Assembly: GCA_016203225.1 (NCBI GenBank)
Contig: JACQNC010000012.1
Coordinates: 1 to 64,000 of the forward strand
Origin: Candidatus Woesearchaeota archaeon
Lineage (GTDB): Archaea > Nanobdellota > Nanobdellia > Woesearchaeales > ARS49
Direction of reading: 5' to 3'
DNA length: 64,000 bases
Below the pieces are notes generated by a model, which did no database searches, was not told the DNA's origin, and saw only the letters and a program-made list of their open reading frames with translations. Shown here piece by piece: positions 1-64,000 of the stretch; within the stretch, counting starts at the first letter, position 1; every line of letters begins with the position of its first letter. The translations under genes were made by a program, and so were the position numbers.

Positions 1-279
1 CCACACTCATGACAAGAAGTATAGTCGCTCCGCGTGCCAGAGTGCGCGCATAGGTTTGCACACGTGATATCGAAAAAGGCCTGCTTTTAAATGCTACGAT
101 TCCCTCGTACACCACGATCCGCATAACTCAGTTCGAACACGCAACGGTCCGGAGTCGTCAAACGCACCAGAAGAATAGCCGCGAATTGTTGAAGGATCTT
201 TTTGGACAGCAAGACTTAAAATCTTTTATGACAGCCCGTCATCCCGAAGATTTAAATACCGTCCGGCTCGACGATAATT

Positions 280-1752
280 ATGCACGTCACACTCATCAAC
301 CCGAATATCTGCATGCAGAGAGGGGATTTCTTCGGCACTGGCATCCCGTACCTACCCATGTCGCTTGCGTGGGTGGCAGGTTACCTGCGGCAAAAGCATT
401 CAGTAACCGTCATCGACGCGTTCGGCGAAAAGCCGATGCAAATGCGCACCGAAGGTAAGCTCCACGTGCAGGGATTGACAGTTCCCGAGATTCTCGCGCG
501 AGTTCCTCAGGATACTGACATCATTTTTGTCTATGCCGCAAAGGTTGTTGCGTTCACGGTAACGAAAGCTATTGTCGCCGCGCTCAGGAAACAGTTCGAG
601 ATTCCCATTGTCATGCTCGAGAACACTCAATCGGTTGTCGCGTATTCACTCAAGACCGCAGGCAAGGAATTCCTGGATGCGGGCGCGGACTACTGCATAA
701 TCGGTGAGGCAGAGAACCGCGTGGACAAGCTTCTGGCAGCGATCGCGGCGAAGAAAGATCCCGACTTTGACGGCATCCTCTATCGCAAGAACGGCAAGGA
801 TGTCCTCATTGACAAGAAAGAATTCATCCAGAATCTCGATGAGCTCCCGTTTCCTGCATGGGACTTGTTCCCGCTCAAAAACTACTGGGCACTCGGATAC
901 GCGCACGGACCGATGCAGGGTAAATACGTTCCGCTCCTGACCTCGCGCGGCTGCCCATATGGCTGCAAGTATTGTGTCGTGCCCGCGACGAACGCACGTC
1001 GGTGGCGTTTCCGATCGCCCAAACATGTCGTGGACGAAATCGAACACTGGGTAAAAACGCTCGGCGTCACCGAATTCCATCTCGAAGATCTGAATCCCAC
1101 GGTAAGGAAGGATAGGATTGTCGAGATCTGCCGGGAAATCCTCGCACGCGACCTGAAGATTTCGTGGAAAATCGTGGCTGGAACGAAAGTTGAGACGATG
1201 GACCGCGACACCGTCACTTGGATGGCGAAAGCGGGATGCACTTACGTCTCAATCTCGCCTGAAAGCGGCTCCCCTGCCGTGCTAAAACTCATGGACAAAC
1301 CATTCAACCACGAACTCGCGCTTGACATGGTGCGGCACATGCACAAGCTCGGCATCACGACACAAGCGTGTTTTGTGCTGGGTTTTCCTGGCGAGACGCC
1401 TGAGGATCTGCAGCTCACGCGCAAATATGTCAATAAACTTGTCAAGGCGGGCATTGATGAGGTCGCGCTCTTCGTGATGACACCGATTCCAGGCTCGAAC
1501 CAGTTCAACGCGTTAGATGGCTATGAGAACTACTCGCAGCTCACGTTCACACCCATCTGGCGCAAGGATTTCAAACGGCTGAGCTCGTTCAGGAACCGGC
1601 TCTATGCAGAATTCTACCTGCGGAAGCTGTTGTTCCATCCTGTGCGTCTTATCCGGCAGCCGTTTAATGTCCTGTTCAAGAACTTCGAGACAAAAACCGA
1701 GATGACCGCGTTCCGCACGCTCAAGCTGATGCGGATCATCGCAACGAGCTGA
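280..1752 (+). CDS. Radical SAM protein with N-terminal cobalamin (B12)-binding-like domain
   Basis: CxxxCxxC motif in SRGCPYGCKYC; N-terminal B12-binding-like region (LINPN...YLPMSLAWVAGYL). Confidence 0.9.
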   Translation: MHVTLINPNICMQRGDFFGTGIPYLPMSLAWVAGYLRQKHSVTVIDAFGEKPMQMRTEGKLHVQGLTVPEILARVPQDTDIIFVYAAKVVAFTVTKAIVAALRKQFEIPIVMLENTQSVVAYSLKTAGKEFLDAGADYCIIGEAENRVDKLLAAIAAKKDPDFDGILYRKNGKDVLIDKKEFIQNLDELPFPAWDLFPLKNYWALGYAHGPMQGKYVPLLTSRGCPYGCKYCVVPATNARRWRFRSPKHVVDEIEHWVKTLGVTEFHLEDLNPTVRKDRIVEICREILARDLKISWKIVAGTKVETMDRDTVTWMAKAGCTYVSISPESGSPAVLKLMDKPFNHELALDMVRHMHKLGITTQACFVLGFPGETPEDLQLTRKYVNKLVKAGIDEVALFVMTPIPGSNQFNALDGYENYSQLTFTPIWRKDFKRLSSFRNRLYAEFYLRKLLFHPVRLIRQPFNVLFKNFETKTEMTAFRTLKLMRIIATS

Positions 1753-1753
1753 A

Positions 1754-2500
1754 ATGGCAACTGAATATAATTCATACTATGCGTGGGTCAACGACAAGGT
1801 CATCGACACCGCCATCAACTACCGCCGGCCGTTCGAGCAGAAGTTCATCGTGCAAGCGTTGGAGCTCAAGCCCGGTATGAAATTGCTTGAAGTGGGCTGC
1901 AACAAGGGCAAGTTCCTCGGCAAACTCATAGCCACAGGCTTGCTGGATGCGCATGACGCATACGGCATCGACGTGAACGATGCGGGCATAACGTTCGCGA
2001 AGAAACACGCGAAGGGGCACTACGACCTGATGGATGCGACGAAGCTCGCGTTCTCGGATGGGATGTTCGACCGTGCGATGATGGTCCATGTTCTCGAGCA
2101 CATTCCCGAATACAAGGCGACGCTGCGTGAGCTCAACCGCGTGCTGAAACCGGGAGGGCTGCTCATCATCACGGTCCCTCTGGACATCTTCCGCCCCTAC
2201 ATCTTCAAGGTCACGGGGGCTGCCTGCCGGCTGTTGGGATTGCACCGCAAAAAACTCGACACGCGCAAGTTCCTGCACCAGGTTGCGCATTATCTGATGA
2301 ACAATCCGCACGTGCACGTGTTCAGGATCAAGCAGTTGCTCGCAGACTTCAAGGATGCGGGCTTCACGGCGATTGACGTGCTTCCTGTTTGTTACGTTCC
2401 CGTCATCCCCTTGACACGGCCCAAACCCGAAAACGTCAAGCGCCTGCCCTGCACGCATGACCTACTTAGCTACAGCGCGACGTTCGTTCTGCGCAAATAG
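1754..2500 (+). CDS. Class I SAM-dependent methyltransferase
   Basis: LLEVGCNKGKFLGKL motif I, VLEHIPEYKATLRELNRVLKPGG. Confidence 0.88.
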   Translation: MATEYNSYYAWVNDKVIDTAINYRRPFEQKFIVQALELKPGMKLLEVGCNKGKFLGKLIATGLLDAHDAYGIDVNDAGITFAKKHAKGHYDLMDATKLAFSDGMFDRAMMVHVLEHIPEYKATLRELNRVLKPGGLLIITVPLDIFRPYIFKVTGAACRLLGLHRKKLDTRKFLHQVAHYLMNNPHVHVFRIKQLLADFKDAGFTAIDVLPVCYVPVIPLTRPKPENVKRLPCTHDLLSYSATFVLRK

Positions 2501-2543
2501 TCAAGTTTAAATAGCATCACCGAACTTCCCTCATTGGGGCGAT

Positions 2544-3299
2544 ATGAAACAATCTGCGGTTTTGTCTATCATCATCCCAGCCTACAACGAGCAGGCAACC
2601 ATTGCAGTGCTTCTCCAGAAGGTGATTGATTCACGGCTTGATCCTGCCAAAGCCTCGAAGCAAATAATCGTGGTGGATGATGGCAGCAAGGACAATACTG
2701 CAAAAGAAGTCACCCGAGTCATGAAGGCGAACAGACAGGTGCCTATCAAGCTCATCCGCAAGCCGAACGGAGGCAAGGGCAGCGCGATTCGCGTTGGAAT
2801 TCAACACGCAACAGGCGACATCATACTCATCCAGGATGCGGATTTGGAATATGATCCTGACGACTATGCTGGGCTTATCGAGCCGATTCTCCGGGGTCAC
2901 GCGAAAGTTGTCTACGGCTCGCGGTACTTTCTTAAGGAACAGCGCAAGGATGTATGGAGCAAGCACCAAAGAAAGCATGGCGGTGTCAGTTATCTCTCAT
3001 TTGTCCTGGGTGGACGACTGATTACTTGGGCAACAAATCTGTTATATGGAACAAAGCTCACTGACGAACCCACCTGTTACAAGGTGTTCCACGCCGATGT
3101 ATTAAAGAATATGAAACTTAACTGTACCGGTTTTGAATTCTGCCCAGAAGTAACTGCAAAGGTTGCGCGCAGAGGTATTCGCATCGTTGAAATTCCTATT
3201 GCATTCTATCCGCGCACCGTTGCTGATGGTAAAAAAATAAAGTGGTCGGACGGTCTTGAAGGCATTTGGACGCTCCTCAGATACCGATTCTCGAACTAA
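2544..3299 (+). CDS. Family 2 glycosyltransferase (dolichyl-phosphate mannosyltransferase-like)
   Basis: SIIIPAYNEQATI, VVDDGSKDNT, QDADLEYDP. Confidence 0.9.
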   Translation: MKQSAVLSIIIPAYNEQATIAVLLQKVIDSRLDPAKASKQIIVVDDGSKDNTAKEVTRVMKANRQVPIKLIRKPNGGKGSAIRVGIQHATGDIILIQDADLEYDPDDYAGLIEPILRGHAKVVYGSRYFLKEQRKDVWSKHQRKHGGVSYLSFVLGGRLITWATNLLYGTKLTDEPTCYKVFHADVLKNMKLNCTGFEFCPEVTAKVARRGIRIVEIPIAFYPRTVADGKKIKWSDGLEGIWTLLRYRFSN

Positions 3300-3300
3300 T

Positions 3301-4662
3301 ATGGACACGCGCCTCGTTTTGATCTATGCCGCAATTGGCATTTTACTCATCATGCAGGCATTCACTCAGCCTTTTGTTGATTATCCGGTTGAATTGATGG
3401 ATAACTTTCTCATCTCAGAAGGATTTACGCCATACGTTGACTTCTTTGAACACCACCCGCTATTCCAGAATTTCCTGCTCGCGCCAGTATTCTGGACAGG
3501 AAACTTTACTCTGGCGTTTCTCATCTATCATTTGCTTGGACTTGCGGGCGTGGCGCTGACAGCATGGCTCGTGTACCGCATCGCGTGCCGGAACGGATTC
3601 CGTAACCCGCACAGCGCATCACTTTTCTTTCTAGTTGGTTACACGGGGCTTATCGTGCCCTTTCTTAGGTATGAATTCTGGTCGATGCTGTTCCTTCTGG
3701 GATTCTTCGCGTTCTCGCATCCGTTCATTCGTGGATTGTCACTAGCATTGCTTGGAGCAACGAGTCCTATCGTGTTTTTTGCAACAGGAGCCATGGCTGC
3801 AGTCTATTATGTAACGACGTTCCTGCATGACCGCAAAGCGGCGCTAATTGCGTTTGGCGGCAGCCTGACGGGCGTAATATTCTGGCTCGCTTTACATCGC
3901 GACATTCCACTCTCCGCGATATATTACGCTGTCGTCACATTCAACAATACCGTAGGGCATCTCTATGCTGTCCCCTGGCAGGAAGTGACTTTCTTCACAT
4001 TCGTTTTTGTCCTCCCCATACTTGCTCTTGCGCTGCTGCCTATGCTGCGCGCCGCTCAGGCCCGAAAGGATCTCGCTGTGCTGGGGCTCGTGTTCATGAC
4101 AGTATTCATTCTCCAAATTATCACCATGAACTTTGTGTACGGACCATTCAGCAGGATTAAGCTGCCCGCACCAATTCCTATCCTCGTGCTGGCCATCATA
4201 TTTTTGGCAACATACCGCACAAAGTTCGCACGTACACTCATCATCGGACAATTGCTCCTTACGTTGTTCGTGAGCACTCCTTCCTTCGCACTACCTGAGT
4301 TGGATATGGCACAGGCAATCAATACTCTTGACCGCTGTGTTGCGCCGAACGCGCGCATCATGCTAAATGAGGACCCGAGCACGAAATTATACGTGCCACT
4401 GTTCCGCCAGCCAAATGAGTATTATTGGTTCCTTCACAGATACTATAGCGCAGCAGGCATCACTTATGTTCCGCCAACATTCGAGGAACCGCTCTCGCTC
4501 TGCGGTAACACGCTTGAGAAGCGCGCATGGACGTGCACGAGTGAAGAATTGGCTACGTTGCAGGAAGAGTGCGACGCGCTCTTAGTGCCGAACTCAGCAT
4601 GGCAGGAAACGCGAGCGTTCATCACCGGACGGAGGATTGCGACACGAGAACTTTTTATATAA
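3301..4662 (+). CDS. Polytopic membrane protein, possibly a GT39/PMT-type membrane glycosyltransferase
   Basis: Many hydrophobic segments; EHHPLFQNF early loop reminiscent of GT39-type proteins; in glycan cluster. Confidence 0.6.
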   Translation: MDTRLVLIYAAIGILLIMQAFTQPFVDYPVELMDNFLISEGFTPYVDFFEHHPLFQNFLLAPVFWTGNFTLAFLIYHLLGLAGVALTAWLVYRIACRNGFRNPHSASLFFLVGYTGLIVPFLRYEFWSMLFLLGFFAFSHPFIRGLSLALLGATSPIVFFATGAMAAVYYVTTFLHDRKAALIAFGGSLTGVIFWLALHRDIPLSAIYYAVVTFNNTVGHLYAVPWQEVTFFTFVFVLPILALALLPMLRAAQARKDLAVLGLVFMTVFILQIITMNFVYGPFSRIKLPAPIPILVLAIIFLATYRTKFARTLIIGQLLLTLFVSTPSFALPELDMAQAINTLDRCVAPNARIMLNEDPSTKLYVPLFRQPNEYYWFLHRYYSAAGITYVPPTFEEPLSLCGNTLEKRAWTCTSEELATLQEECDALLVPNSAWQETRAFITGRRIATRELFI

Positions 4663-4713
4663 GACTGTACGCAATCTTTATAAACAAACTCGCGAGGGTA
4701 TCTAAACTGGGGA

Positions 4714-5640
4714 GTGGTGAAGAGAAATATGCGACAATCGCTGGAATACATTCCGTGCAATCTCTGTGGTGCAAAGGACACGCGCGTCATCTATCCTGCA
4801 CGCTATGATTTAGAACGCGTTCCCGAATTGGCGGTTAAGTTCAAGAGTTCAGGCGATGAGCGCTTGATCGACCGCGTTGTGCAGTGCCGCACCTGCGATT
4901 TGCGGTATGTAAGTCCGCGGTTGAACATTGATTCTATTGTAAAGGGCTATAGTGAGGGTTCTGATGAGACGTTCATCAGCCAGGCGCGCGGACGGGAACG
5001 CACATTCGCGCGACAGCTAAAGATAATCTCGAAATTCACCGCACCCGGCAGGATTCTCGACATCGGTACGGCTGGCGGAAGTCTCCTAGCAGTCGCAAAA
5101 CCGATGGGTTGGAAAGTCGAAGGCATCGAGCCAAACAAGTGGCTATGCAATTGGGGCAAAGAACATTACGGCATCACGATCAAGCCAGGCATTCTTGAGG
5201 ACTACAAGTTCCCAAACAACTCGTTTGACCTCATCACACTCATGGATGTGCTTGAACACACCGGCGATCCGAAAAAAGTGCTAGAGGAATGCAATCGTAT
5301 CCTCAAGCCCGGAGGCCTCATTGCTATCAACGTTCCCGACAGTGATAGCTGGCTCCACAGAGTCATGGGCCGTCGCTGGGTATTCTATCTGAGCGTGCAT
5401 CTGTATTATTTCAACCACAAGACAATGAATGCAATGCTCCGCCACACTGGTTTCAAACCGTTGACGAGCAGGCCGCACTTCCAGTTGCTCGAATTCGGCT
5501 ATCTTCTCTTCCGTCTTGGAGCGTACAGTAAACTCATCTCCAACGTCGGTATAAAGGTCGCGCGACTGCTCCACATTGATCGTTTGCTCATTCCGTATTG
5601 GCTGGGCCAGACGCTCTTTGTCGCTCGCAAGGTCGCATGA
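4714..5640 (+). CDS. Class I SAM methyltransferase with N-terminal zinc-binding segment
   Basis: CNLCGAKD...CRTCDLRYVSPR zinc-ribbon-like segment followed by ILDIGTAGGSLLAVAK and VLEHTGDPKKVLEECNRILKPGG. Confidence 0.85.
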   Translation: MVKRNMRQSLEYIPCNLCGAKDTRVIYPARYDLERVPELAVKFKSSGDERLIDRVVQCRTCDLRYVSPRLNIDSIVKGYSEGSDETFISQARGRERTFARQLKIISKFTAPGRILDIGTAGGSLLAVAKPMGWKVEGIEPNKWLCNWGKEHYGITIKPGILEDYKFPNNSFDLITLMDVLEHTGDPKKVLEECNRILKPGGLIAINVPDSDSWLHRVMGRRWVFYLSVHLYYFNHKTMNAMLRHTGFKPLTSRPHFQLLEFGYLLFRLGAYSKLISNVGIKVARLLHIDRLLIPYWLGQTLFVARKVA

Positions 5641-7037
5641 CTCGCACGGTCATTCTCGGAGCGGGCATTTCTGGGTTGTACACAGGGTTCAGACTCGCAG
5701 AAAAAGGCGGGCAACGAGTGACGCTCGTCGAGAAGACATCCACCGTCGGCGGGATGGCCAAGGCGCTGCCGTACAAATGTTACTGGCTCGATTTCGGCCC
5801 ACACAAAATCTACTCGGTACTGCCCGGCATCCTCGACGAGTACCAGCGTATCATGAACAACCGGCTCATCACGGTGACCAAGCACAACAGCATATTTCTC
5901 GAAGGCAAACGTATCACGTTCCCCATCAGCCCGCTCAAAGCGCCGTTCCAGATAAATCCCATCAGCATCATGAAGTGTGGATTCAGCTTCATCACCGCAA
6001 AAATCAAGCAAGCGATCGCACCGCGACCCATCAAGACCTATGAGGACTATTTCCTCGCGGGGTTCGGTCAGGCGAGCTACAAGCTGCTGTTCCGCGACCT
6101 CGCGCTGAAGGTCTGGGGCGACCCGAAGACGCTCACCGAGGAGCTAGCGCGCAAGCGCGTGCCCGTGCCCAACCTGCTCGAACTCATCACAGGGATATTC
6201 CGCCGCAAGCCGACGATGAGCGCCAAGACCTTCCTCTATCCGCCGGGCGGCTTCCGGGAGGTCGCCGAGACGCTGAAGAGGAAGATTGAGGGTTTCGATG
6301 GCAGCGTATCTCTGGACTCGCAACCGACGGGTATCACGATCAAGGACGGCAAGGTCAACGAGATCCGGTACGAGACTGAAGGAAAGAAGCACACTGTCAA
6401 GAATCCTGATTTTGTCGTCAGCACCATCCACGTCCTCGATCTCCTCAACCTCATCACGCCACGCCCGCCGGAAGCGGTGATCGCCGCCGCGAACCGGCTG
6501 CGCTGGCGTGGGCTCGTGCTCGTGTTCCTCTTCTTCGACCGGCCGAACGTGCTCGGCGAGAACTGGACGTTCTTCCCCGAGCGCAGATACATCTTCAACC
6601 GGCTCAGCGAGCCCACGTCGCAGAGTCCCGAGGTCGCGCCGAAAGGAAAGACCTATGTCATCGCGGAGGTCACGCTCGACCCGACGGACCCCTTGTTCGA
6701 GGATGATGCTGCCGTAACTAAACGCGTCATCGAGGATCTCGCTAAGGCGGGCATTTGCCGGCCGAATGATATCAAGGAGACGCTTGTCAAGAAGGCGCGA
6801 CGAATCTACCCGGTATACGACGTCGACTACAGGGAGAACCTCGTTAAAGTGCTCAAATGGCTTGACTGTATCCAGAACATGTTCAGCATCGGCAGACCCG
6901 GATTGTTCAACTACAACAACACCGACCACTGCATCGACACAGGAATGAAACTCGCGGACACGATTCTAGCGGGTGGAAAGATGAAAGACTGGATAGAAGT
7001 CAGGAAGTCTTTCAACGCGTACAGCATTATTGACTGA
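5637..7037 (+). CDS. FAD-dependent amine-oxidase/UDP-galactopyranose mutase-like flavoprotein
   Basis: N-terminal dinucleotide-binding VILGAGISGLYTGFRLAEKG; overlaps preceding stop. Confidence 0.82.
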   Translation: MTRTVILGAGISGLYTGFRLAEKGGQRVTLVEKTSTVGGMAKALPYKCYWLDFGPHKIYSVLPGILDEYQRIMNNRLITVTKHNSIFLEGKRITFPISPLKAPFQINPISIMKCGFSFITAKIKQAIAPRPIKTYEDYFLAGFGQASYKLLFRDLALKVWGDPKTLTEELARKRVPVPNLLELITGIFRRKPTMSAKTFLYPPGGFREVAETLKRKIEGFDGSVSLDSQPTGITIKDGKVNEIRYETEGKKHTVKNPDFVVSTIHVLDLLNLITPRPPEAVIAAANRLRWRGLVLVFLFFDRPNVLGENWTFFPERRYIFNRLSEPTSQSPEVAPKGKTYVIAEVTLDPTDPLFEDDAAVTKRVIEDLAKAGICRPNDIKETLVKKARRIYPVYDVDYRENLVKVLKWLDCIQNMFSIGRPGLFNYNNTDHCIDTGMKLADTILAGGKMKDWIEVRKSFNAYSIID

Positions 7038-7129
7038 TACGAATTACTAAAAATGGTTTCGATAAAGTTGCAGACCATTCATCTGCGACGAATTCAGGTC
7101 CAGGGAAAGGTTTATAAAGGGGCCTAGTG

Positions 7130-7252
7130 AAGCGTTGCTTGGACGGCCAGAGGAGCCGGGTTCCACCCGTTCCCATTCGAACACGGCAGTTAAACCGGCC
7201 TCCGTATTGGGTTGTACTGCGATACGCGGGAACCCCGATAAGCTGTCCACCT
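7130..7252 (+). rRNA. 5S ribosomal RNA (ends approximate)
   Basis: Archaeal 5S-like sequence ggacggccagaggagccgggttccacccgttcccattcgaacacggcagttaaaccggcc...gcgggaacccc, preceded by TATA-like tttataaa about 20 nt upstream. Confidence 0.9.
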
Positions 7253-7302
7253 TTTCTTTTCGATTCGTAAGCTTTAAATTGCCCGTTCAGGCGATGCGCA
7301 TC

Positions 7303-8208
7303 ATGCCCGGCACTCTTTTCGATCGGACGGCATATTGCGCATTCGCCCTTGCGACGAAGACTCTGGATTATTTCGGCAAGGCGGATAAGAACGGCACGCT
7401 GTTCCAGCAGAAAAGGAAGTACCTGTTACGCATCATTCCCACCGCCAAAGCGCTCTCCGAGATCGCAGCGGTCGCGCATGTGCTGTATCATCCCATGAAA
7501 CGCGATGAGGATGTGCAGAGCATCAAGAACCATTTACGTTCATTGCTCGCCGAGGGCAGGAGACGTAAACTGCAGGAGCACGAAACCTTCAAATGGGCGG
7601 AACGATTGCTCGCGGATGGCTACGCCCCTTCTCTTAAGGACGGCTCTGAAATGCCCTGGGCGCCTAAGATCGACCGCATGAAGACGTACCGTTCATTCGC
7701 AAAGGAGCGCACCACCGTACGCGACGTCCTTCCACGGAAGTTCGATCGTGCAATCATCCACGACCTCATCGAAATCGCTGTCGAGGCACCAAGCAGCTGC
7801 AACAAACAAGGGCTTAGATTCATCATATATGACGATCCTGCGCTCATCGAGAAGATCGCGGCAATAAAACGTCAGGCTTTCCTGAAGAAATTCCCGTATA
7901 TCCTGGCATGCTGCTTCGATAAGGAAGCGTACATGGGAACAGATATCGCGATGACCCCTTACCTTGACGCGGGCGGAGCGCTCGTGAACCTCGCCAACGC
8001 GGCCACCGCGCTCGGGCTAGGCGCATGCTGGTGCAATTTCTCGATCAAGAACGCTGGCGCATACAGACACCATCTATTCCGCCAAGCGGTCGATCTGCCG
8101 AAGAATCTCATCCCCGTCTCGTTCGTCGCGTTGGGGATCCCCGGCAAAGTGCTTCCGAAACCGCCCCGTGAACCTGCCAGGTTCTACCTACCCTATGAAA
8201 AAACATGA
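7303..8208 (+). CDS. Nitroreductase-family protein
   Basis: AVEAPSSCNKQGLRF, DAGGALVNLANAATALGLGACW; start could also be 7294; the longer tracked ORF starts inside the 5S gene. Confidence 0.8.
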   Translation: MPGTLFDRTAYCAFALATKTLDYFGKADKNGTLFQQKRKYLLRIIPTAKALSEIAAVAHVLYHPMKRDEDVQSIKNHLRSLLAEGRRRKLQEHETFKWAERLLADGYAPSLKDGSEMPWAPKIDRMKTYRSFAKERTTVRDVLPRKFDRAIIHDLIEIAVEAPSSCNKQGLRFIIYDDPALIEKIAAIKRQAFLKKFPYILACCFDKEAYMGTDIAMTPYLDAGGALVNLANAATALGLGACWCNFSIKNAGAYRHHLFRQAVDLPKNLIPVSFVALGIPGKVLPKPPREPARFYLPYEKT

Positions 8209-9478
8209 CTCAGGCGCGGAACTCGATGCGCTCATCAGACACACTTGCGTCCGCATTCGTTCAGCTGCCGGGCGGAATGGGCTCGTGCGCAAGATATACT
8301 TCCTGGACAAAAGAAGATGGTACGAACAGTACAAGCCCGACGATTTCGGCGATCATATGCCTTTCCTGTCCGTCGCGGAAGGCAACACCACGTTCGCACA
8401 GGGACAGTGGACGCTTTGGAAGCAACGTATGGTCGATGGAATCCCCCGTCCGAAACACGTCATCGCTCTGCCACCGATGCTCTATGCGAACGCCGTAGAT
8501 GATATGTTACAGGGCATGAGCGTCCTCCACGAGTGGTTCGGCAAGACCTGGCTCGAGGATGGACTGGCACTGGCACGGAACGCACAGCACGCGTTCCAGA
8601 TGCGCTCAGGAGTGTTTGCGACGGTATCTATCCCGACCATACATGTGCCGTTGCCTGAAGGCTGCGCGCCCATACGTCCTGCGATATCCGGACTCAGGTT
8701 CTTCGCGAACGCCCCCACGAACGGACTGTTGGCGGCATCGCTGCTGCAATTCGGGTCGTTGGCCGGAGACGACGGTCTCCTCCAAGCAGGCACGCGATGC
8801 CTCAATCGCTGGATTGGAACCCGCATGTTCGTCAATCACGGACTCTTTCCATACCGGCTCCTGCCCGGAGAGTCCTCTGACACCAATCTCATGAAAGCTA
8901 ACTCGAATTTCGCGCATGCCCTCCTTGACACTATGGAAACGGGTGACGGACGCTACCGCGAGGCGATGCAGCGACTCGTTCTCGCGTTGCGCGGGACGTT
9001 CAGGAGCGATCTCGGCTGCTCGAACGAACCCAGAGGAGTGAAAGTCTCATTGATGGCCACGCAGGCATACTGCACGATCCTCTGGAGGATGTCACGGCTC
9101 GGATATCCCGAACTACGAGATGAGGCGGAATCAATTGCCTGGAATGTCGCGAACGCTGCATTCGGCGACACCCCGACATCTCTATGGAGAGATGCCGCGT
9201 TCGAGGATGATGCGGTGGGCGATTTCCTCAATCTGCTTATGCTTATGGATGAGAAACGCAAGAACAGGGAGATTATCGGGAAGGCACACCGTTATCTTGT
9301 CGACAATTTCTATCTGGGTGATGGTCTCTGGCAGGACTATCGCGATCCGCGTATGCAGCGCACCGCACACTCGAAATTCCTGGGAGGGGTGTTGAAACAT
9401 CTGCTCGGCTATCGTGCGTACTTGAGGGGCGAAGACATCTCTCATGGACGATGGTCACGCCTGCTCGAGGATCGTTAG
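8195..9478 (+). CDS. Hypothetical protein, possibly alpha/alpha-barrel glycan-active
   Basis: Single long ORF overlapping the preceding CDS; repeated helical segments; cluster context. Confidence 0.6.
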   Translation: MKKHDSGAELDALIRHTCVRIRSAAGRNGLVRKIYFLDKRRWYEQYKPDDFGDHMPFLSVAEGNTTFAQGQWTLWKQRMVDGIPRPKHVIALPPMLYANAVDDMLQGMSVLHEWFGKTWLEDGLALARNAQHAFQMRSGVFATVSIPTIHVPLPEGCAPIRPAISGLRFFANAPTNGLLAASLLQFGSLAGDDGLLQAGTRCLNRWIGTRMFVNHGLFPYRLLPGESSDTNLMKANSNFAHALLDTMETGDGRYREAMQRLVLALRGTFRSDLGCSNEPRGVKVSLMATQAYCTILWRMSRLGYPELRDEAESIAWNVANAAFGDTPTSLWRDAAFEDDAVGDFLNLLMLMDEKRKNREIIGKAHRYLVDNFYLGDGLWQDYRDPRMQRTAHSKFLGGVLKHLLGYRAYLRGEDISHGRWSRLLEDR

Positions 9479-9563
9479 TACCTTTCACGCAGCGACAATG
9501 GACTTCAAGAAGATAGTATATCTGTCCGAATAGTATTTAAAGCACTATGGGTCGGGACACCCT

Positions 9564-10352
9564 GTGAAAAAACAGATACGGCGCGTGCTGGCATTTTATT
9601 CTTTTCTTGTGAGAAACAACGGCCTGAACAGAGACACGGTTCTTGCGCTCTTTTTCTGGACAGTTCTGCAGGTTCAAAAACGATTCCGTCTTTTCATGTC
9701 GTTCCGCGAACGCATTAAACCTGGTGTGCACCTGCGACTACGCGTCCAGGGGTTCATCATCAATTGCCGCACAGGCCATGCAGGATTGGTCGAGGAGCTG
9801 TTTCTAAAACGCAGGTTTGATATCCCCTCGGGAGACATCGTTGATTGCGGGGCGAACATTGGCCTTTTTGCATTATCGGTCTCGAGAAAGGCCAGAGGCA
9901 AGATTTTCTGTATTGAGCCCGATCCGGCCAACATCGCATTGTTGCGGAAGAATCTTGAGCAGAACCATGTGCCTGCTACCGTTCTTCCCGTTGCTGCCGG
10001 GGAAATGCCCGGAGAGCTACGGTTTGTGAGCACAAAGAACGCGGTCGGAAGTCATGTCATGCAGGAGCACGAGAGGCTGAAAGAGAATGAACGCATCGTG
10101 AAAGTTCGCGTCGAACCGCTCGACAGGATCATATCTCAGCAGAAGATCGATCCTGCATTTATCAAGATCGATGTGGAAGGATATGAGATGGAAACGCTCG
10201 CTGGACTGAAACAGACCCTTAAAAGATACCATCCTCTCCTGCTTATTGAAGTGCATCAAGAAAGATTCTATGAACAAATCCACAGTTTCCTCGCTGCGTT
10301 TCAATACAGACAATTCAAACGGGCTTACGGCGATTCAATCATTTGCTCATAG
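9564..10352 (+). CDS. FkbM-family methyltransferase
   Basis: IVDCGANIGLFALSVSRKA, FIKIDVEGYEMETLAGLKQTL. Confidence 0.9.
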   Translation: MKKQIRRVLAFYSFLVRNNGLNRDTVLALFFWTVLQVQKRFRLFMSFRERIKPGVHLRLRVQGFIINCRTGHAGLVEELFLKRRFDIPSGDIVDCGANIGLFALSVSRKARGKIFCIEPDPANIALLRKNLEQNHVPATVLPVAAGEMPGELRFVSTKNAVGSHVMQEHERLKENERIVKVRVEPLDRIISQQKIDPAFIKIDVEGYEMETLAGLKQTLKRYHPLLLIEVHQERFYEQIHSFLAAFQYRQFKRAYGDSIICS

Positions 10353-11454
10353 TGGAGAATTCCAGGACTACTTTCCCCTCCTTAGGGTCTATCTCCCTCA
10401 CCAGTCTATGCCCTTTCAATCTCTCTTGCATTTCCTGCAATGAATGGTGTTTCATCTGCACTTGCAGTTCATCGAGGATCGCTTTTATCTGTTGATAATT
10501 CTCGTACATGAACTCTCCTTTCTTTTGCGCTTCGTCGGCGTTCGCTTCGAGCTTCGCCGCGTTCTGCTCCTGCATGCTGATAACGACGCGGACTTTCTCT
10601 GCGCGCTTGTCCTTGGAAGGCTTGGGCATCTGCTGGACCTGCGCGAGGAACAGCCTGTCGAGCCCTTCGCTCAGCGTTTTGAGCGGCAAGAGCGTCGCTT
10701 TCTCATACAAGCGCATCGGGAATGCGATGACTTCGACAGGTTGGTCATTCTGGACTACCAACAACGGTTGAGACTTGCGCTTGGCGAGGTTCTGCCATGC
10801 GACGAACAGTTTCTCTGCCTGGTCGGGAGTTACATCTTTCGCGCGCGGTTCGACGCCTGCTAGAAGGCAGAGCTCGTTCGCGAACAAGCCACCGAGGCTG
10901 AGGTCGACCGCGAGCGTCGTGGAAACGTTCTCGCGCGTGCCGGACTCGAGCTTCGCACGGAACTCGTCAATGGTGCTGGCCTGGGCGCGTTCAGGTACTT
11001 GGTAGGACGCGCCGGGCTTGACGACGCGGTCCTTGAAGACCATCTGTTCGAGGCAGCTGAGGATCGTTCCGTCGGGCTCGCAGACGAGCAGGTTGCCTTT
11101 CCCGAAAAGTTCGAGATAGATCAGGAACGCGGATTCCTTGCTCGCGAGAGAGAACTTCACTACACGTTCGGCGCCGGCTTGTTCAATGGCGGTGATGCTG
11201 GTGCCTTCGAGATACTTGCGCATATAACCGCAGAATCCTGAGAGTTTCGCTGGCATCTCTTCCTTTAAGGATGTGAGATAGAGGTATTTCGGGAGGTCTA
11301 TGCGCAGCAGGCGTTTCTCCTCACCAGATCTCCTAATCACCAGGACGAACGTGCGTGGCTCTGGCTGGTAGATGCGCTCGATGCGCGAACCGACTACGCT
11401 CTGTAGCTCAACTACAAGATGCTTTAGCTCCAGCACGGACACCTCGTTTTTCAT
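10339..11454 (-). CDS. rqcH: RqcH/NEMF (NFACT) homologue, C-terminally short
   Basis: MKNEVSVLELKHLVVELQSVVGSRIERIYQ... LFGKGNLLVC; ends after coiled-coil-like region (…KGHRLVREIDPKEGKVVLEFSTMSK*) with no NFACT-R domain. Confidence 0.8.
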   Translation of the reverse strand: MKNEVSVLELKHLVVELQSVVGSRIERIYQPEPRTFVLVIRRSGEEKRLLRIDLPKYLYLTSLKEEMPAKLSGFCGYMRKYLEGTSITAIEQAGAERVVKFSLASKESAFLIYLELFGKGNLLVCEPDGTILSCLEQMVFKDRVVKPGASYQVPERAQASTIDEFRAKLESGTRENVSTTLAVDLSLGGLFANELCLLAGVEPRAKDVTPDQAEKLFVAWQNLAKRKSQPLLVVQNDQPVEVIAFPMRLYEKATLLPLKTLSEGLDRLFLAQVQQMPKPSKDKRAEKVRVVISMQEQNAAKLEANADEAQKKGEFMYENYQQIKAILDELQVQMKHHSLQEMQERLKGHRLVREIDPKEGKVVLEFSTMSK

Positions 11455-11486
11455 GGAGAAACCGACGCGCAGGGCGTTTATAAACT

Positions 11487-11861
11487 TTAGCTGCCGACGC
11501 CGACTAGCGTAGCGCCGGCGATGATGAGTAGAATGCCCGCCCATTTGAACGCGGTCATGCGTTCTTTCAGCATCCAGACGCTCAATAGGCTCACCCAAAC
11601 ATATGATGTTGAGACCAATGGATAAATGACTGACAGGTCTGCGCCGCGGAGCGCGAAAACGTATATGACGAAGCTCGCAGCATAGAATCCTATTCCGAGC
11701 ACGAGCTGCAGGTTGCCTATTGTCGCGCGTAGGAACGGCGCTATCCCTGTGAACGCGTCTCTGTCGAGCCTCGTAGTGGCTTTCTTGAGGAATATCGGCC
11801 CCCATGACCCTATCAGTGTCGCGACAATAACGAGTCCGATGGCCCCGAGTCGGGTTATCAT
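11487..11861 (-). CDS. Small 4-TM transporter (SMR/EamA-like), copy 2
   Basis: SVIYPLVSTSYVWVSLLSVWMLKERMTAFKWAGILLIIAG. Confidence 0.75.
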   Translation of the reverse strand: MITRLGAIGLVIVATLIGSWGPIFLKKATTRLDRDAFTGIAPFLRATIGNLQLVLGIGFYAASFVIYVFALRGADLSVIYPLVSTSYVWVSLLSVWMLKERMTAFKWAGILLIIAGATLVGVGS

Positions 11862-12238
11862 GCTACCCCTGCGTGCTCGATACCGGTATGGCGTTTTCCG
11901 CCGAACCCGACAAATGTGATGCCTAGCACGATTGTGAATATGCCTATCCAGCGCAGAAGGTGAACTGATTCGCCGAGATAGAAGTGCGCGATGAGCGCGA
12001 CCCACACATAACTGGTAGCGATGACGGGATAGAGCACAGAGACTTCGCCGCCCTTGAACGCGAGTATCATGATTCCTGAGCCGATTGCGTAGATTGCGAT
12101 GCCGATCAGCAACGGCCAATTCGTGAAAATGTCAGGGAACCGTGCTGTCGCGGTCTTGAGGAAGAACTGCGCTGTCGTGGTTAGGAGCGTCGTAAGGAGT
12201 ACCAATCCGAACGCCCACGCTTTCGTGACGCTGGTCAT
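11858..12238 (-). CDS. Small 4-TM transporter (SMR/EamA-like), copy 1
   Basis: SVLYPVIATSYVWVALIAHFYLGESVHLLRWIGIFTIVLGI; overlaps next gene by 4 nt. Confidence 0.75.
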   Translation of the reverse strand: MTSVTKAWAFGLVLLTTLLTTTAQFFLKTATARFPDIFTNWPLLIGIAIYAIGSGIMILAFKGGEVSVLYPVIATSYVWVALIAHFYLGESVHLLRWIGIFTIVLGITFVGFGGKRHTGIEHAGVA

Positions 12239-13972
12239 TCATTCCTCTGTTAGAAGGTTGACGATTGCAGCGTACGCCGGACGCGTGATGAGCACGCCTG
12301 CCGTGATGGCGAGGATGCTCGTGACCGCGAAGCCCTTCAAGAGTCCTGCGCCGAAGAACCAGAGCGCGACCATGGCGACCATGTTCGTGAAGTAAGCCGC
12401 GAACACCACACCGAAGGCGCGCTTGATGCGTTCCTTCCAGCTCGTGGAACCTTGGGCTTCCTTGCGGAATGCTTCGTCGGTGATGATGATCTGGTCGTTT
12501 ACGCCCGTTCCGATCGCGATGATGATGCCTGCTATGCTCGCGAGGTCGAGATTCCAGCGGATTACTGCTGCGATTCCGAGCACGATGGTGACCTCGAACA
12601 CGGCCGTGAGGATGATGGGGATGGCGACGCGCAGCTTGCGGTAGACGATCGTCAAAACGATCGCGACCGCTGCCGCGGATATCAATGCCAGCAGGATGGC
12701 GTTGTTGATGAACGCCTTGCCGAGCACAGGCGATATCGTGTCGATCTTGACCACGTCGAGCTTCACAGGCAAGCTTCCTGTTATGAGGACTGTTTGCAGG
12801 GTTTTCATCTCAGTGAACGTGTTCGTCAGGGCTTCCTGCTGGCTTATGCCTGAGCCTGAGCCGGTGATAGAGATGTCCGTGACCGCCCTGCCTTTTAGGT
12901 CTGCGGCGATGTTCAATGATCTGACAAGCTCGTCATCGAGGTACAGGTTGAGCGGTTCTGCCAGATAGCGGTCCTGGCCTGTACCGGTTACATCAAGAGT
13001 GCGCGTGGCTTCTGCCTGGCGCTCGGCTGCCTCTGGGCTGAGGGCGATGCTGAACCTGAATCCGCATGACCATCCTCCGGATACTTGGCCGCAGCCTCGG
13101 TTGGGGTCTATGCCTGAGCATTCTGCTGTGCGGCATACATATGTGATGTCGTTGCTACCACCCTTGAACACGGTGGCCTCGCCCACCTTTGCCTCGAACT
13201 TCCCTTGCTGTTTGACGAGGTCCGAGACCTCTTGTGCGGTGGCGCCTGCAATCTCGATGAGGATGAGCTTGCCTTCTTCGCCTGCGAACGCGCCACCCAC
13301 TGTCGTGATGACGACGTCGCTGAGTCCGAACACGTTCAGGCGCTGGCTAAGGCTGTCGACAAGCAGGCCCATCGTCTCGTCGGACACTTGCTCGGCAGGT
13401 TTGAGGATGACTCGCGTGCCTCCTTGCAGGTCGAGACCTTTGCGCAGGTTCGTCACTGGCGCCTCATCCACTGTCAATCCGATATATTTCGGACCGAGGA
13501 TCTCCTGCAGCGTCTTGGACACGTCGATGGTCTTATTGATGGTCTTGTTGACGAGCAGCGTCGTCCCGTTGATGGTTTCGTTGACCTGGATTATCTCCTG
13601 CACAATCCGAGGTTCGGTCTCGTTCAGAGTGATGACCCTTATCTCGGGCTGGATTTTTACCTGGTAGACTCTCTTATTCGTCTTTACCTGCAGCGTCTGG
13701 TTAACGCGCACATTCTCTAGCGCCGCGTAATAGTCGGCGACCGAATGGAGCGGTTGGTTGTTGATGGTTAGCACGCGTTCTTTGCTCAAAGGTTGCGCGG
13801 TCGGCTTCGGGTTCTCGATGCCCGCCAGCGAAGCCGAACTGTTCCGCTCGACAGACTTGATTACGACGCCATCAGCCCACGGCTGCGGACTGATCGCGAC
13901 AAGGCTTAGTATTATTGCGATGACAAGCATGATGACCCGCCAATTGGTCAGGATGCGTTTGAATTTACCCAT
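12239..13972 (-). CDS. secD: Protein translocase subunit SecD
   Basis: GLDLQGGTRVIL, TGVNDQIIITDEAFR, C-terminal 6-TM RND-like domain. Confidence 0.92.
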   Translation of the reverse strand: MGKFKRILTNWRVIMLVIAIILSLVAISPQPWADGVVIKSVERNSSASLAGIENPKPTAQPLSKERVLTINNQPLHSVADYYAALENVRVNQTLQVKTNKRVYQVKIQPEIRVITLNETEPRIVQEIIQVNETINGTTLLVNKTINKTIDVSKTLQEILGPKYIGLTVDEAPVTNLRKGLDLQGGTRVILKPAEQVSDETMGLLVDSLSQRLNVFGLSDVVITTVGGAFAGEEGKLILIEIAGATAQEVSDLVKQQGKFEAKVGEATVFKGGSNDITYVCRTAECSGIDPNRGCGQVSGGWSCGFRFSIALSPEAAERQAEATRTLDVTGTGQDRYLAEPLNLYLDDELVRSLNIAADLKGRAVTDISITGSGSGISQQEALTNTFTEMKTLQTVLITGSLPVKLDVVKIDTISPVLGKAFINNAILLALISAAAVAIVLTIVYRKLRVAIPIILTAVFEVTIVLGIAAVIRWNLDLASIAGIIIAIGTGVNDQIIITDEAFRKEAQGSTSWKERIKRAFGVVFAAYFTNMVAMVALWFFGAGLLKGFAVTSILAITAGVLITRPAYAAIVNLLTEE

Positions 13973-14873
13973 GATGAGCCTCGGTTGATTTGCGTTCCTT
14001 GCGCTCCAAATAGAAGCGCAGGATGCCGACGTTTTGGATCCACGTGTTGACCAGGTCGAACAGGAGTCCGATCGTTAGGATGAGCATTATCTGTTTTATG
14101 ACGTCGCTGTCGCTGAATACGTATGCGATGCTGGTGGTGATTAGCGCCGTGAGCGTCATAGTGATGCCTGTCTTCATGGCGCTGTATATGCGATCCATGA
14201 GCGCACCTTCTTTGCGCTGCAAGGCGCGGCTCGTGAGCAGTATATCGGTGTCGACACTGTAACCGATGAGCATGAGGAACGCCGCGATGCCTGCCGTGCT
14301 GATCTTGATCTCTAGCATCGACGCTATCGCGAGGGTCTCTAGCACGGTGCTGATGACGGCGAGGACCACATACAGACTGGGAAGCAGGTTGCGGAAAGTG
14401 ATGAATACAACGATGGCCATCATCACGAAGGCCGCGATGAGCGCGAGTATGGTCTGTCGGAAAAAACTCTCGCCAAGGCTCGAGCCGATGCTTTCCTTGC
14501 TATAATCTCCTGCGACTACCACGACGCCTTCGTCCGCGAGCGCGGCGACCAATGCTGCCTCTTCTACGTCCGAAGCTTCGATGATGATACCGCTGAGCGT
14601 GCCGAGCTCGCTGATGCCGCGCACAGTGATGTCTGATTCAGGCAGACGTTGCGAAAGGCTGTTCTGGAGCGCTTCGAGATCGACCGGCGTGCCGATAGGG
14701 ATGGTGTACGTGTCGCCGCCCTTGAGCGAGACCCCTTTCTGGAAGTACTCTCCTGTAGCGAGCTTGCTGTACGCGAGCATGCCGAGGGCCGCTGGGATGA
14801 GGAGCAGCGTGATTAGGAGCAACGCCTTGTACTTCGTCTCATAGAATCGTTTGATGCTGCTCAACAACCCCAT
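13965..14873 (-). CDS. secF: Protein translocase subunit SecF
   Basis: GVSLKGGDTYTI, GYSVDTDILLTSRALQ; adjacent to secD. Confidence 0.92.
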   Translation of the reverse strand: MGLLSSIKRFYETKYKALLLITLLLIPAALGMLAYSKLATGEYFQKGVSLKGGDTYTIPIGTPVDLEALQNSLSQRLPESDITVRGISELGTLSGIIIEASDVEEAALVAALADEGVVVVAGDYSKESIGSSLGESFFRQTILALIAAFVMMAIVVFITFRNLLPSLYVVLAVISTVLETLAIASMLEIKISTAGIAAFLMLIGYSVDTDILLTSRALQRKEGALMDRIYSAMKTGITMTLTALITTSIAYVFSDSDVIKQIMLILTIGLLFDLVNTWIQNVGILRFYLERKERKSTEAHHG

Positions 14874-14905
14874 GGACCGAAAAACCTGAGGGCTCTATAT
14901 AAAGC

Positions 14906-16540
14906 TTATTGGTGGGAAGAAAGCGCCTGTTCTACCGGAGGAAGCTTGCACGACGCCCGCACAAAGCCCGCGAACGCGGGGTTCGGGCGCTCCAACCTGC
15001 TCGTGAGTTCATTGTGCGCTTGCGTGGCGAAGAAGAACGGGTGGTTTGGGAGCTCGATGAATTCTACTATCCTTCCGTTCTGGGATGTGGCTCCGAAAAC
15101 GAGTCCGGCCGCCTGCAGGTGCGCGTGGTACTCGGGATTGACTTCGTACCTGTGCCTGTGGCGTTCCCAGCACTCTGTAGTTTGGTAGAGCGCGGCGGCC
15201 ATCGTGCCTGGCTTGATGTCGTTCTTGCTCGCGCCCAGCCGCATCGTGCCGCCTTTGCTGTAGACCTCGCGCTGCTCGGGAAGGATGTCGATGACTGGGT
15301 GAGGCGTCGCAGGGTTGATCTCTGTCGTGTTCGCGTCGGGCAGCCGGCACACGCTTCGCGCGAAGTCTATGACTGCCAGCTGGAGTCCGTAGCAGATACC
15401 GAGGAACGGCACATTGTTCTCGCGCGCGTGCTTGATGACAGCTATCTTACCTTCCACGCCTCTGCCCCCGAACCCGCCGGGCACGAGCACGCCGTCTGCC
15501 CCAGCCAATGCAGCGGCCGGCGTGAGCTTGCCGTCATCGATGTCAGTTGTCTCGATCCAGCGCAGATGGACTTTGGCTGCGATTTGCGCGCCCGCGTGCG
15601 TGAGTGCCTCGATGACGCTGGCGTAGCTGTCGCGGAGCTCGGTGTATTTCCCGCAAATAGCAATCGTGCACTCGCGTTGGGGTGTGCGGATGTTGTTGAC
15701 AAGAACTTCCCAGGAAGCGAGATCCTGGCCTGAGGGTAGCTGAAGCCTACGCTGCAGGAGATCCAGGAGCCCTTCTTGGCGGAACATCAGTGGGATCTCG
15801 TAGATGTCGTCGATGTCGGGTGCGCTGATTATCTGTTCGGGTTCGAGGTCGCATAACAGCGCAAGCTTGTCTTTCAGTTTCTTCGACAGAGGCAAGCGTG
15901 ATCTGCAGAGGATGGCGTCGGGAGTGATGCCTTTCTCGCGGAGCAGCGCGATGTCTCGCTGGGCCGGTTTCGTCTTGGGTTCGCCTACGCTGTCGAGGAA
16001 CGGGACGTACGTCAGGTGGACGTAGCAGACATTGTCCGAACCGACTATCTTTTTTAGCTGTCGCGCTGCCTCGATGTACCATGCGTTCTCGATATCGCCG
16101 ACGGTGCCGCCGATCTCGATCATCATCACGTCCGGTTTCTCCTCGTCGAGGGTTCGTTTCCACCATGCCTTGACCTCGTTGGTGATGTGTGGGAATATCT
16201 GGATGGTCTTGCCAAGGAAGTCGCCTTTGCGTTCGCGCGCGATGACGCTGTTGAATATCTTGCCCGAGGTGAGGTTCCAGGAGAACTTGCAGTCGATGTC
16301 GAGGAAGCGCTCGTAATGGCCGAAGTCCATGTCGACCTCGCCGCCGTCATGTAGGACGAAGACCTCGCCGTGCTCGACTGGGTTCATCGTTCCGGGATCG
16401 ACGTTCAGGTAGCCGTCGCACTTGACCGTCACGATCTTGCCCACGCCCTTGATTAACCGGCCGATGGCGGCCGTCGCGGTGCCTTTTCCTAATCCTGAGA
16501 GAACTCCGCCCGTGACTATGATGAACTTGGTGTGGTGCAC
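14906..16540 (-). CDS. pyrG: CTP synthase
   Basis: FIIVTGGVLSGLGKGTATAAIGRLIK, FLGICYGLQLAVI glutaminase nucleophile region. Confidence 0.96.
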   Translation of the reverse strand: MHHTKFIIVTGGVLSGLGKGTATAAIGRLIKGVGKIVTVKCDGYLNVDPGTMNPVEHGEVFVLHDGGEVDMDFGHYERFLDIDCKFSWNLTSGKIFNSVIARERKGDFLGKTIQIFPHITNEVKAWWKRTLDEEKPDVMMIEIGGTVGDIENAWYIEAARQLKKIVGSDNVCYVHLTYVPFLDSVGEPKTKPAQRDIALLREKGITPDAILCRSRLPLSKKLKDKLALLCDLEPEQIISAPDIDDIYEIPLMFRQEGLLDLLQRRLQLPSGQDLASWEVLVNNIRTPQRECTIAICGKYTELRDSYASVIEALTHAGAQIAAKVHLRWIETTDIDDGKLTPAAALAGADGVLVPGGFGGRGVEGKIAVIKHARENNVPFLGICYGLQLAVIDFARSVCRLPDANTTEINPATPHPVIDILPEQREVYSKGGTMRLGASKNDIKPGTMAAALYQTTECWERHRHRYEVNPEYHAHLQAAGLVFGATSQNGRIVEFIELPNHPFFFATQAHNELTSRLERPNPAFAGFVRASCKLPPVEQALSSHQ

Positions 16541-16586
16541 ATTTGCGAAACAGTCTGGCGACTTTTAAGGATTGTTGTTGCAGAAA

Positions 16587-17126
16587 CTAATAGATCAATC
16601 CGAACAGCGCAGAGAACACCTTGAACCCGTCGAATCCGGGCAAGGGCAGCATGTTGAATATGAACAGGAACCCGTTGATCTTGCGCGTGAAAAGCCAGAG
16701 GATGAACGCTCGCTTGCTGAGATGTTTCTGTTTCATCATCCGGACTGAAAGGAGGTACAACAATCCATTTACTCCCGGACCGGCGAACGCGGTGAGCCCG
16801 AGCGGCAGCAACGGCAGCGCTGCCGGGATGCTCACATAGCCTGGCACGAAGAAGATGACCGGGCTGCGGAGGAGCTTGAGCACGATACCGACCAGCAGGA
16901 AAAGGTAGGCCGCGTGGAATGTCGCCTCGGCGCCGAACGCGATGGCGGTGAACTTGTGCCCGAGCTCATGCAGGATCAGTGCCGGCGCGGTTACGAGGCA
17001 CGCCCAACCGAGCGCGCGCCACTGGAACGACATGACGCGCGGAATTTTGAACAGATCCATGAAGATGTAGCCGACCGCGAGCGTCATGACTGCGATGTCG
17101 AGGACTTCGCGGGGCGACAAGAACAT
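16587..17126 (-). CDS. M50-family membrane metalloprotease-like protein
   Basis: LILHELGHKFTA HExxH motif within hydrophobic segments. Confidence 0.85.
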   Translation of the reverse strand: MFLSPREVLDIAVMTLAVGYIFMDLFKIPRVMSFQWRALGWACLVTAPALILHELGHKFTAIAFGAEATFHAAYLFLLVGIVLKLLRSPVIFFVPGYVSIPAALPLLPLGLTAFAGPGVNGLLYLLSVRMMKQKHLSKRAFILWLFTRKINGFLFIFNMLPLPGFDGFKVFSALFGLIY

Positions 17127-17222
17127 GGGTCGAGATGGTCGTCGGCAGTATTAATTGCTTTCGGCCAAAGATTATTATAGCGGGATGGACGCGGGCACAA
17201 AAACACGAAGGAGTTGGTTTGT

Positions 17223-17648
17223 TTGGCAGCGAAGAAAGGAGACACAGTCAAGGTCGAATACACCGGCACGCTCGACAACGGCGCGCAGTTCGACACGAGC
17301 GTCGGCAAGGAGCCGATCACGTTCAAGCTCGGTTCCGGTGAGGTCATCCCCGGGTTCGAGAATGCGCTCGAGGGCATGAGCGTCGGTCAGGAGAAGACTG
17401 TCGATATCGTCCCCGAGCAGGCCTATGGTCCGCATCATGCTCAGCTCGTGCAGGAAGTGCCGAAGGACAAGTTCCCCCCGAACGTGGAGCTGAAGAAAGG
17501 CATCATCATCACGCTCAAGGCTCCGACCGGCCAGACATTGATGGCGAAGGTCGCCGACCTGAAGGGCGAGAAGGTCACGCTCGACCTCAACCATCCCCTC
17601 GCTGGCCAGACGCTGCACTTCAAGGTCAAATTGGTAGGCATTCTTTGA
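17223..17648 (+). CDS. FKBP-type peptidyl-prolyl cis-trans isomerase (TTG start likely)
   Basis: KGDTVKVEYTGTLDNGAQFDTS...VIPGFENALEGMSVGQ; SlyD-like flap. Confidence 0.92.
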   Translation: MAAKKGDTVKVEYTGTLDNGAQFDTSVGKEPITFKLGSGEVIPGFENALEGMSVGQEKTVDIVPEQAYGPHHAQLVQEVPKDKFPPNVELKKGIIITLKAPTGQTLMAKVADLKGEKVTLDLNHPLAGQTLHFKVKLVGIL

Positions 17649-17699
17649 TGGACCTGGGGACCGTCAGGTTTTAAAAGCATCTGACGACAAGGTCAGGTC

Positions 17700-18851
17700 A
17701 TGCAACGGACACTCTATCTCGTCTGCCGAGAGTTCAGGGAAGGGACCGGATCCTACGCGGGAATGTTCGAGGCGCTCGCGCGATTCGCTCACAAAGCAGG
17801 ATATGATGTCACGCTATTCTGCGCACAAACCTCCCGAGACCAACCGCGCCATCAGGATCTTGGATATGCGCAGGTCATCCGATTCCCTGTTCCGCGCAGA
17901 CATCTGTTCTTTGTCGGCATGAACCAGGATTACTGGTTCCTTGGCCGCGCATTACGACACCATTTCAAACGTGCGCCTATTCCTGACGAAGCGCTGGTGC
18001 TTGCCAACAGTCGCGCAGCGATAGGCTTGCCCTGCGAACGATACGTCCTCCGCATAGGTCAACCGGCATTCACGTTTTTGCGCAATATGAACATCGCCGC
18101 GGAGCAGGTGACCGCATCAACGCGTCTCGCACGACGCATCCATGCGATGATCCAGTGGACGCTTGAACGCCGGAGCGTGAGATGCGCCCGTGCATTCGTT
18201 TGTCCTTCAACAGTCACGCACGAACTGAACGTGCGGGCATACGGTAATTCACAAGCGCCCCTCTTCACCCCCCAGGCAGGCGTAGACTGGCAGAGGATGC
18301 AGCACGGCAAGGATCTGAGATGGAAAGGCCGGAATTTGCTTTTCGTATCAGCCGGCGATGAGCGCGTGCGAAAGGGCGTGCATACGCTGGAAGCTGCGAT
18401 ACCTGCGATATTCCGTGCGTACCCGGATGTTTCGCTTGTGCATATAGGCACGCCATTCCCGTGGAAAGTTCCGGACTGGTGCAAATCCCGCATCACTAGC
18501 ATCGGCAAGATCCCTTGGAGGAGGATGAAGGATTATTACACGTCAACGGATGTTACAGTGTTCTGCGCATTGCAGGAAGGCATGCCCAATGCGCTCCTTG
18601 AGGCGATGGCCGCAGGCAGCCCGGTGATCACGAGCGACATTGACGGAGTGGAGGAACTCGTCATGCATCTCAAGTCAGGCTACATCTTCAAGCGAGGGGA
18701 CTCTGCGGGGCTTGTCAGGGCCATCCGATTCATCCTTGATGATCCTGCCAAAGCGGAAGGATTGGGAAAAAACGGCCGCATCGTGATGAAAGCGTTCGAT
18801 AATGGTAAAGTTCTGCCGCGGTTGCTAGCATTCCTAGAGAAGGTGACATGA
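17700..18851 (+). CDS. Family 4 glycosyltransferase
   Basis: ALQEGMPNALLEAMAAGSPVITSDIDGVEELV. Confidence 0.88.
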   Translation: MQRTLYLVCREFREGTGSYAGMFEALARFAHKAGYDVTLFCAQTSRDQPRHQDLGYAQVIRFPVPRRHLFFVGMNQDYWFLGRALRHHFKRAPIPDEALVLANSRAAIGLPCERYVLRIGQPAFTFLRNMNIAAEQVTASTRLARRIHAMIQWTLERRSVRCARAFVCPSTVTHELNVRAYGNSQAPLFTPQAGVDWQRMQHGKDLRWKGRNLLFVSAGDERVRKGVHTLEAAIPAIFRAYPDVSLVHIGTPFPWKVPDWCKSRITSIGKIPWRRMKDYYTSTDVTVFCALQEGMPNALLEAMAAGSPVITSDIDGVEELVMHLKSGYIFKRGDSAGLVRAIRFILDDPAKAEGLGKNGRIVMKAFDNGKVLPRLLAFLEKVT

Positions 18852-20014
18852 TGGGGAGATTATTCCTCGTGCTGCAGCAGTTCGACCCGGATGCTGGATC
18901 ATACTCGGCGGTTTTCAGGAGGCTCGCTGAGCATGCCACAAAACAGGGATACTCGGTAACAATCACGTGCGATCGGAAAACCGGACAGCCAGCGGAGGAA
19001 CTGACTGCCTACGCCACAATACGGAGATTCCCCTCCATCAGGGCACCTGTCTTTAGCATGATCATCGCCGCGTTGCGGCGCGCACATAACACTCGCGCAT
19101 ACTTTAAGACCGTAACGCTCACGTCTGACGACATCATCATCGCCAACGGCGAAGCGGCTTTGGGCCTTGCGGGGTTGCCGTATGTTTTGCGCGCGGGCGA
19201 CCAACCTGCCAATACGTTTCTCGAGAATATGCAGCGCGGAAAGGTGCGATTCATCTCGCGTATCGCTCGCCGCATTCACATCCTGTTCCAGAGCATCATT
19301 GAGAAGCGGGTGCTACGCAAAGCGAACGGGCTGATTTTCGCGTCATCGGAAACCCGCGACTTATTCGTCCAAACATATGCTCTTCGGACAACACCTTGGT
19401 TCGTCCCCCGTTCAGGCATAGAACCGCGACCTATCCGGGCGACACCTAAGAAGATGTCCTTGCTATTCATCGCGGATGCTCATGATAGAATCAGGAAAGG
19501 AGCGCAGGATCTTGAGCAAGCTCTTCCAACGCTCTTCGATGAGTTCAAAGAGCTCATGCTTATTCACGTAGGACAACCATTCACATGGGATGTCCCTGCC
19601 TGGTGCCAGAACAGGATTCGGAGCGTTGGCAGGATCCCGTGGGACGCGATCCATGAGTACTATGAGCAAGCGTCGATTGTCGTCAGTTGCTCATTAAGCG
19701 AGGGATTCCCGAACGTCATTCTCGAAGCGATGGCGGCGGGCAAGCCTATCGTCACGAGCGACATCAACGGGATCAATGAGTATCTCGAAGATGGCATCGA
19801 AGGCCTCGTCTATCACAAAGGCGCAATAGATGAATTGATTGAGAAGGTGCGATTCCTGCTGAAGAATCCTGGAAGAGCACGAAGTGTCGGGCGCGCTGCC
19901 AAAACGCGCATACGTGCATTGGCGTATCCTGTATATGAACGTGCCGTGCTGGAATTTGCGCGCCAGGTCCGCCAAGGACGTGCACAGGATTTCAATCTCC
20001 TGAAACGTTCATAA
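18848..20014 (+). CDS. Family 4 glycosyltransferase (paralogue of the preceding gene)
   Basis: SLSEGFPNVILEAMAAGKPIVTSDINGINEYL; 4-nt overlap with 17700..18851. Confidence 0.88.
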   Translation: MMGRLFLVLQQFDPDAGSYSAVFRRLAEHATKQGYSVTITCDRKTGQPAEELTAYATIRRFPSIRAPVFSMIIAALRRAHNTRAYFKTVTLTSDDIIIANGEAALGLAGLPYVLRAGDQPANTFLENMQRGKVRFISRIARRIHILFQSIIEKRVLRKANGLIFASSETRDLFVQTYALRTTPWFVPRSGIEPRPIRATPKKMSLLFIADAHDRIRKGAQDLEQALPTLFDEFKELMLIHVGQPFTWDVPAWCQNRIRSVGRIPWDAIHEYYEQASIVVSCSLSEGFPNVILEAMAAGKPIVTSDINGINEYLEDGIEGLVYHKGAIDELIEKVRFLLKNPGRARSVGRAAKTRIRALAYPVYERAVLEFARQVRQGRAQDFNLLKRS

Positions 20015-20968
20015 GAAATGATCCTTCAGCGCTCTATCCAGCGTAGCGAGGACGTTGTCCCAGTGTTCGACGCTCACGGCCGCGTTGAACATCCCTCCTG
20101 AAGCGAACTTCTGCCCTCCGCCGCCGAAACGCTTGCCGAGCTTCGCGAGGTCGATGTCTACGCCGTCGCGGCGCCGGAACGCGATCTTGCCAGACTTGTA
20201 CAGCACGACCGCGACGTCAACCGCGACATGCCTGTCGAGGATGTACTGGCACGCGTCTGCCGTGCTCAGGATCGGTGCAGAGAGCGAGAATCCCAACTTG
20301 TATGTCAGGTATTCCTTGATCGTAAGACGTTTCATCAGGTCCTCGAACGCCTTGGCTTTCTTACCGAGATAGTCCGTGCGGGCCTGCTCGAAGACGTGGT
20401 CCCATACCATGCCCTTGGAGAGCGCCTCTATGATCGCTTTCGGGTCGTATCCTGATGCGATCAGGTCCGCGAGTTTCGTCGCGCGCTCGTCCTGGCGCAG
20501 CCAGAACTTGATGTCTGCGGCGAGCTTGGCGAGGACGCGCCCCACGGGGTCTCCGGGAAGGAACCGGAAAGCCGCGAGTTCGGTGCTTGATAGCTTGTCT
20601 TTAGGGAAGCTGCCTGGCGCGGTCTCGGCATAGTCGACGCGTTTGACGTGCTGTGAAAGGAGCGCGAGCGTCTCGGGCGTCTGTGGCTGGCTGAAGCTCC
20701 AGTACGCGATCGTGCAGCGTCCCGATACCCGATTCAGGAACGCGGCAAGATCGGGTATTGCATCAGGGGGGAAATCGATTACGAAGAGCCCGACATTGAG
20801 CTGGTCGGCCAACTCTTGCAGATCCCGCTCCTTTGACTCCGTGCGCAGTATGCCTCCGATCCTGACTGTCATGCCTTTGAGCTTGAGCGCGCGGTAGACG
20901 CAGGCTGCCGAGCATAATCCGTCGAGTGTGTCCGAACAGAACAGCACGGAAAGCATGGTCTTTTTCAC
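20009..20968 (-). CDS. DHH/DHHA1-family phosphoesterase-like protein with degraded DHH motif
   Basis: N-terminal CSDTLDGLCSAA and VIDFPPD; DHHA1 GGGGQKFASGG; expected DHH replaced by IAYWSFSQP. Confidence 0.75.
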   Translation of the reverse strand: MKKTMLSVLFCSDTLDGLCSAACVYRALKLKGMTVRIGGILRTESKERDLQELADQLNVGLFVIDFPPDAIPDLAAFLNRVSGRCTIAYWSFSQPQTPETLALLSQHVKRVDYAETAPGSFPKDKLSSTELAAFRFLPGDPVGRVLAKLAADIKFWLRQDERATKLADLIASGYDPKAIIEALSKGMVWDHVFEQARTDYLGKKAKAFEDLMKRLTIKEYLTYKLGFSLSAPILSTADACQYILDRHVAVDVAVVLYKSGKIAFRRRDGVDIDLAKLGKRFGGGGQKFASGGMFNAAVSVEHWDNVLATLDRALKDHFL

Positions 20969-21030
20969 GCGTTTATCGCATATAAACGTTTGCGCAAAAG
21001 CTTATATAGCGCTTTTCCGACGGCGGATGC

Positions 21031-21390
21031 ATGACTGACCTGGTCGCATGCCTCAGCACGGGCAAGGGCACATGGGGGCCGTTGATGAAGGTCGTGGAGA
21101 GCCCCTCGTGGGAGAACGTGTTCCTCGTGGCGCCGACCTTCTTCGCCCAGAAGTTCCAGACGATGCGGAAGAATGTCCAGGTGATCCCTATCGATGACAC
21201 CAAGGAATTGCCTGAACTAATCAAGGACGTACAAGCAGGGCTGTCCGGTAAGCTTTTCGGCGACGTCGCCGTGAACTTCTCTTCAGGCTCGGGCAAGGAA
21301 CACATGGCCATACTTGCTGCGTTGCTCAAGTGCGGCTGCGGCATCCGCCTCGTGGCGCACACGGACGCGACTGGATTGCAGGAGCTTTAG
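21031..21390 (+). CDS. Small CARF-like (Rossmannoid) protein
   Basis: VAVNFSSGSGKEHMAILAALLKCGCGIRLV resembles the CARF N-x-(S/T)-G-G-(T/S)-K/R-x-M signature; own TATA-like element. Confidence 0.6.
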   Translation: MTDLVACLSTGKGTWGPLMKVVESPSWENVFLVAPTFFAQKFQTMRKNVQVIPIDDTKELPELIKDVQAGLSGKLFGDVAVNFSSGSGKEHMAILAALLKCGCGIRLVAHTDATGLQEL

Positions 21391-21983
21391 GTCTTCTTCG
21401 ATCTGTACACTCGATATCCTGACTGCCGCGCGATGGTCTCGACGTTGCCATAGACTTCTTCCATTTTCTGTTCGAACATCCTGCCGCCGACGTTGTGGCG
21501 CGCGACGAGCCAGAACTCGCCGTCCGTGTCCAATCGCGCCTTGCCATGCTCTATCATCTGGTTGCATAGTTCTCTGCCGGCGGTCTGGGGCGGGTTGAGC
21601 AGGATTGCGTCGAAGAACTCGTCCTTGACCGGCTCGTAGCTGTCGCCGGAGCGCACGTCGACTTCTACGCCGTTCAATGCAGCATTCTTCTTTGTCAACG
21701 TCACTGCACGTTTGTTCACATCAGTCAATACGACTGTGCATTGCGAACACGTCTTCTTTATCGCGATGCCCGCAGGGCCGTAACCGCAGCCTAAATCGAG
21801 GATGCGCATCCCGGGCGTCACGATGAATTCGTCGATCAGCAGCTGCGTCCCTTTGTCGATGCGCGTCTTTGAGAATGTGCCCGCCCCGGTCTCGAACACG
21901 AAATCGGCCCCCCGCAGATGTGCATGGATCAGCGATCTGGTGAACGCGGTCTTGTGTTTGCGCGCGTAATAGTGCTCGCTCAT
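21387..21983 (-). CDS. Class I SAM methyltransferase, RsmC-like
   Basis: ILDLGCGYGPAGIAIKK, DAILLNPPQTAGRE (NPP motif). Confidence 0.88.
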   Translation of the reverse strand: MSEHYYARKHKTAFTRSLIHAHLRGADFVFETGAGTFSKTRIDKGTQLLIDEFIVTPGMRILDLGCGYGPAGIAIKKTCSQCTVVLTDVNKRAVTLTKKNAALNGVEVDVRSGDSYEPVKDEFFDAILLNPPQTAGRELCNQMIEHGKARLDTDGEFWLVARHNVGGRMFEQKMEEVYGNVETIARQSGYRVYRSKKT

Positions 21984-22672
21984 GCTGGTTTGGGGTCGAG
22001 GCTGGTGATGATTCCGTAGAACGTGTACACCATGCGGTCGACCGCGCGCACGAGCTCCTCGTCGTGGCCGCTGAGGATTATGCAGTCGTTCTTGAGGCGG
22101 ATGTTGGTCGTCAGGTTGACGTTGTTGAGCACGATGACCGAGACGTTCGGGGTGTCGCAATCGACGATCGGTCGCGTGGCGCAGGGTTCGGTCTCGTTCA
22201 CTAGACAGGCCGGGATGGTTTTCACGCCGATGGCGCGCACGAGGTTGAGGGATAGCTCGGCGGCGGCCAGCGCGACGTAAGCCTGGCTCTCGGGGCGCGG
22301 GTCGAACGTCACGTAGATGGTGTCGCGCTCGAATGTCGGGTTGATCCTGCCCGCGACAGAGATGTTGAGCGTCTGCAATGGATTATAATGCATGCTCAGG
22401 ATGTATTGTGTATCCTCGTTCTGCCAAAGGCTCCACCACAGGTCCTCTTTGTATTCGAACTCGAAGTTGTTGTAGGTGACGATCTCGCCGCGCGGCGGCT
22501 CGGGGGTGTAGAACGCGCGGATGGCGAACACGCCGATGACGAGCGCGACTATGATGCCGATCGCCCAGAGCAGGATCGTCGAGTTCGGCTCCTGTTCGGG
22601 GGGGACGTCAGGGATTGGCGCCTGCTTGGGTTCCCGCATCACGTCCTTGATCGTGTGATCCATCACGTCCAT
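21980..22672 (-). CDS. Uncharacterised single-TM protein, paralogue of next upstream gene
   Basis: N-terminal TM helix (ILLWAIGIIVALVIGVFAI); shared motifs with 22672..23256. Confidence 0.75.
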   Translation of the reverse strand: MDVMDHTIKDVMREPKQAPIPDVPPEQEPNSTILLWAIGIIVALVIGVFAIRAFYTPEPPRGEIVTYNNFEFEYKEDLWWSLWQNEDTQYILSMHYNPLQTLNISVAGRINPTFERDTIYVTFDPRPESQAYVALAAAELSLNLVRAIGVKTIPACLVNETEPCATRPIVDCDTPNVSVIVLNNVNLTTNIRLKNDCIILSGHDEELVRAVDRMVYTFYGIITSLDPKPA

Positions 22673-23256
22673 CAGTCCATCACTCCGAGCGCGATGAACA
22701 GAATCTTGTCCTGGATGCGGAGCACGTCCTCTCCGGCCGCGGCGGCTGCGGTGATGCAGGAATCCTTTATCGTGATGCTTGTTTCATCACCCTCGCCGAG
22801 GAGCAGCACCGGCTCGGTCGCGGTCGCGTTGACGCAGGAGAGCAGCGGAAGATTGTATGAATCATCTTCGGTGACCGCGGGTTGGACGTACGTGTTCCGG
22901 GAGCCGAGCACCTCCGCGAGATAGTACTGGGCTGCAGCCATGCTCTGGCTGTGGTTCGATGCTGGATCGTACGTGACGACCAGATATGGTCCTCTGACCA
23001 GCGCCGCGACGCCAGGGTCGGCCGGGATGCTCTCGACCTGGCTTGGGAAGAACGTGAAGCCGTAACGCACGCCGTCTATGGCCGCGAACACGCCGCGGGG
23101 CGTGCTGGTGAACTTTATGCCGTTGTAGCGCTGCGTTTTTCCGTCACCGGTCGAGCCTACGTAGAAGCCCGCGACGCTGAGCACCATCAGGATGACGATT
23201 ATCCAGCTCAGGATGCGTTTGCGCTTCGTTTGGCGCTGGTCTTCGTGATCGTGCAT
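22672..23256 (-). CDS. Uncharacterised single-TM protein, paralogue of the neighbour
   Basis: N-terminal TM (ILSWIIVILMVLSVAGFYV); YNGIKF..., VTYDP..., IKDSCI... shared with neighbour. Confidence 0.75.
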   Translation of the reverse strand: MHDHEDQRQTKRKRILSWIIVILMVLSVAGFYVGSTGDGKTQRYNGIKFTSTPRGVFAAIDGVRYGFTFFPSQVESIPADPGVAALVRGPYLVVTYDPASNHSQSMAAAQYYLAEVLGSRNTYVQPAVTEDDSYNLPLLSCVNATATEPVLLLGEGDETSITIKDSCITAAAAAGEDVLRIQDKILFIALGVMD

Positions 23257-23313
23257 GGTTGCGCTGCGCGGATGACGCTATAAAAAGATTGCTATGCGAA
23301 AACTATTTAAATG

Positions 23314-23356
23314 ATATCGGTTTCGATATATTGGTAATGATATATCGGTAACGATA
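23314..23356. promoter_or_regulatory. Two palindromic operator candidates upstream of the PadR gene
   Basis: atatcg-gttt-cgatat (23314-23329) and tatcg-gtaa-cgata (23343-23356), immediately downstream of a TATA-like ctatttaaat. Confidence 0.75.
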
Positions 23357-23358
23357 AT

Positions 23359-23847
23359 ATGGGCTGCCTCAGACTCGCCGTGCTCAGGCAATTGAGCAAG
23401 AGACCGCTTTCTGGCTACAGCATCATGCAGGCGATCACTGATGAGAGCGGTTGGAAGCCTAGCCCGGGCTCCATCTACCCCCTCTTGGCGTCGCTTGTCG
23501 GGGAGAATCTCGCGACGGTGAGATCACAGGGCAGGCGACGCATCTACGCGCTAACGAAGGAGGGCACGGATACGCTCCAGGAGCTGCTGGGCCAGAACCG
23601 TGCCCGCCTCGACAGATTGGCCAGCCAACTGAGGATCTGTTCCCCCCCTCTCGCGGACAAGGACAGGCTTGCGGTCATCGAACGCTTGTCCAAGGGTGAT
23701 GCGCCGTTTGGCTGGCTCACGCGGGATTTGCTCGAGCTGAGAAGGCTGGCCTTCGCGGTGACGACCAAGGATATCCGCGAAGGTGAGAGACGCGAGATAC
23801 GCAAGGCGATCGCTCTGCTGCTCGATGCGCTCAGGAGGGCCTCATGA
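23359..23847 (+). CDS. PadR-family transcriptional regulator
   Basis: LRLAVLRQLSKRPLSGYSIMQAI...PSPGSIYPLLASL. Confidence 0.92.
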   Translation: MGCLRLAVLRQLSKRPLSGYSIMQAITDESGWKPSPGSIYPLLASLVGENLATVRSQGRRRIYALTKEGTDTLQELLGQNRARLDRLASQLRICSPPLADKDRLAVIERLSKGDAPFGWLTRDLLELRRLAFAVTTKDIREGERREIRKAIALLLDALRRAS

Positions 23848-24536
23848 CACAGACGGTCATCTCTTTGAAGGACGTCTGGAAAGTCTATCATATGGGCGAT
23901 GTCCGGGTGAATGCGCTCCAAGGGCTGAACCTCGACATCCACCAAGGGGAGTTCGTGAGCATCGTGGGACCATCTGGCTCCGGCAAGAGCACGAGCATGA
24001 ACATGATCGGCTGCCTCGACATTCCCACCAAAGGCCACATCTTTCTTTACGGGAAGGACATCGCACACCTGCACGAGTCCGACCTCGCGCAGATCCGCGG
24101 CAGGAGCATCGGGTTCGTGTTCCAGAAGTTCAACCTCATAAGCACGCTCACCGCGCTCGAGAACGTCACGCTACCCATGATGTTCCAGGACATATCACGC
24201 GAGGACGCGGAGGAACGCGCGCGGAGCTTGCTCACCAGGGTCGGGCTCGCGGATAGGATGCACCACCGGCCGAACGAGCTGTCCGGCGGCCAACAGCAGC
24301 GCGTCAGCATCGCCCGCGCGCTCGCGAACGATCCCGCGATCATACTCGCGGACGAACCCACAGGCAACCTTGACTCAGCATCAGGCGAACTGGTGATGGA
24401 TCTCCTGAAGAAGCTGCACGATGATGGGAAGACGCTTATCCTGGTAACGCACGAGGCTGAACTGGCGGACCAGGCGCAACGGAAATGCCTGCTCAAGGAT
24501 GGGAAGATAGTCAAGATCCAAAAACGGAGGGACTGA
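23844..24536 (+). CDS. ABC transporter ATPase (MacB/LolD type)
   Basis: GPSGSGKST Walker A, LSGGQQQRVSIARAL signature, ILADEPTGNLD. Confidence 0.96.
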   Translation: MTQTVISLKDVWKVYHMGDVRVNALQGLNLDIHQGEFVSIVGPSGSGKSTSMNMIGCLDIPTKGHIFLYGKDIAHLHESDLAQIRGRSIGFVFQKFNLISTLTALENVTLPMMFQDISREDAEERARSLLTRVGLADRMHHRPNELSGGQQQRVSIARALANDPAIILADEPTGNLDSASGELVMDLLKKLHDDGKTLILVTHEAELADQAQRKCLLKDGKIVKIQKRRD

Positions 24537-24538
24537 AC

Positions 24539-25780
24539 ATGAAGAAAGCAATGGCGCTGCTGGCGCTGCTCCTGATGCCTGCGGTGTTCGCGCAGGACTA
24601 CGCGAGCGGTCAGGTCGGCTCGTTGACGGCGGACCTGTACATAGTCGCGGCGAACTACGACCCCTCGCCCATCGTGCCGGGAAACTATGTTGACATCTGG
24701 CTGCGCGTCGAGAACCGGGGCGATACAGAGGCTCCTGATGTGGTCGTCTCGGTCTCCGAGGAGTTCCCGTGGCGAGCGATCGACGGACGCACCGTCGACC
24801 TGGGCAGGTTAGGCCCTAACTCCGCGGCCATCGCATCGTTCCGGTTGCTCGTGGACGGCGCTGCGCCCGGCGGCCCGACTCCGTTGCGCGTGCGCCTGCA
24901 GCGTTCTGCGCTGGACACGCCTGAGGTCGCGCAGCTCAGCGTTGATGTCGAACGTCTCGATGCCGTGCTGGCCATCCAGTCCGTGGTCGCAGAGCGTGTC
25001 GCTCCCGGCGAGACTTTCAATGTCGACGTCACGGTCGCGAACAGCGCGAGTTCCGTCCTCCGCGCGATCAAGGGCACTCTCCGGCTCTTGACGCAGGTGA
25101 CGACGACCGGCGGTTTGAGCACTGTCGAGCTCCCTTTCACACCCATCGGTGGAGGCATAGAGCGCACGGTGGATGCGCTCGCGCCCGGCGAGTCGCGCAC
25201 GATGCGTTTCACGCTCGTGGTGGATCCTGATGCGGAGAGCAAACCGTACAAACTGCCGCTGGAGATATCTTACTTCGACCCGAGCGGAACGAACAGGACC
25301 CGTCAGGAGGTCGTGGGGGTCATCGTGGGCGCCGATCCCGAGCTTTCGGTCGCGATTGACAGCACCGCGCTTTCCAGCGATACGACCACAGGGGACGTCA
25401 TCGTCCGTTTCGTGAATTACGGCGTGGGCGATATCAAGTTCCTCACGGCGCGCATGCAGGCGACGGATGAGTTCGTCATCGTGAGCTCGCCTGACGTGTA
25501 CGTGGGCAAGATCGACTCGGATGATTACGAGACCGCGGAATTCAGGCTGGCGTTGACGTCGGCCGCCGACGACCAGGTCGAGATCCCGCTTGTGATGGAA
25601 TACCGCGATGCGAACAACGACAAGTACAGCAAAGGCGTCAGCCTGACCGTGGTGCGGTACACCCCCAAGCAGCTTGGTACGCAACAGAGCAACACTTTGC
25701 TCGTCTTCTTCGTGGTGATCGTGCTCGGCGTGGTTGGCTGGTTCGCGTATAGGCGATTCAGGAAGAAGCGGGCGAAGTGA
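24539..25780 (+). CDS. Secreted/surface COG1361-like protein with signal peptide and C-terminal TM
   Basis: Signal sequence MKKAMALLALLLMPAVFAQ; repeated CARDB/NEW3-type beta domains; C-terminal TM plus basic tail. Confidence 0.8.
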   Translation: MKKAMALLALLLMPAVFAQDYASGQVGSLTADLYIVAANYDPSPIVPGNYVDIWLRVENRGDTEAPDVVVSVSEEFPWRAIDGRTVDLGRLGPNSAAIASFRLLVDGAAPGGPTPLRVRLQRSALDTPEVAQLSVDVERLDAVLAIQSVVAERVAPGETFNVDVTVANSASSVLRAIKGTLRLLTQVTTTGGLSTVELPFTPIGGGIERTVDALAPGESRTMRFTLVVDPDAESKPYKLPLEISYFDPSGTNRTRQEVVGVIVGADPELSVAIDSTALSSDTTTGDVIVRFVNYGVGDIKFLTARMQATDEFVIVSSPDVYVGKIDSDDYETAEFRLALTSAADDQVEIPLVMEYRDANNDKYSKGVSLTVVRYTPKQLGTQQSNTLLVFFVVIVLGVVGWFAYRRFRKKRAK

Positions 25781-26998
25781 ATGCTCGGGCAATCGTTCCT
25801 CTACGCTGCGCGCGGGCTCGCGCACCGGAAGCTGCGATCGTGGTTGACGATGCTGGGCATCTTCATCGGCATCGCGGCCGTCGTTGCGCTCATCAGCCTG
25901 AGCGAAGGGCTGAAGGTCGCGATCGATGAGCAGTTCTCCAAGATAGGGGCCGACAAGATATTCGTGCTGCCGAAAGGGACGTTCGGCGGGTTCGAGTCGG
26001 ACGCCGCGCGGCTCACCGTGAGCGACAAGGACCGGCTCGCGCGCATCCCGGGCGTCGACGAGGCGACGACTTACGTTTTCAAGGCGGGGTTGATCTCGCT
26101 TGAGGACGAGAACGTCCCTGTGTACGTGACCGGCATCCCCGAAGACGCCCAGGAACGCGCGCTCTCCATCGAGATAGGGACCTGGGAGATCGAGAGCGGC
26201 AAATGGTTCGATGGCGGCGATGGCGACAAAGTCGTGATCGGCAACGATTTCGCCCGCACGGAGATTCTTGATGATAGGCTGAAGCTCGGTGATTCCGTGA
26301 AGGTCAACGATGGCACGTTCGAGGTCGTAGGTATTCTGACGCGCATCGGCGACCCGAGCACGGATGGTGGCGTGTTCATCGACGAGGATATGATGCGTGA
26401 TGCGTTCGGGCTCGATGACGAGGAAACGAACTTCATCGGCGTCCGGCTGCAGCGAGGCGCGGACATCGCTGTCGTCCAGGAACGGATGGAGCGCGAATTG
26501 CGGAAGGCGCACGATGTCGATGAGGGCAAGGAGGACTTCGAGGTCCAGTCGCCTGAGGAGCTTTTGGCGACGTTCACCGCGATCTTCAACATCATCCAGG
26601 CCGTGCTGATCGGGATCGCGGCCATATCGCTGCTCGTGGGCGGGATCGGCATAATGAACACGATGTACACCGCTGTGCTCGAGAGGACACAGGAGATCGG
26701 CGTTATGAAGGCGGTCGGTGCGCGGAACAGGGATATCCTTTCGTTGTTCCTGTTCGAGTCGGGATTGCTCGGCATGGCTGGCGGTGTGGTGGGCATAGTT
26801 CTCGGCATGGGGTTGAGCAAGGGCGTGGAGCTCGTCGCTTCCCAGGTGTTCGGCAGCCCGCTCATCCGGGCGTTCTTCCCGATCTATCTGATCGTCGGCG
26901 CGCTGGCATTCGCGTTCTTCGTGGGAGTGCTGTCTGGTGTGCTTCCTGCGTACCAGGCTGCGCGGCTCCAGCCGGTTGATGCGTTGAGGTACGAATGA
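25781..26998 (+). CDS. ABC transporter permease (MacB/FtsX type)
   Basis: LRSWLTMLGIFIGIAAVVALISL, GGIGIMNTMYTAVLERTQEIGVMKAVGA. Confidence 0.94.
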   Translation: MLGQSFLYAARGLAHRKLRSWLTMLGIFIGIAAVVALISLSEGLKVAIDEQFSKIGADKIFVLPKGTFGGFESDAARLTVSDKDRLARIPGVDEATTYVFKAGLISLEDENVPVYVTGIPEDAQERALSIEIGTWEIESGKWFDGGDGDKVVIGNDFARTEILDDRLKLGDSVKVNDGTFEVVGILTRIGDPSTDGGVFIDEDMMRDAFGLDDEETNFIGVRLQRGADIAVVQERMERELRKAHDVDEGKEDFEVQSPEELLATFTAIFNIIQAVLIGIAAISLLVGGIGIMNTMYTAVLERTQEIGVMKAVGARNRDILSLFLFESGLLGMAGGVVGIVLGMGLSKGVELVASQVFGSPLIRAFFPIYLIVGALAFAFFVGVLSGVLPAYQAARLQPVDALRYE

Positions 26999-28215
26999 TC
27001 GGGTTCTATGCCTCGCTGGCGGTGACGACTTTCAAGAAGCGGAGATTGCGTTCGTGGCTGACGATGCTGGGCATCTTCATCGGCATCGCGGCCATCGTGT
27101 CGCTCATAAGTCTCGGGCAGGGCTTGAAGAACGCGGTCGGTGCGCAGTTCGCCGCTCTAGGGACGGACCGGATAATCATCCAGGCTAAGTCTTTGACGAT
27201 AGGGCCTCCGGGGCAGGGCAGCGTCGCGACGCTCACGCTCGATGATTTTGACCGGGTGGAGCGCGTTTCCGGCGTGGATGTTGCTGCGCAGCGCTTGCTG
27301 AAATCCGCGAAAGTGGAGTTCAATGACATCATCGATTTCACGTTTATCGCGAGCATGCCATCTGACGGGGAGAGCCGTAGGCTCATCGAGGAGATATTCA
27401 GGTTGCGGACTGCCACGGGGAGACTGATACAGCAGAATGACCGCGCGAAGGTCGTGCTGGGGAGCAATTATGCGGAGGGAGCTGTGTTCGGACGGGCGTT
27501 GCGCGCAGGCGACCGGTTGCGGATCAATGATGAGCCGTTCGAGATCGTGGGTGTGCTCGCGAAATCGGGGCAGCCACAGGTGGACAACACCATCCTTGCG
27601 CCGGAGGATGCCATGCGCGGGCTTTATGGCCTGCCTGATGAGGTGAACGCGATCGTGGTGCAAAGCCTGCCAGGTCAGGATCCTGAGGTCGTGGGCGACC
27701 GCATCATGCGCGAGCTGCGTAGGTTCCGCGATGTCGAGGAGAACCGCGAGGACTTCACGGTGCAGACGTCGGGACAATTGCTTGAAACGCTCGGCACGGT
27801 GCTCGACATCGTGACTGCTGTGCTGGCCGGGATCGCCGCGATCTCTCTGCTCGTGGGGGGGATAGGGATAACCAACACCATGTACACTTCGGTGCTGGAG
27901 CGCACGAACGAGATAGGCATAATGAAGTCCATCGGTGCCAAGAACAGGGACATCTTCTTCATATTCCTCATCGAGTCCGGGATTCTGGGGGTTGCGGGCG
28001 GGCTTATCGGCATCGTGCTCGGGATGGGGTTGAGCAAGACCGTGGAGGTCATCGCAGGACAGACGCTCGGCACTGGTTTGGTGCAGGCGTCCTTCCCGTG
28101 GTACTTGCTCCTCGGCGCGTTGGCGTTCTCGTTCATCGTGGGAAGCGTCGCGGGCACGTTCCCTGCGATGCAGGCGTCACGCTTAAATCCTGTGGACGCA
28201 TTGAGGTATCGATGA
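26995..28215 (+). CDS. ABC transporter permease (MacB/FtsX type), paralogue
   Basis: LRSWLTMLGIFIGIAAIVSLISL, GGIGITNTMYTSVLERTNEIGIMKSIGA. Confidence 0.94.
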   Translation: MIGFYASLAVTTFKKRRLRSWLTMLGIFIGIAAIVSLISLGQGLKNAVGAQFAALGTDRIIIQAKSLTIGPPGQGSVATLTLDDFDRVERVSGVDVAAQRLLKSAKVEFNDIIDFTFIASMPSDGESRRLIEEIFRLRTATGRLIQQNDRAKVVLGSNYAEGAVFGRALRAGDRLRINDEPFEIVGVLAKSGQPQVDNTILAPEDAMRGLYGLPDEVNAIVVQSLPGQDPEVVGDRIMRELRRFRDVEENREDFTVQTSGQLLETLGTVLDIVTAVLAGIAAISLLVGGIGITNTMYTSVLERTNEIGIMKSIGAKNRDIFFIFLIESGILGVAGGLIGIVLGMGLSKTVEVIAGQTLGTGLVQASFPWYLLLGALAFSFIVGSVAGTFPAMQASRLNPVDALRYR

Positions 28216-28817
28216 TCCGCCACGCCATAAGCTGGATGCTGACTCTCGTGCTGCTCTCCTTGGCCGTGATAGCCGGTACGCAGCACGAATACCTGCACGC
28301 GTTGCTCGCGATCGTGGCTATCATCATCTCGTTCATCCCTTCGATCATCAAACGCAACTGGCACGAGCATCTGCCCTGGACTATGGAGTTGTTGTTGGTG
28401 CTCGTGATGACTTTGCACATCGGCGGCGGCGCGCTCGGTTTCTACACGACGTTCACGTGGTGGGACACCTTGACCCATTTCCTGGGGTCAGCGATCATCG
28501 CGCTGCTCGGATTCCTCGGCACGTTCGCGCTGTACGAGTCGGGGCGGATCCACGTCACCATCCGGATGATGGGCGTGTTCACGTTCTTCACGGCCATAGC
28601 CGTGGGCGCGATCTGGGAGATGGCGGAGTTCGCGAGCGACCAGCTGCTCGGCACGGACAACCAGCCTGATAACGCGGACACGAATCTCGATTTGATCACG
28701 GACACTCTCTCGGCAGGCGTAGTCGCAGTCCTAGGCGTCTGGTACCTGAAACACCTCCCGGAAGCCCGGATCGAACGCAACGTCGAGAAACTGCTGGAAC
28801 GGCTAGGAAGGATTTGA
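28212..28817 (+). CDS. Multi-TM protein, DUF2238-like
   Basis: WWDTLTHFLGSAIIALLGF, AIWEMAEFASDQLLGT, DTLSAGVVAVLGVWYL. Confidence 0.75.
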   Translation: MIRHAISWMLTLVLLSLAVIAGTQHEYLHALLAIVAIIISFIPSIIKRNWHEHLPWTMELLLVLVMTLHIGGGALGFYTTFTWWDTLTHFLGSAIIALLGFLGTFALYESGRIHVTIRMMGVFTFFTAIAVGAIWEMAEFASDQLLGTDNQPDNADTNLDLITDTLSAGVVAVLGVWYLKHLPEARIERNVEKLLERLGRI

Positions 28818-28875
28818 ACCTTAAGCGCGACGTTTCCACTCATGAAAATCGAGGGCTTCCTACTTAAGGTTCAAA
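28813..28875. repeat. Perfect 13-bp inverted repeat (37-nt loop)
   Basis: tttgaaccttaag (28813-28825) and cttaaggttcaaa (28863-28875). Confidence 0.85.
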
Positions 28876-28989
28876 GCCTCCGGAGGGAGTTGCACCCTCG
28901 ACCTGCGGTTATTTCGGACAGCTGCGTTCGAGATCTCGGGCGCAGCCCGTTGTACGAAACCGCCGCTCTGGCTACTGAGCTACGGAGGC
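28876..28989 (-). tRNA. tRNA-Thr(CGT) with 42-nt intron at canonical 37/38 position (intron about 28911-28952)
   Basis: Acceptor GCCTCCG/CGGAGGC, D stem GCTC/GAGC, anticodon stem GCGGT/ACCGC, T stem GAGGG/CCCTC, U73; bulge-helix-bulge can be drawn at exon-intron junctions. Confidence 0.85.
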
Positions 28990-29131
28990 AGTGAGCGTTT
29001 GGCGCTCTGCACTGCTTTTAAAGCTTACTGCCGTCCCCGGCTGTTGCTGTTGCCACTGTTGTCGTAGCGTTAACAACGGAAACGACGCGACAAACCTGCC
29101 GGGGGAGATCACGCCTGGGACTGCAACTGAC

Positions 29132-29290
29132 CTATTTTATGGCAGCGAGGATCCGTTCTTTCGTCAGCATCTTCTTCTGGCATGAGAAACAAACCAAGTG
29201 CCGTTTGCCTTTCGCGTCCTTGACGTAAGCCCCGATGGGTTTCTTGAGGAAGGTTTCCTTGACCGCGTCACCGCAGACGTCGCACTTCAT
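29132..29290 (-). CDS. Small 52-aa zinc-ribbon protein (below ORF-track cutoff)
   Basis: Manual translation MKCDVCGDAVKETFLKKPIGAYVKDAKGKRHLVCFSCQKKMLTKERILAAIK* with two CxxC pairs; TATA-like tttataaa upstream. Confidence 0.8.
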   Translation of the reverse strand: MKCDVCGDAVKETFLKKPIGAYVKDAKGKRHLVCFSCQKKMLTKERILAAIK

Positions 29291-29342
29291 ACGGTTCCAG
29301 CCCCGCAATAGCTTTATAAAGATTTAGGATGGAAAACGGGTC

Positions 29343-31097
29343 ATGCCCCGCATCGCTGTCGTCAGGAAGGAACGCTGCAACCCGATCGGCTGCGGCAACT
29401 ATCTCTGCATAAGGCTATGCCCGGTCAATAGAGAAGGAAAGGACTGCATCACGAAAGACGAAATGAGCGGCAAGGTCAAGGTAGACCCGCACCTGTGCAT
29501 CGGCTGCCAGATCTGCGTCGTCAAGTGCCCGTTCGACGTCTTCTTCATCACGAACCTGCCCGAGGACCTTTGCAAGACGCCCATCCACCAATATGGGGTC
29601 AACGGGTTCAAGCTGTACAGCCTTCCGACGCCGGTTTTCGGCAAGGTCGTCGGCATCCTGGGCCAGAACGGTATAGGCAAATCAACCGCCATCAAGATCC
29701 TCGGCGGAATGATCAAGCCTAACCTAGGCACGGACAAGGAAGCCGCGTTCGAGGATGTCTTGAAGTTCTTCAAAGGCTCTGAAGCGCAGCGCTTCTTCGA
29801 GAGCGTGCGCGACAACAACATAAAGATCTCGTTCAAGCCTCAACAGGTTGATCTCATTGCGAAATCGGCGAAAGGGACTGTCAAGTCGCTTTTGCAGAAA
29901 GTCGATGAAAAGAAGGAGCTCGACAAGATTGTCGACCTGCTCGACCTGCGCAACGTGCTCGACAACGATGCCTCGACGCTCTCGGGCGGCGAGCTGCAGC
30001 GCGTCGCTATCGCCGCGACAGTGCTGAAAAAGGCGAACCTCTACGTATTCGACGAGCCGACGTCCTACCTCGACATCAAGCAGCGTCTAAATGTCGTCAA
30101 CGTCATCAGGGACTTGGCGACGCCTGACACGGCGGTGTTGGTGGTCGAGCACGACCTCATCATCCTCGACGCGATGACCGACCTCATCCACATCGTGTTC
30201 GGCAAGGAGGGCGCGTACGGCATCGTGAGCCAGCCGCAGGCCACGAGGAACGGCATCAACCAGTACTTGGCAGGCATGCTGAAGGCCGAGAACATGCGGT
30301 TCCGCGAGCACCAGATCAAGTTCTTCACACGGCCGCCGGCCAAGGAAAGCAAGGAGCCCGCGGTCGCGTCCTGGAAAGGGATAAGGAAACAGTTCAGCAA
30401 GTTCAGGCTGGAGGCGAAGGAGGGTTTCGTCAGACGGAACGAGGTCGTCGGCATCCTGGGCGAGAACGGCATCGGCAAGACCACCTTCGCGAAGATACTC
30501 GCGCACGTCGACAAACCCGACACCGGCGAGATAGATGAGAAGGTGGTCGTCGCGTACAAGCCACAGTATCTCGATTCGGAATCCACTGAACTCGTCATGA
30601 CCTTGCTCCAGGACGCGCGCCAGTACGAAGCGCAGCTCATCAAGCCTCTGGATCTCGCGCCCCTCTTGACAAAGCAGCTCAACCAACTCTCAGGCGGCGA
30701 ACTGCAACGCGTAGCGATCGCGGCGACGCTCGCGAAGGACGCGGACATCTATCTTTTGGACGAACCGTCGGCTTACCTCGATGTCGAGCAGCGCATGATC
30801 GTCTCGAAGGCCATCAAGGAACTCACGGAACTCAGAGGAAAGCCCGTGCTCGTCATCGACCACGATCTCCTGTTCATGGACTACCTCTCCGACAGGATAA
30901 TGGTGTTCACAGGCACGCCTGCGTTGCACGGCGCCGCGCAGGGCCCGTTCGCGATGGAGGACGGCATGAACGAGTTCCTGAAGGGCATCAACCTGACGTT
31001 CCGGCGCGATGACGAGAGCAACCGTCCGCGGTTGAACAAGCAGGATTCGCGGCTCGACAGGGAACAGAAGGGGTCGGGGAAGCGGTATTACGCGTGA
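29343..31097 (+). CDS. abce1: ABCE1/Rli1 ribosome recycling ATPase
   Basis: N-terminal Fe-S cysteines (CNPIGCGNYLCIRLCP, CIGCQICVVKCP), twin ABC domains with LSGGELQRVAIAAT. Confidence 0.96.
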   Translation: MPRIAVVRKERCNPIGCGNYLCIRLCPVNREGKDCITKDEMSGKVKVDPHLCIGCQICVVKCPFDVFFITNLPEDLCKTPIHQYGVNGFKLYSLPTPVFGKVVGILGQNGIGKSTAIKILGGMIKPNLGTDKEAAFEDVLKFFKGSEAQRFFESVRDNNIKISFKPQQVDLIAKSAKGTVKSLLQKVDEKKELDKIVDLLDLRNVLDNDASTLSGGELQRVAIAATVLKKANLYVFDEPTSYLDIKQRLNVVNVIRDLATPDTAVLVVEHDLIILDAMTDLIHIVFGKEGAYGIVSQPQATRNGINQYLAGMLKAENMRFREHQIKFFTRPPAKESKEPAVASWKGIRKQFSKFRLEAKEGFVRRNEVVGILGENGIGKTTFAKILAHVDKPDTGEIDEKVVVAYKPQYLDSESTELVMTLLQDARQYEAQLIKPLDLAPLLTKQLNQLSGGELQRVAIAATLAKDADIYLLDEPSAYLDVEQRMIVSKAIKELTELRGKPVLVIDHDLLFMDYLSDRIMVFTGTPALHGAAQGPFAMEDGMNEFLKGINLTFRRDDESNRPRLNKQDSRLDREQKGSGKRYYA

Positions 31098-31111
31098 AAA
31101 GATTTCTCTTG

Positions 31112-31894
31112 TTATGACTGGAACTTGCGTGCGAACACGAGGAATGCCGTGTGCCCGACGCCGCGGTTGTCCGGTCGCGAGCGTTGCGCGTCCACGACCC
31201 AGTCGCGCTGGATGAGCTCGACGCACTTGATGAGCTGCAGGCGTTTGTCTTTCCTGATGGCGTCGGCCAACTGCATGACTTGCGAGACGTGAGGGCAGTA
31301 TCCCGCGAGCCAGCCGCCGACCTTGAGCGCCTTCGCGACGACGGGGATCGTGTGCCACGGCTCTGGCAGGTCGAGCGTGAAAAGATCGACGTTCTTCTCG
31401 GCGACGTTTTTTGTTATATCGCCGTGCTTGAGCGTGACGTTCGTTAACCCGAGAAGCTTGATGTTGGCCTTGACGTTCTCGAGGAAGTCGTCGCGGATCT
31501 CGTACGTCACGACCTTCTTCACGTGGCGCGCCAGGAAGCATGCCATCGCGCCTGAGCCCGCGCCTGCGTCTACTGCGAGCGAATCCGCGCCGACGCCTGT
31601 CTCGGCGAGGATCAATCCGAGGTCCTTCGCCATCACTGTCTGTGCTTGTTTGCGTATGCGTTTGAACATGTCAGGAAAGGTGGGCGAAAGCACTATGAAT
31701 TCCGTGCCTTGGGAACTCTTCACGATCGATCCGTCCTTGGCTTTCAGGTCCTTGGCCTTGATCGTGCCGTGCATCGTGCCGAAGTCCTTTGCGATATCAG
31801 AGACGAAGTACTCGTGACGCTTGGTGATCGTGACTTCCCGGTCGAGTTCCTTCACGTATTCCTTTTTCTCGCGTTGGATGAGGAGTTTGTGCAT
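31112..31894 (-). CDS. trmI: tRNA (adenine-N1)-methyltransferase, TrmI family
   Basis: AVDAGAGSGAMACFLARHVKKVVTYEIR; LDLPEPWHTIPVVAKALKVGG. Confidence 0.88.
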   Translation of the reverse strand: MHKLLIQREKKEYVKELDREVTITKRHEYFVSDIAKDFGTMHGTIKAKDLKAKDGSIVKSSQGTEFIVLSPTFPDMFKRIRKQAQTVMAKDLGLILAETGVGADSLAVDAGAGSGAMACFLARHVKKVVTYEIRDDFLENVKANIKLLGLTNVTLKHGDITKNVAEKNVDLFTLDLPEPWHTIPVVAKALKVGGWLAGYCPHVSQVMQLADAIRKDKRLQLIKCVELIQRDWVVDAQRSRPDNRGVGHTAFLVFARKFQS

Positions 31895-31986
31895 GATTGA
31901 TTTTGCCGTCTGAGCGTTTATATATCTTGTGCTCCACCACTATCTTTTTATACGACTGACGAGACCGCTCAGGCACGAGGTGCTCT

Positions 31987-32331
31987 ATGAAAGCAATCAT
32001 CCCGATTCTTGCGATCCTGTCCTTGCTGCTCGTCGCCTGCGGCCAGACCGCGCCCGTCGAGGAGAAGTCCGGCGAGACTCTCGGGACAGCCGACCAGGTC
32101 GTCACGATAAACAGTTTCAAGTTCAGTCCTGCCGAAGTAACGGTGCGCACGGGTCAGACTGTGGTCTGGAAGAACCAGGACAGCGCCTCTCATACGATCG
32201 CCATCGATGGCACCGAGAGCCCTGAACTGTTCAATGGAGACACATGGAGCCACACGTTCGACACCGCTGGCACGTTCGATTACCTCTGCGGAATCCATCC
32301 GAGCATGAAGGGCACGGTAGTGGTTGAATGA
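31987..32331 (+). CDS. Cupredoxin (plastocyanin-like) lipoprotein
   Basis: Lipobox LLVACG; VVWKNQDSASHTI...GTFDYLCGIHPSMKGTVVV copper ligands. Confidence 0.9.
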   Translation: MKAIIPILAILSLLLVACGQTAPVEEKSGETLGTADQVVTINSFKFSPAEVTVRTGQTVVWKNQDSASHTIAIDGTESPELFNGDTWSHTFDTAGTFDYLCGIHPSMKGTVVVE

Positions 32332-33029
32332 GCAGGATCTGGACTGCGTTCATCTTCGGCATCATCGTCACGTTGGCGATGAATGCACTGGACATGCTTT
32401 ACCACGTCGTCACGGATACTGCCGTCCACTTGAACTATGTCGCGGTGAAGTTCACCATCATCTTCGCGACGGTGTTCCTGATCGCGCTCGTGATCGGGCG
32501 CGGAAAGACGCCAGGCATCGTGACTAGCGTCCTGGGGCCGGTCGCGTTCTATTTCTATTACTCTGTCGCGTCGCCGACTCTGGATAGGAGTATGTTCACT
32601 ATCGATGAGGCCGTCTGGTATGTCGTTGTGCACGTCATCGCGTTGGCGATAGCGTACTTGCTCGCGCAATCCTTTGTTGTGAAGCAGAAGGGCGGAAGAC
32701 TGCCGTTCGCGATTCTCGTGTCTTTGGCCGCGCTTCCTCTTTATTGGGGTTGGCTTATGGCTTTGGTGAAGCTCGGCGGCGGGCTTGATGAGGACACGAC
32801 CAAGGTCATGACGATGGGCGCGGCGTTTCTCTCGTTGGCCATCCTGTTCGTGTTGATATATGGCGCGACCTGGTTCTGCAAGAAAGGTCACTTCCCTGGC
32901 TTCGCAGCAGGGCTCGTGTTCGGCATCATCAGCGTCATCACCGGCGCGACCGTCCTTGACGCGTTCGTACGGATCTTCGTGATAGGCATCCCCTACGTGC
33001 TTGCGCATCAGTTGAAAGGTGCGGCATGA
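32328..33029 (+). CDS. Multi-TM membrane protein
   Basis: ORF with regularly spaced hydrophobic segments, 4-nt overlap with upstream and downstream genes. Confidence 0.65.
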   Translation: MSRIWTAFIFGIIVTLAMNALDMLYHVVTDTAVHLNYVAVKFTIIFATVFLIALVIGRGKTPGIVTSVLGPVAFYFYYSVASPTLDRSMFTIDEAVWYVVVHVIALAIAYLLAQSFVVKQKGGRLPFAILVSLAALPLYWGWLMALVKLGGGLDEDTTKVMTMGAAFLSLAILFVLIYGATWFCKKGHFPGFAAGLVFGIISVITGATVLDAFVRIFVIGIPYVLAHQLKGAA

Positions 33030-33289
33030 ACAAGGCTGTCGTAAGTGTCATAACAGCATTTGTCGCGGGCATCGCGGGAAGCATCCTGACATTCGTTCCG
33101 CCGCAGGTCATCCGATCCTGGGGATTGGACTTTGGCATGCACGATGACCGCGTGCTGATCGGGGTGTTCGCATTAGTCATCTGCGTAGTCGCGGTCTACA
33201 AACTGCTACTCATCCTGTTCGGCAAGCCCGAGAAAGCCTTTGCTGCGCCCGCCAGGCACGCGAAGAAACCGAAGAAACGCAAGCGCTGA
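33026..33289 (+). CDS. Small membrane protein
   Basis: Two hydrophobic segments, basic C-terminus; overlapping translational context. Confidence 0.6.
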   Translation: MNKAVVSVITAFVAGIAGSILTFVPPQVIRSWGLDFGMHDDRVLIGVFALVICVVAVYKLLLILFGKPEKAFAAPARHAKKPKKRKR

Positions 33290-33333
33290 TTCTGAAAGGT
33301 TTTTATAGTCTCACGAAGCGAACCAGTGATACC

Positions 33334-33406
33334 GCGGAGGTACCGAAGCGGCTAACGGGCTCGCCTGCAGAGCGAGTTTTCCTGGGTTCGAGTCCCAGCC
33401 TCCGCT
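33334..33406 (+). tRNA. tRNA-Cys(GCA)
   Basis: Acceptor GCGGAGG/CCTCCGC; anticodon arm CTCGC-CTGCAGA-GCGAG; T loop TTCGAGT. Confidence 0.93.
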
Positions 33407-33536
33407 TGAGAAAGCATCACTGAACGCTAGTCTACTTTAGTGAATGAAGGCAGTGTACTTGTTTTTGCCCATAGCTGATGTTTGGCCAAGTGTCCACTGG
33501 AAAGTTTTAAAAGCGTTTAAAAGAGGAGTCCCTCCT

Positions 33537-33611
33537 GGGCCTGTAGCTTAGCCTGGATCAAGCGCTTGCCTTCTAAGCAAGAGAACGAGGGTTCAAATCC
33601 CTCCAGGCCCG
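33537..33611 (+). tRNA. tRNA-Arg(TCT)
   Basis: Acceptor GGGCCTG/CAGGCCC; anticodon arm CTTGC-CTTCTAA-GCAAG; T loop TTCAAAT. Confidence 0.93.
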
Positions 33612-34688
33612 TCAGTCCAACCAATCCTTTGCCTTGATCTTCTCGGGTAGGTATTTCTCTGAGATGAACGTGATGCCGCGCGCGCTCAATGCCTGGATTT
33701 CGGCCTTGGCGCCGTACTGTTTCATGAGCTTGAACTGGCGCTGCCATGCCTTGTTGTTCTTGAACCAGTCGTACTCGCTTATCTGTTTCAGCCGCGCGAT
33801 GTCGACGTCCTTCATCTTGATCAGGTGTTTGGAGAGCCCGTACTTCTCGATGTCGTCTGCGGTTATGCCGAGGAATTTCGCTGACGGTATCGCCTGGGAT
33901 TCCGAGATGTGCGCCAGGTTGATGGAGCCGAATTTCAGCACGGAGTAGATGTAGAATCCGTACGCGTCGAAGTCGCACAGGACGTACACCGGCAGTTTGT
34001 GCTCCTGATTCAGTCGTTGCAGCAGTCTTCGGATGCCTCGGGTGGTCTGTCCTTGCGAGGTCAGGATTATGCACTTGTGCTTGTCCCAGTACTTGTCCTC
34101 GTGCAGGCGCTCCCACACGGCGGCTTTCTCCATGTAGATGACATAGTCTGCGCTGACTTTCTTGAACTTGATCTCCTCGACGTTGGAGGGGATAGACCAG
34201 CCGCCCGAGCCGAGCTTCGACCAGTCGATCGCGTCCCCTTTGTCCTCGATGATTACCTGGCCCGCGACAGAGCCGTTCTTGTTGGCGTTGATGTTCAGCT
34301 GTTCACGCGAGAACTCGGTGATGAGCTCGAGGTCCTCGATCGCCTTGTCGCTCTCGGTCTGCTCATCTACGATGTTGATGTTCGAGCCAGGGATCGTGCG
34401 CTTGGCCATGTAGAACACGTCTCGCAACGAGGCATGCTTGCCGAGGTCGAGCAGTTGTTTGGATACCTTCGCGACCTCAAGCGTCTGGACGAACTTCTTG
34501 ACGTGGCCGACGTTGAAGAATATGCGTTCTGCGGATTTCTTGCCGAGCTCGAGCGTCTTGGTCCTCTCGTTGTACTGGACGTTCGAGAGCGCGCGGACAG
34601 GGACGTCGAGTTTCGGCTGCTTGCCTTTCTCGATGTCCTTCGCCAACTCTTGGCCGAGCTCGACGAGTCTCTTCTTCGGCTCGGTCAT
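33612..34688 (-). CDS. top6A: DNA topoisomerase VI subunit A (Spo11-like)
   Basis: Full-length Top6A-like; LRDVFYMAKR catalytic Tyr region, LCDFDAYGFYIYSVLKFGS Toprim. Confidence 0.93.
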   Translation of the reverse strand: MTEPKKRLVELGQELAKDIEKGKQPKLDVPVRALSNVQYNERTKTLELGKKSAERIFFNVGHVKKFVQTLEVAKVSKQLLDLGKHASLRDVFYMAKRTIPGSNINIVDEQTESDKAIEDLELITEFSREQLNINANKNGSVAGQVIIEDKGDAIDWSKLGSGGWSIPSNVEEIKFKKVSADYVIYMEKAAVWERLHEDKYWDKHKCIILTSQGQTTRGIRRLLQRLNQEHKLPVYVLCDFDAYGFYIYSVLKFGSINLAHISESQAIPSAKFLGITADDIEKYGLSKHLIKMKDVDIARLKQISEYDWFKNNKAWQRQFKLMKQYGAKAEIQALSARGITFISEKYLPEKIKAKDWLD

Positions 34689-36316
34689 TCTTCCTCCTTG
34701 ACCGTCATCTTGATCTTGTTCTCGGGCTCGTCGCTCTCATCTGCCTCGATTTTCGCGGTATTAGACGCGATGAATTCCTTGTTCTTGGCCAGCATCTCCG
34801 CGAGCGCTGCCTGGATCCTGCTCTTGGTTATTCCCGCGAGCGACGCGATGCTGTCCGCGACCTCCGGGATGTATTTCTCGAAGATGGTGACGCGTTCGCG
34901 CTCTAGGCCCACGCGGCGTTTCTTGTTGACATAGGAACCGAGTTGCCTGCCGCATTCCTGCAGCGCAAGCTTCATCTCCTTGACGATCTCTGGATAGTGC
35001 GCGATTGCCTCTTTCGCCTCTGACGTGAACGGCGGCCAGACGCTCGCGAGGTGCACCGCGACAGTCAACGGTCCCACGGGCAACGAGCCTGAGCTCTGTG
35101 ACAGACCATACGGTTTCCAGTTGGTCTGGATGACGCTCTTTGTCGCAGCGCACGCTGACTGTTGGTAGAGCAGAGGCACGCGGTTGGCGAACCGCATGAG
35201 GCGTGCGGGCTCGTCTCCTGGCTGTTGGCCTCCATAAGCGAGTCCGACCTCGATGACGAATGGGATGCCGCGATAGACTTCAGGCGAGCGAGTCACGGTC
35301 GCGTAGAACTCCGCCGCGACCTCCTTCTTGAGGCCTTTCTCGAGCAGTTGTTCACCGATGGGCACGATGCAGTCCGTGGGCGGCGCGATTATCTTGGTGT
35401 CCTTGATCGCCTGCATGAGCTTCTCGACGTGCGGCAACTGCAGATTGCCCGGTTTCTCGTTGCAGGCGAAGCCCGCCTTCTCGCATATCTCCTTCGCAGT
35501 CTGCGGCCCGACGCGCGAGAACTCGTTAGTGAGGAAGCTCTGCATCGTGCGGCTCTCGGTGGCCTTGATCATCTTGAGCATGATGCCGAGTTCGACGCCG
35601 TACGGGTGCGGCTTGATCTCCTGCGGCTCCTTGGGGAGTTTTTCTATGGCGCGCGCGAAGATGAGCTGCTCCGCCTTCGGTGTCGTGTAGATGAGGGTTG
35701 CGTGCGGGTTCACTATCGCGGTGCCCTTTACGTACGCGTCTACGCTCTGGTCGCCTTTCTGGTAGGTGGCTTCGATATCGAGCTCGATGCGCGTGCCGTG
35801 TTCCTTCTTCCATTGGACCTCCTCGTCCTTGAGTATCTCGGGCTCGTTCCTTTGCGTGTTGAGATGCAGTTCGAAGTAATGAGCGGGATGGTTCGGGTCG
35901 ATGCGGCTCTTGATCCGCGCCGGGCGCCCGGTCGTCAGCTGCGCGTAGAGCACGGCCGCCGAGATGCCGATGCCTTGCTGGCCGCGGGACTGCTTCATCG
36001 AGTGGAATTTGGAACCGTACAGGAGCCGCGCGAAGACGTTCGGGATATTCTTGCGCACGATGCCGGGCCCGTTGTCCTCGACGATGATGCGGAACCTGTC
36101 GGGGCCCATTTCGATGATCTCGATCGAGATCTCGGGCAGGATTCGCGCCTCTTCGCAGGCATCGAGCGAGTTGTCGACAGCCTCCTTCACCACCGTGAGG
36201 AGCGCTTTGCGCTTGTTGTCGAACCCGAGCAGGTGCCTGTTGCGTTCGAAGAATTCCGCGACAGATACCTCGCGCTGTTTCTCCGCGAGCTTCAGCGCGA
36301 TTGGTTTTTCTGCCAT
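34685..36316 (-). CDS. top6B: DNA topoisomerase VI subunit B
   Basis: GHKL motifs VKEAVDNSLDACEEA, VEDNGPGI, SRGQQGIGISAAVLYAQ. Confidence 0.96.
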   Translation of the reverse strand: MAEKPIALKLAEKQREVSVAEFFERNRHLLGFDNKRKALLTVVKEAVDNSLDACEEARILPEISIEIIEMGPDRFRIIVEDNGPGIVRKNIPNVFARLLYGSKFHSMKQSRGQQGIGISAAVLYAQLTTGRPARIKSRIDPNHPAHYFELHLNTQRNEPEILKDEEVQWKKEHGTRIELDIEATYQKGDQSVDAYVKGTAIVNPHATLIYTTPKAEQLIFARAIEKLPKEPQEIKPHPYGVELGIMLKMIKATESRTMQSFLTNEFSRVGPQTAKEICEKAGFACNEKPGNLQLPHVEKLMQAIKDTKIIAPPTDCIVPIGEQLLEKGLKKEVAAEFYATVTRSPEVYRGIPFVIEVGLAYGGQQPGDEPARLMRFANRVPLLYQQSACAATKSVIQTNWKPYGLSQSSGSLPVGPLTVAVHLASVWPPFTSEAKEAIAHYPEIVKEMKLALQECGRQLGSYVNKKRRVGLERERVTIFEKYIPEVADSIASLAGITKSRIQAALAEMLAKNKEFIASNTAKIEADESDEPENKIKMTVKEEE

Positions 36317-36885
36317 GTGTCACCCAAAATCTCTTTTTTCCTGAGCTCCTTGCGGCGTTGCTCGAGCCATTTGTACACGCTCGCGTGCGGCTGTCCCGCC
36401 AAAAGGCTTTCTATGGCCTTGCGCGCCACGGGCAATTCCTCGAGCTCGCCGATGAGTCCGACGGTCTTGCCGTACACGCTTAGGTGGATTCCGGTCAGCT
36501 CTTCGATCGTCCTGCGCGATTTGCCGTCCTCACCGATCACGCGGCCCTTGAGTCGGATCGCGTCATTGTCGGTCTTGGCGAAATCCTTGACATTCAGGAT
36601 CTCTATCCCGTAGTCGGGTTTGAGCAGGAGCTTCGCGAGTTCAGGGCTGAACCCTCGCCCGATGGCCAGCACGATCTCCCTGCACACGTACAGGTTGAGC
36701 GCGTCCTTGCCTTCGATCGTTACTACTCCCTCTGTGGAGTCGACATCGATCCCGGTGCCGCACGCGCTCTCGAGCTGGCGCTTGCCTTCTCCCTTGGTCC
36801 CGATGAGGACCGCGATGCGGTCTTTCGGGATACGCAGGCTGTAGGCAAACTCCTCTGCCATCGGTTTGCGGGGTTTGGTTGCCAT
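36292..36885 (-). CDS. KH-domain RNA-binding protein (Dim2/Pno1-like)
   Basis: LRIPKDRIAVLIGTKGEGKRQLE and RVIGEDGKSRRTIEELTGI. Confidence 0.9.
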   Translation of the reverse strand: MATKPRKPMAEEFAYSLRIPKDRIAVLIGTKGEGKRQLESACGTGIDVDSTEGVVTIEGKDALNLYVCREIVLAIGRGFSPELAKLLLKPDYGIEILNVKDFAKTDNDAIRLKGRVIGEDGKSRRTIEELTGIHLSVYGKTVGLIGELEELPVARKAIESLLAGQPHASVYKWLEQRRKELRKKEILGDTWQKNQSR

Positions 36886-36887
36886 AT

Positions 36888-37598
36888 TTAAGCCTTGACT
36901 TTTTGCCCTAATTCATCTACGGTGAGCTCGACGCCGAGCTTGTTCGCGAACGAGACGACATTCTTGATGTCGCGCGTCAGGTATTCCTTCGCGTTCGGGT
37001 CCTCGAGCGTGGTCGTCTGGCTCATGTCGATGATGACCGGTTTCTCGTTGCTGTTTAGGATGTTGAAAGGGCTCAGGTCGCCGTGGACTAGTCCTGCCTT
37101 GTACAGCTTGCGCATCTGCGCGATAAGATCCTCGATGAACTCGGCAGGTCTCTTTGGCAAGGCATCCTTGACTTTCTGCGCCGCGGTCTCGTCTCCCACG
37201 AGTTCCATCACGAGCACGTTGAACAGATGCGTGATCGGTGTTGGAACGCGCACGCCTGCCTCGCGCGCCTTCAGGAGGTTCCTGAATTCGCGCTGGGCCC
37301 ACGCGAACACGACTTTCCGTCGCTGCCGGTTGAGTTTCGGGAACCGCGGGTCGGTGCGGATTGACTCATACATCCTGTTGAAATCGCACGTGGACAATCG
37401 ATAGACCTTGATTATGACTGTCTCGTCCTTTGCTTTCGCGAGAAAGACTGTCGCTTCCTTGCCCATGCTCAGGTGTCCGATTAGGCCGTCGATGACTCCT
37501 TTGGTGATGAGCGACTGGACCTGTTTCTCGGTGAACCTGTCGAACACGGACGCGAACGTCTTCCATTCTTCCCTGCCTGTCGTGGCCATGCGTGGCAT
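36888..37598 (-). CDS. rio1: Rio1-type serine kinase
   Basis: LSMGKEATVFLAKA, LVHGDLSPFNILNSNEKPVIIDMSQ. Confidence 0.93.
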   Translation of the reverse strand: MPRMATTGREEWKTFASVFDRFTEKQVQSLITKGVIDGLIGHLSMGKEATVFLAKAKDETVIIKVYRLSTCDFNRMYESIRTDPRFPKLNRQRRKVVFAWAQREFRNLLKAREAGVRVPTPITHLFNVLVMELVGDETAAQKVKDALPKRPAEFIEDLIAQMRKLYKAGLVHGDLSPFNILNSNEKPVIIDMSQTTTLEDPNAKEYLTRDIKNVVSFANKLGVELTVDELGQKVKA

Positions 37599-38086
37599 GG
37601 ACTTTCTGTCAGAAATAAGCTTTTTAAAGGTATGCTTGGTTTATTTATAAATACCCCTTCTGGACTGGCATAAAATTTATATACTCCAGACTATACGTTT
37701 TGGCTAGGGGTTGTATTCGTGAACCTTCTGAGGAAACGACGAAGGGGAACTGGACTCAATCATCAGCCTGCCACCAAGGAGCTCACGGAAGCAACCGACA
37801 ACGTCGGGCAATGACCGTGTGAGTTAGTGTCGCTGGCACCAAGCGCTCACGCGCAGAATCACTATCGCAATCATCAATCCGCACTGCGGAACAAGTTCAT
37901 CCAACTCACGTTTGTCTCTTATGGACAACCACCGGCCATAAACACATCGGCCTCATCGTGCCTTTTCAAAGGCTGTTGGACCCACTTGTTCTGGGAGGGA
38001 AGGTTTTGGTCATCACGTTCACGACAACATCCTGGTTTGGAGATCGGTGAACAGCCAGAACTCTTTCTGCACAGTGGAGGCATACC

Positions 38087-39376
38087 ATGGGAAAGATCAG
38101 TCCAGTCGCATCGAAATACATCATCAATTCAACCATCGAGATAGACGGCATAGTCGACCGTCCTGATGTCATCGGCGCAGTGTTCGGCCAGACAGAAGGC
38201 CTTCTCGGCGATGACCTGGAATTGCGCGAATTGCAGCGTTCGGGCAGGATCGGCCGTATCGAAGTCAATCTCGAGCCGCGGGGCGGCAAGAGCTCAGGCG
38301 CCATCATCATCCCTAGCTCGTTGGACAAGGCAGAGACCAGCGTTATCGCTGCGGCGTTGGAGATCATCCAACGCATCGGGCCGTGCAACGCCAAGGTCAA
38401 GGTCATAAACATCGAGGACGTGCGTATCAGCAAGCGCCAGTTCGTCATCGAGCGCGCCAAGGAATTGCTGCGCAACATGATGGACACGGGCAGTCCTGAC
38501 AGCCAGGAACTGATGGAGGAGGTAATCAACTCCGTGCGCGTGATGGAAGTCACAGAGTACGGACGCGACCGCCTACCTGCAGGACCGGGTATCGAGGACT
38601 CGGAGGAGGTCATCGTCGTCGAGGGCCGAGCTGACGTCGTGTGCCTGCTCAAGAACGGGTTCAAGAACGTCATCGCGATGAACGGCACGCAGGTTCCGCC
38701 CACGATCAGCGAGTTGTCCAAGAAGAAGGACATCGTCGTGTTCGTCGACGGCGACCGCGGCGGCAACCTTATCTTGAAGGAAGTGCTCGCCGTTGCCGAG
38801 GTCGACTTCGTAACGAAGGCGCCTGACGGCAAGGAGGTCGAGGAGCTGACGAAGAAGGAGATCCACAAGGCGCTGCGAAGCCGCATCACGGCCGAGCAGG
38901 CGAAGCTCGAGCTTGCTGCCATGAACACCAGCGAGAGCATCCGCAAGCCGATGATCGCGTCGGTGCGCCCGCAGGACAGGAGACCTGTTCCGGGACAGAT
39001 GCAGCGGCGTGACGCGCCTCCAATGCGCGAAGCGCCTCGCATGGCCCCGCGACCTCCGGTCGCGTCTGCCAAGAAGGCTCCGAGCTCGGAAGAGCGCGAG
39101 AAGTTCGAATCCGTGCTCACCGACCTCATCGGGACACGCGGCGCGTGTCTGCTGGACGAGAAGCTCACCGTTCTTGGCAAGGTGCCGCTGGCGGAGCTGC
39201 CGAGCACGCTCTCGAGCGTGACCTCCGGCATCTACGCGGTCGTTCTTGACGAGAGCATCGACCAGAACGTCGTGTTGGCCGCGGAGAAGGCCAACGTCAA
39301 GCACCTTATCGGCATGGACTCGAAGGTCAAGCCGGTCGATGCGCGCGTGAACATCATCACGAGCGCCGAGTTGTAA
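38087..39376 (+). CDS. dnaG: Archaeal DnaG-type primase
   Basis: Toprim VIVVEGRADVVCLLKNGFKNVIAMNGT, VFVDGDRGGNLI. Confidence 0.94.
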   Translation: MGKISPVASKYIINSTIEIDGIVDRPDVIGAVFGQTEGLLGDDLELRELQRSGRIGRIEVNLEPRGGKSSGAIIIPSSLDKAETSVIAAALEIIQRIGPCNAKVKVINIEDVRISKRQFVIERAKELLRNMMDTGSPDSQELMEEVINSVRVMEVTEYGRDRLPAGPGIEDSEEVIVVEGRADVVCLLKNGFKNVIAMNGTQVPPTISELSKKKDIVVFVDGDRGGNLILKEVLAVAEVDFVTKAPDGKEVEELTKKEIHKALRSRITAEQAKLELAAMNTSESIRKPMIASVRPQDRRPVPGQMQRRDAPPMREAPRMAPRPPVASAKKAPSSEEREKFESVLTDLIGTRGACLLDEKLTVLGKVPLAELPSTLSSVTSGIYAVVLDESIDQNVVLAAEKANVKHLIGMDSKVKPVDARVNIITSAEL

Positions 39377-39476
39377 TTTTTCTTTCTTATTTCTTGTTTT
39401 TCATTCCTGCCCGAGATAGCGCTCTGCAGCATCACGCTTTTATACTCCAGAAATGCAGAAACAGCAAAAGAGGGCT

Positions 39477-40799
39477 ATGGCATACGAAATCATTCTGGGA
39501 CGGGACGAGAAAGACCGCGAGAAGTTCGGATTACAAGGCACGGTCTTGCTCGGCAAGCACTACGTGAAGATGGGCCAAGTGACTGCGCTCTCGCAGCCGG
39601 TCTATCTGGACCTGAACAAGGCGCACGTGATGTTCGTCGCCGGAAAACGAGGCTCGGGAAAGTCGTATTCGCTAGGAGTGGTCGCGGAGGGAATCGCGAC
39701 GCTGCCGATAGAGACCCGCAGGAAACTCAGCGTCATCCTGCTGGACACGATGGGCATCTATTGGACGATGAAGTACCCGAACCACAAGGACGAAGCGCTG
39801 CTCAAAGAGTGGGGTCTCGAGGGGCACGGACTCGATATAGTCATCTACACGCCGACCGGTTACTTCGACAGAGCGAAAGCGCAAGGCATCCCGACCGACA
39901 GGAAGTTCGCGATCCGTCCTGCCGAGCTCGCGCCCGAGGACTGGTTCCTTAGCTTCGACCTGAACCCGAACGAACCGTTGGCGGTCTTCATCGAACGTTT
40001 GATCCTCACGCTCAAGACCGAGCATGATGAGTATGATATGGACGACGTGCTCGAGGCCATCCGGAAAGACACGAAAGAGGACCCGCACGTCCGCAACGCC
40101 GCCGAGAACAGGTTTTTGGCCGCGAAGGCCTGGGGTTTGTTCAGCAAGGACGCGACGTTGATGAAGGAGCTCGCCGCGCCAGGCCAGATCACGGTGCTCG
40201 ACATGAGCGCTTACGCTGTCATGCCTGACGGCTGGCGCATAAAGAACCTCGCCATCGGACTGGTCGCCCAGAAATTGTTCATCGAGCGCATGATCGCGCG
40301 CAAGGAGGAGGAATTCCACAGCATCTCCTCTGCAGTACACTACCTGCGCGAGGAAGGCCACGTCGACACGGAAATGCCCATCGTGTGGTTGTTGTTGGAT
40401 GAAGCGCACGAATTCCTGCCTTCGGAAGGCCGGACGTCCGCTACGTCTGCGTTGATAACGTTGTTGCGCGAAGGTCGCCAACCAGGAATCGCGTTGGTTT
40501 TGGCGACGCAGCAGCCGGGAAAGATCCACACTGATGCCATGACGCAAAGCGACATAATCCTGGCGCACCGGCTGACCGCGAAGATCGATACCGATGCGCT
40601 CGGCTCGCTGCTGCAGAGCTATCTCCGCACAGGTCTTGACAAAGAACTGGACAATCTGCCGCGCGTCTCAGGCGCGGCTTTGGCGATGGACGACGTGAAC
40701 GAACGCATCTATCCATTGCGCGTGCGTCCCCGGTTCTCGTGGCACGGCGGCGGCGCTCCCGGCGTGATTGAAGAGATAAAGAAAGTGTATGAGTTCTGA
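39477..40799 (+). CDS. HerA/VirB4-like ATPase (DUF87)
   Basis: VMFVAGKRGSGKSYSLGVVAEG Walker A; WLLLDEAHEFLP Walker B. Confidence 0.88.
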   Translation: MAYEIILGRDEKDREKFGLQGTVLLGKHYVKMGQVTALSQPVYLDLNKAHVMFVAGKRGSGKSYSLGVVAEGIATLPIETRRKLSVILLDTMGIYWTMKYPNHKDEALLKEWGLEGHGLDIVIYTPTGYFDRAKAQGIPTDRKFAIRPAELAPEDWFLSFDLNPNEPLAVFIERLILTLKTEHDEYDMDDVLEAIRKDTKEDPHVRNAAENRFLAAKAWGLFSKDATLMKELAAPGQITVLDMSAYAVMPDGWRIKNLAIGLVAQKLFIERMIARKEEEFHSISSAVHYLREEGHVDTEMPIVWLLLDEAHEFLPSEGRTSATSALITLLREGRQPGIALVLATQQPGKIHTDAMTQSDIILAHRLTAKIDTDALGSLLQSYLRTGLDKELDNLPRVSGAALAMDDVNERIYPLRVRPRFSWHGGGAPGVIEEIKKVYEF

Positions 40800-41230
40800 A
40801 GAACGAAAAGGTTGCCATCCTCGGCAATTACTTCCATGTGCTCCTGTGGCACCACAAGGTATGTCGATTGCCCGAAGCAACGCACGGTATCCGTGAAGCG
40901 TTCGAAATCCGACTCCACCCATCGCACATAGCCATGTTTGCTCTGCTGGCAGAGGGTCGTCGGCGCAAAAAGCCCCATCAGTGTGTGGCGTTGTCTCCTT
41001 AATTCGTCCGTGATAAGCGCAGGTAATCGTCCGGGGGTAACACCGACGCCATCCATATTGACAGTTTCAATGATAGGAACGCTCATTGATTGCATTTTCG
41101 CAAGTCTTGAACGGAGCGGTTCGCTTTCCCAACCGGGACCTGCTACGTAGACCCGTAGTGGCTCACGCGGCACGACAACTGATTCCATCGTTCGGAAGGG
41201 AATATCAATACCGTCGATGCGGATTGTCAT
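40709..41230 (-). CDS. Hypothetical protein; 3' end may overlap HerA-like gene antiparallel
   Basis: Long ORF, 4-nt overlap with upstream 41227..41538. Confidence 0.55.
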   Translation of the reverse strand: MTIRIDGIDIPFRTMESVVVPREPLRVYVAGPGWESEPLRSRLAKMQSMSVPIIETVNMDGVGVTPGRLPALITDELRRQRHTLMGLFAPTTLCQQSKHGYVRWVESDFERFTDTVRCFGQSTYLVVPQEHMEVIAEDGNLFVLQNSYTFFISSITPGAPPPCHENRGRTRNG

Positions 41231-41538
41231 AGGAACCCCAGTATTCGCGAGGTCTCAATGATATCACTGAAGGCGGAGATTATTTTGTATGCGCCTATCT
41301 GCGCCTGTCCAGACGAAGCAATAGCATTCCTGAGATTCTCCTGCTGCTCCCAGTGCTTCCGCCACGGGATGTCCTGCCGTTCCAACACTCCCACAAGGTC
41401 CGATCCGCTGCTAAAGAATATCTGACCAGTGCCCATGTGGACGCCGAATCTCTCGGGCTCGCGTTGGATGTTGGCGATGATTTCCTTTTCGCGTTCCCTA
41501 CGCCAAAAATCATCGCTGGCTATATCACTGAGAGGCAT
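41227..41538 (-). CDS. Hypothetical small protein
   Basis: ORF with aggaggt-like ribosome binding site upstream and overlapping partner. Confidence 0.55.
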   Translation of the reverse strand: MPLSDIASDDFWRREREKEIIANIQREPERFGVHMGTGQIFFSSGSDLVGVLERQDIPWRKHWEQQENLRNAIASSGQAQIGAYKIISAFSDIIETSRILGFL

Positions 41539-41690
41539 GCCGCACCTCCTGCGGTTTTCAGCCGCTCAATACCGTCCATCAGCGCGTGTTTGCGCTCTAT
41601 CCTTCGTTTCTGTTTCCATTTTCGTTGTCTCCGCGTTTTAAGCCCGCGTGGCTATGACCTATAGAGCGGAAGCCATCTTTATATATATTA

Positions 41691-41747
41691 TTGAATAATA
41701 TTCAATTATAAACCGATAAATACTTAAATAGTTGAATATTATTCAAC
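41691..41747. promoter_or_regulatory. Two palindromic operator candidates for the Lrp-like regulator
   Basis: ttgaataatattcaa (41691-41705) and gttgaatattattcaac (41731-41747), centres 41 bp apart, flanking TATA-like tacttaaata. Confidence 0.8.
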
Positions 41748-41751
41748 TCTT

Positions 41752-42204
41752 ATGAAAGATACCAGGCCAAAGCTGATCGGTCTACTGAAAGAGGGTTATT
41801 GCACGCCCCAAATAGCAAGAATGGCAAAAAAATTGCAAGAGCCCTCCACCACGCTTCAGTACAATATCAAAAAACTTGAAGAAGAAGGCGCAATCAAGGC
41901 GTATAAGGCGATATTCAGCTACAAGAAAATAGACGAGGGATTTGTTGCGTTTCTTTTAATAAACCTCGCGCCAGAAGAATATGGCGACCCTGAGAAAATC
42001 GGCAAAGAAATCTCCAAACTTAAAGAAATAGAAAGCGTTGACATCGTAACTGGCGGATGGGAGCTCCTTGTCAAAGTGAGGACAAAAGACCAAGAAACAT
42101 ATTACCAACTCGTCAAAAATGTCATATCAAGAAAAGGCATAAACAAAATAACAACGATCACCTCGCTTATGCAACTCAAGTCAGAATTTGTTGCGGGCCA
42201 ATAA
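41752..42204 (+). CDS. Lrp/AsnC-like transcriptional regulator
   Basis: N-terminal HTH (PSTTLQYNIKKLEEEGAIKAYKAIF), C-terminal RAM-like beta-alpha region. Confidence 0.82.
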   Translation: MKDTRPKLIGLLKEGYCTPQIARMAKKLQEPSTTLQYNIKKLEEEGAIKAYKAIFSYKKIDEGFVAFLLINLAPEEYGDPEKIGKEISKLKEIESVDIVTGGWELLVKVRTKDQETYYQLVKNVISRKGINKITTITSLMQLKSEFVAGQ

Positions 42205-42228
42205 CTCCTAGATTTTCTCATTCAGTTA

Positions 42229-43602
42229 CTACATATTTTTACAATAATCAAGGAGGCGTATCGCAAGCAGCTCATAAACAGTATCTCTAAAAAAATTAAA
42301 CGCGTCTTGAATGCGTGAAGCGCCAGGAAAATTTTTCCTGAGCGCTATTTCATCACCGGCACATTTTTTGATTGTTTCTTCCGTCGGTTTTGCAAAACGA
42401 TATTGTATTGGAACGGCATCACCCAATTTGACTTGCAAAACCCATAGATAGCTAAGATACCGTAATGTTTCAGCAACTCCTGCCTTAAAGATATACTCAC
42501 GTAAATACTGATCTTCGGTTTTTAGTTTTTCAAAATTTGCCCTCACTTTTTTGCGCGCAGATGCGTCTGCAGTTCTGTAATCTTCAGGCGTTACCATAAA
42601 CACGCCCTTAGGATTGATGTGCGTCTCATCGGAGCCAACCGCCTCAGGGAAAATATCATGACCTTCGAATTTCGCGTAAATATCTTCATAAGGAGCTCTT
42701 CGATAATACGGCGCGTAGAAGATATACAAAACAGGAAGGTCGTCCTGTTGAAAAAAACCAAATTCTTCGAAATGCGATTGGTTTAATGGTGCGTGTTGTT
42801 GTGAGTATTGCACAACAGCGCTCACTACTGTCCAATAAAGTGTTTGATCAATCACACTCGCAAAACTGCTCAATGCACGTTCGTCAACAACGTAAAAATG
42901 AACGGCTGAAGGATTGTTCTCGGATGTTCCTTCGGAACCTGATCCCCCTATCAGCATTCTTCCGCTCACCCTCAAATACTTCTGTGCAGTTGCTCGAATG
43001 CCAAACGGAAACCCAATGACGGAAGCGATACGATTAATAGTTGTTGAAGGAGTTTGGATGCTCCCGGGTATTTTGAGCGAGTTAATTTTGCGCAAATATT
43101 GAGGAATGTCGAGTTTATTGCCGGGTAATCTATCAGAAGGTGTGAATAGCAGTTTACCTTCTTCGTTAACGAGTGATTTAAACTCTGAGATGTCTCTTCT
43201 CGCGATGGCTGGATCTTGATGTGCGGAATCCCACACAATTTGTTTAAGTAAATTATTATGCCACTTCTGTAATTTTTCATAAAATAGAACAAGCTCAGTG
43301 GTTATCTCGTCTGCTGGATGCTCTTTTGAATACAAAGTCAAGAACTCAAGTGTTCTATCTAAATCCGTTCGGAAATTATCCCCTTGCGCGTAAGCATATG
43401 CTTCGTTTAGTTTTACTTTTAGTTCGGCATCGCTCAGAGCTGAAAGATTCTTAAGCAATGCAACTTTGAAAGGATAATGAAGAATGGCATTTGCAATTCG
43501 GGCCTCAGCATCATAATGTCTATCAGACGCGCGTATGAACTGAATCAGTTTGCCAATCTCGGGATGCTTTGCTTTACTGCCAAAAAGCCATTTTAAAATC
43601 AT
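42229..43602 (-). CDS. Uncharacterised 457-aa protein
   Basis: Long uninterrupted ORF in AT-rich region; no family recognised. Confidence 0.75.
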   Translation of the reverse strand: MILKWLFGSKAKHPEIGKLIQFIRASDRHYDAEARIANAILHYPFKVALLKNLSALSDAELKVKLNEAYAYAQGDNFRTDLDRTLEFLTLYSKEHPADEITTELVLFYEKLQKWHNNLLKQIVWDSAHQDPAIARRDISEFKSLVNEEGKLLFTPSDRLPGNKLDIPQYLRKINSLKIPGSIQTPSTTINRIASVIGFPFGIRATAQKYLRVSGRMLIGGSGSEGTSENNPSAVHFYVVDERALSSFASVIDQTLYWTVVSAVVQYSQQHAPLNQSHFEEFGFFQQDDLPVLYIFYAPYYRRAPYEDIYAKFEGHDIFPEAVGSDETHINPKGVFMVTPEDYRTADASARKKVRANFEKLKTEDQYLREYIFKAGVAETLRYLSYLWVLQVKLGDAVPIQYRFAKPTEETIKKCAGDEIALRKNFPGASRIQDAFNFFRDTVYELLAIRLLDYCKNM

Positions 43603-43770
43603 ATGCTGTCCGTTAACGTATGCCTTTTAATATTTTTTGATTATCAAACCAGCAGAATTCCCCTGCCATCTGCTACAATCCGAGAAGGGCTTTAAAAAGG
43701 CAGTTTTCCTGACTGTGAGACAAAGCAGGGATAATGCGCAACCATTTTAAATGCCCAGTACTAGTTGCAA

Positions 43771-44262
43771 ATGATGCGCGATGTCGAGTTAAGACGATTA
43801 TTTCTGAATGATGGGGTGCGGTTACGGGCATTGTTTCTTCGAGAGAACAATCTGCAAGATACGGGAATGAATGAGAGTCACGACAAAATCACGTCGAAAG
43901 TTGTTCGCACATGGTTAAAAGAACGCATACGCATGTATGCGCGCAAAAAACCGTCTTTTGTTGTTTATGCAGTACTCGATGAACGGAAGAAACTTATTGG
44001 AACGGTGGGCGTGGGGAACATCAACTACAAAACGAAGTCAGCTGAGATTGGCTGCTGGATTTCTGAAAAACGCGCCGGTCTGGGTTACGGCACGTTAGCC
44101 GTGCGCTCTTTTCTTAAAGAATTTCTGAACTTATTGCATCTCAAAAAGGTTGTTGCAGAGGTAGCAAAGGAGAATATTGCTTCCCTCCGGATTCTTGAAA
44201 AAAACAGGTTCACGCTCAAGAAGAAAATAAAGAATTACTTGTTCTTAGAACGAGTGTTTTAG
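43771..44262 (+). CDS. GNAT-family N-acetyltransferase
   Basis: IGTVGVGNINYKTKSAEIGCWISEKRAGLGYGTLAVRSFLKE...NIASLRILEKNRF. Confidence 0.87.
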   Translation: MMRDVELRRLFLNDGVRLRALFLRENNLQDTGMNESHDKITSKVVRTWLKERIRMYARKKPSFVVYAVLDERKKLIGTVGVGNINYKTKSAEIGCWISEKRAGLGYGTLAVRSFLKEFLNLLHLKKVVAEVAKENIASLRILEKNRFTLKKKIKNYLFLERVF

Positions 44263-44471
44263 AACGGTCGGAGGCGGTCTGGTAATTATTTGAAAAACTC
44301 GACCTGCAGTCGTCCATAAAATAGTGTTATCGCTTCATTGTCTTGTCTCAATCGTTCATTCTCACATGAGGCAATGATAGTTTACCTCTCAATTTTGAGA
44401 ACCACCTTAAAATGTCTTTATTTCTGTCGCTTCCGAATTGTCGGACAGCCTCTGAACGCTCTTGTTAATGG

Positions 44472-45215
44472 TTACTGACTTGCCACCCACATAGCGTCGA
44501 ATAGTTGCTGCTGAAGTTTTGCAGCACTTCTTTCCTTAATGTAAATTCCAAGTTGTTCCTTTGCATTCGCCTTGATGATGACAATGGCATTAGGAAGGAT
44601 GAACAAAGCATCGTCAATATTTTTCGTTACCTGATCATTGAATCGTAATTCCCGTGCTTCTTCCTTGTCTGATTTCTTTGTCTCAATCATAAATGGGGTT
44701 CTTTGGGTTATAGCTTTGAGGACAATCTTTTGTTCTTTTCTCCTTCGTCGAAATTGCGCGTGAAACGTGGGAAGGAAATGCAAAATGCTCTCAGGAACAT
44801 ATGCCGAAATGATGATATTCGGTTTCTCAACAAGCAATGATGCGATTGTCTTGAAGCCTTGAATGCCCTCATAGACCTCGATTGTCGGTCGTGTAATCGC
44901 GATCTTTTGCAATGCCTCCAGTTCGGGTAGGGCTTCGTGGATTGCTTCAGCTTTGCGTTGCTTTTCTTCTTCGATAATCTGTAGAATTCTTTTGGGTTGG
45001 ACTGCGCTGTAATGCTTGACACCTGACTTGATGACTTCGCTGATGAATCCCTTCTCTTGGAGTGACTTGAGAATGTAATAGGCGGCTTCCCGGGCAACGC
45101 CTGCTTTTTTGGCTATTTCGCTGGCTTTTGCCACACCAAGCTTCAGCGCGGCCAGATACGCCTCTGCTTCCTGCCTGCGCAATCCTGCCTTCTCGAGAGC
45201 GTACTCGATTGCCAT
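44472..45215 (-). CDS. TrmB-family transcriptional regulator
   Basis: LGVAKASEIAKKAGVAREAAYYILKSLQEKGFI winged HTH; C-terminal sensor region. Confidence 0.85.
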   Translation of the reverse strand: MAIEYALEKAGLRRQEAEAYLAALKLGVAKASEIAKKAGVAREAAYYILKSLQEKGFISEVIKSGVKHYSAVQPKRILQIIEEEKQRKAEAIHEALPELEALQKIAITRPTIEVYEGIQGFKTIASLLVEKPNIIISAYVPESILHFLPTFHAQFRRRRKEQKIVLKAITQRTPFMIETKKSDKEEARELRFNDQVTKNIDDALFILPNAIVIIKANAKEQLGIYIKERSAAKLQQQLFDAMWVASQ

Positions 45216-45335
45216 GGCCTTCACAATGACTCATGGGTTTTTAAGGTTTTCTATTGTAGTAATACTTTTTACACCATAATTTAATCAACTTCGCGCGTTA
45301 TTACTATTTCGAGGCAATAACGCCTTGGTGAAACT

Positions 45336-45812
45336 ATGGACCAAAAGCAACGCGAAATGAAGATAAGGCAATACCCTATATCTGTACACGATAGTATAGC
45401 CAGAGATACCGAGTATGAAGATTTAAGAGAATTTTCAAGAGAAGTGTTTTCAAGAGAAGGTAGTAGTAGCTCTGCGCAGTATAGACTCCCTTCGGTTTCG
45501 CCTAAAGAGCTGAAATGTTTTATGCCCTTAATTTATGATGCTTTTCAAGTAGCGCGTGCGGTTTCGATTGATGAGATACTCACGCTCAGAGATGATGGTA
45601 TGAAGATTCATGAATCAGTATTATACTCAAGTATAGAACATGTTGGTTATGTCATTCGAGGATATCTTGCAGGCCAAAAAGCGAGCCATGCTGATTTAGA
45701 AGATGTTATGCGAGTTATCCAACTAGCTCAGGGGATTAAATCAGCCACCACAGAAGATCAGTTTGGAACCATAGTCCGCAAAGCTTTCGGGAAACAACCT
45801 AAGAACAAATAA
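45336..45812 (+). CDS. Uncharacterised 158-aa protein
   Basis: ORF with coding-like composition; no family recognised. Confidence 0.6.
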   Translation: MDQKQREMKIRQYPISVHDSIARDTEYEDLREFSREVFSREGSSSSAQYRLPSVSPKELKCFMPLIYDAFQVARAVSIDEILTLRDDGMKIHESVLYSSIEHVGYVIRGYLAGQKASHADLEDVMRVIQLAQGIKSATTEDQFGTIVRKAFGKQPKNK

Positions 45813-45877
45813 CCCTTCGCCTTCAGCAACGCGAGCGTGGAGTCCTTCCCTCCTGAGCACAGAACGCCGAGTCTCAT
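45758..45877 (-). pseudogene. Truncated ATP-pyrophosphatase (Dph6-like) N-terminus
   Basis: Manual translation MRLGVLCSGGKDSTLALLKAKG|YLFLGCFPKALRTMVPN*; PP-loop SGGKDST present, recognisable similarity stops at 45812, the last base of the 45336..45812 ORF. Confidence 0.72.
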
Positions 45878-45929
45878 GGGGAGAGCGCGATTTAGAGGGG
45901 TTTTAAGCTTTATTGTCGAACGAGGAACG

Positions 45930-46349
45930 TCAGATCACTCGCAGGCGTTTCTTCAGTGCGTAGGCCTTATCCGCGGCATCGCTCTCGGATTTATCTCTGC
46001 TACAGACATAAGTACTGAATATTTCGCCCAGAATAGTGATGGCGTCATGCGCTAGAGCTGTTCCAGCTTCAAAACGCAGAATCTTCTCTCTTAGAAATTC
46101 CACATTTGCTTGAGGTGAAACATAAAATGCTCTATCTTCCGCAGACAAAGAGCAGGTCTCATCGACAGATCGTTTTGCGCGCCCGGTAATTGATGCAAGA
46201 GCTCGTCTGCCTTGGTCCAATATGAACACTATCTCGTCAAGTGCAAATACCTGCACAACGGGTTTGCCCCCGATAACATGCTGCGTTTCCTCCGCAGAAA
46301 ACGGAGTAAATCCGCCATAAACCTTGCCACTCGGTGTAACAATGGTCAT
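45930..46349 (-). CDS. Hypothetical protein
   Basis: ORF overlapping preceding gene by 4 nt; MTIVTPSGKVYGGFTPFSAEETQHVIGGKPVV. Confidence 0.55.
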   Translation of the reverse strand: MTIVTPSGKVYGGFTPFSAEETQHVIGGKPVVQVFALDEIVFILDQGRRALASITGRAKRSVDETCSLSAEDRAFYVSPQANVEFLREKILRFEAGTALAHDAITILGEIFSTYVCSRDKSESDAADKAYALKKRLRVI

Positions 46350-46735
46350 ACCTGCACCATGTCTCTCGCTTCCTTCACGATCGTGCAAAGCTTGTCGAGG
46401 TCGGTTTGGTCCTTGACGGAGATACTCTCGAATCTGGCGCCAAGCCCATCAGGACACACGCTCAGGCCGTATTCCTCTGTTTTCGCGTATCCGCGCTTTT
46501 CGATGAATTCGATGCGCTTTGCTCCAACGCACAGAGTATCGCGTACCTCTGCTATCGTGCCATCAACGTTGAGGTACACCTCAACCGTCGCGACATTGCT
46601 TGCCGGGAAATATGATATCAGGATACCCTCTCCCACGTTAAACGTTTGCTCCGTTTCAGAATCCTCAAGGTCAGTCAAAGTGTCTTTGCCGAACACTGCG
46701 CGGACAGTCTCATCCAAGCTGATTGGTTTTGCCAT
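46346..46735 (-). CDS. Hypothetical protein
   Basis: ORF with translational overlap to 45930..46349. Confidence 0.55.
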   Translation of the reverse strand: MAKPISLDETVRAVFGKDTLTDLEDSETEQTFNVGEGILISYFPASNVATVEVYLNVDGTIAEVRDTLCVGAKRIEFIEKRGYAKTEEYGLSVCPDGLGARFESISVKDQTDLDKLCTIVKEARDMVQV

Positions 46736-46839
46736 TTTTGCCCCTCGATATCTTGCAGCGGTCTTCTTATCTCCGCTGCTGTCGATAGGTTTCTGCTGTC
46801 CTTTATAAATGTTTCGGCATAGTAATCACTCCTTAGTGA

Positions 46840-46974
46840 CTACGTGCTTGAAACGTTAGATTCTGCACGAGACAGGCGTTCCTGCGCGTTCTTGTGGTGC
46901 GAAAGATTGCGCACGGCTTTTTGCAAGCCAGCGCGGCTCAAACAGGATTGTGTCGGGATTGAGCCAAGCATCAT
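46840..46974 (-). CDS. Possible 44-aa ORF
   Basis: Manual translation MMLGSIPTQSCLSRAGLQKAVRNLSHHKNAQERLSRAESNVSST*; TATA-like ctttaaaaac upstream. Confidence 0.25.
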   Translation of the reverse strand: MMLGSIPTQSCLSRAGLQKAVRNLSHHKNAQERLSRAESNVSST

Positions 46975-47075
46975 TCGCGCCTTGTCGGGATGAAAGTGGA
47001 ACGTGTTTTTAAAGGTACTTCGACTTTTCAGTATTTGTGAGCTTCACCATTATTATTTTTCTATATGGAATATAA

Positions 47076-47696
47076 CTATGGCTTTTCTATGACTTTGGTC
47101 ATTTCTTGGATGAAATTCTTGGCTCGTTCCAAGCTTAATCGCGCAACATGCTCTTTTGCGGTTTTGGTGATGTCGTATTGGAATTCTCCGCGCCTTTCCC
47201 GCTGATGCCCGAACGTTGCGACGAGCTCTTTGGCTTTGACTTGGAATTCTTTCATAAGCTCTTCTTCGCCAACGTTCATCAATCCGAGAACTTCGCTCTT
47301 TGTTGTCTTGTAGTCCTCCAACAAAGATTTGGCTAACCGGTTATTTTTGATAAAATAAACCAGTAGAACGTCCTGGGTGATTTTGTGAGCGATCTTTTCA
47401 CCGACTTTCAGCCCGAGTTTTGCCATTGCGGCATTCGCAACGTAAAACATGCTGTAGTACGATGTGACGATCACCCACAGTAAGCATTCGAAGTCTTCAG
47501 GAAAACCGGCAGATTTCTTTGTTTCAGCGTCCGTCGACAACTTCAGCAAAAAACTGGAAAGCTGCAAGGACATTTTTGCGTTATTCACGTAGAACTTGAC
47601 GAACTGTGCGTGTGCCGGATTCTTCTTCAGCAAGTCGTCTTCAAAATAACGCTTGAGATTTTGTTCCGCCTCACGAATATCCTTGTCCGAAATCAT
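47076..47696 (-). CDS. HEPN-like protein, partner of MNT
   Basis: Helical ORF with WVIVTSYYSMFYVANAAMAKLG and RRGEFQYD...LERAKNFIQEM; translationally coupled to HTH-MNT gene. Confidence 0.72.
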   Translation of the reverse strand: MISDKDIREAEQNLKRYFEDDLLKKNPAHAQFVKFYVNNAKMSLQLSSFLLKLSTDAETKKSAGFPEDFECLLWVIVTSYYSMFYVANAAMAKLGLKVGEKIAHKITQDVLLVYFIKNNRLAKSLLEDYKTTKSEVLGLMNVGEEELMKEFQVKAKELVATFGHQRERRGEFQYDITKTAKEHVARLSLERAKNFIQEMTKVIEKP

Positions 47697-48313
47697 AGTG
47701 TCTGGCGTACCCCGTGATAAAACCCTTCAACACCGGCAATGATGACATGATTCTTAAAAGCTTCGACGACGACGTTCAGTTTCTTTTCGGACAAGCTTTG
47801 CACGAACTCTTTTTCGTCTAAAACGATTGACTGTACTTTCCGTTTGAGCAGCAACGCTTCTGCATTGATTACTCTAACAATCTCTTCACCCGCATCTCTT
47901 GAAGGAACAATGATGAGTATGTCAAGGTCTGAAGTCTTTGTTTCGGCGCCTTTCGCAAAACTGCCGAATATGACCACGCTGTAAAAAGGCGTTTTGACCT
48001 TTTCCGCAACATTCTGGAAAAAGGATTGTAGCTCTCCGTGTTTGTCAAGAAAGTCTTTCGAGCGCAACAGCTCAACGTAATACAACGCAGTCAGGTCACC
48101 TTTGAGGTTCAGCGAGCACAAGTCAACATTTGCTTGTCTTTTCTTCGCAAGAATGTTCTTTTGAACAAGCTTCTGGACGGTGATGTGCGTGCGTTTATAG
48201 TCGATTTTTGCCTTTCTTGCGATCTCCCGAATAGCAAACTGTTCAGAGATGTTCTCTAACAAGAATTTTACGACCCTGATTTCCATCCCGGTAATTGGTG
48301 TCTTAAAAGCCAT
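47693..48313 (-). CDS. Winged-HTH fused to MNT-type nucleotidyltransferase
   Basis: N-terminal wHTH (FAIREIARKAKIDYKRTHITVQKLVQKNI), NTase signature VIFGSFAKGAETKTSDLDILI. Confidence 0.86.
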   Translation of the reverse strand: MAFKTPITGMEIRVVKFLLENISEQFAIREIARKAKIDYKRTHITVQKLVQKNILAKKRQANVDLCSLNLKGDLTALYYVELLRSKDFLDKHGELQSFFQNVAEKVKTPFYSVVIFGSFAKGAETKTSDLDILIIVPSRDAGEEIVRVINAEALLLKRKVQSIVLDEKEFVQSLSEKKLNVVVEAFKNHVIIAGVEGFYHGVRQTL

Positions 48314-48314
48314 C

Positions 48315-48340
48315 AAATGATGTCTAATAAGCCATCATTT
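48315..48340. promoter_or_regulatory. Operator candidate of the HTH-MNT/HEPN module
   Basis: AAATGATG-N10-CATCATTT perfect inverted repeat overlapping the TATA-like ttataaat, just upstream of the ATG. Confidence 0.75.
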
Positions 48341-48555
48341 ATAAGGTTTTCGGTTCCGACACCCAGTTATGTACCTGAGCGGATAACACTATGTAGCCAC
48401 ATGCATAATCTGAAAAAAATAATGCATCAACAAAACAATCAAACAACGCATCAAAAGAGCAAACTCAACACCCACCGATTAGGCGAATGAAGTAAAGCTA
48501 AGATAATCTGACTGTAGAAGGGTATATAAATAAAAGTTCCATTAAACCGGGCAAT

Positions 48556-49089
48556 ATGAAAGAAATCCATTTGAGCGCTGATCAAATAATCACGCTTAGC
48601 GATTACCCGCCACATCATGAACAATGTTTAAAGATTTATTTTAGAATTTTCCAGAATGGTCGTGGTAGAATTGTGCCTCCTGTTCCAGTTATCCATATTT
48701 CCACGGGAATTCCTTTTACAAAGGCTCATGGAAAGAGGGCTGAGAAATATAACGGTTTACTGACCGCTTTTCTTGAGAGTCATCCAAGGGCACAGTATTT
48801 CTTGCTTGATGGAACACACAGAACAACAGCAGCGGCACTTACACACAATAAAGTTCCAGTTCTTCTTTTCAAAGTAGACAAAGACATCAAAGAAGCGCGA
48901 AAACTCGTTGAGCAAGGCGAACTATTCAGTCTCACCGCAGGAGGCAACTCGATAAAAGAAGCCATTAAAACACTAGAAAAGCACTTCCTCAAAGCGATGA
49001 GTTTTCAAACGGTCATCGAAAAAACCGAGCGCATGGTGTCCGAGAAAGTACTGCCACCATACATGACTAACTTTTACAATCAAAAATAA
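48556..49089 (+). CDS. ParB/SerK-like domain protein
   Basis: FLLDGTHRTTAAALTHNKVPVLLFKVD (DGxHR-type motif). Confidence 0.75.
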   Translation: MKEIHLSADQIITLSDYPPHHEQCLKIYFRIFQNGRGRIVPPVPVIHISTGIPFTKAHGKRAEKYNGLLTAFLESHPRAQYFLLDGTHRTTAAALTHNKVPVLLFKVDKDIKEARKLVEQGELFSLTAGGNSIKEAIKTLEKHFLKAMSFQTVIEKTERMVSEKVLPPYMTNFYNQK

Positions 49090-49104
49090 TTTTCCGTCCT
49101 CCCC

Positions 49105-50022
49105 ATGAGAATAAACAAACAACAAATACTGGCCATTTGTAAAAAACTAGATCAAAAGCTGACAAAATACCGATTCTTGGCAGCGGGCGGCTTAAATGAA
49201 TGCTACTTGGTAACGACCCCGCGTGCCAGATACGTAGTTAAAATAGAGAACAACAAAGGATATTCAGAAAGAGAACACAAAAACCTTCTTTTGGCAACCG
49301 AGAAATTAGCGCCAAAAGTCTATCTCTTTGACAAGTCAGGTAAGATAATCCCGAAAACATATATGGTGCAAGAGTTCCTTAAAGGGAAGCACCCACCCAT
49401 ACAATTATCGAATGACTTCATTATCAAAATGGCAAAATGGTTCAAGCAATTGCACTCAATAAAGTCTTCACAAATAGAACCTAATGAAAGAAAACGAATC
49501 TACTCATTAGGTCATTGGGCCAATCAGTCATGTAATAAGCTAAAGAAAATTCAGATGCCAATAAATCAAGATCTTAGAAAGCAAATTGAAGATCGTTTTC
49601 AGACCACACTAGTCTTATGCAAAGAAAATAATGACCTTTTCAGATCGCGAAAGACCTTCCCTCTCGTTCATGGAGACCCGTGGCGAGAAAATGTATTCAT
49701 CGAAAAAAAAGGCATCCGCTTGATAGACTGGGAATTTGCAGGATTCGTGTTAGGAGAACGGGATCTCATCATCTTTATTCGCGCGTACAACCTGTCAAAT
49801 CAGCAAAAAGCACTATTCCTCAAAACATATGGCTACCCCCAAACGACCATCGCAAGAAAAAAAATCAACGTGGTCGCTCAGCTGCTTACGTGCTCAGACC
49901 TTCTCTGGCTATTAGAACGCATAAACTCTATCGAGAAAGGAAAAGTAGGCAAACGTCAACAACAAAGAACCAAACGAGAAGCTATAAAAAAGATAAGGAA
50001 AATACTTTCAAAATCCAAGTAA
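49105..50022 (+). CDS. Aminoglycoside phosphotransferase/choline-kinase-like kinase
   Basis: FPLVHGDPWRENVFIEKKGIRLIDWEFAGFVLGERDLI (HGDxxxxN...IDWE). Confidence 0.88.
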   Translation: MRINKQQILAICKKLDQKLTKYRFLAAGGLNECYLVTTPRARYVVKIENNKGYSEREHKNLLLATEKLAPKVYLFDKSGKIIPKTYMVQEFLKGKHPPIQLSNDFIIKMAKWFKQLHSIKSSQIEPNERKRIYSLGHWANQSCNKLKKIQMPINQDLRKQIEDRFQTTLVLCKENNDLFRSRKTFPLVHGDPWRENVFIEKKGIRLIDWEFAGFVLGERDLIIFIRAYNLSNQQKALFLKTYGYPQTTIARKKINVVAQLLTCSDLLWLLERINSIEKGKVGKRQQQRTKREAIKKIRKILSKSK

Positions 50023-50102
50023 AAACTCTGCTTTCCGCTACTGTCTCAGAACGTCTTTAAAAAGCCAGTTTTTCGGACTTTAGCACAAATCAGGGGTTAT
50101 TG

Positions 50103-50936
50103 CTAAATTTTTCTTGTGATAATAAGCATGTGGGCGCTCGTGTCCACCACTGCAGGATGCGTGCACACTTGGTAATGGACCTTAATCCAATTCTTCCAAC
50201 CAGCTTTGTCTTTTTTGAATAGCGTGTTGGCTTCTTCTTTGTATGGTGTGCTCAATCCTTCTAAACCGGTGAGATCCAGAAGTTTTAGTTTTTTCCGTGC
50301 GAAAAGCTCTTTAAGCTCTTTTGCATAAAAGAAGTGGGCATAGTACTTGTGATGCCACATGTGATCATCACCCTTTCTAAGGATACGTTCAGTATTGGAG
50401 GTGACGCGCAATTCTTCTGGCCAGTATCTGATTGCATTCATTAGGACGCCAAGTCTCCCCATAACGCTGACAGCGATTGGTGCTCCTTTACGTGCAACGC
50501 GAATGAGTTCAGATACCGCGCGAGCCCTGTTCTGCGGAGTTGATACGTGAGATAGTGCACCACCTAAGCAAAGCACGGCATCAAAAGTATTGCTCTTAAA
50601 ATTCGAAAGGTCTACGATTGATCCTTGCACGATATATTTTACCTTCTTGCTTACTCCTTGTCTCTCAATTTCTTTCTGTGCGAATGCCAAATTTTCAGCC
50701 GTAATGTCGAAAAGCACCACATCATATCCTCTTTTTGCTAGCTCGATGGAATATCTTCCAGGACCACCGCCTGCGTCTAAGATTAGTCCTTTTCTTGGAA
50801 GATGTTTTGTCAAGAAATGTAGCGTTGTTTCAAACTCTAGCCTATGAAACGGATCCTTCACGAGCCGTTTCCATTCATAAAGAACACCTTTAGAATAGAC
50901 TGCTTTTGCCAGCGCCTCTGACTTTTCCCGCTTCAT
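50103..50936 (-). CDS. Class I SAM-dependent methyltransferase
   Basis: LILDAGGGPGRYSIELAKRGYDVVLFDI, DAVLCLGGALSHV. Confidence 0.9.
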   Translation of the reverse strand: MKREKSEALAKAVYSKGVLYEWKRLVKDPFHRLEFETTLHFLTKHLPRKGLILDAGGGPGRYSIELAKRGYDVVLFDITAENLAFAQKEIERQGVSKKVKYIVQGSIVDLSNFKSNTFDAVLCLGGALSHVSTPQNRARAVSELIRVARKGAPIAVSVMGRLGVLMNAIRYWPEELRVTSNTERILRKGDDHMWHHKYYAHFFYAKELKELFARKKLKLLDLTGLEGLSTPYKEEANTLFKKDKAGWKNWIKVHYQVCTHPAVVDTSAHMLIITRKI

Positions 50937-51049
50937 TCTTTCTTTAATTTAGCCGCACAACTTTATAATTGTTTCTCACACTGCACGTTAAGCTCACCTT
51001 CTCCATCGATCTGGAAGATTGTTCGTTTGAAGCTTGAGATAAAGAATCG

Positions 51050-51268
51050 TTACTTAATCTTCTTCCCGCGCAAGCGAGGGAGCAATTGCTCATCAGGTGT
51101 CGCGCGCGTCATGCTGATGAAGCTCGCTATAAGCATGCAGATGAACACTAGTCCGAACGCGTACGCCCAGCTGAGGCTGTACTGCGGGATGTAGAAGATT
51201 GAGAAAATTATGCCGACGAGCGATGCGACCAGGAAACTGGTGCTGATTGGCGCTGGTTTGAATGCCAC
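51050..51268 (-). CDS. Small 2-TM protein
   Basis: Two hydrophobic segments in 72-aa ORF. Confidence 0.55.
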   Translation of the reverse strand: MAFKPAPISTSFLVASLVGIIFSIFYIPQYSLSWAYAFGLVFICMLIASFISMTRATPDEQLLPRLRGKKIK

Positions 51269-51303
51269 GGAATCACCTCTGGTTTATGCGTGTCTCATTG
51301 TGT

Positions 51304-52425
51304 TTAAAAATGTTGTGCGATGACGCTGTCGACTACTTTCTCCGCGTCGAGACGTCGTTTCTGGTGTTCTGCGAGGAACGCGTTGATCTTGTCGATCAGG
51401 ATCTGCTTCAATTCTCCTGACAGGAGTTTGCCTGACTTGTAGTCATCGTGGATCGATGCGAGTTTGTGGTCGTCGGGTTCGAATAGCATGCTGAGCCACT
51501 GGAAGCTCACGTCTATATCGGGGTTGCCGCCGAGCTTGCGGTGCTCCTCGACCGTGTCCTTGCCGCCGGAGAACGCGTACTTGCGGATCTTGCGCTCGAC
51601 CTCTTTCGGCGCGTCGGTCGTCCAGATCGCCTGTTCGCCGGAGCTTGACATCTTGCTGTCGCGCGAGAGGCTGGGCACGAATTTCGACAGTATAGTGGCA
51701 GGCTTGGGATAGCCTAGCTTCTCCGCCACGTCTCGCGTGAGCCTGAAGTGCACGTCCTGGTCGACGGCGCAAGGGATGAGACATTGCGTCTGTTTGCCTT
51801 CGAAGACCGTCGGCAGGAACGCGGGCACGGATTGCATCGTGGTGTAGAAGTATTTGCCGACGTTGTCTTCGTTCTTGAGCCCGAACAACGCGCGCACCGT
51901 GCTTGCTGTCGTTTTTTTCGCGACTTGGCATGCGAGCTTGTACATCACGTTCGCGTGCTTGGTGTCGATCAGGAATCTCGTCTTTTTCAGGTCGAACCCG
52001 AGCGCGATTATATCGATCAGGTTCTCACGCGTCCATTTCGCGCTGTCCTCGAACGTGAGGTCGTCCTTGAACAGGACCTTCTCCTCGTCGGGGATCTGGA
52101 AGATGAGCGTCGCGTTGAGCCTGTCCTGAAGCCATTTGGTGAATGTCCAGACGAACAGATGCCCTATGTGGATCGGGCCCGATGGCGCGCGGCCGGTGTA
52201 GATGTAGACCTTCTCTTTCTTGTCCAGCGCGTCGAGGACCTTGTCGAGGTTCGTATGGGCGAAAAAATGCTGTCGGCGCAGCATGAAGTGGTCGCCGGTG
52301 TGCTTCTTCAAACGTGCAAGCGACGCCGTGTCGATGCGTTTCACGCCGAACTGCAGGATGAGCTTGTCGTAGTCGACCTGTCCTGTGACCTCGTACGGCG
52401 TTACGCTGAACTCCTCCTTTGTCAT
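51304..52425 (-). CDS. trpS: Tryptophanyl-tRNA synthetase
   Basis: YTGRAPSGPIHIGHL and KMSSS signature. Confidence 0.95.
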   Translation of the reverse strand: MTKEEFSVTPYEVTGQVDYDKLILQFGVKRIDTASLARLKKHTGDHFMLRRQHFFAHTNLDKVLDALDKKEKVYIYTGRAPSGPIHIGHLFVWTFTKWLQDRLNATLIFQIPDEEKVLFKDDLTFEDSAKWTRENLIDIIALGFDLKKTRFLIDTKHANVMYKLACQVAKKTTASTVRALFGLKNEDNVGKYFYTTMQSVPAFLPTVFEGKQTQCLIPCAVDQDVHFRLTRDVAEKLGYPKPATILSKFVPSLSRDSKMSSSGEQAIWTTDAPKEVERKIRKYAFSGGKDTVEEHRKLGGNPDIDVSFQWLSMLFEPDDHKLASIHDDYKSGKLLSGELKQILIDKINAFLAEHQKRRLDAEKVVDSVIAQHF

Positions 52426-52438
52426 GGAGCGATCCTTC

Positions 52439-52894
52439 CTAGGCCGGTTTAAATACTTTTGTTACGATATCCTGTGCGATCTCGCGCCTGCGCGGGAATG
52501 AGGCTACCGAGAACTTCAGATGATAGCACGCGCCTGAATCTGTGAGCTGCACTATCCGGTCGTTCGCCCACAAGTCCTTGTCGATGCGCACGAAGAAGAC
52601 GAGCTCGTTGTCGAGTCTGCTCTCGGTTTCGTCCACGAGCTGGCCGCGTTGCTGCGCATTCAGCTTCGCCAGGAACGATTCCACGAATGCGTTGACGTGG
52701 CGGTCTTTCGTCAGCGTGATGTCGAAGACATGGATGGTGCGGTCATTGAACCCTGTCGCTTTCTTGTCACGTAATTCGACATTCTCTTCCGCGGGATCGA
52801 ATGGTACGAGCGCGAGCAATCCTTGTTTGAGCTTCTCGACATCCTCTTCGGGCTTTGCGAAGACAGAAAGCTCGATGCTCGTGAAGACTTTCAT
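52439..52894 (-). CDS. RNA-binding protein, COG1325-like
   Basis: LRDKKATGFNDRTIHVFDITLTKDRHVNAFVESFL; LFVRIDKD-like segment. Confidence 0.75.
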   Translation of the reverse strand: MKVFTSIELSVFAKPEEDVEKLKQGLLALVPFDPAEENVELRDKKATGFNDRTIHVFDITLTKDRHVNAFVESFLAKLNAQQRGQLVDETESRLDNELVFFVRIDKDLWANDRIVQLTDSGACYHLKFSVASFPRRREIAQDIVTKVFKPA

Positions 52895-52946
52895 GCTGTT
52901 GCACCGAAAAGGTAGGTTTAAATAGTTTTGTTCTGGTCAGGAAATC

Positions 52947-53858
52947 ATGAAGCACAACCCGCGGATAGTGCTCTGGCTCATCGTGCTGTTCTTGGCAGCG
53001 CAATACGCGGGCTTGTACGTCGTGAACCAGTACATCGACTATCCGACCACGCTTGCGACGGGCAACTTCACCGTGACCGACCTTCCGGAGGTCGCCGGCC
53101 AGGAGGTCGCGCGCCCTGATATCGAGGAGTCAGTCTCGCCGCTGTACATCGTAGGCGCGATAATCGTAGGCACACTCCTGTTGTTGCTCATCATCAAGTG
53201 GGGCAAGGCCATCCTGTGGAAGCTGTGGTTCTTCTTCGCGGTCGCGTTGTGTCTGCACTTCGCCGCATACGCGTTCCTGAAGGGGACTCCTTACGCGTCC
53301 TGGACCTCGCTCGGTCTGGCGGTCGCGTTCGGCGTGTGGAAGATCTGGCGGCCGAACGTCATCGTGCAGAACCTCACCGAGCTGTTCCTGTACGGCGGTT
53401 TGGCGGCGATATTCTTCAGCGTGGTGAACATCTGGGCCATGCTCGTCATCCTTGTCCTGATCTCGCTGTACGATGCGTACGCGGTGTGGAAAAGCCAGCA
53501 CATGGTGAAGCTCGCGAAGTTCCAGAGCGCGAGCGGGGTGTTCGCAGGACTGTTCATCCCGTATTCGCTGGGCAAACCTATGGTTCCTGCGAAAGGCGGA
53601 ACGTCAGGCGTGCGCACGGCCGTGCTTGGCGGCGGCGACATCGGGTTCCCTCTCCTTTTCGCGGCGAGCGTATTGAAGGAATATGCGCTCGCGGGCCAGG
53701 GCTGGCTTGCGTTGCTTATCCCTCCGTTCGCTGCGCTTGCGTTGTTCGGCTTGCTCGTGTTCGGCAAGCAGGACAGGTTCTATCCCGCAATGCCGTTCAT
53801 CAGCGCGGGATGCGTTGTGGGCTTGCTCGTGGTTTGGCTCGTGCGATTCTTGCTCTAG
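52947..53858 (+). CDS. Presenilin/signal-peptide-peptidase-like intramembrane aspartyl protease
   Basis: SLYDAYAVW (YD motif) and LGGGDIGFPLLFA (GxGD motif) within TM segments. Confidence 0.88.
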   Translation: MKHNPRIVLWLIVLFLAAQYAGLYVVNQYIDYPTTLATGNFTVTDLPEVAGQEVARPDIEESVSPLYIVGAIIVGTLLLLLIIKWGKAILWKLWFFFAVALCLHFAAYAFLKGTPYASWTSLGLAVAFGVWKIWRPNVIVQNLTELFLYGGLAAIFFSVVNIWAMLVILVLISLYDAYAVWKSQHMVKLAKFQSASGVFAGLFIPYSLGKPMVPAKGGTSGVRTAVLGGGDIGFPLLFAASVLKEYALAGQGWLALLIPPFAALALFGLLVFGKQDRFYPAMPFISAGCVVGLLVVWLVRFLL

Positions 53859-54313
53859 ACCAATCGCGTCTGTCCTGAACGCGCGCTGTACGCCGCGAGA
53901 TTGATGACCGTCCCTGCATTTGCGACGATGGTCTGTATCCCTGTCTTTCTCTGGATCTCCCGCGACCTATCGAGAGTTGAGTTCTGCAGGATGGCTAGCT
54001 TTGGTTTCGCGACCTTGACCGCCTTCTCGTCGGACACACCGGGCGCGAGGATGAGCACGTCGCAGCGCTGCGATTTCGCTTCGCGCGCTGAGAAGGACTG
54101 CTGCGCGTACACGACTGTGCTGTCTGGCAGCTGTATCGATAGGCCGCATGGTAGTTTCTCGACGCGGATGACTCCGAATGAAGCGGCGTCGGGAATCCTG
54201 TCCAAACGCACGATGCCGGTTATCGGCTGGTCGACCGGACCTTCGCCTATCAGGACGCACTGATCCTCTGCGCGGGCCAAGAATCCCCGTTCCGCGAACT
54301 GCAAAACGGACAT
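53855..54313 (-). CDS. Hypothetical protein, weakly metallo-beta-lactamase-C-terminus-like
   Basis: ORF CDVLILAPGVSDEKAVKVAKPKLAILQN. Confidence 0.5.
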   Translation of the reverse strand: MSVLQFAERGFLARAEDQCVLIGEGPVDQPITGIVRLDRIPDAASFGVIRVEKLPCGLSIQLPDSTVVYAQQSFSAREAKSQRCDVLILAPGVSDEKAVKVAKPKLAILQNSTLDRSREIQRKTGIQTIVANAGTVINLAAYSARSGQTRLV

Positions 54314-54392
54314 GCGTGAATGGAGTCGGCAGTTGTTAATATTGATTTAGCGTTTTGAGAAGCAGGCAAACCTTTAAAAAGCTCAAAATGAG

Positions 54393-54680
54393 CGGATGTC
54401 CGGGCAGGCTAGGTCGGGAGGTTAGCACTCTCCTGTCGCCGTGAACGTGCTTCACACGGGACCGAAGCCTGGGAAGAGGCATTGACAAGTCCACATGTCT
54501 TGCGCAGGACGTTGACGTTCTGTCCTGCAGGATTGACGTTGTGGGAATCGCGCCAGGCGGGGAACCGAGCAACGCTCACCATCGCGCTCAATGCTTGCGG
54601 GGGCTCGGAACCGAGGAATGCGTGAGGTTCAACGTGTGTACTCTCAGTGTACCATTCTCGGGTGCGCTTGCCCGCTTCTC
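54393..54680 (+). ncRNA. SRP (7S) RNA, ends approximate
   Basis: Alu-domain-like gctaggtcgggaggtt...ctcctgt...gaac...gggaccgaagcc; S-domain-like ccaggcggggaaccgagcaacg (CAGG-GGAA-AGCA); terminal cgggca/tgcccg pairing; TATA-like ctttaaaaa upstream. Confidence 0.85.
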
Positions 54681-55232
54681 TTAGTTCGACTCGCCGCGCA
54701 GAATCTTGTCCTTCAACGCACTTATTTCTTCAATGAGCGCGGACTGTTTTGCGATGGGCGCGAACACCTGCGCAGGAATTACGCGCGGATAGGACTTACG
54801 AAATGCGAGGATATTCCCTAAAAGGCTGTTGTAACTGCTGATAAGCTCGTTGACATCCTTCTGCAATGCCTTGGAATCAAGCATTCCGAGAGTGGCCTGC
54901 CGCGCGTGCAGCAGGAGACGATGGTGACGCTCAGCATAGACAACCAGATCAGTCAAAAGTTGCGTGATGCTGAGCGTGGTCTCTTGATTGAGTTCGGGAT
55001 AGATATCCGCGATGATGACGGACACTGGGATGGATTCGTCTTTCATCTGTGCGCTCGCTTTGATGATTCCGAACTCTTTGCCTATGAGCGAGATTTTCTG
55101 CTCAATCGCTTTCCGGTCGCGGAATTCTTCGCTCGCGTAGCTGGGAGCGGTGACCGCGATGATGGTTACGACGCATTCCACGACCTCGTCGAAGGCCTTG
55201 CTCGCAAGCGTCTCGATTTCGATTGCAGACAT
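54681..55232 (-). CDS. Hypothetical protein
   Basis: ORF MSAIEIETLASKAFDEVVECVVTIIAV..., start overlaps leuS stop. Confidence 0.6.
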   Translation of the reverse strand: MSAIEIETLASKAFDEVVECVVTIIAVTAPSYASEEFRDRKAIEQKISLIGKEFGIIKASAQMKDESIPVSVIIADIYPELNQETTLSITQLLTDLVVYAERHHRLLLHARQATLGMLDSKALQKDVNELISSYNSLLGNILAFRKSYPRVIPAQVFAPIAKQSALIEEISALKDKILRGESN

Positions 55233-58027
55233 TATGCCACCACTATCGCCGGCTTGCCTGGCAGCGCTTGTTTGGCTTTCGGCTCCTGTGATTCTGATTC
55301 TTTCTGCACAACGACAGGACAATTGAACTCTTTCTCGAAGAAGTCAAGCGCGTCTTTCAGCGCGGCATGCTCTATTTCGGCAGTCAATAAAGCATCAGGC
55401 AGCTTGTTCATTACTTTCGGCAGGATCTTCGTCACTTCCTCTCCATGCTGCCGCAGAGCCGTGGCCATGACTGTCCTGATCAATTCGCCCGGGTTCTTGA
55501 TGGTCTTGTGCTGCGACAAAAGCTTGAACAGGTCGTGCTTCCACGTATCGGCGACGATCAACGTGATGCGCGCGGGCTTCTCTTTCTTCACGATGTTCAG
55601 CACCTGTCGCACATCGTCCAGCACGAGCCGGACGACGTCTTCCGACGCCAAGTCCTCGGGTTTCGCTTCCTTGCCCCGAGGCCAGGCCGCGTTCGTGACG
55701 AATCCTTCCTTGCCGATTGCTTTCCACGTCTCTTCGCAGATGAACGGCGTGAATGGCGCCAAGAGCAGGATCTGTGTCGTGATGTACTGGTTGATCGCTT
55801 TCTTGTTTGGGATGCCGCACCGTTTCAGGTACCATTTGAGCACGCTTTGCAGTTCGAATAGCCCTTTCTGGATCGCGGTCCTGAATAGGGTCAGTTCCAT
55901 CGCGTCGGTGCATTCTTTCGCGAGCTGCCCTAGCTTTGCCACGAACCACTTGTCGATGGCTTTCACGTCAGCACGTCCTTTGTCGTGATGCTCGACGCAA
56001 AACTCGTGCATCGATTCGAGTTTGTTACTCACTGTGCGCGCGAGTTCGGAGTCCCAGTTCGGATCATCCAGGCTCTCTCCGCCAGACAGGATCGTCAAGC
56101 GGGATGGGTCCACGCCGAACTTGGGCGGCAGGTCGCGTAGCAACAGGAAGTTCCCTTTCGATTTCGACATCTTCTCGCCGTCGACTGTGACCCAGCCGTT
56201 CACGCCGATGCCTGCGGGCCAGTGCGATTTGTGGAAGATCGCGGTGTGCGTGAAGATATAGAACGCGAGATGGTTCTGGATGAGGTCCTTTCCGGAGTTG
56301 CGGAAGTCTACCGGATACCAGTACAGGAATTCCTTGCGCATCTCTGACGCGTGCGGAACCGATGGCACGTTCCCGAGGCCTAGGAACACGAAATCGAACA
56401 ATGCATCATTGATGTGGTCGACCGGCACGTGTTCGAGCAGATGCGAAATCGTGTAGAATGCCATGTAGAGCGTGCTATCTGACAGACTCTCAATCACCCA
56501 GTTCTGGTCCCAGGGCAGTTTGGTGCCGAGCCCGTATTCGCGCGTACATGCCCAATCGTTCAGCCAATCCAATACATAGTCGAACTGCTGCCGCGCTTTC
56601 TCCGGATACAGCGTGAGCTTGTTGAGCGCCTGGTGCGTGATCTTCTTCCACTTCTTGTCGCCATACGTGACGAACCATTGGTTGTCGACGATCTTCACTA
56701 CGGATTGTGTCAGGCACCTGCACACCACTTTTCCGGTGAGTTCGTAGAACAGTGTCGCTTGTTTCTTCTTGACGAGCTCGTCGCGGATGACATCCTTGAC
56801 GTCCTTGACCGGCTTGCCTGCATGCTTTCCGGCCGCGACGCCCATCGTGCCTGCGTAGAATCCTGCCTTGTAAACGAGATGCTTCGCCTCATCGAGCTTG
56901 GCGCGGTCGTGCTGGCTCTTGATCTTCATGTCCTCGACGACTTTTACCGCAGCTTGGTCTCCATATTCCTTGGTGACGATGATCGGGATTGGTTTGACGG
57001 CGTCCACCATCGCCGCGTCCAACCCGTGCCTCTGCTGCAACACCTTGTCGCGCTGGAGGTCGCGTAACCCGATGTAGTCGTCGGGCGCATCGGATGGCAC
57101 TGATGTCACGATGCCGGTCCCTTTGTCGGGATTGCAGAAGCTCGCGGGCAGGATCGGGATATCGCGGTCGATCATCGGCGCGACGGCTTTCTTTCCCAGC
57201 AGATCCTTACCGAGCAGTTTACCCACCACGCGCACGGCATGGTCCTGTTCCTGCAGTTTCTTGACAGCCGGCTCGGAGATTATCCAGGTCTCGCCGTCGA
57301 CGTCCGCTTTTACGTACGTGATGTCGGGCCCGACCCAGAGGTTGGTCTGGCCGAACACTGTCTCTGGACGCAGCGTCGCTGCGATCAGGAATGCGTCATC
57401 GAATCTGAACTTCAACAACACGAATTCCTGCGGCGTCTCGCCTTCGCCTTCGACGCGAGCATGGTCGCCGACAGGGGTGTTCTCCTTGGGGCACCACACG
57501 ACCGCGTGTCGTCCCTTCGCGACATAGCCTTTCTCCTTCAGTTTGCGGAACTGCCACTGGATGAACTTGTCATAACGCGGGTTGAGCGATGTCGTGATGA
57601 AGCTTCTCCTGAAGTCGATCGCGAGCCCCATGCGTTCGTAATCCTTCCGGTACTCGACAGGGAAATACTCCACCCAGTGTTCGGGCTTCCCGAACTTCTC
57701 GATCTCTTTATCAGGAAATCCCATGTCGCGCATTATCTTCCATTGCTTCTCTTCCTTCTCCCTGATGCGTTGCGCTGCCGCCTCGATAGGCGACCCGGTG
57801 CAGTGCCAGCCTTGCGGGAAGAGCACGTTGAATCCGCGCAACCGCTTGTAGCGCGCGAACGCCTCGACGCGCATCAGGGTATAGAAGTGCCCGAGATGGG
57901 AATACCCGTTCATGTAAGGGTACGGGAACGTGACGAAGAATTTCTTGCGGCCATCAGGCGTGCTCTCGAAGAGCTTCTCCTCGTTCCAGGCCTTGATCCA
58001 CTTCTGTTCGAGCGCGTTCCAGTCCAT
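55232..58027 (-). CDS. leuS: Leucyl-tRNA synthetase
   Basis: FPYPYMNGYSHLGH and GEKMSKSKGN signatures; archaeal/eukaryal type. Confidence 0.95.
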   Translation of the reverse strand: MDWNALEQKWIKAWNEEKLFESTPDGRKKFFVTFPYPYMNGYSHLGHFYTLMRVEAFARYKRLRGFNVLFPQGWHCTGSPIEAAAQRIREKEEKQWKIMRDMGFPDKEIEKFGKPEHWVEYFPVEYRKDYERMGLAIDFRRSFITTSLNPRYDKFIQWQFRKLKEKGYVAKGRHAVVWCPKENTPVGDHARVEGEGETPQEFVLLKFRFDDAFLIAATLRPETVFGQTNLWVGPDITYVKADVDGETWIISEPAVKKLQEQDHAVRVVGKLLGKDLLGKKAVAPMIDRDIPILPASFCNPDKGTGIVTSVPSDAPDDYIGLRDLQRDKVLQQRHGLDAAMVDAVKPIPIIVTKEYGDQAAVKVVEDMKIKSQHDRAKLDEAKHLVYKAGFYAGTMGVAAGKHAGKPVKDVKDVIRDELVKKKQATLFYELTGKVVCRCLTQSVVKIVDNQWFVTYGDKKWKKITHQALNKLTLYPEKARQQFDYVLDWLNDWACTREYGLGTKLPWDQNWVIESLSDSTLYMAFYTISHLLEHVPVDHINDALFDFVFLGLGNVPSVPHASEMRKEFLYWYPVDFRNSGKDLIQNHLAFYIFTHTAIFHKSHWPAGIGVNGWVTVDGEKMSKSKGNFLLLRDLPPKFGVDPSRLTILSGGESLDDPNWDSELARTVSNKLESMHEFCVEHHDKGRADVKAIDKWFVAKLGQLAKECTDAMELTLFRTAIQKGLFELQSVLKWYLKRCGIPNKKAINQYITTQILLLAPFTPFICEETWKAIGKEGFVTNAAWPRGKEAKPEDLASEDVVRLVLDDVRQVLNIVKKEKPARITLIVADTWKHDLFKLLSQHKTIKNPGELIRTVMATALRQHGEEVTKILPKVMNKLPDALLTAEIEHAALKDALDFFEKEFNCPVVVQKESESQEPKAKQALPGKPAIVVA

Positions 58028-58073
58028 GATGCTGTCGCGCAAAGGACTGTTTAAAAACCTTTTCGGCCGAGAA

Positions 58074-58271
58074 TCAAGCCTTGCGGAACTGGCCTATCGT
58101 CTCTATGAGGTCGACGTGGCCGAGCATCATGCTTCGGCAGCAGTACCTGTCGATGCCTAGGTCATCGAGGACTTTCTTGCGGTCCTCGCCCTTCGCTATG
58201 CGGTCCTGGTATTCCTTCCACAGGTGGCCTATCGGTTTTCCGCAGCTCCAGCATCTGACAGGGATGATCAT
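58074..58271 (-). CDS. rpoN: DNA-directed RNA polymerase subunit N
   Basis: MIIPVRCWSCGKPIG...DRYCCRSMMLGHVDLI. Confidence 0.97.
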   Translation of the reverse strand: MIIPVRCWSCGKPIGHLWKEYQDRIAKGEDRKKVLDDLGIDRYCCRSMMLGHVDLIETIGQFRKA

Positions 58272-58281
58272 CGTGTTCGCC

Positions 58282-58677
58282 TCATCTGTAGGACTTCTGT
58301 CGTTTCGCACGAGCCTTGCCGTGGCAGTTGGGCTTGTGAGTCTCCTTCGCGCGGACGTCCGCGACTAACAGTTGTCGGTCGTAGGAGAGGAATTCCTTGT
58401 GCAGTTTCTTGTCGAATTGCGCGAGCGCCTTCGCGATCGCGAGGCGGGCCGCCTCGGACTGGCTGTTCTGGCCGCCGCCGGCGACGAGCACGTCGATGTT
58501 GACGCGGCTCGCGACATCCTGCGCGATGATCAGGGGTTCGCGGATCTTGAGCTGGTGGAACGCCGGCCGCACGGTCTCGAGCAATGCGTGGTTTATCCTT
58601 ACCACTCCTGCGCCGTGGGTCAGTGTCGCGCGTGCGACGGCACTCTTGCGCTTGCCTGTCGCGAGGATGACTTTCAT
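58282..58677 (-). CDS. rps9: Ribosomal protein S9 (uS9)
   Basis: ATGKRKSAVARATL...KARAKRQKSYR. Confidence 0.97.
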   Translation of the reverse strand: MKVILATGKRKSAVARATLTHGAGVVRINHALLETVRPAFHQLKIREPLIIAQDVASRVNIDVLVAGGGQNSQSEAARLAIAKALAQFDKKLHKEFLSYDRQLLVADVRAKETHKPNCHGKARAKRQKSYR

Positions 58678-59123
58678 AGTTTGGCCCCCAGGTGCTTGCA
58701 TAATTCTGCTATTGTGATGAAGTTCGGCGTGCTGAGCTTTGTCACGTGCGCCTTCGGAAGCGTCTCTGCCTTCGCGTCCTTGAGCTGCGGCGGCACGCCT
58801 ACATAGCACATGACGCGCCGGAATGCCTCCTGGCCGCGCTGCTTGTTCCAAGGCAGCATGCCGCGGATTATGCGGCGCACGAACATGTCTGATCTGCGAT
58901 GGTAGTACGGGCCGTGCCTGATCTGCCCGCGCTCGTTCCGGATCGTCGCGTACGTGGGAAAAATCCAGTTTTTTCGGCCCGTCATTATGGCTTTCTCGCA
59001 ATTGATGACAGATACTGTGCTGCCGTTGAGCGCTGATTTCGCCGCGTGGCTGGCCAATCTGCCTATGATTGTGCTCGTCGCGTCGATGACGATGCTCTGT
59101 CCTTGTTTCTTCGTTTCTGCCAT
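58674..59123 (-). CDS. rpl13: Ribosomal protein L13 (uL13)
   Basis: IGRLASHAAK, VINCEKAIMTG, RGMLPWNKQRGQEAFRRVMCYVGVP. Confidence 0.96.
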   Translation of the reverse strand: MAETKKQGQSIVIDATSTIIGRLASHAAKSALNGSTVSVINCEKAIMTGRKNWIFPTYATIRNERGQIRHGPYYHRRSDMFVRRIIRGMLPWNKQRGQEAFRRVMCYVGVPPQLKDAKAETLPKAHVTKLSTPNFITIAELCKHLGAKL

Positions 59124-59124
59124 G

Positions 59125-59490
59125 TTAGCCTAGGATCCTGATGTTCTTGCCTTGCGGGTTCTGCTTCATGAGTTCGTTGATGCTGAGCGTCTTGCCTTTG
59201 GCGTCGTGGATGCGCTGCTTCGCGCTCGCCGAGAACGTCCATGCCGCGACAGTGATGCTGTGGTCGACCGCGCCCGAGCCGAGGACCTTGCCTGGCACGA
59301 TGACTGTCTCGTTCGGGTTCGTGCTGCGGTTGATCCTGCTGATGTTGACGACTCTCCGTTGGCGCGTGCTCATGCAGAGGTCGTCCGCGATCCGGTCCCA
59401 GAGCTCAGCCTTCTGTGTAGTGCTGACTTTCCGCAGCTCCTGGATTAGTTGCACCAGGTGCTCGTTGCTGGGTCCTGTTTTCTTGGACAT
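59125..59490 (-). CDS. rpl18e: Ribosomal protein L18e
   Basis: NVSRINR-like VVNISRINRSTNPNETVIVPGKVLGSG. Confidence 0.95.
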   Translation of the reverse strand: MSKKTGPSNEHLVQLIQELRKVSTTQKAELWDRIADDLCMSTRQRRVVNISRINRSTNPNETVIVPGKVLGSGAVDHSITVAAWTFSASAKQRIHDAKGKTLSINELMKQNPQGKNIRILG

Positions 59491-59512
59491 GGTGATTGTC
59501 TGCTTGATGTAT

Positions 59513-59594
59513 GCGGCTGGCAGGATTCGAACCTGCGTAAGCCTAAGCTACACGGCCCTCAACCGTGCCCGTTTGACCACTCCGGCACAGCCGC
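59513..59594 (-). tRNA. tRNA-Leu(GAG)
   Basis: Acceptor GCGGCTG/CAGCCGC, anticodon arm CACGG-TTGAGGG-CCGTG, long variable arm, T loop TTCGAAT. Confidence 0.93.
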
Positions 59595-59696
59595 GTTGAG
59601 TGTGAGATACGATTCTGTCGAGTCGCATCGATTATCTGTGCGGCTGTGACGGTCCCATCGTCGCAACGACGAGGACCGGCATCGGTCGCTCACGGA

Positions 59697-60467
59697 TTAC
59701 TTCGCTTCACCGAGTTTCGTCTCGAACTCGGTGAATGTCTTGCCCAGGATCTCGAGCGCAGTAGTGACTATCTCTCTCGCGTTCAGTTGACCCCAAGGCT
59801 CGACGTTGAACAGGAAATCGGTCGCGCTGTACTCGACCTTGATCGCGTCTGACACGCCGTCGACGGCGTCGACAAGCTGTCCGGTTATGAGCTTCTTGTC
59901 CGCTTTGCCGGACTTGTCGAAGATCTGCGGCGGGTACAGGTCCTTATTGACCTTCTCCTGGTTGATCGTGATGGTTGGCTCGCTTCCGTACCACGCGAGG
60001 CCGGGGCTCCACTTGATGTGGTCCTTGCCTCTGCCTAGCACGGCTGTGCATTCAAGTTCGAGTTCCTGCCCTTTGAGCAGTTGCACTATCGGTGTCTCGG
60101 GGAAAACGGGCTTGACCTTCGGGTCTTTGCTCTTGAGCTCGTCCGCGAGCACGATGCATGGGCCTTTGGCTTTTAGCGTGAGCTGCACGGTGCACTTGGC
60201 GCAGCCTGCGCCTTGGCATGTGCATTCGTCGCGGGGCGTGTACCCTTTGAGGTCGGTCTTGAGCGTGAGCAATCCGAGCCGGTGCGCTATCATCTCGTCG
60301 TACAGCGCGGAGCTGTTCTTGACGAGTTCTACGTCGTCGATGGCCATTGTGGGCACGAGTTCGACGATGGCCCTGCGCAGCGCGTTGGCGAATGCTGCGT
60401 TGGAATCCTTGAGCAGCATCGTGATGCGGCCGGTCTTCTTGTCCTCGTTCTGGTATGATATGTCCAT
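59697..60467 (-). CDS. rpoD: DNA-directed RNA polymerase subunit D
   Basis: NAFANALRRAIVELVPTMAI-like motif; cysteine cluster CTCQGAGCAKC (Fe-S type). Confidence 0.95.
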   Translation of the reverse strand: MDISYQNEDKKTGRITMLLKDSNAAFANALRRAIVELVPTMAIDDVELVKNSSALYDEMIAHRLGLLTLKTDLKGYTPRDECTCQGAGCAKCTVQLTLKAKGPCIVLADELKSKDPKVKPVFPETPIVQLLKGQELELECTAVLGRGKDHIKWSPGLAWYGSEPTITINQEKVNKDLYPPQIFDKSGKADKKLITGQLVDAVDGVSDAIKVEYSATDFLFNVEPWGQLNAREIVTTALEILGKTFTEFETKLGEAK

Positions 60468-60469
60468 GG

Positions 60470-60868
60470 TCAGACTCTGCGTCCCCGTTTTCCGCCTTTC
60501 TTTCGGCACCCGCCGTGCGGGATGGGTGTGACGTCCTCGATGATTCCGATGCGTAGGCCCATTCTGCTCATCGCGCGGATGGCCGCTTGGGCTCCTGGAC
60601 CGGGCGTGTTGGGACCGTTGTGGCCTCCGGGGCCGCGGACCTTGATGTGGACTCCCGTGAGCCCCTTTTCGAGGGCTTGCTCGGCTGCGCGCTTTGCGGC
60701 CATCATGGCGGCCGTCGGAGAGCCTTCCATGCGGTCGGACTTGACGACCATGCCGCCGCTTCCCACTGCGAGCGTCTCGGTTCCTGTGATGTCGGTTATG
60801 TGGATGATCGTGTCGTTATAGGATGCGTAGATGTGCGCGATCCCCCAACGCATCGGCATGTCTCTCAT
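60470..60868 (-). CDS. rps11: Ribosomal protein S11 (uS11)
   Basis: [22 protein letters not shown]...[21 protein letters not shown]. Confidence 0.97.
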
Positions 60869-61464
60869 CGGAAGCTCCTGCGTTTACCGCGTTGCCCGCC
60901 CGGTCCTCGGCGTCTGCGGTCATCGACCTGTTTCCTTGCAGCGCTCGCTTTCTTCTGGATCGGTACGCGCTCCGGATGGTCTGTCTTCGCGAGGGTGCTC
61001 GCGCCGACAAAGCTGACAGTCACCGCTTCCGGCACTAGGTAGCTGGGTGCTGTGACGATCTTGTTGTCGACCATGACGTGCTGGTGGGTAATGAATTGGC
61101 GCGCTTGCTTGACGCTGCGAGCGAATCCTTTCCTGTACACGAGCGTCTGCAGGCGTCTGTCGAGGACGCTCTTTAGCGTGAGGTTGAGGACGTCATCGAG
61201 TTTTGCGCCTGCGGGGAGGAGTCCGAGGCGTTGCAGGCGTTGGAAGAGTTGCTGCTTTTCGCGATCCGCTTGTGTCCCTGTCGCGGCGATTAGTTTCTTG
61301 GCCTGTGCCGTGAAGCCTTTGACCCTTGTGCTCGCGCGCCAGAGTTCCCCTTTGTTCTTGAGGCCGTACTCGTTCATGAGCACTTTCTCTTCCTCGATGC
61401 GCTCTTTCTGCCAAGGATGGCCTGGGCCGATGACGTGGCTGGTGAATCTGCGAGGGTCTCCCAT
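60865..61464 (-). CDS. rps4: Ribosomal protein S4 (uS4)
   Basis: [23 protein letters not shown]...[16 protein letters not shown]. Confidence 0.97.
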
Positions 61465-61935
61465 TTAGGTCGTGCCTGACTTCTTGGACGCCACCTTGAC
61501 GCCCATGACTTTGCCCTTGTTCCTGCGGAACTTGCTGCGCGTGCGCTGGCCGCGCACGGGCTGGCCGAGCATGTGACGCACGCCCTTCCAGCACTTGATC
61601 TTCTTCATGAGTTTGATGTCGTTCTCCTGCACGAAAAGTAGTTCGTTGCCCACGACGTGGCTATCCTTGCCCGTTGTCGGGTCCTTACGCCTGTTGAGGA
61701 GCCATTCGGGGATGCCGAACTTCGCGGGGTTCTTTATTATCTCGTCCATGCGTCTGACTTCCTCGTCCGTGAGGCTGCCGACCTTGCGCGTGGGCTCCAT
61801 GCCCGCGGCTGCGCAGACTGCGTTGGCCAGCATGATGCCTACGCCCTTGATGTCGCTCAGGGCGTACATCGTGTGCTTGGTGCCTTTCAGGTCCGTGTTC
61901 GCGATGCGAACGATGTGTCGGAGGTTTTCTGCCAT
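61465..61935 (-). CDS. rps13: Ribosomal protein S13 (uS13)
   Basis: HIVRIANTDLKGTKHTMYALSDIKGVGIMLA, VRGQRTRSKFRRNKGKVMGV. Confidence 0.97.
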   Translation of the reverse strand: MAENLRHIVRIANTDLKGTKHTMYALSDIKGVGIMLANAVCAAAGMEPTRKVGSLTDEEVRRMDEIIKNPAKFGIPEWLLNRRKDPTTGKDSHVVGNELLFVQENDIKLMKKIKCWKGVRHMLGQPVRGQRTRSKFRRNKGKVMGVKVASKKSGTT

Positions 61936-62090
61936 GGGATGTAAGCCTGTAGAATCAAACGAGTTCTTCGTTCAACCCTCACGCGCCGGCAAACCGCTTG
62001 CGGCTTGACGGTGTCCGCCGAACCTGCTGGATTCGGCGCGCACCGACAACCGAAGGTTGTCGACTCGGGCTCTGAGATGCGAACCCTCGG
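61936..62090 (-). promoter_or_regulatory. Structured 5' leader (or small RNA) upstream of rps13
   Basis: Perfect 8-bp hairpin cgacaacc-gaa-ggttgtcg (62044-62062), hairpins 62016-62038 and 61990-62007; TATA-like ttataaataacc upstream on minus strand. Confidence 0.6.
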
Positions 62091-62118
62091 GGTTATTTAT
62101 AAAGCTTTCTGAGAAGGC

Positions 62119-62625
62119 TCACTTTTTCAGCCATTTGAGCAAGAAATGAGGCAGCACGAAACCCGTAACGTACATGATGCTCGCGAGCCATGGATCATGC
62201 GATGTTGGAAGTCCCATGAGGGGCGCGATGGTGTTGGTGAATCGTGTTATGATGTAGAGGTTGATGAGCGCGAGCGCAGGTATGAACAGTTCAGGCACTA
62301 TCCTGTGCGCTCTCCGGAGGTGCTCGATCTCTCGCAGCACGACGTCCATGATGAACCCGAACGCGACCGCGAGCAGTCCGAGTCCGAACAATAATGGTAT
62401 GTCCGAGAACACCAACAGAACAGGGATGAGCGCGATGCTGAGCACGAAGTTGCCGAGCACGGCGAGGCCGAGCGCGCCCCAATAGACCAAGATGTCTAGG
62501 AGTCTTAGCGCGTCGCTCTTGACGTTTGGCGCGTCCTGGATCATCGCCATGGCGCGGTCGATGTGGTGCGGCTGCCAGCCTTTCTGGCCGAGCGTCGTCT
62601 TGAGTTGTTCGACTGTGACTGGCAT
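62119..62625 (-). CDS. Multi-TM protein with short N-terminal UBA-like segment
   Basis: Four hydrophobic segments; ORF adjacent to MinD-like gene. Confidence 0.6.
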   Translation of the reverse strand: MPVTVEQLKTTLGQKGWQPHHIDRAMAMIQDAPNVKSDALRLLDILVYWGALGLAVLGNFVLSIALIPVLLVFSDIPLLFGLGLLAVAFGFIMDVVLREIEHLRRAHRIVPELFIPALALINLYIITRFTNTIAPLMGLPTSHDPWLASIMYVTGFVLPHFLLKWLKK

Positions 62626-62627
62626 GT

Positions 62628-63332
62628 TTATAGGAGGCTGCTCGCGAGTTGTTTGACTGCTTGGCTCGCTGGGCTGTCTGGATGGCTGTACGTGACGGGG
62701 TGCTTGATCGCGAGCGCTTCGGAGATCGAGGGATCCTCTGGCACGACCGCGAGCACCGGTGTCTCGAGCAGGGACTGGACGTTGTCCGCGGTGAGTTCGT
62801 GGTCGTGGCTTCCAGCGCGGTTTATGATCACCCCTTTGACGGGTGTCCCGAATTCCTTGCAGCGCGCGATGAGTTTGAGCGAGTTGATCACCGAGGGTAG
62901 CTCTGGTGTGGTGACTATTAATGCTTCATCTACGACAGCCAGTGCCGCGAGGGACTCTGCGTGGTGTCCTGTCGCGCAGTCGAGGACCGCGAGCGTGCAC
63001 GGCAGGCGTTTCAGGATCTGCGGGAGCTTCAGTAGTTCGTGGTGTTTGTGGCGCTTCGCGTGCACGACAGAGAGGTGGCCCAAGACCACTTTCAATCCGG
63101 ATGGCACGTGGTGGTAGAGCGCATTGTCGAGTTTCGCGGGATCGTCGAACGTGTCGTGCAGCGCGACAGGGACGTTCGGCGTGCCGAGATGCAGCCCCAC
63201 GCAGGGATTGGTGATGTTGGCGTCCACGACAGCGGTGTCGACGCCTAGTTCGGTGAGCGCCGCTCCGAGCGCGATGGTGAGCGTTGTGACTCCGACGCCG
63301 CCTTTGCCTGACGCGATCGCGAGGGTCCTCAT
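62628..63332 (-). CDS. ParA/MinD-like P-loop ATPase
   Basis: Deviant Walker A IASGKGGVGVTTLTIALG; AVLDCATG. Confidence 0.9.
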   Translation of the reverse strand: MRTLAIASGKGGVGVTTLTIALGAALTELGVDTAVVDANITNPCVGLHLGTPNVPVALHDTFDDPAKLDNALYHHVPSGLKVVLGHLSVVHAKRHKHHELLKLPQILKRLPCTLAVLDCATGHHAESLAALAVVDEALIVTTPELPSVINSLKLIARCKEFGTPVKGVIINRAGSHDHELTADNVQSLLETPVLAVVPEDPSISEALAIKHPVTYSHPDSPASQAVKQLASSLL

Positions 63333-63799
63333 GGTGTCTCTGTGACCATCTTTTCGATTAGTGCGATGAATTGCGTGACCTTCTCGAAATAGTCCGTGAT
63401 GATGTCGATGTTGACCTCGACCTTCTCGCCGGTGTCTATGTGCGCGGTCATGGTGACATGTCTCCTGAATTCCTGGCTGCGGTCGAATCTTGCTTTGTCC
63501 ACTTTCTTGAGGAAGACGTACAGGTCGAGGAAGTGTTGGATGTCCGCGTTGTCGCCGTACAGCTCGCGCGCCTGTTCGAGCTTGATGCGGGGCAGCGTCG
63601 GGACGACCGCGAGCCGTTTCTTGGCCTTTGCGTGCTTCAGCAGGACTTCTAGGCCGAAGTCGATGGAGCTTATCAAACGCTGGACTATGTGTTTGATCAC
63701 GTCGACCGTGCGCGTGTATTTTAGGCTGACGCTTATCAGGTGGTCTGCGCGTTTGAGTTCAGCTTTGGCGTTGAACAGTGATTCTTGCATTGTCTTCAC
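63329..63799 (-). CDS. Hypothetical helical protein
   Basis: ORF overlapping MinD-like gene by 4 nt. Confidence 0.6.
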   Translation of the reverse strand: MKTMQESLFNAKAELKRADHLISVSLKYTRTVDVIKHIVQRLISSIDFGLEVLLKHAKAKKRLAVVPTLPRIKLEQARELYGDNADIQHFLDLYVFLKKVDKARFDRSQEFRRHVTMTAHIDTGEKVEVNIDIITDYFEKVTQFIALIEKMVTETP

Positions 63800-63977
63800 T
63801 CACTATGCGCTCGACCGCCTGGATGAAGGATCGCGCGGTGGCGAGCGAACGTTTGAGCGTGTCTGCGGTGACTGTAGTTACCTTGTAGTCCTTGTCGCAT
63901 ATCACGAATCGGTCGGGTTTCGCGAACTCGACAGGGGAGTTCTGATGGAGCGCGATGAGGTCGCTGAATTCCTTCAC
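63759..63977 (-). CDS. Hypothetical protein, possibly partial at window edge
   Basis: ORF MKEFSDLIALHQNSPVEFAKPDRFVICDKDYKV; true start may lie beyond the window. Confidence 0.45.
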   Translation of the reverse strand: MKEFSDLIALHQNSPVEFAKPDRFVICDKDYKVTTVTADTLKRSLATARSFIQAVERIVSEDNARITVQRQS

Positions 63978-64000
63978 GGCGGCATGGTATGATGCGTCGG

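Follow-up and report, generated by a model that had tools for sequence, protein, structure and literature searches.

A single-domain protein with a predicted CARF fold in a class-wide family of Woesearchaeota and related Nanoarchaeota, outside CRISPR systems

Most of what is known of CARF domains concerns their role in receiving the cyclic oligoadenylates that Cas10 makes, and a small gene in a Woesearchaeal genome raises the question of what such a domain might do on its own. The window analysed here, by which we mean the whole stretch of 64,000 nucleotides (positions 1 to 64,000 of the forward strand of contig JACQNC010000012.1, assembly GCA_016203225.1, Candidatus Woesearchaeota archaeon), contains this gene and a putative promoter element:

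21031..21390, plus strand: CDS of a stand-alone protein with a predicted CARF fold (ATG at 21031, TAG at 21390, 119 aa)
21002..21009, plus strand: TTATATAG, a nearly palindromic TATA-box-like sequence found by direct reading, with its centre about 26 nt upstream of the ATG

The open reading frame and the two protein segments quoted in an earlier sequence-only reading of this DNA were found exactly where that reading had placed them. The frame is a genuine gene and not a chance ORF, since it has homologues in 90 of 144 related genomes (best non-self E-value 2.7e-50), a codon-position bias and a low dN/dS; the window protein and that of a same-genus relative are 65% identical, the window gene and the same-genus copy differ at 32 first, 19 second and 72 third codon positions, and dN/dS is about 0.06–0.13 for close pairs at other loci. 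An ORF on the minus strand (20973–21362) that overlaps the CARF gene is a shadow ORF. From the position of the TATA-like element, the CARF transcript is likely leaderless.

The family is widespread. An even sample of the phylum contains it in 189 of 279 genomes (about two thirds), almost always as a single copy, and a scan of genome contigs gave 292 loci that encode it, the best 80 of which are mostly titled Woesearchaeota, Nanoarchaeota or unnamed archaeal MAGs. Three loci (L044, L046 and L055) are titled Aminicenantes bacterium, Methanosarcinales archaeon and bacterium, respectively, yet have a gene and neighbourhood of the Woesearchaeal type, and these are probably mistitled or contaminated MAGs. 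Where the proteins were read they are about 116–123 aa long, longer open frames reflecting slack in the N-terminal start site; no effector fusion was found among the members read, and searches of viral contigs, phage records and plasmids yielded no member. Distances among the CARF proteins co-vary with those of their neighbours (Mantel r 0.25–0.77, all p ≤ 0.012), as expected under mainly vertical inheritance. This is a class-wide DPANN family (Woesearchaeota and related Nanoarchaeota) that is mainly vertically inherited, housekeeping-like and outside CRISPR systems.

The genomic surroundings are of the same character. Downstream of the CARF gene the window contains:

21387..21983, minus strand: MTS small-domain methyltransferase (Pfam MTS, E = 3.5e-41), convergent to the CARF gene and overlapping its stop codon by 4 nt
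21980–23256, minus strand: two adjacent membrane-anchored proteins of no known family (c1)
28875–28989, minus strand: Rfam tRNA match (51.4 bits, 115 nt) not called by ARAGORN, probably an intron-containing tRNA gene

The MTS methyltransferase lies downstream in 24 of 81 regions (the window and the best 80 loci), and throughout the order the c1 proteins are often encoded in tandem, convergent to the CARF gene. Other window genes encode an M50-type protein, two glycosyltransferases and a PadR regulator, as well as what we take, from reading the sequences, to be SecD/SecF, PyrG and an ABC transporter. Elsewhere in the order, genes presumed to encode SecDF, PyrG and a rhomboid-like protein lie upstream of the CARF gene, and methyltransferase and membrane-anchored protein genes lie downstream; an alternative context in the order has Orc1/Cdc6 29–78 bp downstream on the same strand (11 loci) together with presumptive L1/L10/L12-like genes, most of the names assumed in these two contexts having been assigned by eye. 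Family f105, whose genomes are reduced, has the CARF gene beside genes that we similarly assume to be L1/L10/L12, TYW1-like, M50, eIF5A-like and FtsZ-like. More widely, the CARF gene sits among genes of translation, replication and secretion, and a CRISPR or defence setting is absent.

The gene divergent from the CARF gene in the window was the basis of a proposal that the two form a nucleotide-signalling pair:

20009..20968, minus strand: DHH/DHHA1-like gene (319 aa) with a degenerate motif (Pfam DHHA1, E = 9.7e-4, below cut-off)

The divergent arrangement is as the sequence-only reading described it, with 62 bp between the two genes; the DHHA1 match is sub-threshold, and conservation of the pair failed to appear. 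Among the best 80 of the 292 loci, only the same-genus locus (L031, equal in length and match to contig G001:C92 of the relatives set) shares the DHH adjacency. The DHH-like gene is present in 19 of 96 relatives, mainly in the window's own family, and the majority of CARF-bearing genomes do not have it. Its window product carries AYWSFSQ in place of DHH and GGGGQ in place of GGGH, changes that suggest it is probably catalytically impaired. Some DHH-like relatives retain CHH or SHH variants. The idea of a cyclic-dinucleotide phosphodiesterase partner is unsupported, since the pairing is found in one genus only, the gene is mostly missing from the genomes that have the CARF gene, and the DHH motif is lost.

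The window protein alone gives no significant match in domain libraries or among PDB sequences; its top PDB chain, a fungal lectin matched over 21 residues, was not taken as a real hit. The CARF assignment, first made by eye, is borne out by predicted structure and by profile matches of individual members, and the family very probably belongs to the CARF superfamily. An AlphaFold2 model built with 81 family sequences (mean pLDDT 90.7, pTM 0.86) has the element order b1-a1-b2-a2-b3-a3-b4-a4-b5-b6 with the hairpin last, which is the full CARF order, and it contains both the Rossmann-like six-strand core and the strand 5–6 hairpin by which CARF domains are recognized. When this model was compared with the PDB by Foldseek, all 50 best matches were CARF proteins, with Sso2081 first (E = 2.1e-4) and Can2, Csm6, Cam1, Card1, Csa3, Cdn1 and Sis0455 also among them; the TM-scores are moderate (0.48–0.72 by query). 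A viral fold library gave no match to the CARF protein at E ≤ 0.001.

Profile comparisons point the same way. When each member was scanned with the 5027 PADLOC models, the top five models by member count were all CARF models (CARF1 with 19 members, CARF_m11 18, CARF1-HEPN 9, CARF8-TM 9 and CARF3-TM 6; best CARF E-value 7.1e-6), and the most frequent Pfam match was HFX_2341_N (11 of 81 members), with Csa3_N in 3 and Csm6_CARF in 2, each such single match of a member being weak. The family profile found no CARF chain among PDB sequences. Aligned by hhalign with Woesearchaeal HFX_2341-type CARF-wHTH proteins, the family gave an E-value of 1e-4 (2.6e-5 with a broader alignment) at a profile–profile probability of 58–75%; the best of 32 non-CARF control alignments gave 0.0025, and the methyltransferase and other controls gave no match. 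Of the two halves of the CARF-wHTH set taken singly, one gave no match (0.14) and the other (0.0022) did not improve on the best control, only the joint set standing out; we therefore regard the link by sequence as moderate and give more weight to the fold. The CARF-wHTH proteins are themselves CARF proteins, as they match solved Can2 (E = 1.5e-10), Card1 and Csa3 (E-values up to 9e-7).

Two motifs at the predicted ligand pocket account for much of the conservation:

21055..21075, plus strand: motif 1, codons of S9-T10-G11-K12-G13-T14-W15, where strand 1 ends and the next loop runs
21274..21309, plus strand: motif 2, codons of N82-F-S-S85-G86-S-G88-K89-E90-H91-M92-A93, where strand 4 ends and helix 4 starts

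CARF domains characteristically end strand 1 with a serine or threonine (PMC4012209), and this family does so too: among 100 aligned sequences, position 9 is S in 88 and T in 5, position 10 is T in 67 and S in 25, and the rest of motif 1 is G11 in 95, K12 in 84, G13 in 90, T14 in 77 (S in 21) and W15 in 94. S85, G86, G88, H91 and A93 are invariant in all 100, and E90 (98), N82 (93) and K89 (92) belong with R106, W27 and W15 to the residues that are 92–99% conserved. The signature [DN]x[ST]xxx[RK] is often, not universally, seen after strand 4 of CARF domains (PMC4012209); here it is displaced by one, as N82-xx-S85-G-x-G-K89, with invariant Gly88 at the classic [RK] position. The most conserved residues lie mainly in the loops after strands 1 and 4, which are the CARF ligand sites, and the 21 loop positions include 10 of the 20 that are most conserved (p ~2e-4, the loops having been chosen from knowledge of CARF). 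In Sso2081, Thr10, Ser11 and Gly104 hold phosphate, and two further residues, Arg105 and Lys106, are important for activity (PMC10018336); the putative equivalents of these residues in the family are suggested by position along the modelled fold.

These features invite comparison with several known groups. Like the Crn1 ring nucleases Sso2081 and Sis0455, which have the best Foldseek E-values, its members are stand-alone CARF proteins with no fused effector, and they share the S/T that closes strand 1, as well as Gly and Lys after strand 4 (PMC10018336). Unlike Crn1, they fall about 60 aa short of the solved chains in length, have the Lys shifted by one and an extra conserved E-H, and lack a type III CRISPR context; the 119-aa model has neither the C-terminal helical lid insert that characterizes Crn1 nor a counterpart of the lid tyrosine of Sso2081. 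The closest relatives by sequence profile are the CARF-wHTH proteins of the HFX_2341 type, which occur in the same archaea, and Csa3, but their C-terminal wHTH is missing from every family member read. Csx15, Csx16 and Csx20, which are ring nucleases or candidates for such, are likewise small single-domain CARF-like proteins, but those are catalogued near type III CRISPR loci (PMC12409355) and no library match links the families. Finally, RtcR has a CARF domain outside CRISPR that is not activated by oligoadenylates, binds tRNA fragments and is under partner-protein control (PMC9650030), but it is fused to AAA+ and HTH domains, and RtcR proteins mostly lack the basic residue after strand 4 (PMC4012209) that the window family keeps in 92%. 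The family is set apart from CRISPR sensors and effectors, from Crn1 as defined by lid and context, and from CARF-wHTH regulators.

That the protein stands alone, with no effector domain and no CRISPR locus, had been noted from the window and holds for the family as well. No closely spaced direct repeats of the CRISPR type were found in the window, among the relatives the cut-off is passed by Cas10 in 1 of 139 and by Cas1 in 4 of 134, and the window's own genome (96.5% complete) has no detectable Cas10, Cas1 or DAC-type c-di-AMP cyclase; a DAC domain was found in 10 of 96 relatives. With Cas10 and Cas1 nearly missing from the relatives and missing from the window's genome, the usual supply of cyclic oligoadenylate (cOA) is absent, and the fused or linked effector combined with a genomic Cas10 that marks type III CRISPR sensors and effectors is not found. 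Matches to the CD-NTase (SMODS) model in half of the relatives were rejected as cyclases, as they are mostly single-copy ORFs of ~400–460 aa and the model also matches in M. jannaschii and S. acidocaldarius; these ORFs are more likely CCA-adding enzymes. HFX_2341-type CARF-wHTH regulators are present in 39 of 116 relatives (loci L111–L135), nearly all without Cas10, and give these archaea a second group of CARF proteins outside CRISPR, with a distribution that is independent of, and not complementary to, that of the stand-alone CARF protein (Fisher p 0.54).

What role fits such a protein? Two copies would form the usual CARF dimer, in which the strand-1 motif (S9-T10-G-K-G-T/S-W15) and the strand-4 motif (N82 to H91) would line a pocket that binds the phosphate of a small nucleotide ligand. 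That ligand would come from normal RNA metabolism, independently of Cas10, and the CARF protein may consume it in the manner of Crn1, its activity being that of a metal-independent phosphodiesterase on a cyclic or 2',3'-cyclic-phosphate-ended oligoribonucleotide. A housekeeping CARF protein of this kind, most likely consuming its ligand as Crn1 does but outside CRISPR, is the reading that we tentatively prefer, with slightly less than an even chance of being correct. Consumption is favoured because there is no output domain and the pocket includes an invariant His and a near-invariant Glu, although these two residues could also serve binding. The minimal second-messenger sensor of the sequence-only reading is possible; given the lack of an output domain, the ligand-consuming role is at least as likely.

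Close behind it ranks a reading in which the CARF protein is a sensor that acts in trans, its ligand-bound dimer docking on a partner such as c8 to give, in effect, a split CARF-wHTH regulator; we think this possible, though clearly short of probable. Two copies of c8 illustrate this candidate partner:

L093:9460–9909, minus strand: c8 gene of the A5 family
G000:C7:152094–152528: c8 copy in the window's genome

The c8 gene is the most widely recurring divergent neighbour across families, lying 56–450 bp from the CARF gene in eight families of the class. Its product of ~151 aa belongs to no Pfam family and carries a strongly conserved LRRYEKP...GLLQPGDSRD motif, and helices make up most of its model, which has a small beta-wing and a long C-terminal helix. 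The best fold matches of this model are wHTH regulators, so c8 is weakly predicted to be wHTH-like, but every one of these matches is above E 0.01. Fused CARF-wHTH proteins (Csa3 and the HFX_2341 type) are known and are present in the same archaea, and RtcR with RtcA/RtcB is a known case of in-trans CARF control (PMC9650030). Against this reading, c8 is near-universal, with 235 of 279 phylum-sample genomes compared to 189 of 279 for CARF, and thus can do without it; c8 is the usual divergent neighbour outside the window's order, but inside that order the two genes are usually apart, and adjacency is weak evidence.

It is improbable that the protein is a Rossmann-like nucleotide or metabolite binder that resembles CARF without being homologous to it. 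The shifted signature, the range of TM-scores and the profile–profile probability would be compatible with such a protein, but the best 50 PDB matches include no other fold, and the profile libraries pick CARF independently while the controls remain without a match. More doubtful still is an orphaned place in type III CRISPR signalling, in which the protein would be a ring nuclease of the Crn1 kind or a sensor for cOA that the cell or a host archaeon makes. Its fold and single-domain size, like those of Crn1 and the small Csx15/16/20 proteins, agree with this, and these archaea are thought to be episymbionts living on host cells, so a host-made (Cas10) signal is conceivable. The rarity of Cas10 in the relatives and its absence from the window's genome argue against it, as do the lack of CRISPR or defence surroundings and of copies on mobile elements, and the start of strand 1 at model residue 2, which leaves no space for a signal peptide. 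A second-messenger pair with the divergent DHH protein, signalling by c-di-AMP or nanoRNA, is very improbable in spite of the nearly palindromic TATA-like sequence within the 62 bp between the genes, and is contradicted by the confinement of the arrangement to one genus, the loss of the DHH motif and the scarcity of DAC cyclases (none in the window's genome).

In Pfam, NCBIfam and PADLOC, the most that any model gives for the family is a weak match, and none of the papers searched joins CARF with Woesearchaeota. The kind of protein is already known from the small single-domain CARF-like Csx15/16/20 proteins (PMC12409355); a core-style CARF family that spans a class of archaea nearly devoid of Cas10 is undescribed in the libraries and papers searched, with the 2020 CARF census (Makarova 2020) outside the search.

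We consider that there is an even chance that this DPANN class keeps a housekeeping CARF protein that senses or destroys an oligoribonucleotide-type ligand, independently of Cas10 and outside antiviral defence. If so, the CARF-based nucleotide pathway would be one of RNA-end control or of a Cas10-independent messenger. The CARF family is found in about two thirds of the phylum sample and the near relatives of the window are almost all without Cas10 and Cas1, and retention of a single-domain CARF protein under these conditions suggests use in another form of nucleotide messaging or in basic RNA processing; a protein of only 119 residues would allow a direct test of such non-Cas10 use of a CARF domain.
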